From the NCBI GenBank assembly GCA_947173945.1, contig CAMWGV010000031.1, forward strand, positions 1 through 32,479: a DNA stretch of 32,479 nt, read 5' to 3'. The stretch comes from an uncultured Lachnospiraceae bacterium. Its GTDB lineage: Bacteria; Bacillota; Clostridia; Lachnospirales; Lachnospiraceae. Position numbers and translations under genes: made by a program. Under the pieces are notes generated by a model that was not told the DNA's origin, did not search any database, and saw only the letters and a list, made by a program, of their open reading frames with translations. Below are positions 1-32,479 of the stretch, piece by piece (the first letter of the stretch is position 1; each line of letters begins with the position of its first letter).

Positions 1-758
1 CTGTTAATCATGGGATAAGCTCCCCTCACATCTGCGTAAGCTTTCTCAAAATGTATTACATACGTATCTTTTGTAAGAGGCTCTCCAACAGTAAATGCTA
101 CAACCTTGTTTGCAACACGAATAAGTCCTCCCTCAAGCCCCAGCTCTTTCATATTGTCCAATGCAAATTTAAGCGCTTTTATTTCATATTCAGAATTTTC
201 CTCCACCGATACATTTGAATCATGATCCTCTGCCCAATGGTCTGCCAGTTCTTTGCATTCCGCTATATTTGTTTCGTCAATATCCTCATAAGTATAATCA
301 GAATATTGCTCTATAAATGCATTTATATGGTTCCGCTTTCCGTGAAGTTTTTTTCCCTTTAGCTCTGCTAGTGTTTTATATTCATACAGATAATCCGCAG
401 AATCCCTGTCAAAACTTATTGTATATTCCCCAGGATACCATTCCTCTATCCTCTCATACATTTTTTTCTCAACAAGATACATGGAAAACTCCATGTTATT
501 TAAATTAAAGTAATCTCTTATGCAGTCAAATGCTTTTTTTGTATCACCCTGTCCTACCGGAAAGGAAAAACGCACTGGCAAATCATTTTCCAACTTACAA
601 AATGACAGCATATCTTCAATTATCACATACCCGGTATCATAGTATTCTGACCATAAAATATTATTGGCTGCGGAAAATTCGCAGCCAGGGTAATTATTAT
701 ATCTTAAGTATTTTTCTAAAACAGACTTATCCTTTAATGTCGCTCTAAATACAGTCAA
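1..758 (-). CDS. DUF2156 (GNAT-fold) protein, 3' end outside window
   Basis: About 252 codons are visible; the gene runs off the left edge. I start it at a TTG (758-756) because GGAGG lies 7 bases upstream and the reading frame is open from there. The translation has the DUF2156 hallmark around residues 130-150, 'LAELKGKKLHGKRNHINAF', followed by an acidic helix and a stretch ending in the usual 'VANKVVAFTVGEPL' strand of the GNAT fold. DUF2156 proteins are related to the lysyl-phosphatidylglycerol synthase C-terminal domain and probably transfer an aminoacyl or acyl group, but the substrate is not known from sequence. It begins 23 bases after the stop of the membrane protein upstream, so the two are probably cotranscribed. 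The family call is firm; the biochemical role is open. Confidence 0.8.
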   Translation of the reverse strand, partial: MTVFRATLKDKSVLEKYLRYNNYPGCEFSAANNILWSEYYDTGYVIIEDMLSFCKLENDLPVRFSFPVGQGDTKKAFDCIRDYFNLNNMEFSMYLVEKKMYERIEEWYPGEYTISFDRDSADYLYEYKTLAELKGKKLHGKRNHINAFIEQYSDYTYEDIDETNIAECKELADHWAEDHDSNVSVEENSEYEIKALKFALDNMKELGLEGGLIRVANKVVAFTVGEPLTKDTYVIHFEKAYADVRGAYPMIN

Positions 759-781
759 AGCAATACCTCCAATATTTCATA

Positions 782-2011
782 CTATTTTCCTTCTATAAGA
801 ACTTCAACATCATTCTTTCCAAACGCATACAGTCTCTGTCTTACCTCCTCAGTGGTATAATCATCTGCATGAAGTTCTATCTTCTCAAATAATGAATCAA
901 CATATGTGCACCACTTCTCATATATTTTCACCAAATCCTGAGTTGTAGGCTCCTTTTTCCTCTGTTGAACATCATAGTTTGCGTTACCGGACACAAGAAT
1001 TTCTTTCATGGACACAGATTTTGGTTCAATTCCATAAGCGATATACTTTATTTCCTCTGTCCTTACAAGTGCACAATCGTACATCTCCATTAGCAAATCA
1101 TCAATACAGTCCTTCGGCAAATTGAAATAATGGTAATACATTTCTGCTGTTTTGTATGACGGTTTTTGGGCAACATCCATTTTATTATACCAATAAAAAT
1201 CATCTGTACTTAAAACATTAGATTTCTTAAGCCCCTTCTTACGTTGTCTTCCGGTTGCGATATCAAACTGCTGTGCCGCCCCAAACATCACTGCGTCTCT
1301 AAGAGCCTTAGCCTCCCTTACGGATGCATCAATTGCTTCCTCAGTAAGCCCCTCCGGTAAAATCTGTGGGATAAAGTCATTGTCCGAATAGTCTTCCTCA
1401 AATTGTCCTGAGAAGCTCTCATCAATCCCATGAGCTGCATTTCCCCGTATACTGATTTCATCAATGTTGGTAATTTCCTGTATTTTTGCTTCCGGAGCCG
1501 TTTTATCACGTGCTTTGAGACTTTCAATAAATGCCATCTGGGCATCTGTTGCAATCAGCTTATCGGTCTGCCCAACCTCGTCATAGTCGTTATCATCCCA
1601 TATTTTATCATCCGGCTGTGGCTGTTTTTCATTTGTCTCATATAAATCTTCCTCATTCAGGGTATTCACATACACATCGTCCATTGATTCATCCACTGTC
1701 AATGTATCCACAAATACATCGTCCATTGCACTGTCGTATGTGTTTTCTTCTTCTAGGTTTCCTTTATTTTCTTCTTCTGTTTCTTCGAAAAGGCTTTCTA
1801 AATCAGCGATTCTTTCATCCCTTGCATTTTCTTCAAGCTTTTTTATTTCCTTGATGTCATCCTCGGCATAGTCATCCTCATGCTTTGCCCTGCTTACAAA
1901 TAATGCGATACTCATAGCAACCAATGCTATGAAGAAAACCACAAGTAAAACAGCAAACAAAACAGTTATTGTGGATTGTTCAAATAAAATCATCATTACC
2001 GTTTCTTCCAT
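782..2011 (-). CDS. Membrane-anchored acidic protein, function unknown
   Basis: I do not recognise this 409-residue protein. One transmembrane helix (about residues 15-40, 'ITVLFAVLLVVFFIALVAM') is followed by Arg-Ala-Lys-His, suggesting an N-out anchor with a cytoplasmic body. Residues 45-160 are very acidic and low in complexity and contain a 14-residue near-repeat (SMDDVYVNTL / AMDDVFVDTL). Residues 220-409 look globular, rich in Tyr and Trp ('DDFYWYNKMD', 'AEMYYHYFNLP'). The start is uncertain: ATG at 2011 has only AAGGG 11 bases upstream, and an internal ATG pair at codons 6-7 is possible. A promoter at 2098-2126 faces it. The gene precedes the DUF2156 protein and may be in one operon with it. 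Confidence 0.7.
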   Translation of the reverse strand: MEETVMMILFEQSTITVLFAVLLVVFFIALVAMSIALFVSRAKHEDDYAEDDIKEIKKLEENARDERIADLESLFEETEEENKGNLEEENTYDSAMDDVFVDTLTVDESMDDVYVNTLNEEDLYETNEKQPQPDDKIWDDNDYDEVGQTDKLIATDAQMAFIESLKARDKTAPEAKIQEITNIDEISIRGNAAHGIDESFSGQFEEDYSDNDFIPQILPEGLTEEAIDASVREAKALRDAVMFGAAQQFDIATGRQRKKGLKKSNVLSTDDFYWYNKMDVAQKPSYKTAEMYYHYFNLPKDCIDDLLMEMYDCALVRTEEIKYIAYGIEPKSVSMKEILVSGNANYDVQQRKKEPTTQDLVKIYEKWCTYVDSLFEKIELHADDYTTEEVRQRLYAFGKNDVEVLIEGK

Positions 2012-2097
2012 AATACACCAATCCCTTGTAACCTTGTAAACAAACCTGCTTTCATACTTACAGCAGATTATTTAGCACTTTTCACAATTCATTCTTT

Positions 2098-2126
2098 AGT
2101 ATACTAAAAATCAAAACATTAATCAA
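2098..2126 (-). promoter_or_regulatory. Promoter for the acidic membrane protein gene
   Basis: Read on the minus strand: -35 TTGATT (2126-2121), 17-base spacer, -10 TATACT (2103-2098). This leaves a leader of about 80 bases before the start codon. It sits back to back with the gltX promoter, with only 8 bases between their -35 boxes. Confidence 0.6.
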
Positions 2127-2134
2127 CTATTGTG

Positions 2135-2163
2135 TTGTAAAATAAAAAATGTTAGGTTATAAT
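2135..2163 (+). promoter_or_regulatory. gltX promoter
   Basis: -35 TTGTAA (2135-2140), exact 17-base spacer, consensus -10 TATAAT (2158-2163). Transcription would start near 2170, leaving about 28 bases before the gltX ATG. That leader contains the AGGGAG ribosome binding site and is too short for a T-box, so gltX seems not to be attenuated by a leader. Confidence 0.7.
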
Positions 2164-2197
2164 TTCCTAAGAAATTCAGCAAAAGGGAGAAATAAAA

Positions 2198-3649
2198 ATG
2201 TCTAAAACAAGAACACGATTTGCACCAAGCCCCACAGGCAGAATGCATGTAGGAAATCTCAGAACTGCACTTTATGCATACCTTATCGCCAAGCATGACG
2301 GCGGTGATTTTATACTTAGAATAGAAGATACAGATCAGGAACGTGAAGTTGAGGGTGCCGTTGATATCATAAACAGAACCCTTGAAAAAACAGGTCTTGT
2401 ACATGATGAGGGACCAGATAAGGACGGCGGTGTAGGTCCATACGTACAAAGCCAGCGTCACAATCAGGGAATATATCTTGAATATGCCAAAAAGCTGATT
2501 GACAAGGGCGAGGCATACTACTGCTTTTGTGATGAAGACCGATTGAAGGGACTTGTAACAGAAGTTGCAGGCAAAACGATTTCACGCTATGACAAGCACT
2601 GTTTAAATCTTTCAAAAGAGGAAATCAACGACAAGCTTGCATCAGGAATTCCATATGTTATAAGGCAGAACAACCCAACAGAGGGAACAACAACATTTTC
2701 AGATGAGCTTTATGGTGATATCACCGTTTCAAATGAGGAGCTTGATGATATGATTTTAATAAAGTCAGATGGCTTCCCAACATACAACTTTGCAAATGTA
2801 GTTGATGACCACCTCATGAATATTACCCATGTTGTTCGTGGTAATGAGTATCTTTCCTCATCACCGAAATATAACCGCTTATATGAGGCCTTTGGATGGG
2901 AGGTTCCAACATACATTCACTGTCCGCTCATAACGGATGAGTCCCACAATAAGCTAAGCAAAAGAAGCGGTCACTCCTCCTTTGAAGATTTATTGGAGCA
3001 GGGCTTTTTGACAGAGGCAATCGTAAACTTCGTTGCATTACTTGGATGGTGTCCGGATGATAACCGCGAAATATTTTCATTGGACGAGCTGGTCGAGGCT
3101 TTCAACTATAAAAACATGTCAAAATCACCGGCAGTTCTTGATATGACAAAATTAAAATGGATGAACAGTGAATACATTAAGGCAATGGACGATGACAAAT
3201 TCTATGAGCTTGCACTTCCATATATAAAGGAAATTGTACCCGATTACATGGATACAAAAAAGATTGCCGCCATGGTAAAAACGAGAATTGATGTAATGCC
3301 TGATATCAGGGAGCAGATAGACTTCTTACAGGAGGTTCCGGATTATTCTGTTGACATGTACACACACAAGAAAATGAAAACAAACGCAGAAAACTCTCTT
3401 GCTCTGTTAAAAGAGGTTCTGCCTGTCCTTGAACAGCTTGAGGCTTTTGATAATGACACATTATTTGAAACACTTCAGGAATTTGCAAAATCAAAAGAAT
3501 ATAAAACAGGCTTTGTAATGTGGCCCCTTAGAACTGCAGTATCAGGTAAGCAGGCAACACCGGGAGGTGCAACGGAGCTCATGGCAATACTAGGCAAAAA
3601 TGAAACCCTGAGTCGTATTAACAAGGCAATCGAAAAACTTACAGCCTAA
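2198..3649 (+). CDS. gltX: Glutamyl-tRNA synthetase
   Basis: Full-length (483 aa) class I glutamyl-tRNA synthetase, a cytosolic enzyme that charges tRNA-Glu using ATP. The HIGH-type motif is '[12 protein letters not shown]' (residues 9-20) and the KMSKS-type motif is 'KLSKR' (252-256). The Glu/AMP-binding region ('RIEDTDQER', 41-49) is intact and the C-terminal anticodon-binding helices end in a normal '[19 protein letters not shown]' segment. The ATG has AGGGAG 8 bases upstream and its own promoter. Whether it is discriminating or also charges tRNA-Gln (with GatCAB) cannot be read from here, though the latter is usual in Firmicutes. The gene is monocistronic and converges on a palindromic repeat 6 bases past its stop. 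Confidence 0.97.
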
Positions 3650-3655
3650 AACTAC

Positions 3656-3889
3656 AAGGGCACACTAAAATTGAACTGTATGACTCGCTTACTGTGGTCA
3701 CACTACTATATACACATAAAACCGTTTGAAGACGTCGGCACTTGAATTGCCTGTGCGGATACAGCCTATGTGGCAATGAAAAACACGCTTTCGCTCGTCT
3801 CAGACGTAACGAAAGCGTGTTTTATGTGTATATAGTAGTGTGACCGCAATAGGCGAGCCATATAGTTCAAATTTCAGTAGACAGCCCTT
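3656..3889. repeat. Palindromic intergenic repeat, element A
   Basis: This is a 234-base imperfect palindrome filling the gap between two convergent genes. The outer arms (about 3656-3722 and 3819-3889) pair with few mismatches, and their inner 27 bases (3696-3722 and 3819-3845) are a perfect inverted repeat. The central loop holds a second perfect 13-base hairpin (AAACACGCTTTCG at 3781-3793, complement at 3810-3822) that overlaps the outer arm, so two alternative folds compete. It has no ORF and no transposase. Two blocks, 3718-3749 and 3780-3811, recur in element B at 16.3-16.5 kb, so this belongs to a dispersed family. It may act as a bidirectional terminator or be a MITE-like element; no clear U-tract is present. 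Confidence 0.8.
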
Positions 3890-3893
3890 ATTT

Positions 3894-5798
3894 TTATGCT
3901 GATAACAGCTTTTTGAATTCCTCATCACATACAGCCTTGGAGTAATACCAGCCCTGCATATAATGACAACCTACTGCTGCCAGCTTGTCTTTCATTTCTG
4001 CCGTTTCAACTCCCTCAGCTACTATAAGAAGCTCCAACTCATTCAGCATTTGTATCGTATACTTTAATGTAACTCCTGCCTTAAGGTCCTTAAAGGCATC
4101 CCATATAATATACTTATCCAGCTTAATAATTTTAAATGGCATATGATTTATGTAATCTATATTTGCATTTCCGGAACCATAATCGTCCAACGAGAAGTTT
4201 ATTCCATATTCTACAAGCTTTTCTATGTTTTTGTTTATAATGGACATATTTCCCATGGTTGCTGTTTCTGTTATTTCCATATTAATTTGCTGCGGTTTAA
4301 CATCATACTTTTCAAGAATGCTTTTTACCCTCTCAACAAAATCAAGCTGCATAAGCTGTACAGAGCTTATATTCACCTCAATATACTCTATTGAAGTTTC
4401 CATAATATCATAATCATGTATAAATTTGCATACCTTTTCAAGTATCATTTCACCCATACTTACTATAAGACCATTTTTCTCTGCAATCGGAATAAAGTCC
4501 TCAGGTGACACCCAGCCTAGTTCCTCATCATTCATCCTGACTAAGGCTTCTGCAGAATTGTATTTACCCTTCTTGATAGAATAAATAGGCTGATAATAAA
4601 CCATAAATTCGTCTCTGTCCATAGCAAGCCTTAACGCTTTTTCTATATCCTTCTCTCTCTTCAGCTTATCAAGCTCAAGGTTTTCAACCTTTGATACCAT
4701 ACCCTTTCTGGACTTTTTTGCCACTGCCATTGAATAGTCAATAACCTCTACAAGGCTTCCATAATCATCTGCATCCTTAGGACATGTTACACAACAGATG
4801 GAAGCAGACATCATGATACCTATTTCTGTACCTCCATACCAAGGGTGTCTGAATCTGTTAATGATACCATCAGTAATGTCATCAAGCTTCTGCCCCTTTT
4901 TATCAACAACAATACAAAACTGGTCAGAGCCAAATCTGAATACATATTTCGGTACTTCAAGCTGTGTCAGGTAATTTCCCACCGAAAGCAAAAGCTTATC
5001 TCCTACCCTTGCCCCATATGTCTTGTTTATAAACTTAAAATCATCCATGGCAACCATAATTACATCGAAAGGCTTTTTTTGCTCATAAAGATTGATTACA
5101 TACTTTCCAAGCATTTTTCTGTTAAAAAGCTGTGTCGTCTGATCCTTTACCGTATCAGGGTTATGAAGATAATGACAAAGCGTCAGAAGCAGAGTTGCAA
5201 TTGCACTATTTAGTACAGGTATCCCCAAAACAATCTGGGCAAAGCCTGCCACCAACACTACAAAAATATTTGCGATTATCGTAATGGATTTAAAAACTGA
5301 TATATCCGTTACATACTTTATCATATTGTAAATAGCCAAACCTATCATTGCAAGATCTACAAGAACAAGCAACAGCATGCCTTGATGTGCAACATATCTT
5401 TCATTTTCTATTGTGAACAGTATGTCTGTAAAATAATTTACGACAACAAGCATAAGCTCCATTGACATAACAACAATGAGAACCTGCTTTATACGGTTCA
5501 CTACCTTGTCCGTAAGTCTGGACAGAGAAAAAGAATACTTGGCAAAAAGAACTGCCAGGAAATGAATAATAAACGTCTGCGCCGAAACCAGATGATAGAC
5601 CATATCACTAGCAATTTGCCTCCGCAACAAATGTGTTACAATTATTTCCAACATAGTTGCAACAATTGCAGTGTTAACAAGCAGCCGGAAGGCTACATAG
5701 CTTTTTAAAGGTATTTTCTTTTCAATCACATACCATGCTGCAATCACAAGCATCATATAGGACGCAACATAGTCAAATGCGACATTCCAATCAGCCAT
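3894..5798 (-). CDS. Membrane GGDEF-EAL protein, probable c-di-GMP phosphodiesterase
   Basis: This 634-aa protein has about six to seven N-terminal transmembrane helices (to about residue 215), a GGDEF domain and an EAL domain. The GGDEF signature is degenerate (FGSDQF), so cyclase activity is unlikely. The EAL domain keeps its metal and catalytic residues: E in 'AEALVRM', N in 'VNISS', E in 'MEITET', the paired Asp in 'LDDYGSG', K in 'IIKLD', E in 'AEGVE' and Q in 'MQGWYYSKA'. It should therefore hydrolyse c-di-GMP, with the GGDEF domain perhaps binding GTP as an activator, as known for similar proteins. A longer TTG-started frame is open, but the ATG at 5798 has AGAGGAGA at proper spacing. 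It lies 24 bases after the GH25 gene, probably in one operon. Confidence 0.93.
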   Translation of the reverse strand: MADWNVAFDYVASYMMLVIAAWYVIEKKIPLKSYVAFRLLVNTAIVATMLEIIVTHLLRRQIASDMVYHLVSAQTFIIHFLAVLFAKYSFSLSRLTDKVVNRIKQVLIVVMSMELMLVVVNYFTDILFTIENERYVAHQGMLLLVLVDLAMIGLAIYNMIKYVTDISVFKSITIIANIFVVLVAGFAQIVLGIPVLNSAIATLLLTLCHYLHNPDTVKDQTTQLFNRKMLGKYVINLYEQKKPFDVIMVAMDDFKFINKTYGARVGDKLLLSVGNYLTQLEVPKYVFRFGSDQFCIVVDKKGQKLDDITDGIINRFRHPWYGGTEIGIMMSASICCVTCPKDADDYGSLVEVIDYSMAVAKKSRKGMVSKVENLELDKLKREKDIEKALRLAMDRDEFMVYYQPIYSIKKGKYNSAEALVRMNDEELGWVSPEDFIPIAEKNGLIVSMGEMILEKVCKFIHDYDIMETSIEYIEVNISSVQLMQLDFVERVKSILEKYDVKPQQINMEITETATMGNMSIINKNIEKLVEYGINFSLDDYGSGNANIDYINHMPFKIIKLDKYIIWDAFKDLKAGVTLKYTIQMLNELELLIVAEGVETAEMKDKLAAVGCHYMQGWYYSKAVCDEEFKKLLSA

Positions 5799-5822
5799 AT
5801 TATCTCCTCTTTTCAACTAAGG

Positions 5823-6776
5823 TTACTCAAACCAGACATTCATGTCAACATTACCACCTACACCATTGACATGTCCTTCATCAGTATATTGCCATCCTAT
5901 ATACTGATATGGCAAATCCGGCTGATTTGTATAATGTGCATACCATATCTTATAATCACCAAGTCTTGTCAAATCAAGACATTGTACAAGCCAATTTCTG
6001 TTTGTGTATACCATAGGGGTATACCCTGCTTCCTTGACTGTTTCACAAAAACCTACCACAACATCTGTTCTCGCTGTGATATCTAAATCATTTGTTCTTG
6101 CATCATCGGCATAAATAGCCTCTGTATCAATAGCTATCGGATATGAAATATTATACTTCCTTATAGCTTTAAGAACAAATTTTGCCTCCTCTACACCTTC
6201 CTCATAGCTTATTCCCTGTGTATAAAAATACACACCTACCTTTAGGCCTGCCTCAAGTGCCGACTCCACGTAGTTTTGAAACATCGAGTCCTCCACAAGC
6301 GCTCCGGAGCCGTATCCACGGTATCCAACCCGAACCATAGCTCCCTGTACTCCCGAAGCTTTTACCTGCTCCCAATCGACTTGTGGCTGAAATTCAGACA
6401 CATCAATAACTATGTATGACTGCCTGTTTCCTTCCTTGTCATGATAATACATCTCATCTCCTGAATCTATGTAAAAGCTTTCATTGTCAAAATCATTTCT
6501 TGGTATTTCCGTAACAATTTTGTAGAACAGACAATCTGGCGGAGTACCTACAATTATGTAACTAGCATCGATAAACTTCCAATAATTTTCATATATCATC
6601 TGCCCTTCCTGTCCCTGACTAAGCGACCAAGAATTCTCATCCACAAAAACAGGCTGTGGCTGTTCACGTTTCACGTTTATATTTATGCCGATTACTATAC
6701 CAATTGCAATCAAAATTGCCACTGCGGCCAAAACCAGCAAAACCTTTCGTATATCTATACTCATAAAATAATCCAT
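5823..6776 (-). CDS. Membrane-anchored GH25 lysozyme-family hydrolase
   Basis: This 317-aa protein has one N-terminal transmembrane helix (about 11-34) that anchors it with the enzyme domain outside. After a linker region of no known type (40-120), a GH25 muramidase domain fills residues 121-317. The expected acidic residues are present: D125 in 'VIDVSEFQ', and D217 and E219 in 'AIDTEA'. The barrel ends in 'YIGWQYTDEGHVNGV', usual for the family. GH25 enzymes cleave the N-acetylmuramic acid-GlcNAc bond of peptidoglycan. The start is not certain: codons 1 and 5 are both ATG with weak Shine-Dalgarno sites. A TATAAT box lies at 6807-6802, without a convincing -35. Pairing with a c-di-GMP phosphodiesterase suggests cell-surface remodelling, which is inference. 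Confidence 0.9.
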   Translation of the reverse strand: MDYFMSIDIRKVLLVLAAVAILIAIGIVIGININVKREQPQPVFVDENSWSLSQGQEGQMIYENYWKFIDASYIIVGTPPDCLFYKIVTEIPRNDFDNESFYIDSGDEMYYHDKEGNRQSYIVIDVSEFQPQVDWEQVKASGVQGAMVRVGYRGYGSGALVEDSMFQNYVESALEAGLKVGVYFYTQGISYEEGVEEAKFVLKAIRKYNISYPIAIDTEAIYADDARTNDLDITARTDVVVGFCETVKEAGYTPMVYTNRNWLVQCLDLTRLGDYKIWYAHYTNQPDLPYQYIGWQYTDEGHVNGVGGNVDMNVWFE

Positions 6777-6835
6777 TTCATCTTATAATGTTTCCTATCA
6801 TATTATAGTATCACATTTTCTCCCATGACACAACA

Positions 6836-8866
6836 CTAAAGGTCACGATTATTTATTATTTTTTCTTTTGTTACACTTTTAATTATATAAACTCCCAATG
6901 CAACAAAAGCCATACCGAACCCAAGCATAATCATAACGTCTGACACAGCAAGCCTTTCCTTTTCAAACACAAGAAATATCCTTGCGGCTTCATCAGGATA
7001 AAACATTATCACAACAGAAAGTGCATTGTTGACAAAATGCATCAACATGCCCGGAAGTATACTCTGCGATTTCACTGCCACATAACATATGAGTCCGCCT
7101 ATTAAAGCTGTTGTGAAAAATTTGGATACACTCATGTGATATACTCCAAAAATAACTGCACTTACAATAATTGCGTTTTTTTGCTTATATTTTCCAGACA
7201 TAGCCCCCAATACATAGCCTCTGAACATCAGCTCCTCACATATTGCAGGTGCCAGCGCAATAATTATGATAGCAAGTGGGAAGCTGTCGCCTACAATCTG
7301 TGCCATGGACTCCGATGCATCCATGGCACTATCCTTGAATATCAGTCCGGCAATGGCAGACACAATGATTCCAAGCATAATTCCCCCCGCAATCACAAAG
7401 ATTCCACCAATAAAGAATTTTAGAGAGCAGCCTTTCAGTTTGAACGTATGCTTAACATCCTTCTTCGTGTAAATTGTTGCAATAACAGGTATTCCTACAA
7501 CAATAAACTGTGTTACAAGCAAACCATATATGCCATATTTAAGTTGCGCAGCACCGCCTGCATATATAACAAGCATAGCCGTAATAATGATAACAAGCCA
7601 TGCATCCTGGGTTGTAGGCACCATTCCCTTTTTTATATTACTTCTTCTCTCAAATATTTGAATTCCACCACTGCCATCTCCAAATATAACAGCTTCACTG
7701 TTGTATATTTTAGAAAGAAGCATTACGGAAATCATACCATATGCAACATTCACAAACAGCACAAGTGCAATCATCCTTATACTATACTTAAACAATAACA
7801 AATCTCTTACAAGGAGACACACATTTGCCACTGGTATCAGTGCAGTTGATGTACTTAGCGTAACATTTGGTATAAAACCCAAAAATGATGCAAACATAAC
7901 AATCAGAGTAAGCGGAGTAAGATAGTTGTTTGCCTCCTTATACGACCTGGCAAGTGCACAGACACACATTGATATAGCACTTATAAATATGGCAAATGCT
8001 AAAATACAGAGTGTTCCCACACAGATTGCCGGTACAAATTTTGCCATGTTAAGCCTGCCTGTACCTTCTCTGACCGACGCAACCATATTGTACATATACG
8101 CGCCTACACCACCCATGGCAATAAGATTTAAAATTGCAGATGTAACCCCTATGGTTCCCACTGCCAGGAACTTACTCATAATAAGCTCACTGTTTGATAC
8201 CGGCAGTGTTAGCATAGTTTCCAATGTTCCCCGTTCCTTTTCCCCCGCAGTTGTGTCTATTGCAGGATACATAGTACCCATAAGAAGGCTCATTACAAGC
8301 ATAAATGGAATCAGCATTCCCAGAAGGCTGCCTGCCGTCTCCTCGTTTGTAGATACATCCCTGTAATGTACATCCACAGGTGCCAGCGTATCTTCGGGGT
8401 TTAAGCCTGCCTCCTCCAGTATGCCTACAGTCAGACTATGGGAATAAGATTTCAGTGTTTTTTGTATCATGTCTGTTGCATATGAGGAATTATTGATTGA
8501 TGACATATAAGTAATATCAAAGCATTCTCTGCCATTTTCAACAGTTTTCCTTATAATTGCATCAATTTCCTCATCCGCCAATGACTTATCCGGATTTTCG
8601 CAGGTAACTATCTCAAAGGAATACGACACCTCATCCGTATTTTTAAACAGCTCCTCCACATGCCCGTCATCCTCAAAATCAAGGCATATACGGTATGTAC
8701 TGCTTGATATGCTATTCGTTATTCCTGTCATAATTGTGAGGGAACAAATCATAACAAGTGGATAAAGTACAAGAGGAACAACAAGCATCATAATAACGGT
8801 TTTTTTGTCCCTTAAAACATCCAGCATTTCTTTTTTGTACAGACTTTTAACTATTTTAAAATTCAT
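6836..8866 (-). CDS. ABC-2 permease fused to a CPBP (CAAX-type) membrane protease
   Basis: This 676-aa two-part membrane protein starts with a NatB-type ABC-2 permease: a first helix, an extracellular domain of about 150 residues, then the conserved cytoplasmic 'GEKERGTLETML' segment and five more helices. From about residue 480 it becomes a CPBP/Abi intramembrane protease with EExxxR ('EELMFR', 544-549), 'FGVYHM' with H577, and H610 in 'MHFVNNA'. All three metal/catalytic motifs are intact. The ATG at 8866 is chosen because the AGAGGAGG site lies 7-8 bases upstream, inside the last codons of the ATPase gene, and the genes overlap by 11 bases, so translation is coupled. It is likely a Na+ or peptide/drug efflux permease; the substrate is unknown. 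Confidence 0.92.
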   Translation of the reverse strand: MNFKIVKSLYKKEMLDVLRDKKTVIMMLVVPLVLYPLVMICSLTIMTGITNSISSSTYRICLDFEDDGHVEELFKNTDEVSYSFEIVTCENPDKSLADEEIDAIIRKTVENGRECFDITYMSSINNSSYATDMIQKTLKSYSHSLTVGILEEAGLNPEDTLAPVDVHYRDVSTNEETAGSLLGMLIPFMLVMSLLMGTMYPAIDTTAGEKERGTLETMLTLPVSNSELIMSKFLAVGTIGVTSAILNLIAMGGVGAYMYNMVASVREGTGRLNMAKFVPAICVGTLCILAFAIFISAISMCVCALARSYKEANNYLTPLTLIVMFASFLGFIPNVTLSTSTALIPVANVCLLVRDLLLFKYSIRMIALVLFVNVAYGMISVMLLSKIYNSEAVIFGDGSGGIQIFERRSNIKKGMVPTTQDAWLVIIITAMLVIYAGGAAQLKYGIYGLLVTQFIVVGIPVIATIYTKKDVKHTFKLKGCSLKFFIGGIFVIAGGIMLGIIVSAIAGLIFKDSAMDASESMAQIVGDSFPLAIIIIALAPAICEELMFRGYVLGAMSGKYKQKNAIIVSAVIFGVYHMSVSKFFTTALIGGLICYVAVKSQSILPGMLMHFVNNALSVVIMFYPDEAARIFLVFEKERLAVSDVMIMLGFGMAFVALGVYIIKSVTKEKIINNRDL

Positions 8867-9623
8867 ACAGGTCCTCCTCTTGCGATACAAGCTCTCTGAA
8901 TATCTCCCTGAGATTGGAAAGTCCTGTACTATTTCTTAACTCCTCAAGAGTACCACTGCCAATAATCCGTCCCTTGCCTATCATTATAATTCTGTCGCAA
9001 AGATACTCTGCCTCCTCCATATAATGGGTTGAGTAGATAACACCCTTGCCCTTTTCCTTCTCCTTAAGCATAAATTCTATAATTGCACTGCTGCTTAATA
9101 TATCAAGCCCCAATGTAGGTTCATCAAAAATATATATCTGGGGACTGTGTATCAGACATCTTGAAATAGAAGCTCTTTGTGTCTGGCCTGTTGACAGCTT
9201 TTCTATCCTGTTATCAATAAATTCTCCCATATTTAAAACATCGGAAATTTCAGCTATACGCTCACCAATCTCCGATGTATCCATCCCATGTATCCTGCCT
9301 ATCATGTCCAACAATTCCCTTGTACTTAATCTTCCATACAGCTTTGTATTTCCTGATAAATACCCGATTTTGCCCTTCATGACAAGCTCGTTTTCAACCC
9401 GGGTATCCCCATCACGGAAAATCACTTGTCCCGATGTGGGTTTCATAATACCCGCCAGCATTCTGAGCAGTGTTGTTTTTCCCGCTCCATTGGCGCCGAG
9501 TATCCCAACGATTTCCCCCTGTGAGACTTCAATCGATATATTATCTACCGCATTGAATTCCGTCTTTTTTCCCCGTTTCTCATTGCGTTCAAAGCTTTTT
9601 ACCAAATTTTCACCAATAAGCAT
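8856..9623 (-). CDS. ABC transporter ATPase (NatA-like)
   Basis: This 255-aa nucleotide-binding subunit partners with the overlapping permease-protease. It shows Walker A 'GANGAGKTT', signature 'LSTGQTQR', Walker B 'IYIFDEPTLGLD' and the switch His in 'STHYMEEAE'. The LSTGQ form and the 'TKLYGRLSTRELL' segment are typical of the NatA/YhaQ-like group. The ATG is preceded by GAGGTGA at 6 bases. It starts 21 bases after the esterase-methyltransferase gene ends, so the three genes form one transcription unit. NatAB exports Na+ in Bacillus; here the substrate is not determined by sequence. Confidence 0.94.
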   Translation of the reverse strand: MLIGENLVKSFERNEKRGKKTEFNAVDNISIEVSQGEIVGILGANGAGKTTLLRMLAGIMKPTSGQVIFRDGDTRVENELVMKGKIGYLSGNTKLYGRLSTRELLDMIGRIHGMDTSEIGERIAEISDVLNMGEFIDNRIEKLSTGQTQRASISRCLIHSPQIYIFDEPTLGLDILSSSAIIEFMLKEKEKGKGVIYSTHYMEEAEYLCDRIIMIGKGRIIGSGTLEELRNSTGLSNLREIFRELVSQEEDLYEF

Positions 9624-9644
9624 TTAATCACCTCTAAGTATAAA

Positions 9645-11366
9645 CTAAATCGAAATCTCGTAGGCTTCCCCGCCAAGTCTGACGTGTACAATCTTGTAAT
9701 TATATGATATCTTGTTATAAGCCATCGATGCCTTTGTCTTCAGATTGAGTTTTTCAGGCTTACCCGCAAATTTCATTAATGGCTCCTCTGATATAAGTCT
9801 GTAATCACTGCCCCACTCACCCAAAAGCCTCTGGGCATCATTGACGAAAATTTTCTTTTTATCAATCTCCACGGCATTTGAACCATACATAATATTTGTG
9901 TATATTGATGCTCCTGTAGTTGTTGCGGTAAATACCAGATCTGCTCCCGGAAATTTCTCACGAAGTATTTTCAGCAGTTCTTTTAGCTGATGCTTGGTAA
10001 GGCACATAAGTGCCTCGTTACAGACAAACATAACGCCATGATTTCTTCTGCATTTGATTTCATCCACCCACGTAAAATCCATTATGTCCCGTCCAACGGT
10101 TTTTTCCCTCTCTCTCTCTCCATACATACTTCTTCTTACAGACATAATGTTATGTGTATCAATGCTATACCACTGAATTCTTCCATTATCCAGCCTTTTA
10201 AACATGTTATCCAGCCTGCATCCCAAATTAATAATCGTGCAATTAGGATATTCCATGATATACCTTGCCACCTTAGCATCACAGGCACTATAGGCTGAAG
10301 CCTTGAGAATACTCCTATACTCACTCATCCTTGTTTTTATATTTGAAAAGTCAAACTTATTATCATATATAAACTTAGTTGCCCATTCATCATTTATAAT
10401 GTCAGGATATTTTTTAGTCCAGTCCGCCATCATTTTTATAGGATAAATGTCAGGGAGGGAATTCAAATATGTATTATTGAGGACATCCACAAGATAGCTT
10501 CTGGCACTTTTTGCCTTACCTGTCTTTGAGCTGATTATAAAGTTATGTCCTTCTTTGTCAAATTCAAAAAAACGGATATTGACACCCTGCATTTTTGCTT
10601 TTTTATAAAATGCTCTGGCATAGCAGTTGAACATGTCATCTATCCCTGAGAATATGATTACATCATCGCACAAATCCGTGTAGTCCTCATAAAACGGACT
10701 TGTGTATTCCGTTTTAACTGCATAATCCTTAACCCAGTATGTATTTATAAAATCCTTAGCCGCCTTATTGTAAAATATGGTTTCGTCATAATATTCTGTA
10801 TCTAAAAGCTTTTTTTCAAGCTCTGTATCAAAAAATTCCGTATCGAGCACAGGTGATAAAAGTATAAGCTGATCCGGCTTCCTATATCCCTCTCTCCATG
10901 CTATCATTGCAAGGGACAGTGCAAGTCCCGCCCCTGAGGAATCCCCCATGAGGATTAGTTTTTTTATATCATACGACATAGTGAGGTTTGAATATGTTTT
11001 CTCAAGCATATCAAAGGTTTCCCTGCAGGAAAACTCCGGAGCAAGCGGATACATCGGCACAAGTACACCTATCCCCAGACTCTTTGAAATAGAAGCGATG
11101 AACTCCCACTGCTGCGCAGATATATTTTGGCACATCATACCACCATAAAGATAAAAGATATACTTGCCCTCAAAATTTTTGTCAGGGTGAATCCTGTAAC
11201 ATTTTCCCCCTTCCAAAGCAAGTTCTTCCACCTGACAGAACTTGCTTATTTCTTTGCTGATTCCTGCAGGTATCTTTTCCGTATATTTCTTCCGTTTCTT
11301 CAGAATCAGTTCCTTAAGTTCATCCATATTAAGTTTTGAATATGTATTTTCCCTATGTCTGCCCAT
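9645..11366 (-). CDS. Alpha/beta hydrolase fused to an LCM-type methyltransferase
   Basis: This 573-aa soluble protein has two enzyme domains. Residues 1-310 are a hormone-sensitive-lipase-like esterase: an oxyanion region 'YLYGGMM' (YGG in place of the usual HGG), a nucleophile Ser in 'GDSSGAG' (about S143), an acid in 'GIDDMF' and a His in 'KEGHNF'. Residues 315-573 match the leucine carboxyl methyltransferase-like SAM fold: 'NLGCRLDNMF' (usual GCGLDTR), 'WYSIDTHNIM' and 'VCNEALMCL'. The ATG at 11366 is taken over a TTG two codons earlier because GAGG lies 9 bases before it. It has its own promoter at 11406-11434 and leads into the ABC genes. Making and clearing a methyl ester would be a plausible joint role but is speculation. 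Confidence 0.85.
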   Translation of the reverse strand: MGRHRENTYSKLNMDELKELILKKRKKYTEKIPAGISKEISKFCQVEELALEGGKCYRIHPDKNFEGKYIFYLYGGMMCQNISAQQWEFIASISKSLGIGVLVPMYPLAPEFSCRETFDMLEKTYSNLTMSYDIKKLILMGDSSGAGLALSLAMIAWREGYRKPDQLILLSPVLDTEFFDTELEKKLLDTEYYDETIFYNKAAKDFINTYWVKDYAVKTEYTSPFYEDYTDLCDDVIIFSGIDDMFNCYARAFYKKAKMQGVNIRFFEFDKEGHNFIISSKTGKAKSARSYLVDVLNNTYLNSLPDIYPIKMMADWTKKYPDIINDEWATKFIYDNKFDFSNIKTRMSEYRSILKASAYSACDAKVARYIMEYPNCTIINLGCRLDNMFKRLDNGRIQWYSIDTHNIMSVRRSMYGEREREKTVGRDIMDFTWVDEIKCRRNHGVMFVCNEALMCLTKHQLKELLKILREKFPGADLVFTATTTGASIYTNIMYGSNAVEIDKKKIFVNDAQRLLGEWGSDYRLISEEPLMKFAGKPEKLNLKTKASMAYNKISYNYKIVHVRLGGEAYEISI

Positions 11367-11405
11367 ACTCAAAAACCTCTTTATTTTTTATAAACATATT
11401 GTTTA

Positions 11406-11434
11406 ATTATACTATTTTTTGCAGGAATATACAA
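11406..11434 (-). promoter_or_regulatory. Promoter of the esterase-methyltransferase/ABC operon
   Basis: Minus strand: -35 TTGTAT (11434-11429), 17-base spacer, consensus -10 TATAAT (11411-11406). It lies just beyond the terminator of the upstream tRNA gene, so the downstream operon is an independent unit with a leader of about 35 bases. Confidence 0.65.
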
Positions 11435-11460
11435 GAACAGTGCAACAAAATAAGAAGCCG

Positions 11461-11495
11461 AAATAAAAATCAGGGATGTCCATATCGGACACCCC
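11461..11495 (-). terminator. Rho-independent terminator after tRNA-Leu
   Basis: Minus strand: a 9-bp stem GGGGTGTCC / GGACATCCC (one G-T pair) with a 5-base loop (11473-11495), followed by TGATTTTTATTT. It lies 9 bases beyond the tRNA 3' end. Confidence 0.8.
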
Positions 11496-11504
11496 TTTAT
11501 ATAG

Positions 11505-11588
11505 TGCAGTTGATGGGACTTGAACCCACACCCGCGTAAGCGGACATGAACCTGAATCATGCGCGTATGCCAATTCCGCCACAACTGC
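11505..11588 (-). tRNA. tRNA-Leu (anticodon CAG)
   Basis: The 84-base cloverleaf folds cleanly. The acceptor GCAGTTG/CAACTGC pairs perfectly, the D-arm contains AATTGG, and the anticodon stem CATGA/TCATG encloses the 7-base loop TTCAGGT with anticodon CAG, which reads CUG Leu codons. A long variable arm (CCGC/GCGG stem) confirms a class II tRNA, and the T-arm loop is TTCAAGT. The discriminator base is A and the 3' CCA is not encoded. It lies 64 bases after the trigger-factor-like lipoprotein gene. Confidence 0.97.
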
Positions 11589-11594
11589 TCAGTG

Positions 11595-11628
11595 CAATCT
11601 GCATCATATCATTAATATGTGCAGATTG
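11595..11628. other. Strong hairpin between lipoprotein gene and tRNA-Leu
   Basis: CAATCTGCA (11595-11603) pairs with TGCAGATTG (11620-11628), extended by CATAT/ATATG inside. It ends only 6 bases before the tRNA 5' end on the minus strand. There is no T-run on that strand, so it may be a processing or stabilising stem at the 3' end of the lipoprotein message rather than a classical terminator. Confidence 0.55.
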
Positions 11629-11652
11629 TCAATCGCTATTTTAATTGTTTGT

Positions 11653-12741
11653 TTACTCCTCTGCCTTTACAGGAGTAGCATTTTCAACTACAAAGTCATA
11701 CACCTTTTCTGCTATTGCATAATAGGTAACATCATCCTTTGAGTAGTTCTCATAAAGCTCATCTGTTGTAGCTATTCCATAAGCATCCATAATCGTTTTC
11801 TCAGATGCCGCAATGTCCTCATCGCTTACCGTTAATCCTTCTGCCTTTGCTATTGCACATACAACAATCTTTTCATTGAGGTAATCCTCAACAATACCGG
11901 AAATATAGTTTACAAATGACTCCTCTGATGCCATTCCGTATACAGCCGTAACATAGGTTGCAAGGTCATATCCGTAAGATTTGGCTTCCTTCTCTACAGA
12001 AGAAACAGTTTCGTCTACAAGCTTTTTCATCTCCTGTTCAGGATACTGGGTAATCTTTGCCGATTCAATTATCTTTGTAATAACTGCTGTTCTGTTATCA
12101 GCCTTATTCGTATTTGCATAATAGGTTTCAAGGCTTGCCCTTGTATTTGCTTCATACTCTGCCCTTGATGACGCATCCGTGTTTGATGCAACAAACTCAT
12201 CCGTGTACTCAGGGCGCACAGGTCTTGATGCACTGTTTATTGTAATATTGAAAACCGCATCTTTTCCATTCAGCTCATCTTTCCCATAATTCTCAGGGAA
12301 AGTTACATTTATATCAAAGTTCTCACCTACGTTATGTCCTGCTATCTGATCCTCAAAACCAGGTATCAGTCCTCCTGAACCGAGGACATATTCGCTTCCG
12401 TTTCCGCCTGTTGAACCACCTTGGAATTCCTCCCCATCTATAGTTCCTACAAAATCTATATTTACAGTGTCTCCCATTTCAACCTTGCCTGACTCTATAG
12501 GCGTAGAAGTTGAAAAGGTTGTAAGGAGTTTATCAACCTCAGCCTGAACCATGTCGTCAGTAACCACAGTTTTTGCTTCATTGTATTCAATTCCCTTATA
12601 CTCGCCAAGCTCACACATGGCAGCATATTTATCTATCATATCCTCCGGCTTTGTAGCCTTCTCCTTGCCACAGCCCGACAAGATAGTAAGACCCATAGTC
12701 AGAGTAAGTATATAACCAATCCCTTTAAATTTCTTCTTCAT
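11653..12741 (-). CDS. Trigger-factor-like FKBP peptidyl-prolyl isomerase lipoprotein
   Basis: This 362-aa exported lipoprotein has a signal peptide with lipobox LSGC (acylated C24), a short trigger-factor-like N region, an FKBP domain (about 86-170, 'GDTVNIDFVGTIDGEEFQGG' onward) and a helical C-terminal part (175-345) like the substrate-cradle domain of trigger factor. It would act as a prolyl isomerase and chaperone for proteins emerging at the outer face of the membrane. It differs from cytosolic trigger factor by the lipobox and lack of the ribosome-binding FRK motif. The ATG is preceded by AGGGA at 7 bases and a TATAAT box lies at 12770-12765. A second foldase-like lipoprotein is encoded at 16.6 kb. 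Confidence 0.92.
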   Translation of the reverse strand: MKKKFKGIGYILTLTMGLTILSGCGKEKATKPEDMIDKYAAMCELGEYKGIEYNEAKTVVTDDMVQAEVDKLLTTFSTSTPIESGKVEMGDTVNIDFVGTIDGEEFQGGSTGGNGSEYVLGSGGLIPGFEDQIAGHNVGENFDINVTFPENYGKDELNGKDAVFNITINSASRPVRPEYTDEFVASNTDASSRAEYEANTRASLETYYANTNKADNRTAVITKIIESAKITQYPEQEMKKLVDETVSSVEKEAKSYGYDLATYVTAVYGMASEESFVNYISGIVEDYLNEKIVVCAIAKAEGLTVSDEDIAASEKTIMDAYGIATTDELYENYSKDDVTYYAIAEKVYDFVVENATPVKAEE

Positions 12742-12887
12742 TTCATTGTCCCTTCTATAAAATTATTATATAATCATTTTTGTTACTAAACTTTTATATC
12801 ACATTTCCATAAAAAAATAAAGCCTATTTTTGTGGAATGCACCTATTTTCAAGGTTTTTTCACATTTTATGGTTATATTTGTCAAAA

Positions 12888-12933
12888 ACACTATATCTTG
12901 TATATTTTTTAAATATTTTACAATATTTAGTAG
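12888..12933 (+). promoter_or_regulatory. Pair of NrdR-type boxes
   Basis: Two near-matches to the NrdR consensus (as I know it, acaCwAtATaTwGtgt) lie upstream of nrdD: box 1 ACACTATATCTTGTAT (12888-12903) and box 2 TTACAATATTTAGTAG (12918-12933). Their centres are 30 bases apart, about three helical turns, which fits the paired arrangement used by this repressor. Box 2 overlaps the first bases of the -35 element, so bound NrdR-dATP would block the polymerase. The motif match is seen; regulation is inferred from the family. Confidence 0.75.
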
Positions 12934-12959
12934 ACATTAATGAGACAAGGTGCTATAAT
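12931..12959 (+). promoter_or_regulatory. nrdDG-dut promoter
   Basis: -35 TAGACA (12931-12936), 17-base spacer, consensus -10 TATAAT (12954-12959). The leader to the nrdD ATG is about 90 bases. It also holds a GGGGG tract and an in-frame upstream ATG at 12985, which I do not take as the start. Confidence 0.75.
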
Positions 12960-13056
12960 AACAAATCACGGGGGCTAATAAGTTATGCTCAAGAGAAGTA
13001 TACCTATGGGAAACAATGTTACCGGTTTGATTAAGATAGGAGTTAGGAGATGTACT

Positions 13057-15183
13057 ATGAAGGTAATTAAACGTGACGGACATACCGTTACTTATGACCG
13101 TTCAAAAATTGTAACGGCCATTCAAAAAGCAAACGCCGAGGTGGAACCTTGCGAAAAAATTTCAGATGAAAAAATTGAGGAAATTGTACAGGGGATTGAA
13201 GCAAAAAACCGTCAAAGAATGCTTGTAGAGGATATACAGGATATTATTGAGCAGGACCTTATGGATGACAGAAAATTTGTCCTTGCCAAAACTTACATTA
13301 TATACAGATATACGCGTGAACTTGTAAGAAAGGCAAACACAACTGACGATTCAATTTTAAGCCTTATACAAAACAGAAACAAGGATGTTATGGAGGAAAA
13401 CTCAAACAAAAATGCTACCGTTGCATCCACACAGAGAGACCTTATCGCCGGTGAAGTTTCAAAGGATCTTACAAGGAGAGTCCTTCTTCCTGAGAAGATA
13501 TCCAAGGCACATGACGAAGGAGCCATCCATTTCCACGATGCAGATTACTTCCTTCAGCCAATATTCAACTGCTGTCTCATTAATATAGGAGACATGCTGG
13601 ACAACGGAACTGTTATGAACGGAAAGCTTATTGAAAGTCCCAAGAGCTTTCAGGTTGCATGTACCGTTATGACGCAGATTATTTCTTCAGTTGCCAGCAG
13701 CCAGTATGGTGGACAATCCGTAGATGTCAGACACCTTGGAAAATACTTAAGAAAGAGCTACAACAAATACAAGAGCAGACTTGTAGAAGAGTTCGGAGAC
13801 CAGGTTGATGACGAAATACTTGAAAAAATGGCACGTGAACGTCTCAACGATGAGCTTCGCTCAGGAGTACAGACGATTCAGTATCAGATAAATACATTGA
13901 TGACTACAAATGGCCAATCACCTTTCGTAACACTTTTCTTAAATCTCGACCCTAAGGACGAGTATATTGAGGAAAATGCCATCATTGTTGAAGAAATATT
14001 AAGACAAAGACTTGAGGGAATCAAAAATGAAAAGGGTGTGTATGTTACACCGGCTTTCCCTAAGCTTATATATGTACTGGATGAGCACAACTGCCTCAAG
14101 GGTGGTAAATATGACCACATAACAAGACTTGCAGTTAAATGTTCAGCAAAAAGACTTTATCCGGATTACATTTCAGCAAAGAAAATGCGTGAAAACTATG
14201 AAGGCAACGTATTTTCATGTATGGGATGTCGTTCCTTCCTCTCCCCTTGGAAGGATGAGAATGGAAATTACAAGTGGGAGGGACGCTTCAATCAGGGTGT
14301 TGTCAGCTTAAACCTTCCGCAGATAGGAATTATTGCAAAAGGGGATGAAAACAAGTTCTGGAAGCTTCTTGATGAAAGACTTGAGCTTTGCTTTGAGGCA
14401 CTTATGTGTCGTCATCGCGCCCTTATGGGAATAACCTCGGATGTTAGTCCCGTTCACTGGCAATATGGTGCAATCGCACGACTTAAGAAGGGTGAAAAAA
14501 TTGACAAGCTTCTTCATGACGGATATTCAACAATATCCCTTGGATACATCGGCTTGTATGAAGTCACCAAGCTTGTAAAGGGTGTAAGCCATACAACACC
14601 TGAGGGTGAGGATTTCGCACTTCGTGTTATGAAAAAGCTCCGCAAAGCATGCGACGCTTGGAAGGCAGAAACCGGATTAGGTTTTGGATTATATGGAACC
14701 CCTGCCGAGTCACTCTGTTACAGATTTGCAAGAATTGACCGCGAACGGTTCGGAACTATTCCTGATGTTACCGACAAGGGATATTATACAAATTCATATC
14801 ATGTTGATGTACGTGAGAAAATTGATGCTTTCAGCAAATTCAGATTTGAAAGCCAGTTCCAGACGATATCCTCAGGCGGTGCTATCTCATATGTGGAAAT
14901 TCCAAATATGAGACACAACCTTGAGGCTCTTGAGGAGGTTGTCAGATTTATATATGACAATATCCAATACGCAGAGTTTAATACCAAATCAGATTACTGC
15001 CATGTATGTGATTATGACGGAGAAATAATTGTCAATGATGACTGTGAGTGGGAATGCCCTCAATGTGGCAATAAGGACCATTCAAAAATGAATGTAACAC
15101 GCCGTACTTGTGGTTATCTTGGTGAAAATTTCTGGAACGTAGGTAAAACGAAAGAAATTAAATCAAGAGTTCTTCATCTGTAA
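13057..15183 (+). CDS. nrdD: Anaerobic (class III) ribonucleoside-triphosphate reductase
   Basis: This 708-aa oxygen-sensitive glycyl radical enzyme reduces NTPs to dNTPs using formate. An N-terminal ATP-cone (1-90, 'MKVIKRDGHTVTYDRSK') provides allosteric control. The C-terminus has a four-Cys zinc site ('CHVC' and 'CPQC') followed by the radical site 'RRTCGYLG', with the radical Gly at about residue 686. The frame is open 24 codons further upstream, but the ATG at 13057 has TAGGAG 7 bases before it and gives the standard N-terminus. nrdG follows, with a hairpin in the gap. Transcription is probably repressed by NrdR through the two boxes upstream. Confidence 0.97.
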   Translation: MKVIKRDGHTVTYDRSKIVTAIQKANAEVEPCEKISDEKIEEIVQGIEAKNRQRMLVEDIQDIIEQDLMDDRKFVLAKTYIIYRYTRELVRKANTTDDSILSLIQNRNKDVMEENSNKNATVASTQRDLIAGEVSKDLTRRVLLPEKISKAHDEGAIHFHDADYFLQPIFNCCLINIGDMLDNGTVMNGKLIESPKSFQVACTVMTQIISSVASSQYGGQSVDVRHLGKYLRKSYNKYKSRLVEEFGDQVDDEILEKMARERLNDELRSGVQTIQYQINTLMTTNGQSPFVTLFLNLDPKDEYIEENAIIVEEILRQRLEGIKNEKGVYVTPAFPKLIYVLDEHNCLKGGKYDHITRLAVKCSAKRLYPDYISAKKMRENYEGNVFSCMGCRSFLSPWKDENGNYKWEGRFNQGVVSLNLPQIGIIAKGDENKFWKLLDERLELCFEALMCRHRALMGITSDVSPVHWQYGAIARLKKGEKIDKLLHDGYSTISLGYIGLYEVTKLVKGVSHTTPEGEDFALRVMKKLRKACDAWKAETGLGFGLYGTPAESLCYRFARIDRERFGTIPDVTDKGYYTNSYHVDVREKIDAFSKFRFESQFQTISSGGAISYVEIPNMRHNLEALEEVVRFIYDNIQYAEFNTKSDYCHVCDYDGEIIVNDDCEWECPQCGNKDHSKMNVTRRTCGYLGENFWNVGKTKEIKSRVLHL

Positions 15184-15193
15184 TTTATATGTG

Positions 15194-15217
15194 GGCACTG
15201 CTTCAACTGGCAGTGCC
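15194..15217 (+). other. Hairpin between nrdD and nrdG
   Basis: GGCACTGC (15194-15201) and GCAGTGCC (15210-15217) form a perfect 8-bp stem with an 8-base loop, 10 bases past the nrdD stop. There is no T-run, so it more likely modulates RNA stability or the NrdD:NrdG ratio than ends transcription. Confidence 0.55.
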
Positions 15218-15253
15218 TGTAATATTTAATCTTTCTATGAAAGGAACTTTATA

Positions 15254-15787
15254 ATGAACTATGCCGACATAAAAGAATTTGATGTGGCAAACGGAATCGG
15301 TATAAGAGTTTCACTATTTGTGTCCGGTTGTAACCATCACTGCAAGGGATGCTTCAACGAAGTTGCGTGGGACTTTAATTATGGAAAGACTTTTACAAAA
15401 GCCGATGCTGACAGAATATTGGAAAGCCTTAAACCCGATTATATACAAGGCTTATCCCTTTTGGGCGGAGAACCGCTGGAGTACAGTAACCAGCAGGGAC
15501 TGCTTCCCCTTTTAAGACGTTTTGTCAAACTTTATCCTGACAAAAATGTGTGGTGCTACACAGGATTTGAATTTGAAAGAGACATCCAGAACAATATGAT
15601 GGTTAAATGGGAGGAGACAAGAGAGCTCATCTCATATATAGATATTCTTGTTGATGGTAAATTCGAAGAAGATTTAAAGGATTTAGGGTTGCGTTTCAGA
15701 GGCTCATCAAATCAAAGAATCATTGATGTAAAACAATCCCTTAAAGAGGGGAAAACAATACTATGGGATAAGGATGGACGAATATAA
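15254..15787 (+). CDS. nrdG: Anaerobic ribonucleotide reductase activating protein
   Basis: This 177-aa radical SAM activase installs the glycyl radical on NrdD. The cluster motif CxxxCxxC is 'CNHHCKGC' (C26, C30, C33), with 'LLGGEPL' as the SAM-binding GGE motif. Length and order match the family. The ATG has GAAAGGAA upstream. Its stop codon (15785-15787) directly abuts the dut start, so the two are translated together. Confidence 0.96.
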   Translation: MNYADIKEFDVANGIGIRVSLFVSGCNHHCKGCFNEVAWDFNYGKTFTKADADRILESLKPDYIQGLSLLGGEPLEYSNQQGLLPLLRRFVKLYPDKNVWCYTGFEFERDIQNNMMVKWEETRELISYIDILVDGKFEEDLKDLGLRFRGSSNQRIIDVKQSLKEGKTILWDKDGRI

Positions 15788-16237
15788 ATGATACAATCTA
15801 TGAATGTAAATATTAAAAAGCTCAATAAAGATGCGACCATACCAACATATGGTTCAGAGTTTGCAGCCGGCGCAGACCTCTACGCATGTCTTGATGAGCC
15901 TGTTGTAATCGGTTCAGGAGAAACCTTTCTCGTTCCGACGGGTCTTGCAATGGAGCTTCCTGTCGGATATGCCGGCCTTATTTATGCCCGGAGCGGTCTT
16001 GCTTCCAAAAAAGGGCTTGCACCTGCCAACAAGGTTGGTGTAATCGACTCAGATTACCGTGGAGAAGTTATGGTAGCTCTTCACAATCACTCTCATGAGG
16101 CAGCAACCATACAACCAAATGAAAGAATTGCACAGCTTGTTATCACCCCATATATAGCTGCAGCATTTAATACCGTGGAACAGTTGGATGAAACAGTTCG
16201 TGGAACCGGTGGCTTCGGATCAACCGGCAGCCACTAA
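15788..16237 (+). CDS. dut: dUTP diphosphatase (dUTPase)
   Basis: This 149-aa homotrimeric dUTPase hydrolyses dUTP to dUMP and PPi, keeping uracil out of DNA and feeding thymidylate synthesis. All five motifs are present in order: 'AGADLYA', 'ARSGLA', 'NKVGVIDSDYRGE', 'NERIAQLV' and the C-terminal 'RGTGGFGSTG' arm. The ATG touches the nrdG stop; a second ATG four codons later is an alternative. Its place behind nrdDG ties dNTP supply to dUTP clearance under the same NrdR-type promoter. The gene converges on the foldase gene with element B between them. Confidence 0.96.
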   Translation: MIQSMNVNIKKLNKDATIPTYGSEFAAGADLYACLDEPVVIGSGETFLVPTGLAMELPVGYAGLIYARSGLASKKGLAPANKVGVIDSDYRGEVMVALHNHSHEAATIQPNERIAQLVITPYIAAAFNTVEQLDETVRGTGGFGSTGSH

Positions 16238-16255
16238 ATATGAACTGGCAACAAT

Positions 16256-16582
16256 AAGAGGTTGCCCATACAAAATATAATTCTATACTGTATATAAGAA
16301 AACCGTTTGAAGACGTCGGTACTTGAGTTGAGTGCGCATATATACAGTGACATAAAACACGCTTTTGCTCGATGAAAGACGTAGCGGTACTAAAAATTGC
16401 CGGTCTAAGATACTCATATAGGAGTGTCTTAAACCGGCAATTTAAGTACCGACGTTTTCATAACGGTTTTTATGTCACTGTATATATGCCCACTCAACTC
16501 TTAGTACCGTTACGTCTGAGACGAGCGAAAGCGTGTTTTCGTTATTACAGTATAGAATTATATTTTGTATAGGCAGCCTCTT
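16256..16582. repeat. Nested palindromic intergenic repeat, element B
   Basis: This 327-base structure fills the gap between dut and a convergent gene. The outermost arms (16256-16291 and 16547-16582) match at 34 of 36 positions as an inverted repeat. Inside, a second inverted repeat carries a GTTGAGTG-GCATATATACAGTGACAT core (about 16325-16357 and 16468-16500), and at the centre a third hairpin pairs AATTGCCGGT with ACCGGCAATT (about 16395-16443). Block P (16299-16330) is 30/32 identical to 3718-3749, and block Q (16508-16539) is a perfect 32-base reverse-complement match to 3780-3811. The order P-core-Q / rcP-rc core-rcQ suggests one copy inserted in reverse within another. No protein is encoded; a 66-codon frame here is fortuitous. 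Confidence 0.8.
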
Positions 16583-16583
16583 C

Positions 16584-17642
16584 CTACCCAATGGCATCGT
16601 ATGCATCCATATTTATTGAGTCCGGATATTTGAATTCTTTATCAATTTGCAGCCTCCACTCCTCTATGACTGTTCCTAGCCTTTCATTTATTAAGTCATT
16701 TGTCATTTGTGCTTTTTTGCTCATAGTGGCATCTTCATCCGTAAGTGCTATCATCTTAAATACATGATATCCATATTCCGTTTCCACAACCGTGCTGTGT
16801 TCTCCGTTTTCCATAGAGTAAAGCATCTGACATATATCCTCGCCATAGGTCTTTTTTATCTGCTCAGGGCTATATGTGTACTCACCTGACATTTCAAGCT
16901 TATACAGGGTTGCCACATCCTCAACCCTTATCTCGCTCTCCTCATCATTTTCAATGGTTGCAGTTGTAAGCAAACCACATGCATCCACAGCATTCTCATA
17001 CTGTTTCTTTTTGTTTTCCTCACTAAGAGGAATAATATCTCCACTGTTGTTCGTCTCATAGCAGTTAAAATACAAGTCATAGAACGTCGTCATTCTCGCC
17101 TTTTCAAGGGATACCTCAATTGGCTCCGCTGCAAGCAACGCATCCTCCACACTTTTTGCCATGCTGCACTCCGTCATAACCTTTGCAATAATCTCTTCGC
17201 TTATCTCCATGCGTCCTATATCATCATCGGTAAGCCCATTGTAAAATTCACGTGCCTGTTCCTCCAGAATTTTTGTATCAGCATCCGTAAGCTCCACATC
17301 ATAATCCTTGGCATGTGCAACAAGTGTTTTTACGCGTACAATTTCATCGATAACAGCTTCCCTCAACAGTGCTGACACGGATACCCCAGCGTCCTCTGCT
17401 GTTGCAATCGACATTGTCCATACCTCATCACCGTAAAGTGCTTCATAGTTTTCTTTTACAGTCAAATAATATATGTACGCCTCTCCCACTGTAATATTTT
17501 CACCACCATAGGAAAATACAATCGTGTCGTCCTTCTTTTCCACCTGTTCTTCCTTACCACAGGACGTTAGTGCAAAACAAAGCAAAAGCATTAAAATAAT
17601 AGTTTGAGTTCTTAATTTTATCCTATTTACAATATCGTTCAT
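16584..17642 (-). CDS. Foldase-like (PrsA/SurA-type) lipoprotein
   Basis: This 352-aa exported lipoprotein has lipobox LTSC (C28) after a Leu-rich signal. The helical N-terminal half resembles the SurA_N/PrsA chaperone region, and a weak parvulin-like segment near residues 260-305 ends in 'EYGYHVFKMIAL', the usual last strand of the PpiC fold. The parvulin core is poorly conserved, so isomerase activity is doubtful. GAGGAGA precedes the ATG. It has its own promoter (17689-17718) but follows mfd on the same strand, an order (glmU-pth-mfd-foldase) known from Firmicutes. It probably assists folding of secreted proteins. Confidence 0.82.
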   Translation of the reverse strand: MNDIVNRIKLRTQTIILMLLLCFALTSCGKEEQVEKKDDTIVFSYGGENITVGEAYIYYLTVKENYEALYGDEVWTMSIATAEDAGVSVSALLREAVIDEIVRVKTLVAHAKDYDVELTDADTKILEEQAREFYNGLTDDDIGRMEISEEIIAKVMTECSMAKSVEDALLAAEPIEVSLEKARMTTFYDLYFNCYETNNSGDIIPLSEENKKKQYENAVDACGLLTTATIENDEESEIRVEDVATLYKLEMSGEYTYSPEQIKKTYGEDICQMLYSMENGEHSTVVETEYGYHVFKMIALTDEDATMSKKAQMTNDLINERLGTVIEEWRLQIDKEFKYPDSINMDAYDAIG

Positions 17643-17688
17643 TTTATCTCCTCAATAATAGAATCACGTATAATACACATATAAGGCT

Positions 17689-17718
17689 ATTATACACCAA
17701 GATATTACCCTATGTCAT
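17689..17718 (-). promoter_or_regulatory. Promoter of the foldase lipoprotein gene
   Basis: Minus strand: -35 ATGACA (17718-17713), 18-base spacer, consensus -10 TATAAT (17694-17689), about 40 bases before the start codon. It gives the foldase gene expression independent of mfd. Confidence 0.6.
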
Positions 17719-17777
17719 CATATTCCCATATAGTTCCATGATAAAACTCTATACATCGCAGTTATAATTCTGTTTTC

Positions 17778-20700
17778 CTATGGTTCAATCAAAAACATTA
17801 TATCATTTATCGTGCGTTCCACAACACTTATCATTTCATCCTGAATCAGATTTGATGTCTTAAGGGCAAAACCCGATTGTTTCTCAGCTACGAAGCGAAG
17901 TGCACCCTTATATCTTTTTAACAACATATCGATACGCTCTGTCTTTACAGGTGCTGTAGGCAACATATAAAGCTTAAGCTCACCATTTAAATATTTGATA
18001 TCGGTAATATATCCACGCCTCGCGATTGCCTTAAGATATGCAACATCAAGCAGGCGAAGAAGCTCCTTCGGTGGTTCACCAAATCGGTCCTTTACCTCCT
18101 CTATTATAGCATCGTTGTCTTCCCTGCCCTCACATCTCGATATTCTTCTGTACAAATCAAGCTTCACATATTCATTTTTTACATATGCATCAGGAATGTA
18201 TGCATCTACAGGAAGCTCTATTGCCGTGTCAAATTCCTCCTGCACCTCGTCTCCTGACATCCTCCTTATTGCATCATTGAGCATTTTACAGTAAAGGTCA
18301 TATCCAACCGCCTCAATATTTCCCGATTGCTCCTGACCAAGCAGATTACCAGCTCCACGTATCTCTAAGTCCTTCATGGATATCTTATAGCCCGAGCCAA
18401 GCTCCGTATACTCCCTGATAGCCTTAAGTCTCTTTTCTGCAACCTCTTTTATCATCTTGTCACGCTTATACAGTAAAAATGCATATGCACTTCGGTTGGA
18501 ACGTCCCACTCGTCCCCTTAACTGATATAACTGGGACAGTCCAAAATTGTCCGCATCATGAATGATAATGGTATTTACATTTGGGATATCTAAGCCTGTC
18601 TCAATAATTGTAGTAGACACAAGCACATCTATTTCCTTTCGGATAAAACTCCTCATTACCTCCTCAAGCTCCCGCTCATTCATTTTCCCATGGGCAAACT
18701 GTATATTGGCTCCCGGCAGAACAGACCTTAAACCAGAAGTTATATCTTCTATTGTGTTTACTCTGTTGTAAACGTAATATACCTGCCCGCCTCTGTTTAA
18801 TTCCCTGTTGACTGCCTCCTTAACAAACTCGATATCATATTCCATAATGTATGTCTGTATAGGCATTCTATCCACAGGAGCCTCCTCCAAAAGACTTATA
18901 TCACGCAATCCTACAAGGCTCATGTGAAGTGTTCTTGGTATCGGTGTAGCTGTAAGGGTTAGGACATCAACATTCTTTTTCATCTGTTTAATGGCCTCCT
19001 TATGCTTAACACCAAACCGCTGTTCCTCATCTATAATAAGCAGTCCCAGATTTTTAAACTGCACATCCTTAGAGAGAAGTCTGTGTGTTCCTATGACAAT
19101 ATCTACCTGTCCACTCTTCAGATCCGATATTGTCTGCTTTATTTCTTTGGCAGTACAAAATCTGGAAAGCATCCTTACATTTATAGGAAAATCCTTCATC
19201 CGTTCGGAAAATGTATCGTAATGCTGTTCGGCAAGTATCGTTGTAGGTACAAGATATGCTACCTGCCTGTTATCCTGCACCGCCTTGAATGCTGCTCTTA
19301 TTGCAACCTCGGTCTTGCCAAAGCCCACATCACCACATATCAGTCGGTCCATGATTCCATCGCTTTCCATATCACCCTTTGTATCATCTATGGCACGCTG
19401 CTGGTCAAATGTTTCCTCATATGGGAACAGCTCCTCAAACTCCTTCTGCCATGTAGTATCCGGTGAATAAGAAAAGCCTTTCAGCGTTTTTCTTGCTGCG
19501 TATAAATCCAAAAGCTCCCTTGCAATATCATCAACATGACCCTTGACTCTCTGTCTTACCGTATGCCATTCTGTCCCGCCAAGCCTGTTAAGCTTTGGTT
19601 TTGCACCCTCCTTACCGGACAGCTTTCCAATCATATTAAACTGTTCTACGGGAACAAACAGCTTGCTTCCCTTGGCATATTCAACACTTATATAATCCTT
19701 GAGCCTTCCCTCGGTTTTTACCTTTTCTATTCCCTTATATATACCTACTCCATGATTTTCATGTACAACATAATCACCCACGGATAAATCAGCAAAACTG
19801 TTTATCTTGTCACCTGCATATTTTGCTTTTCTTTTTCCTTTTTTAATTTCCTTTACAGTAAATATATCTCCCTCGCTGATAACAATAAGCTTACTGTCAG
19901 GAATTTCAAAGCCTGATTCAATACGTCCTACAACAACTACTATTTCTCCCTTTTTCAAGGGCTTGTCAGCATTTTCACTGTAATGTGCAGTTATATCATT
20001 ATCTCTTAAGTTAGAAGCAATTCTTTTTGCCCTCGTTGCAGACGGAGAAACTATAATAATCCTGTAATCATTTTTTCTCCATTTTCCTATGTCCTTCATA
20101 AGTGACTCAAAGCTGTTGTTATAGCTTAATATATCCTTTGAGGAAAATCCTACTGCCTGTTTTTCCTTCCATCTCAGCTGTTTAAGGTATATGGAGGACA
20201 TCAAAATAAGACGTCTGGACGTCATTCTTGCCACAATGTTTTTTCCGTCATATATAACATTTGCCTGTGTAGGAAGAACATATCCACCTACAAGCCTTCC
20301 CTCCATTGATGCAGCAAATTCCTGCGTATATACCGTTGCCTGTCTTTCTACCTTTTCAGGTTCCATAACATACACAAACGTATCCTCAGGAAAATAATCT
20401 AAAAAAGAAACTGTCTCATCGTAGAAATATTCCACCATACTGTCCAGTCCCATAGTTGAATTAAATTCCTTAAGCTCCTCAAAGGTTGTCTCAACCATTC
20501 GCTTAAGCCTTGCATACTGCTCTGTTCTAAACTCTTTTTTCAACTGTTCAGACTGTTTTTTGTATTCTTTATTTATCGTTGCAATTCCTTTTTCTATTCG
20601 TTCTTTCGTAAGAACCATCTCACTTGACGGACATATGGTAACACTGTTTATCTCCTCTATCGAGCGCTGACTTTCCACATCAAAGCTTCTGATAGAATCA

Positions 20701-21293
20701 ACATCATCACCCCACAGCTCAACACGATAAGGGCACTCTTCAGTAAGTGGGTATATATCTATTATACCTCCACGTACCGAAAACTGCCCCGGTGTTTCAA
20801 CCATTGTTACCTTTTCATATCCAAGTGTTGTAAGCTCTTCAGAAAATATTTTCAAATCAAGCATATCGCCTGTGCTTACGGTCCTGCTACCTGCCATAAA
20901 TTCTTTCAGAGGTGGAAGCTTATCCATAAGTCCCTCTATCGTTGTTACAACGACTGTGGGCTCTCCCATCGCAAGACGTCTGAATATTTCTATACGATTT
21001 TTAACTGTTGTATTATTGTGTATATCAGCATAATAAAACAGCAAATCCTTTGCCGGATAGTAAAATACATTTCTGTCATAAAACTTATAATCCCTGACTA
21101 CATCTCTGGCTTTTTTTTCATCTGGAACGACAATGAGCCGTATATTACTGCCACCCTTTACGGTTTCCATCAAAAGTGGTGCTATATTATAGTCTAGTCC
21201 CCAGACGTGTAATGGAAAGCTATTACTATCTATGCTGTCCTGAAGCTTTACAAATCCCGGATTTTCTTCAAATGCCGCAATCATTGCCTGCAT
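17778..21293 (-). CDS. mfd: Transcription-repair coupling factor
   Basis: This 1171-aa ATP-driven DNA translocase removes RNA polymerase stalled at lesions and recruits UvrA. In order it has a UvrB-like N-terminal part, the RNA polymerase interaction domain (about 500-575, 'DLSVGDYVVHENHGVGIY'), RecG-like translocase motifs (Walker A 'GDVGFGKTEV' near 654-663, 'DEEQRFG', 'TATPIPRTLHMSL', 'QLRGRVGRS') and the TRCF C-terminal domain. The ATG at 21293 is taken because GGAGG lies 8 bases before it; the longer open frame starts at a TTG within that ribosome site. It begins 15 bases after the pth stop. Confidence 0.97.
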   Translation of the reverse strand: MQAMIAAFEENPGFVKLQDSIDSNSFPLHVWGLDYNIAPLLMETVKGGSNIRLIVVPDEKKARDVVRDYKFYDRNVFYYPAKDLLFYYADIHNNTTVKNRIEIFRRLAMGEPTVVVTTIEGLMDKLPPLKEFMAGSRTVSTGDMLDLKIFSEELTTLGYEKVTMVETPGQFSVRGGIIDIYPLTEECPYRVELWGDDVDSIRSFDVESQRSIEEINSVTICPSSEMVLTKERIEKGIATINKEYKKQSEQLKKEFRTEQYARLKRMVETTFEELKEFNSTMGLDSMVEYFYDETVSFLDYFPEDTFVYVMEPEKVERQATVYTQEFAASMEGRLVGGYVLPTQANVIYDGKNIVARMTSRRLILMSSIYLKQLRWKEKQAVGFSSKDILSYNNSFESLMKDIGKWRKNDYRIIIVSPSATRAKRIASNLRDNDITAHYSENADKPLKKGEIVVVVGRIESGFEIPDSKLIVISEGDIFTVKEIKKGKRKAKYAGDKINSFADLSVGDYVVHENHGVGIYKGIEKVKTEGRLKDYISVEYAKGSKLFVPVEQFNMIGKLSGKEGAKPKLNRLGGTEWHTVRQRVKGHVDDIARELLDLYAARKTLKGFSYSPDTTWQKEFEELFPYEETFDQQRAIDDTKGDMESDGIMDRLICGDVGFGKTEVAIRAAFKAVQDNRQVAYLVPTTILAEQHYDTFSERMKDFPINVRMLSRFCTAKEIKQTISDLKSGQVDIVIGTHRLLSKDVQFKNLGLLIIDEEQRFGVKHKEAIKQMKKNVDVLTLTATPIPRTLHMSLVGLRDISLLEEAPVDRMPIQTYIMEYDIEFVKEAVNRELNRGGQVYYVYNRVNTIEDITSGLRSVLPGANIQFAHGKMNERELEEVMRSFIRKEIDVLVSTTIIETGLDIPNVNTIIIHDADNFGLSQLYQLRGRVGRSNRSAYAFLLYKRDKMIKEVAEKRLKAIREYTELGSGYKISMKDLEIRGAGNLLGQEQSGNIEAVGYDLYCKMLNDAIRRMSGDEVQEEFDTAIELPVDAYIPDAYVKNEYVKLDLYRRISRCEGREDNDAIIEEVKDRFGEPPKELLRLLDVAYLKAIARRGYITDIKYLNGELKLYMLPTAPVKTERIDMLLKRYKGALRFVAEKQSGFALKTSNLIQDEMISVVERTINDIMFLIEP

Positions 21294-21308
21294 ATCAAGA
21301 ACCTCCAA

Positions 21309-21866
21309 TTAATTAAATTTATTCATTGCAGAAGCTATATCTTCTGTCAGTATAACCTCCACGGCATTTGCCGCATTTTTGGCACTCTCTCTTATTACGG
21401 GAAGCTCATCCTTAGAAAAATGTCCCAATACATAGTCTGCCAAATCCATATGCTTTGGTTTTTCCCCCACACCAATTTTTATACGGGCAAACTCCTGTGT
21501 TCCTATGCAGGAAATAATATTTTTAATTCCGTTGTGTCCTCCTGCACTTCCCTTCGCCCTTATCCTCAGCTTGCCTACATCCAGGCTTATATCATCATAA
21601 ATAACAATAATGTCACTGTTGTCACATTTATAGTAATCCATAAGCTCACGAACACACTCACCACTCAGATTCATATATGTCATTGGCATGGCAAGTATGA
21701 CCTTTTCCCCGCCAATCATTCCTTTTCCTATGAGTGCTTTATGTTTTTTGGTATCTACCCTTATATCATACTCATCACTAAGTGCATATATAACTGAAAA
21801 TCCAACATTATGCCTTGTGCCCTGATACTCTTTTGTAGGATTACCGAGCCCAACAATAATTTTCAT
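21309..21866 (-). CDS. pth: Peptidyl-tRNA hydrolase
   Basis: This 185-aa enzyme releases peptidyl-tRNA that drops off ribosomes. It begins with the signature 'MKIIVGLGNPTKEYQGTRHN', carrying N9 and the catalytic H19, and has 'PMTYMNLSG', 'VIYDDISLDVGKLRI' with the catalytic Asp, and 'GSAGGHNGIKNII'. Length is normal for the family. It starts 4 bases after the end of the nucleotidyltransferase gene and ends 15 bases before mfd, so it is in the middle of a tight operon. Confidence 0.97.
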   Translation of the reverse strand: MKIIVGLGNPTKEYQGTRHNVGFSVIYALSDEYDIRVDTKKHKALIGKGMIGGEKVILAMPMTYMNLSGECVRELMDYYKCDNSDIIVIYDDISLDVGKLRIRAKGSAGGHNGIKNIISCIGTQEFARIKIGVGEKPKHMDLADYVLGHFSKDELPVIRESAKNAANAVEVILTEDIASAMNKFN

Positions 21867-21870
21867 AAAA

Positions 21871-22611
21871 TCAGACCCCTCTGTTTATCATTATTTGCTC
21901 AGCTTCCTTAAGCTGTTCCTCTGTATTTACCCCTCTTATCTCATCCAGTGACTCTGCAGGAATCGCTACGGCAGAGACCTTAAGTCCTGTTTTCTTTATA
22001 ATGGCAATCGTATCTGTGAGATAATATTCTCCCTGAGCATTGTCGTTATTAAGCAGCTCAAGTGCGGCATATAACGCCTCTGAATTGTATATATACATTC
22101 CTGAATTTATTTCATTTACAGCCTGTTCCTCGTCAGTTGCATCCTTTTGTTCCACAATTTTCAAAAATTCTCCATTGGTTCCCCTGATAATTCTTCCATA
22201 TCCATAAGGATTGTCAACAATAGCAGACAGCACCGTAACCCCATTTGCACGTTTTTTGTGCTCATCAATTAATGTTGCCAAGGTTTTTCCTGTTATCAGA
22301 GGAGTATCCCCACACAAAACAAGAGTATCTCCATCTGTGCCTATAAAATCTCGTGCACATTTTACTGCATGCCCTGTTCCAAGCTGCTCCGTCTGTTCTA
22401 CATAATCAACAACATCATATATGGCATCCTTAACATCCTTTGACTTATATCCTACTACTACACATACGTCCAGTGCCCCTGCATCCTGTGCCGCCTTAAT
22501 AACATAATGCGCCATAGGCTGCCCGTTACATTTATGTATTACCTTAGGCAAATCTGAATTCATTCTTGTTCCTTTACCTGCTGCCAGTATAACAGCCTTT
22601 ATTTTGTTCAT
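21871..22611 (-). CDS. GlmU-type UDP-GlcNAc pyrophosphorylase, single domain
   Basis: This 246-aa protein matches only the N-terminal uridylyltransferase domain of GlmU: 'AAGKGTRMNSDLPKVIH', 'EQLGTGHAV', 'CGDTPLI', 'NPYGYGRIIR' and 'EINSGMYIY'. It should make UDP-GlcNAc from GlcNAc-1-P and UTP. The left-handed beta-helix acetyltransferase half of the usual ~455-aa GlmU is absent. pth starts 4 bases downstream, so there is no room for a decayed remnant. The ATG at 22611 is used, with GAGG 6 bases upstream, instead of the ATG four codons earlier, which lacks a spaced site. I leave the symbol empty because the bifunctional enzyme is not encoded here. Confidence 0.9.
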   Translation of the reverse strand: MNKIKAVILAAGKGTRMNSDLPKVIHKCNGQPMAHYVIKAAQDAGALDVCVVVGYKSKDVKDAIYDVVDYVEQTEQLGTGHAVKCARDFIGTDGDTLVLCGDTPLITGKTLATLIDEHKKRANGVTVLSAIVDNPYGYGRIIRGTNGEFLKIVEQKDATDEEQAVNEINSGMYIYNSEALYAALELLNNDNAQGEYYLTDTIAIIKKTGLKVSAVAIPAESLDEIRGVNTEEQLKEAEQIMINRGV

Positions 22612-22691
22612 AGTCTTCCTCATCTTTCTTAATTATAATTTAAATTTGAGAATTCATTTTATAGTAAATTTCTTTCATTTCTATTCAACAG

Positions 22692-23714
22692 TTATTTTTC
22701 ATCTTCTATTTTACAGTTTCTCCACATGTCCAGATATTTATCGAGCTCATCTTTTAAATTTTTAGCAGCATCAGAATCATATATTACATTCAGATAAAGA
22801 ACTCCATCGTTTATCGGAGCATTTGCTGTTATCATTGCACAAAATATATCCTTATTGTACAGAAAATAATTTTCCGGATTAACGTTAATCCCCTTGGTAG
22901 CCTCAGCAACCGCCTCTGCTCCTGAATCATTTAAAATAATGGCAACTGTAAACTGTTCCACTTCATTATCCGTTTCTCCGTTGTCCCCTGAATTTTCTGA
23001 AACTTCCTCATTAACATTTTCTACAATGTTTTCCTGTGAATTTTCTTCAGAAGCACTTTCTTTCTCTGCGTCAGAGTCTGTCGCATCAAAAATGTCATCA
23101 TATGAAACAACCTTAAATTCTTCAATCATATCCGTTGAAACAATAATCTCATCATTATAATTATGAATTCTTGGTCCCAGATTGTATCTATTGTTATATC
23201 CATCCAGTAGCTTTTTGTCAAGAATACGGCAATATTCTATACTTTCCTCTCTGGCAAGATTATATACAAAATCATATACTTTAAGAAAATTTATATTTGA
23301 TGGGCTGAGCCCTCCTGATTTATGTGTACCAAATGAGCTGTACACGGTAAAGGTTTTCGCTGTTCCGATTGTCAAATCCCGGTTTCCCACATTTTCACGC
23401 ATATCATATGCACGTTCCTTAAGAATAAGCTCCTTAAGGGCATCGAGTTCTGTACTACTGATTGAAATATGTTGTGTCTTTCTGTCTAATTCGTCGTACA
23501 GCTTATCAAAATTATCTGCATATATTTCCACACTGCAATCGTTATATATACATATATGCAGTGTATAGCTCATATAATCTTCCGTCATACCTATAGGCTT
23601 TGATGTAATCTCAATAAGCCTATCCTGATTTAATTCCGGAATTTCTTCCTTCCCACAGCCACAAAAAGCCAGCATTGAAATTATCAATAAGAAAAAAAGA
23701 AGTACTCGTTTCAT
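22692..23714 (-). CDS. Lipoprotein of unknown function
   Basis: I do not recognise this 340-aa protein. It has a signal peptide with a lipobox-like FCGC (C20), a mixed alpha/beta domain (about 30-200), a Ser/Glu/Asn-rich low-complexity linker (about 218-255, 'SEENSQENIVENVNEEVSE') and a small C-terminal domain (256-340). The gene ends 68 bases before the GlmU-like gene start and runs in the same direction, so it may be the first gene of that operon. No enzyme motif is visible. Export and lipid anchoring are well supported; the role is not. Confidence 0.75.
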   Translation of the reverse strand: MKRVLLFFLLIISMLAFCGCGKEEIPELNQDRLIEITSKPIGMTEDYMSYTLHICIYNDCSVEIYADNFDKLYDELDRKTQHISISSTELDALKELILKERAYDMRENVGNRDLTIGTAKTFTVYSSFGTHKSGGLSPSNINFLKVYDFVYNLAREESIEYCRILDKKLLDGYNNRYNLGPRIHNYNDEIIVSTDMIEEFKVVSYDDIFDATDSDAEKESASEENSQENIVENVNEEVSENSGDNGETDNEVEQFTVAIILNDSGAEAVAEATKGINVNPENYFLYNKDIFCAMITANAPINDGVLYLNVIYDSDAAKNLKDELDKYLDMWRNCKIEDEK

Positions 23715-23796
23715 TACTTACCAAACCCATTCATTGTACGGATATTTACCATTATTTACCTGCTTAGTATACCGCTTTTCAAAGAAAATATCAAGA

Positions 23797-23861
23797 TTGG
23801 ATAAAGGGGTATAGAAAAGTTCTTCTTTATTTATCCAAGATTCTATGATATCTTGTATAAT
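23797..23861 (+). promoter_or_regulatory. Inverted repeat and -10 box before the DUF4160/DUF2442 pair
   Basis: TTGGATAAA (23797-23805) and TTTATCCAA (23830-23838) form a perfect 9-base inverted repeat. A consensus TATAAT lies at 23856-23861. The right half-repeat covers the place where a -35 box would be, and no good -35 is visible. This is the arrangement expected of an operator bound by a repressor or autoregulating antitoxin, but no binding protein is identified. Confidence 0.45.
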
Positions 23862-23924
23862 GTAAAGAATACAACGTTTTATTTATTAAATTATATACTA
23901 AGAATTTAAGCGGAGGTATTTACA

Positions 23925-24191
23925 ATGCCTGCATTATCTATGTTTTTTGGAATTATTGTACGAATGCAAAGTGAAAGAGGTGGAAAACATAATAAGCCAC
24001 ACATTCATGCTTTATATGGAAACGATGAAATTGTAGTAGGAATAGACGGTGAAGTTCTAGAAGGAAATTTCCCTAATAAACAACTAAAGCTTTTATTAGC
24101 ATGGATAGCAATTCACGAAGATGAGTTAAACGCAAACTGGAAATTATTATGTAATGGCGAAGGTTATTTCAAGATTGAGCCATTACGTTAA
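23925..24191 (+). CDS. DUF4160 protein
   Basis: This 88-aa protein has the DUF4160 pattern: 'MPALSMFFGIIVRMQ', 'KHNKPHIHALYG', 'GEVLEGNFPNKQLKL' and a C-terminal 'FKIEPLR'. The family is small, widespread and usually sits beside DUF2442, as here. Such pairs behave like toxin-antitoxin modules in genome context, but I know of no firm biochemical function. GCGGAGG precedes the ATG at good spacing. The partner starts 19 bases downstream. Confidence 0.9.
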   Translation: MPALSMFFGIIVRMQSERGGKHNKPHIHALYGNDEIVVGIDGEVLEGNFPNKQLKLLLAWIAIHEDELNANWKLLCNGEGYFKIEPLR

Positions 24192-24210
24192 ATATTGGAG
24201 GTGTTTTATT

Positions 24211-24453
24211 ATGTTAAGACCAACCGCAGTTCAAGTAGAAGCTATCTGCGCTTATCAGATATTAGTAGTATTTGATAATGGCGAAAAAAAGTGCTTTGAT
24301 GTCGAGCCATATATAAAAGGTGAATGGTATGGACAATTACGGTCTTTTGAATATTTCAAACGTGTTTCCACCGATGGATTTACAGTTGTATGGCCTGATG
24401 GACAAGATATATGTCCTGATGAATTATATAATCTGGGAAAATTAGTATCTTAA
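24211..24453 (+). CDS. DUF2442 protein
   Basis: This 80-aa partner of the DUF4160 gene shows the DUF2442 features 'VFDNGEKKCFDVEPYI', 'FEYFKRVSTDGFTVVWPDG' and 'DICPDELYNLG'. The ATG at 24211 has GGAGG 9 bases upstream; the longer open frame overlaps DUF4160 in another phase and is not used. It converges on the methyltransferase gene with a 42-base gap. A role in DNA binding or as the antitoxin half of a pair is possible, not shown. Confidence 0.9.
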   Translation: MLRPTAVQVEAICAYQILVVFDNGEKKCFDVEPYIKGEWYGQLRSFEYFKRVSTDGFTVVWPDGQDICPDELYNLGKLVS

Positions 24454-24495
24454 AGCTGTAAAATCAGTCTCCGCACTGTGGACTATGCCCTGCAT

Positions 24496-25095
24496 TTATT
24501 GCTTCGTAATAATCGCTACAGCACATGGCATTCTCCCCTCAACGATATAATACTGAACATTTTCGTACCCTGCATCTTCAAAAAACGTCCTATAGGAATT
24601 GATGTCAAATTGCCGCTTAAAATTTGCTCCTGCAAATTCAAGCAAACGTACTGCCTTTTTATTAACGCCATCAGACGCATTGATATATGTGGGAACAATT
24701 ATTTTACCACCTGTTTTACAGACTCTTTCCAATTCTTTTATTGCGGCATGCGGTTCTTCCAATAAATGGATTACATTTCCTGCTACTACCTTATCAAATC
24801 TGTTATCACGGCATTTCAACTGTGTCATGTCTGCACGTTTTATTTTTATGTTGTTATATCTCCGACAATGTTTTGATGTTTGCCGTAACATTCCTTCCGA
24901 AAAATCCGTTGCAATTAATTGTTTACATTTAGGTGCAATGTATTTGCTTATGGCACCTGTCCCACAGGCACACTCCAATACAATATCATTTTGTTCAATT
25001 TCCCCGGCTACTTTTTCACCAAGACCTCTATATACCTTACCATTGTATATTGTTTCAAAAAAATCATAAAATCCGGACACCTTATCCCAAAACAT
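24496..25095 (-). CDS. Class I SAM-dependent methyltransferase
   Basis: This 199-aa protein is of the UbiE/Methyltransf_11 type. Motif I is 'VLECACGTGAISKYIA', followed by 'LIATDFSEGML' (SAM ribose-binding acid) and 'FDKVVAGNVIHLL'. I start it at the ATG 25095 ('MFWDKVSGFYDFF', the common family start) because GGGAGGAA lies 8 bases before it; the upstream ATG at 25125 has a poor site. It is the last gene of the minus-strand series beginning with the ACGX peptide, 92 bases after DUF1848, so membership is likely but not certain. Substrate unknown: small molecule or peptide. Confidence 0.85.
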   Translation of the reverse strand: MFWDKVSGFYDFFETIYNGKVYRGLGEKVAGEIEQNDIVLECACGTGAISKYIAPKCKQLIATDFSEGMLRQTSKHCRRYNNIKIKRADMTQLKCRDNRFDKVVAGNVIHLLEEPHAAIKELERVCKTGGKIIVPTYINASDGVNKKAVRLLEFAGANFKRQFDINSYRTFFEDAGYENVQYYIVEGRMPCAVAIITKQ

Positions 25096-25187
25096 ACATA
25101 TTTCCTCCCACATTTTAGGTCTCATTGTTAATATTTTCCTTTAAATACTAATATTTTTTAAGGGAATAGTCAATGATTCGATTTTCT

Positions 25188-26123
25188 CTACAACAAATCA
25201 AAAAAATCTAATTGTTCATTTTTCCATGATTTTTGCTCAGCCTGCTTTATCACATCATGTTCAGATACTTCTCCAATCAGAAGCGGAGAGAACGCATTAT
25301 GCAGTTTCATGTTTTCCACAACCGTTTTCTTATCATAGTTTGCATAACAATATAAGCAACCATGCCCGCATGTGTTGTATGCTCCAATATCTGCTCCCAA
25401 CAGACAGGTGCACTCCTGACGTGCCAATTTCTTTGGTGGCACATTCAACCTAAAGCCTAATGACTTCTCCAGCACAGCCTTTGACATACAGCCTTCCGCA
25501 TCTACATTTTCCCGAATAAGATCTGCATTCTCACAGCATAAATGTATCTGCAACTTATTTTCTTTTGCAATTTCAGAGAAAACGGCAATTATTTTTTCCT
25601 GTTCCGTATTTGTAACACTGCGGATTCCACTGAAATTCCGCTTTGTTTTCTCATACAAATCAATAAAGCTTACCACGCACTGGTCTGTATATCCTGAAAG
25701 TGCTTTTGCCATTTGGCTAAACTGTTCTATATGATAATCAATCGAATATTTATCCGCAATAAAAATCGGATCATATCGCCAGCTTATCCGTTCCTTTCCA
25801 ACCAATTCAGAAAGTTTTTGAAAATATGTGATGACCCGTTCTTTCGGTGGTACATAAGGCTCAATCTCCTCCCCGTATGGAGTGATTGTCACAAACCAGA
25901 ACATATCAAATGCAGATAACTGAGAAAACCTGTCAAGCATAGGAAAAGGATTTTTGGTACAGAACACGATAGCATCTATCACCTCGGGATTTAACAGGTA
26001 TTTGGTTATCTGCGTCGGATAATAGGGATTGCGTGAAAGCACATAGCCCTCTTTGATACGATTATAAAACCAGTCACTATAATAGGCAGGTATATCCGTC
26101 CTGCTGCCTGTATTCAGTATCAT
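25188..26123 (-). CDS. DUF1848 protein with C-terminal CxxxCxxC motif
   Basis: This 311-aa protein starts in the typical DUF1848 way ('MILNTGSRTDIPAYYSDWF'), with 'FCTKNPFPML' and 'SWRYDPIFI' further on. Near the C-terminus, 'QECTCLLGADIGAYNTCGHG' continues into CLYCYANYD, giving C252, C256 and C259 in the CxxxCxxC spacing of radical SAM clusters, plus C238 and C240. That suggests an iron-sulfur enzyme with a permuted radical SAM-like layout. The ATG at 26123 is chosen by family N-terminus; an ATG at 26156 overlaps the sirtuin stop, and neither has a strong ribosome site, so translational coupling is likely. Function unknown. Confidence 0.85.
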   Translation of the reverse strand: MILNTGSRTDIPAYYSDWFYNRIKEGYVLSRNPYYPTQITKYLLNPEVIDAIVFCTKNPFPMLDRFSQLSAFDMFWFVTITPYGEEIEPYVPPKERVITYFQKLSELVGKERISWRYDPIFIADKYSIDYHIEQFSQMAKALSGYTDQCVVSFIDLYEKTKRNFSGIRSVTNTEQEKIIAVFSEIAKENKLQIHLCCENADLIRENVDAEGCMSKAVLEKSLGFRLNVPPKKLARQECTCLLGADIGAYNTCGHGCLYCYANYDKKTVVENMKLHNAFSPLLIGEVSEHDVIKQAEQKSWKNEQLDFFDLL

Positions 26124-26148
26124 TTTAAAACCATGCCTTTCTCTCAGA

Positions 26149-27081
26149 CTACACATCCTGAATCAAATGTATTACAGTATTTATATCGTCATTAATGCAA
26201 ATTGATTTATATTTGATTTCCTCCGGTGCGAAAGCCTCACCCATATTCAGACAGGCATAAGTTGCATTATTCCAATCACGTGTCATCTGCCAGAACGGAT
26301 ATTTGATGATACCCGGTGTATTATATCCCACACCCAGCTCTAAAAATAGTGTATTCGTATCTTTGTTCCGTCTTAAAAATGTTTCATATCGCTCGGCAGC
26401 TTCATACCACCCATCATCCTGCACAAAGGTATCATCTGCCCGAAGATTCATGTTCATAGGCTTTCCGCATTTCGGACAATGGGGTATTTGTTCATCAGGT
26501 ACAGACATTTTGGCGGTCACGGTATCCGGCAAATATATATTTCCATCTTCCCCAATTTGCCATCCCTGTGCCTTTACCATTTCACAGATTATGTTTTCAT
26601 TTTCGTAGGTTTCTTCATGGCATGGTTCACTGCATTGAAATAATCCATAGTCACCCTGAGTATAATATAATCTATTTTTATCAAATCCTGCTTTCTGGAA
26701 ACAATGGTCTACATTGGTTGTTATGACAAAGTAGTCCTTATCCTTTACAAGCTCATAAATCTTCTGATACAGTGGTTTAGGCGCATCCATATAGCGATTA
26801 ATATAGATATACCTGCTCCAGTATGCCCAATGCTCATTTAAGGTTTCGTATGGATAAAAGCCTCCCACATACATATCCTTGAAATGATATTTCTCCGCAA
26901 AATCCTTAAAATAGGTGTGAAAGCGTTCCCCACTGTAAGTAAATCCGGCTGCGGTAGAAAGTCCTGCACCTGCACCAATAATAACAGTTTCTGACTGTTC
27001 CAGCTTTTGACGGAGTGCCTGTATCTGGTTTGTATTATGAATTTCATCATTTGGTAGTGATTTTGGTCTTCTAAGTAACAT
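26149..27081 (-). CDS. Sirtuin (SirTM-like), catalytic His replaced by Gln
   Basis: This 310-aa Sir2-family NAD+-dependent protein has the Rossmann motif 'IIGAGAGLSTAAGF' (36-45 region), 'ITTNVDHCF' with N123, and a zinc site C150-x3-C154 / C202-x2-C205. Where canonical sirtuins have the catalytic His (HG), it has Gln (Q142, 'YYTQGDYGLF'). As I recall, this Gln, with the Asn, marks the macrodomain-linked class M sirtuins that ADP-ribosylate a lipoylated carrier protein; no macrodomain, GcvH-like or lipoate ligase gene is in this window. The ATG at 27081 follows AAGGAG at 9 bases, downstream of a nitroreductase gene that ends 25 bases earlier. ADP-ribosyltransferase activity is more likely than deacylation. 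Confidence 0.87.
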   Translation of the reverse strand: MLLRRPKSLPNDEIHNTNQIQALRQKLEQSETVIIGAGAGLSTAAGFTYSGERFHTYFKDFAEKYHFKDMYVGGFYPYETLNEHWAYWSRYIYINRYMDAPKPLYQKIYELVKDKDYFVITTNVDHCFQKAGFDKNRLYYTQGDYGLFQCSEPCHEETYENENIICEMVKAQGWQIGEDGNIYLPDTVTAKMSVPDEQIPHCPKCGKPMNMNLRADDTFVQDDGWYEAAERYETFLRRNKDTNTLFLELGVGYNTPGIIKYPFWQMTRDWNNATYACLNMGEAFAPEEIKYKSICINDDINTVIHLIQDV

Positions 27082-27106
27082 ATGCAAATTCTCCTTGTTT
27101 TTCATT

Positions 27107-27694
27107 TTACATTCTGATAATCCGTCCGTCAATTCGTGCTTTTCCTTTTGGTGCCTGTTTATCTTTCGGATAACCTAACAGAACATGAAGGGCAGCATAA
27201 TAATCGGTCCGGATATTCCATTTTTTCAAAATTTCCTGCCCGAACGGATCTGCAAAGGATTCCCATGCCGAACCAATATAACATCCACCCAGACCAATGG
27301 AATGTGCCGCTAGAAGCATATTTTCAGCAGCCGCACTTGCATCATAAGGAGCATATAAGAAATTTTTTGGCACAAATAAAGTAATGACTGTAGGCGCATC
27401 ATAAAAAGCATTGGTAATACTTGCGTCGTCAGCGATACTTGGCTGTTCCTTTGAAATATATACGGTGTCAGTTGACATTTTTACATTTGAATTATTCCGT
27501 TTTATTCTCCCTAACTTTTTGTTGGTTTCTTCATCCTGCGATACTACAAACAACACCCCCTGCCTTCCTCCGGCGCTTGGGGCGTACAACCCTGCATCTA
27601 ACACTGTCTGTAATTCTTCCTCTTGAATCTGCTTATCAAGAAAGCGTCGTATTGTTCTTCTTGTCATAATATTTTCTATAACTGCATTTGGCAT
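27107..27694 (-). CDS. Nitroreductase-family flavoprotein
   Basis: This 195-aa FMN-dependent oxidoreductase has the N-terminal phosphate-binding 'TRRTIRRFLDK', 'DAGLYAPSAGGRQ', 'AAENMLLAAHSIGLGGCYIG' and 'LHVLLGYPKDK' segments of the family. A long upstream frame extension is ignored because the ATG at 27694 has GGGAGGGG 7 bases before it. It starts 17 bases after the radical SAM gene and is followed by the sirtuin gene, all one operon. In a peptide-modification locus it could oxidise a residue or reduce a thioether/disulfide intermediate; alternatively it detoxifies quinones or nitro compounds, which would fit control by an HxlR-type regulator. Confidence 0.92.
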   Translation of the reverse strand: MPNAVIENIMTRRTIRRFLDKQIQEEELQTVLDAGLYAPSAGGRQGVLFVVSQDEETNKKLGRIKRNNSNVKMSTDTVYISKEQPSIADDASITNAFYDAPTVITLFVPKNFLYAPYDASAAAENMLLAAHSIGLGGCYIGSAWESFADPFGQEILKKWNIRTDYYAALHVLLGYPKDKQAPKGKARIDGRIIRM

Positions 27695-27711
27695 TACTAT
27701 ACCCCTCCCGT

Positions 27712-28749
27712 TTATTCTATTTCCTTCCAACACTGTGGGTCTGTTGCATAAAAGTCCCTGCTTGTTCCATATGCTACGGCAGGACATCCCCTACAAAAAC
27801 CCCTGAGCTCACATTTACTGCATTTTTCAAATTTTTCATAATCACGATAAATTTCTTCCTTTGTAATAAATATATCATAAAGTGCTTTCTCAAAAACATT
27901 CCCTACCTTGCTTTCAAATCTCCGGCAGGCATAAACATCTCCGTTTGGCAAAATTGTCATGTGGCAGATGCCACAATGACATCCATCGTAAACCATATCT
28001 TTTTTTGCATATTCAGGAATTTTAAAAAGTCCCTTTTCATAAAAATAAAGCGTCCACAAATGATCTTTCAAATTAAAGTAAGTTCCCACACCCTGAGCTT
28101 TATATTCCTCATATTTGTTCCACATCTTATCCAGGAAATCCCGGTAAATAAGGGGCTCGATTCCCGTATTCTTTTCCTCACTGGTAGGGCAGTATCTGCC
28201 AAAAGCAAAAATATCCACCTTGTGCTTTACAACCAAATCAACCACATCAGGCATTTCATCCACGTTTACTCCCGATACAGTAGACATAATTGCACACTTA
28301 ATACCTGCATTCCGAATAACTGATATTTTTTCCAAGGTACAATCAAAAGAACCGGGCTTCCTAAAATAATCATGCGTTTCTCTCATACCATCAATTGACA
28401 TCTGATATTTTTCACAGCCACATTCCTTCAATAACCGGCACACTTCATCGGTTAAATGAAATGGATTTCCCATTAAAGTGAACTTATAACCTTTTGATTT
28501 CATCAGATTCATTAAATCCCAAAAATTCGGGTGTAAAACAGGGTCCCCTCCCGTAATGTAAAAATAAGGGGTCCGGTTTAACTGTTCACACATATCTTCT
28601 ATATTTTTAATGACCATTTTCATATTGTCTAAGCTCATAGATAACAATTCACTACACTTTCCTTCTGAAAAAATGTAACAATGCTTACACCTTTGGTCAC
28701 AATAATCCGTAATATGCCATTGAAATGCAAAATAAGGTTTCATAAACAT
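27712..28749 (-). CDS. Radical SAM/SPASM peptide maturase
   Basis: This 345-aa protein has the radical SAM motif 'CDQRCKHC' (C17, C21, C24) and 'ITGGDP' as the SAM-binding GGE-type motif. A C-terminal SPASM region carries many cysteines for auxiliary clusters: C257, C259, C262, C275, C310, C313, C319, C322 and C340 ('CSKCELRGFCRGCP'). Such enzymes cross-link or epimerise ribosomal peptides. It lies 107 bases after the ACGX-repeat peptide gene. I recall an NCBI/TIGRFAM family for radical SAM/SPASM proteins of an 'ACGX system' that matches this pairing, but I could not check it. The ATG at 28749 has AAAGG at 6 bases. Likely product: thioether (Cys to alpha- or beta-carbon) cross-links, inferred. 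Confidence 0.92.
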   Translation of the reverse strand: MFMKPYFAFQWHITDYCDQRCKHCYIFSEGKCSELLSMSLDNMKMVIKNIEDMCEQLNRTPYFYITGGDPVLHPNFWDLMNLMKSKGYKFTLMGNPFHLTDEVCRLLKECGCEKYQMSIDGMRETHDYFRKPGSFDCTLEKISVIRNAGIKCAIMSTVSGVNVDEMPDVVDLVVKHKVDIFAFGRYCPTSEEKNTGIEPLIYRDFLDKMWNKYEEYKAQGVGTYFNLKDHLWTLYFYEKGLFKIPEYAKKDMVYDGCHCGICHMTILPNGDVYACRRFESKVGNVFEKALYDIFITKEEIYRDYEKFEKCSKCELRGFCRGCPAVAYGTSRDFYATDPQCWKEIE

Positions 28750-28779
28750 TCAATTCCTTTCAAATGTTAAGTAATAATC

Positions 28780-28823
28780 CATAGCCGGACATTCAATGAA
28801 AACTGCATGTGTGCCCGACTATG
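28780..28823 (-). other. Intercistronic hairpin between peptide and maturase genes
   Basis: On the minus strand CATAGTCGGGCA (28823-28812) pairs over 12 positions, two as G-U, with TGTCCGGCTATG (28791-28780). It lies between the precursor stop and the maturase start and has no strong T-run after it. It probably gives partial termination or 3' protection, so that the precursor is made in excess of the enzymes, as is common in peptide operons. Confidence 0.55.
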
Positions 28824-28855
28824 AATCAGTCTTTTCCCTTTGCTAAGTAAAATTT

Positions 28856-29017
28856 CTACTTATGGCCGGCACCGCAGGCACTTCCACATGCGCTCGGCTT
28901 TTCCTCAGGTTCTGCCGCACCACACGCACTTCCGCATGCACTTGGCTTTTCCTCAGGTTCTGCTGCACCACACGCACTTGTATTTCCTGCAAATTCTGCA
29001 ACATTTGATAATGCCAT
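28856..29017 (-). CDS. ACGX-repeat precursor peptide (putative RiPP)
   Basis: This 53-residue peptide has an 11-residue leader-like start (MALSNVAEFAG) and then five ACGX units with cysteines at 16, 28, 32, 44 and 48. It is built of two copies of the 16-residue repeat ACGAAEPEEKPSACGS and a final ACGAGHK. At DNA level the repeat is 48 bases with few changes, so it arose by recent duplication. GGAGG lies 8 bases before the ATG. The codon usage, the ribosome site and the adjacent radical SAM/SPASM gene argue that it is a real, enzyme-modified peptide. Cysteines spaced CGAAE and ACGSACG would allow Cys-to-Glu or Cys-to-Ala/Ser thioethers. No double-Gly leader cleavage site, protease or exporter is seen in the locus. 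Confidence 0.88.
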   Translation of the reverse strand: MALSNVAEFAGNTSACGAAEPEEKPSACGSACGAAEPEEKPSACGSACGAGHK

Positions 29018-29062
29018 ACTCTGTTCCTCCTATATACTTTTATTTTGTTTTTCAACAAGTTT

Positions 29063-29091
29063 ATTCTAGCAGGAACATATCACAGATTAAA
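29063..29091 (-). promoter_or_regulatory. Candidate promoter of the ACGX peptide operon
   Basis: Minus strand: extended -10 TGCTAGAAT (TAGAAT at 29068-29063) with a weak TTTAAT -35 (29091-29086) at 17 bases. A second possible -10, TATAAA (29108-29103), overlaps the operator palindrome. Which one is used cannot be decided here. Confidence 0.4.
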
Positions 29092-29106
29092 GTACGCACC
29101 TTTTTA

Positions 29107-29131
29107 TAACCTAGGTTACTTTTTTGTAACC
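29107..29131. promoter_or_regulatory. Candidate HxlR-type operator
   Basis: Two overlapping palindromes share a half-site: TAACCTAGGTTA (29107-29118) and GGTTAC-N6-GTAACC (29114-29131). They lie between the divergent peptide operon and the hxlR-type gene, 2 bases upstream of the latter's -35 box. HxlR-family regulators bind GTAC/GTAAC-like inverted repeats in such positions, so this is probably where the adjacent regulator acts on both directions. Confidence 0.65.
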
Positions 29132-29133
29132 AA

Positions 29134-29162
29134 TTGTATTTTGGTGAATGCTACAGTATAAT
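29134..29162 (+). promoter_or_regulatory. Promoter of the HxlR-type regulator
   Basis: -35 TTGTAT (29134-29139), 17-base spacer, consensus -10 TATAAT (29157-29162), about 38 bases before the start of the 29207 gene. The operator ends just before the -35. Confidence 0.7.
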
Positions 29163-29206
29163 CAGAGTGTAAGTATCAAAAATAAACTTTTGAAATGAGG
29201 TATCCC

Positions 29207-29533
29207 ATGAAAACTAAGGACGAATTATTACCGGAATGTCCTGTTGCTGTCACGGTATCGGTAATTGGAAGCAAATGGAAACTATTAATTATGAGAAATC
29301 TTCTTGTACGTCCGTGGAGATTTAATGAGCTCAAAAAAGATTTGGAGGGCATCAGTCAAAAAGTTCTGACAGACTCACTACGTGCCATGGAAGAGGATGG
29401 TCTTATTACCAGAACGGTATACCCTGAAGTTCCGCCCCGTGTGGAATATTCCTTAAGCGAGCTCGGAGAGTCCATGCGTCCAATTTTAGATGCCATGAAG
29501 CAATGGGGTATGGAATATAAAAGTACACTCTGA
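29207..29533 (+). CDS. HxlR-family winged-helix regulator
   Basis: This 108-aa MarR-like regulator has the family core 'VIGSKWKLLIMRNLL', 'RPWRFNELKKDLEGISQKVL' (recognition helix) and the wing 'ITRTVYPEVPPRVEYSLSELG'. A single N-terminal Cys (C11 in 'PECPV') occupies the place of the redox- or electrophile-sensing Cys of YodB/HypR-type members. The ATG at 29207 has GAGG at 6 bases; an ATG four codons upstream overlaps that site. It diverges from the ACGX peptide operon with a shared operator and converges on the feo operon terminator. Confidence 0.93.
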   Translation: MKTKDELLPECPVAVTVSVIGSKWKLLIMRNLLVRPWRFNELKKDLEGISQKVLTDSLRAMEEDGLITRTVYPEVPPRVEYSLSELGESMRPILDAMKQWGMEYKSTL

Positions 29534-29539
29534 AATTCG

Positions 29540-29571
29540 AAAAAAGCACTTCTGCAAAAATACAGAAGTGC
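29540..29571 (-). terminator. Terminator of the feo operon
   Basis: Minus strand: perfect 9-bp stem GCACTTCTG / CAGAAGTGC (29546-29554 and 29563-29571) with an 8-base loop, followed by six T (A-run 29540-29545 on the plus strand). On the plus strand the stem is not followed by T, so it works mainly for the feo transcript, though it may also stabilise the hxlR message end. Confidence 0.85.
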
Positions 29572-29633
29572 CCTCTGATACCTATATTGTAAGTACCAAA
29601 TTGTGTAGTTGAAAATAATATGTTATGGCATAT

Positions 29634-29792
29634 TTAAGAATGCTTCGCTCCACTCTTGCAATGGTCTGACATGGTACATGAGCTGCACCCACAGCCACAG
29701 CCTGAGCTTCCCTTTGCCCAATTCTTAACAATGCTTCTCACACAGGAATATATAATTATGATTAATAATACAATCAGTATAGTATCTATCAA
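29634..29792 (-). CDS. FeoB-associated Cys-rich membrane protein
   Basis: This 52-aa protein starts with TTG right after the feoB stop codon, with GGAGG of the feoB end 10 bases upstream. One transmembrane helix (residues 3-17, 'DTILIVLLIIIIYSCV') is followed by a basic stretch and a Cys cluster 'GCGCGCSSC' plus C45. This is the layout of the FeoB-associated Cys-rich (FeoC-position) family. It likely sits in the membrane beside FeoB and may handle iron or protect the channel; its exact role is unknown. Confidence 0.85.
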   Translation of the reverse strand: MIDTILIVLLIIIIYSCVRSIVKNWAKGSSGCGCGCSSCTMSDHCKSGAKHS

Positions 29793-31862
29793 TTAAATCA
29801 ATCCTCCTACAAGCTTTACAATAAGTGCTACTATGTATGCTGTAACCATTTGTACAAGAACTGCACCACCGGTTGCTTTCCACGTTTTAAGCTCTCTCTT
29901 AAGGGCTCCAACTGCTGCAAAGCATGGCATACACAAGAGATTAAATACCATATATGCATAGGCAGCCGCCTTTGTAGATATATCCTTTCTCATGGTAGGC
30001 AAAGCATTTTCGTCTCCACCCTCAAAAAGGATTCCCTCGGCATATATATCTGCTGCCGCTTCACTGTCATATTCCCCATTTTCAAATCCAAGCTCTTCAA
30101 GCTCCTCAAGTGACATATCAGCAAAAAACTGTTCAAGGTATTCGTCTGTTACATCCTCCTCATATAGCTGTGCAAATGTAACAACTACATTTTCCTTTGC
30201 AATCCATCCTGTCACAACTCCCACTGCCGGTCTCCATTCTCCGAATCCAAGTGGTTTAAATACAGGTGCTACAACTCTTCCTGCTGATGCAAGGAAGCTA
30301 TCCTCCATATTTTCACACATTACGGAGTTATCCTCGTTCATCTCCCGGTTCTTTCCGTTAAAGGAGTCTGCATTGAAATTAGAAAGGAACCATATAAATA
30401 TTGTTGAGAGAAGAATAATTGTACCTGCTTTCTTTCCAAATCCCTTAACCTTTTCCCATCCATGTATGAGCACACTCTTTATTGTCGGAATCCTGTACTG
30501 CGGAAGCTCCATTATAAAATTTGATGCCTCAGATTTGTAAACAAACTTGTTGAGCAGCAGGCTGACTACAATTGCTGCCACCAATGCCAGAATGTAAAGT
30601 GAATATGTCACAAGTATCTGATTATCATTTGCAAAAATAGTTGATGCAAACATTGCAAAAATAGGAAGCTTTGCACCACAAGGCATAAATGTTGTTATTG
30701 TTGCAGTTATTTTTCTGTCCTTTTCTTTTTCAAGTGTCCTGGTCGCCATAATAGCAGGTACACCACATCCGTAACCCATAAGAAGCGGAATAAACGAACG
30801 TCCCGAAAGTCCGAATTTTCTGAAAATCCTATCCATGATAAATGCAACTCTTGCCATATATCCGCTATCCTCAAGCACAGACATAAGCAGATAAAGCACA
30901 AGTACAAGGGGCATAAATCCAAGCACAGCTCCGATACCCTCAAGTATACCATCAACGATAAGTGCCTGCAACCACGGTGATGCACCGGAAATTGCTTCTG
31001 CAATTCCATCTACAATCCATGACCATACAGTTCCCACAGCACCTTCAAGCCACTTTCCCGGACTGTTTATTCCAAGCCATAAGAAATTTTCACTAAATGT
31101 ACATGCAAACATTGCATACATGATAATCAGGAAAATTGGAATTCCCCAAAAACGGTTTGTGAGAATTTTGTCAATCTTATCTGATTTCGTTGCCTCAGTC
31201 TTTGATGCTTTTTTCTTTTTTACAGTTTTGGATACAATGTCACCGATTGCCTTGTACCTGATATCTGCAACGGCAACCTCGGCTTCTTCCTTATCCTCCT
31301 CACTTTCAGCATCTGCCTCAAGCTTTTTGATTTCCTCAAATATAGGCAGCTGCTTCGGAGTGCTTTTCGATACAGCAAGCTTTTCCACAGCCCTAAGCAG
31401 CTCGTCAACACCCTTCCCCGATCTTGCCACCATGGGAATTATGGTAATGCCCAATTCCTTTTCAAGCCCGGATACATCAATTTTAGTACCCGCTTCCGTA
31501 ACCTCATCCATCATGTTAAGTGCCAGCACCATTGGCACGTTTGTCTCCATTATTTGCAGGGTAAGATATAAGTTTCTCTCTATAGAAGTTGCATCTACAA
31601 TATTTACAACAACATCCGGTTTTTCTCCATTCTTCCCTGTAATAGTCTCCATTGCAACTATCTCCTCAGCAGAATATGGTGAGAGTGAATATGTACCCGG
31701 AAGATCAAGTATTCTGATATCCTTATTCTTTTTACATGTACCCTCCTTTTTATCCACCGTAACTCCCGGCCAGTTTCCAACATGTTGTTTGGAGCCTGTG
31801 AGGTCATTAAATAATGTCGTTTTTCCGCAGTTTGGATTACCTGCTAATGCTACCTTTATCAC
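29793..31862 (-). CDS. feoB: Ferrous iron transport protein B
   Basis: This 689-aa membrane importer of Fe2+ has a cytoplasmic G domain with G1 'GNPNCGKTT' (8-16), 'VGNWPGVTVDKKEG', G3 'DLPGTYSL' and G4 'NMMD', then a helical spacer and about eight transmembrane helices with the Gate motifs 'GYGCGVPAIMATR' and 'CGAKLPIFAMF'. It starts with GTG (31862), chosen because AAGGAGG lies 6 bases upstream. It follows two feoA genes and precedes the Cys-rich partner, so it is part of a four-gene operon. Iron-dependent repression through the upstream paired boxes is likely. Confidence 0.97.
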   Translation of the reverse strand: MIKVALAGNPNCGKTTLFNDLTGSKQHVGNWPGVTVDKKEGTCKKNKDIRILDLPGTYSLSPYSAEEIVAMETITGKNGEKPDVVVNIVDATSIERNLYLTLQIMETNVPMVLALNMMDEVTEAGTKIDVSGLEKELGITIIPMVARSGKGVDELLRAVEKLAVSKSTPKQLPIFEEIKKLEADAESEEDKEEAEVAVADIRYKAIGDIVSKTVKKKKASKTEATKSDKIDKILTNRFWGIPIFLIIMYAMFACTFSENFLWLGINSPGKWLEGAVGTVWSWIVDGIAEAISGASPWLQALIVDGILEGIGAVLGFMPLVLVLYLLMSVLEDSGYMARVAFIMDRIFRKFGLSGRSFIPLLMGYGCGVPAIMATRTLEKEKDRKITATITTFMPCGAKLPIFAMFASTIFANDNQILVTYSLYILALVAAIVVSLLLNKFVYKSEASNFIMELPQYRIPTIKSVLIHGWEKVKGFGKKAGTIILLSTIFIWFLSNFNADSFNGKNREMNEDNSVMCENMEDSFLASAGRVVAPVFKPLGFGEWRPAVGVVTGWIAKENVVVTFAQLYEEDVTDEYLEQFFADMSLEELEELGFENGEYDSEAAADIYAEGILFEGGDENALPTMRKDISTKAAAYAYMVFNLLCMPCFAAVGALKRELKTWKATGGAVLVQMVTAYIVALIVKLVGGLI

Positions 31863-31878
31863 CTTTATCCTCCTTGTA

Positions 31879-32097
31879 TTACTTTAATATAATTGCCTCT
31901 GCCTCATCCTTTCGGAGGCTTAAATCATATCCCCTCAGCTCTACCTGAACCGGGTCGCCAAGAGGTGCAACCTTAATGACATCTATTTTCGTTCCCGGCG
32001 TTACTCCCATTTCGAGCACGCGTCTTCTTATATTTCCTGTTCCCTTTATAGAATCCACAACTCCGCACTGTCCCGGTTTTAAATCCCTTAAAGTCAT
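31879..32097 (-). CDS. feoA: Ferrous iron transport protein A, second copy
   Basis: This 72-aa SH3-like protein begins 'MTLRDLKPGQCGVVDSIKG', with 'RRRVLEMGVTPGTKI' and 'DPVQVELRGYDLSLRKDEA', all standard FeoA. It binds and modulates FeoB on the cytoplasmic side. The ATG at 32097 has GGAGTGA 5 bases upstream; a TTG six codons earlier is not used. It lies 16 bases before feoB and 29 bases after the first feoA. Confidence 0.95.
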   Translation of the reverse strand: MTLRDLKPGQCGVVDSIKGTGNIRRRVLEMGVTPGTKIDVIKVAPLGDPVQVELRGYDLSLRKDEAEAIILK

Positions 32098-32126
32098 ATA
32101 ATTCACTCCAATCAATCTTTATATTT

Positions 32127-32342
32127 TTAATCACAAACGATAATTCTGGATGCAAGACTTCTGTCCAATGCAACACGAACACCCTTTACAACTAGAATTA
32201 ATCCGCTTACATTCCGACCTACAACCTCTACCTTTTCTCCCGGAATAAATCCCATCTCTCTCAACCGGCTTATAACATCCTCCTTGCCAATAAATCTTGA
32301 AATTGTTTTCACATCTCCGGTAGTAGCCATAGATAATGCCAT
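32127..32342 (-). CDS. feoA: Ferrous iron transport protein A, first copy
   Basis: This 71-aa FeoA-domain protein leads the operon. It shows 'ISRLREMGFIPGEKVEVVGR' and 'ILVVKGVRVALDRSLASRI'. AGGAGGTGA lies 6 bases before the ATG. It is diverged from the second copy (different N-terminus, no 'KPGQ' motif), so this is not a recent duplication. Two FeoA proteins beside one FeoB are common in Firmicutes. Confidence 0.94.
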   Translation of the reverse strand: MALSMATTGDVKTISRFIGKEDVISRLREMGFIPGEKVEVVGRNVSGLILVVKGVRVALDRSLASRIIVCD

Positions 32343-32360
32343 AGACCTTCACCTCCTAAG

Positions 32361-32412
32361 TTAGTTAAATAAAACTAATTTCTTTATCAGTATATTAGTT
32401 TAGTTTAACTAA
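32361..32412 (-). promoter_or_regulatory. feo promoter with two metalloregulator-like boxes
   Basis: Two 18-bp boxes of the form TTAGTT-N6-AACTAA lie at 32361-32378 and 32395-32412, 34 bases apart. Both halves are perfect in each. A minus-strand -10 TATACT (32394-32389) lies between them, so the upstream box covers the -35 region and the downstream box the transcribed start. They resemble TTAG-type DtxR/IdeR iron boxes and probably bind an iron-sensing repressor. The -35 itself cannot be judged because the true sequence ends at 32413. Confidence 0.65.
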
Positions 32413-32413
32413 C

Positions 32414-32479
32414 ATGTATCTTATACACATCTCCGAGCCCACGAGACGCTCATGAATCTGGTATTGCCTCTTCGGCGTT
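32414..32479 (+). other. Illumina Nextera adapter, not genomic
   Basis: Positions 32414-32432 match the Nextera mosaic end at 17 of 19 bases, then CCGAGCCCACGAGAC (32433-32447) is the exact i7-side adapter, GCTCATGA (32448-32455) is an i7 index, and 32456-32479 is an error-rich copy of the P7 end (ATCTCGTATGCC...). This is sequencing-library adapter left at a contig end. Any feature called here is false. Confidence 0.97.

Follow-up and report, generated by a model that had tools for sequence, protein, structure and literature searches.

An ACG-repeat peptide and radical SAM maturase locus linked to a class M sirtuin and flavin enzymes, possibly a thiol stress response

The window analysed here is a stretch of 32,479 nucleotides from an uncultured Lachnospiraceae bacterium, and the locus under study occupies positions 24,496 to 29,533 of it. 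On the minus strand, an ACGX-repeat precursor peptide (28856-29017; TIGR04341, 43.3 bits against a cut-off of 28) is followed after 106 bp by its radical SAM/SPASM maturase (27712-28749; TIGR04340, 577.6 bits against a cut-off of 400), and then by a nitroreductase-family flavoenzyme (27107-27694; PF00881, 83.5 bits), a class M sirtuin (SirTM), predicted to be an NAD-dependent protein ADP-ribosyltransferase (26149-27081; top PDB match 5a3a), a DUF1848 protein that is probably a circularly permuted radical SAM enzyme (25188-26123; PF08902, 333 bits, full-length) and, last in the run, a class I SAM-dependent methyltransferase that is probably a passenger (24496-25098; PF08241, 78.4 bits). The start codons of the sirtuin, DUF1848 and methyltransferase genes are our choices from the sequence. 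An HxlR/DUF24 transcriptional regulator with a single cysteine, C15, lies on the plus strand (29195-29533), and the gap between it and the peptide gene holds operator-like sites (29090-29131), namely GTGCGTACTT at 29090-29099 on the minus strand and the inverted repeat GGTTACTTTTTTGTAACC at 29114-29131. Profile matches recovered every gene named in the first-pass annotation at about the positions it gave, and the 'ACGX system' that it named corresponds to the TIGR04341 peptide (target_ACGX) and the TIGR04340 maturase (rSAM_ACGX), the window's pair scoring above both curated cut-offs. As displayed, these two entries name the peptide and the radical SAM enzyme only; beyond them, we tabulate here SirTM, a macrodomain, HxlR, redox enzymes, an operator and a flavin-reductase fusion. 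A literature search by family names, TIGR numbers and other spellings found no paper on the ACGX system among the titles listed, and no listed title joins radical SAM enzymes, sirtuins, ADP-ribosylation and RiPPs on such loci.

Locus counts given below refer to 68 unique rSAM_ACGX loci (L092 was dropped as a duplicate of L032) and genome counts to 299 genomes of the phylum, 36 with ACGX and 263 others; 20 family loci were our choice from the best rSAM matches. The window's peptide has 53 aa, with a short leader (MALSNVAEFAG) followed by five ACG motifs with PEEK-type spacers, and an ACG-repeat peptide lies upstream of the radical SAM gene in 66 of the 68 loci. Among the 397 cysteines of these 66 peptides, 362 fall inside ACG; CX3C pairs number 150, and each peptide carries 3 to 11 cysteines with no evident fixed acceptor. 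TIGR04341 matches occur in 31 of the 36 whole ACGX genomes (5 have none), and all those listed are on rSAM_ACGX contigs, with no ACGX tail elsewhere in these 31 genomes among the matches listed. Two loci, L032 and L042, carry an ACG tail with a leader-like motif on a flavin reductase, the reading frame being broken in L042.

The gene set around the peptide and its maturase is recurrent. A nitroreductase cluster is present in 44 of the 68 loci. In 63, the same strand carries a nitroreductase, an ADH, a PNPOx-ferredoxin or a flavin reductase, or several of these, which leaves five without any of the four partners. The first-pass annotation had proposed that the additional enzymes form one pathway or redox response; the redox-type setting and the non-random neighbours speak for this proposal, and the family definition supports a radical SAM-modified peptide family, as it had also proposed. 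DUF1848 accompanies the pair occasionally (10 of 68 loci). The methyltransferase is unsupported as a part: one other locus of the 68 has a relative of it on the same strand at -1.5 to +5 kb, and we rejected the gene as part of the system. FeoB also adjoins the ACGX locus of the window; a BLAST search of 49 loci returned the window's own genome and one hit of 27% identity (L042), and we take the link as chance. Nine more ACGX loci, outside the 68 (L182-L190), have SirTM in five cases, HxlR in eight and DUF1848 in one. Exporters are not a regular feature, in agreement with the earlier remark that the locus lacks one: within the same distance and on the same strand, a MATE protein accompanies 3 of the 68 loci and an ABC ATPase 1. 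The clusters inspected, most of them judged by eye or unannotated, included none that we recognised as a peptidase. Together, the rarity of exporters and the lack of a recognised peptidase cluster would fit, short of proof, an ACGX product that stays inside the cell.

The DUF1848 family (PF08902) is one of unknown function, for which our literature search found no paper and whose Pfam entry remarks on its cysteine cluster. All 33 homologues read have a CX3CX2C motif close to the C-terminus, the AF2 model (pLDDT 91.6) has radical SAM enzymes in all of its top 41 VIA-align rows, and the C-terminal tail can be aligned to the N-terminal region of a radical SAM protein. With hhalign, no match to the rSAM_ACGX profile was found in either order; against the other radical SAM protein, swapping the order lengthened the alignment from 88 to 216 columns and did not raise the score (38.3 to 35.7). 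The model points to a radical SAM barrel that is probably circularly permuted, with its cluster motif at the C-terminal end.

A divergent HxlR gene is present in 40 of the 68 loci. The window's regulator combines the HxlR domain (PF01638, 112.5 bits) with the conserved N-terminal cysteine of the HxlR/DUF24 family, and its single cysteine, C15, is kept in all 41 aligned members of its cluster (48 members, 41 left after a length filter). Within this family, HypR, YodB and CatR are reported to use an N-terminal cysteine to sense HOCl, quinones and diamide, with regulons that take in flavin enzymes as well as the nitroreductase YodC (PMC6943732). The operator noticed at the window recurs in the 35 of 68 loci that have both a peptide and a divergent HxlR gene within 1.5 kb: GTGCGTACTT is found in 28 of the 35 HxlR-peptide gaps (shuffle mean 0.005) and GTTAC-N6-GTRAC in 22 (shuffle mean 0), with motifs that were picked after viewing the gaps and simple letter shuffles as the control. 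A combined long pattern matched none of the 35 gaps, and other spacings of TTAC and GTAA yielded little. Across the window's genome, a pattern centred on GTGCGTACTT with up to two mismatches returned this site and a weaker one, and the reversed control returned two; a regulon-wide operator is therefore unsupported.

The maturase of the window is a radical SAM/SPASM protein by its sequence motifs: PF04055 and PF13186 both score above cut-off, 60 of 61 aligned sequences keep its CX3CX2C motif (C17/C21/C24), and 53 to 61 of the 61 keep its SPASM-region cysteines. Its top-scoring characterised family is SbtM (183.5 bits; the next scores 134.5), far below the SbtM cut-off (TIGR04082, 350 bits), which places it outside that family; the likeness is weak, since this model also gives 148 bits to a different SPASM protein of the window's genome, and no match above the cut-off was found in the 299 genomes when SbtM was sought for a tree. 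As described in PMC11002830, SbtM turns cysteine into thiooxazole.

The best PDB match of the window's sirtuin is 5a3a (E=1.4e-64), which we take to be the SirTM of S. pyogenes. Of 40 aligned sirtuins from ACGX loci, 38-40 keep residues N124, D126, Q143 and R215 (in the 311-residue reading); these residues are those named in PMC4518038, placed by spacing in the 5a3a alignment. The description of this protein as a Gln-type sirtuin holds, with QGDYG present and Q143 in 40 of 40 aligned sequences; the QG pattern extends to 91 of 98 sirtuins from ACGX and other loci. By its best match and these four conserved catalytic residues the protein is of class M, and its activity is predicted accordingly. 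SirTM is present in 41 of the 68 loci. Neighbours co-occurring with the peptide beyond chance had been the expectation of the first-pass annotation, and for the sirtuin this is what we found: it lies within 6 kb of ACGX in at least 21 of the 36 ACGX genomes (at least 20 of 35 without the window's own), a binomial P of about 1e-37 at an assumed chance rate of 0.6% per genome with relatedness ignored. A SirTM match anywhere in the genome was found in 32 of 36 ACGX against 114 of 263 other genomes (Fisher p=1.5e-7), the latter including four (G098, G128, G171 and G258) with sub-cut-off rSAM_ACGX pieces and SirTM close by. On a tree of the 98 sirtuins, less two that were too short, the ACGX label has to change 17 times, with seven or more of the changes forced, which means that the linkage was gained or lost repeatedly; the label 'no ACGX' was given there to L138 and L162 (broken or cut rSAM_ACGX pieces) and to L091 and L184 (SirTM near ACGX on the other strand). 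ACGX and non-ACGX labels are intermixed, ruling out SirTM as an ACGX-specific clade, and the window's SirTM falls in a supported 15-row clade in which every row is ACGX-linked.

SirTM also occurs widely without the peptide. The window's SirTM matched in 146 of the 299 genomes, mostly away from ACGX, a count that takes in weak sirtuin matches (E up to 1e-20) for which class M is not implied. In 49 SirTM loci without ACGX, chosen by us with L138 and L162 left out, a macrodomain was found in 39, HxlR in 16, PNPOx-ferredoxin in 10 and an ABC ATPase-like cluster in 8, and no recurrent carrier was recognised among their 14 commonest clusters. From these two observations, SirTM must have other substrates. 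At ACGX loci a macrodomain is present in 20 of 68, and by our reading of a Cys/His loop these macrodomains would be of the Zn-type; the window's locus has none, the single match of its genome adjoining a second SirTM at C72. PMC11490716 (2024) gives GcvH-L as the only known SirTM substrate, says that the targets of other SirTM/Zn-macro systems are unknown, and reports that no hydrolases of S-linked ADP-ribosyl-cysteine are known besides Zn-macrodomains. GcvH is scarce in the ACGX genomes, a scarcity that was counted within these genomes and may be general: GCV_H exceeds 100 bits in 3 of the 36, and weak matches occur in 19 at E<=0.001, 12 of them above the Pfam cut-off; nine of these 12 cover part of the model at no more than 22-27 bits and are taken for biotinyl-type domains. 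None of the 21 listed GCV_H matches is on an rSAM_ACGX contig, and the window's genome has no PF01597 match.

Our data suggest a model, held with about even confidence, whereby the locus provides an intracellular, radical SAM-modified Cys-repeat peptide together with flavin and NAD(P)H enzymes in response to thiol (electrophile or disulfide) stress. Oxidation or alkylation of the one cysteine of an HxlR repressor would release the divergent promoter, as its family and the operator suggest; the radical SAM/SPASM enzyme would then modify the cysteines of the ACG motifs. The likeliest single product would be a 5-thiooxazole, with loss of 4 H per Cys, an assignment by likeness to SbtM that is possible but doubtful. 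The multi-sulfur peptide, kept in the cell, may act as a buffer or carrier of the metal, redox or electrophile kind; its servicing enzyme would be the nitroreductase, a zinc-type ADH/quinone-reductase-like protein or the PNPOx-ferredoxin protein. Where present, with or without the macrodomain, SirTM might reversibly ADP-ribosylate the peptide or a partner and switch it off, as with lipoyl-GcvH-L, a step that we consider rather unlikely. As a candidate substrate of SirTM, the peptide would replace lipoyl-GcvH-L. In the fullest form of this proposal, which is quite unlikely, sulfur groups made by the radical SAM enzyme (thiooxazole thiols or cysteines) would be reversibly ADP-ribosylated by SirTM and freed by Zn-macrodomains; this would be a second switch that couples a sulfur carrier to ADP-ribosylation, and the RiPP would be the first SirTM substrate outside the extended operon.

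The strongest competitor, less than even in probability but a serious one, is that two modules share a regulator, with the ACGX/radical SAM pair on one side and SirTM, nitroreductase and PNPOx on the other, co-regulated by redox stress and acting on unrelated targets. The clustering of SirTM with HxlR and PNPOx-ferredoxin in the 49 loci without ACGX, the intermixed labels on its tree and the 15 of 36 ACGX genomes that have no SirTM nearby among the matches listed (at least three of them at contig ends) are all in line with it, but it leaves unexplained both the frequent recurrence of the SirTM linkage and the ACG tail on flavin reductase. A second explanation, rather unlikely in our view, is that the modified ACG repeats serve chiefly to sequester a soft metal, with the redox genes answering metal stress, by comparison with the copper-associated captophorins (bufferins and fontiphorin), in which, according to PMC12668002, an MNIO installs 5-thiooxazole on cysteine and the products form under stress and generally bind Cu. 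The cysteines and CX3C pairs counted above suit this explanation; however, the recurrent clusters, most of them unannotated, include none that we recognised as exporting metals or regulating in response to them, FeoB is not recurrent, and what does recur is SirTM, a single-Cys HxlR and enzymes that use flavin or NAD. A secreted thioether peptide, in which the radical SAM enzyme links cysteines to other residues as in a ranthipeptide- or sactipeptide-like bacteriocin or signal, is very improbable: ranthipeptides do carry repeated cysteines and the solved sequence relatives of the maturase include RiPP maturases such as SkfB (6efn) along with the 'radical SAM' entries 5wgg and 5v1q, but regular exporters and an evident fixed acceptor are both missing, and in two loci a flavin reductase bears the ACG tail as a fusion.

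The thiol stress model places the ACGX loci beside several known systems. According to PMC4518038, the extended SirTM operon of Staphylococcus and Streptococcus comprises GcvH-L, LplA2, Zn-macro, SirTM, OYE and LLM. Similarly, ACGX loci have SirTM catalytic residues, flavin-type oxidoreductases, a redox setting and, in part, a macrodomain, and they encode a possible sulfur-bearing carrier along with a maturase for it; in contrast, they show no listed GCV_H match, HxlR adjoins them, and a radical SAM-modified Cys peptide would fill the carrier role. Thiooxazole RiPPs, both SbtM products and MNIO captophorins, are likewise small with modified cysteines, and captophorins belong to stress responses, as the ACGX peptide may (PMC11002830, PMC12668002); the seven genes of the window's locus, however, include no MNIO (DUF692) by Pfam, and SbtM precursors are predicted selenopeptides. 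The HypR, YodB and CatR regulons of Bacillus subtilis share the N-terminal-Cys HxlR/DUF24 regulator and a nitroreductase target (PMC6943732), whereas the adjacent putative target of the window's HxlR is the peptide/radical SAM operon. From these loci, DUF1848 emerges as a probable permuted member of the radical SAM enzymes, and the likely context of an uncharacterised RiPP family becomes stress response instead of antibiosis. The loci also supply a small, concrete candidate for a SirTM substrate that could be made in the test tube, and the chemistry to look for in it would be visible in its mass and its absorbance at 305 nm.

The ACGX locus is a real and widely conserved system of the RiPP type. 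In the window, which lies on contig C31 of the 2.84-Mb genome G000, the minus strand carries in order the genes for an ACG-repeat peptide of 53 residues (28856-29017), a radical SAM/SPASM protein, a nitroreductase, a sirtuin, a DUF1848 protein and a methyltransferase, with an HxlR regulator gene placed divergently; the starts of the sirtuin (27081), DUF1848 (26123) and methyltransferase (25098) genes follow our reading of plausible ribosome sites. The first-pass annotation had named an 'ACGX system', and this was correct, because the peptide and the maturase score above the curated thresholds for TIGR04341 and TIGR04340, respectively. On one flank lies a DUF4160/DUF2442 pair (23925-24453), the first member of which resembles the toxin DhiT of a type II toxin-antitoxin family at a score below the cut-off. 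On the other, at 29634-31862, a FeoB-like ORF, identified by inspection and from the gene beside it, and a PF12669 FeoB-associated Cys-rich membrane protein lie next to the HxlR gene; FeoB is no regular neighbour of ACGX loci.

A maturase-based search of genome contigs yielded 48 loci whose titles name, among others, Lachnospiraceae, Oscillospiraceae, Desulfosporosinus, Selenomonas, Treponema, Elusimicrobia and a Prolixibacteraceae bacterium, and these were combined with 20 loci chosen from family genomes and the window (69 loci, 68 unique). Cultured carriers include [Clostridium] fimetarium DSM 9179 (L020) and Desulfosporosinus fructosivorans (L028). The ACG peptide was found in 66 of the 68 unique loci, the nitroreductase in 44, a class M sirtuin (SirTM) in 41, a divergent HxlR gene in 40 (otherwise placed in five more), a PNPOx-ferredoxin protein in 25, a macrodomain in 20, all with SirTM, an ADH in 11, DUF1848 in 10 and a flavin reductase cluster in two. 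At least one same-strand redox enzyme of the tabulated kinds was present in 63 loci and none in five, and among the 53 loci whose sequence extends at least 4 kb downstream and 1.5 kb upstream, SirTM occurred in 33, divergent HxlR in 35 and nitroreductase in 32. Exporters are rare near ACGX genes, with a nearby same-strand ABC ATPase in one and a MATE protein in three of the 68 loci, most other minor clusters being unannotated. An AAA_14/DUF4143 ATPase lies downstream on the same strand in L006, L007, L009, L011, L032 and L036, and L017, L019 and L042 have, beside the ACGX genes, another radical SAM protein (PF04055), which we read as spore-photoproduct-lyase-like.

The 66 peptides, mostly 41-95 residues long from starts that we chose, contain 397 Cys (3-11 per peptide, with 150 CX3C pairs), of which 362 fall within ACG and 19 within SCG. 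By the rule used, the ACG peptide was absent from L031 and L048; L048 has a short Cys-containing ORF, and L030 a divergent Cys-rich peptide. TIGR04341 matched in 31 of the 36 whole ACGX genomes, always on the contig of the maturase (rSAM_ACGX), and was unmatched at E<=0.001 in G015, G067, G109, G155 and G169; a stop lies within the maturase gene in G067 and G155. Upstream of the maturase in L032 (approximately 5480-6240), a PF01613 flavin reductase ends C-terminally in a leader-like LAGW and ACG repeats, and the same parts occur upstream of the maturase in L042 with the frame broken between them; the repeats are therefore tied to a flavin enzyme.

Counted irrespective of neighbours, rSAM_ACGX was above its cut-off in 36 of 299 family genomes. 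The first-pass annotation had made its grouping of these genes depend on co-occurrence beyond chance, and this holds for the sirtuin: SirTM shared the contig and lay no more than 6 kb away in at least 21 of the 36 genomes, and downstream on the same strand in at least 19 of those. Anywhere in the genome, SirTM was matched in 32 of 36 ACGX genomes versus 114 of 263 others (Fisher p=1.5e-7, uncorrected for shared ancestry). The window SirTM was matched in 146 of the 299 genomes; thus, most SirTMs live away from ACGX genes. Among 49 SirTM loci without ACGX (within L131-L181), most of them taken from the first-listed matches to the window SirTM, the recurring partners were a macrodomain (39), HxlR (16) and a PNPOx-ferredoxin protein (10), and none of these loci showed a recognisable carrier protein or peptide. 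In this family, SirTM and macrodomain often keep company with HxlR and the PNPOx-ferredoxin protein even there. The window locus has no macrodomain; a second SirTM of the same genome lies on contig C72 beside the only macrodomain matched in that genome, together with a PNPOx-ferredoxin protein and without ACGX (L150, G000:C72:4000-11891). In a tree of 96 SirTMs, where four rows marked 'no' for ACGX are actually near ACGX genes or pieces, the ACGX label requires 17 changes (15-17 in bootstraps, which had not converged; 32 in shuffles), at least seven of them forced by well-supported branches. SirTM has therefore entered or quit ACGX loci many times, and we read the link as a repeated functional association, not an obligate pair.

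The best solved relative of the window sirtuin is 5a3a (E=1.4e-64), which we take to be Streptococcus pyogenes SirTM. Matched by spacing, N124, D126, Q143 and R215 are the counterparts of Asn118, Asp120, Gln137 and Arg192 named for SirTM (PMC4518038), and each is kept in 38-40 of the 40 sirtuins from ACGX loci that were aligned. The ADP-ribosylation of lipoyl-GcvH-L by SirTMs is reversed by macrodomains (PMC4518038). The GcvH family PF01597 had a clear match (>100 bits) in three of the 36 ACGX genomes; matches at E<=0.001 occurred in 19 and exceeded Pfam's cut-off in 12, nine of which reached just 22-27 bits, aligned to part of the model and are probably biotinyl-type domains. None of the 21 PF01597 matches listed for these genomes was on the rSAM_ACGX contig, and the window's genome had no match. 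Because the counts cover ACGX genomes only, GcvH may be scarce across the whole family.

Captophorins carry repeated KCG motifs. After TIGR04340, the best characterised family for the maturase was SbtM (183.5 bits; next 134.5). SbtM removes four hydrogens from a Cys substrate to form a thiooxazole (PMC11002830), a group also installed by MNIO enzymes in copper-associated captophorins (PMC12668002). The likeness is a lead only, because the SbtM model gives 148 bits to another SPASM protein of the window's genome and rSAM_ACGX scores far under SbtM's cut-off; thiooxazole chemistry for the ACGX product is a tentative proposal. In addition, DUF1848 (25188-26123 in the window) and its homologues appear to place the barrel first and CX3CX2C last, which suggests a radical SAM enzyme in circularly permuted form.

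The single Cys of HxlR (C15) is kept in all 41 aligned sequences. GTGCGTACTT falls within the HxlR-peptide gap in 28 of 35 loci (letter-shuffle mean 0.005) and GTTAC-N6-GTRAC in 22 (mean 0), the operator-like motifs having been chosen post hoc from the gaps and many of the loci being related. In Bacillus subtilis HypR, YodB and CatR, an N-terminal Cys senses oxidants or electrophiles, and the nitroreductase YodC is among their targets (PMC6943732). The window HxlR resembles them in its conserved Cys and nearby nitroreductase gene, and the ACGX operon is likely controlled by HxlR as a predicted thiol sensor that would release it.

The setting of the ACGX locus is likely thiol stress, and we consider the chances evenly balanced that the product is an intracellular stress peptide. 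That the peptide is itself a SirTM substrate is rather unlikely; if true, it would answer a question left open in print.
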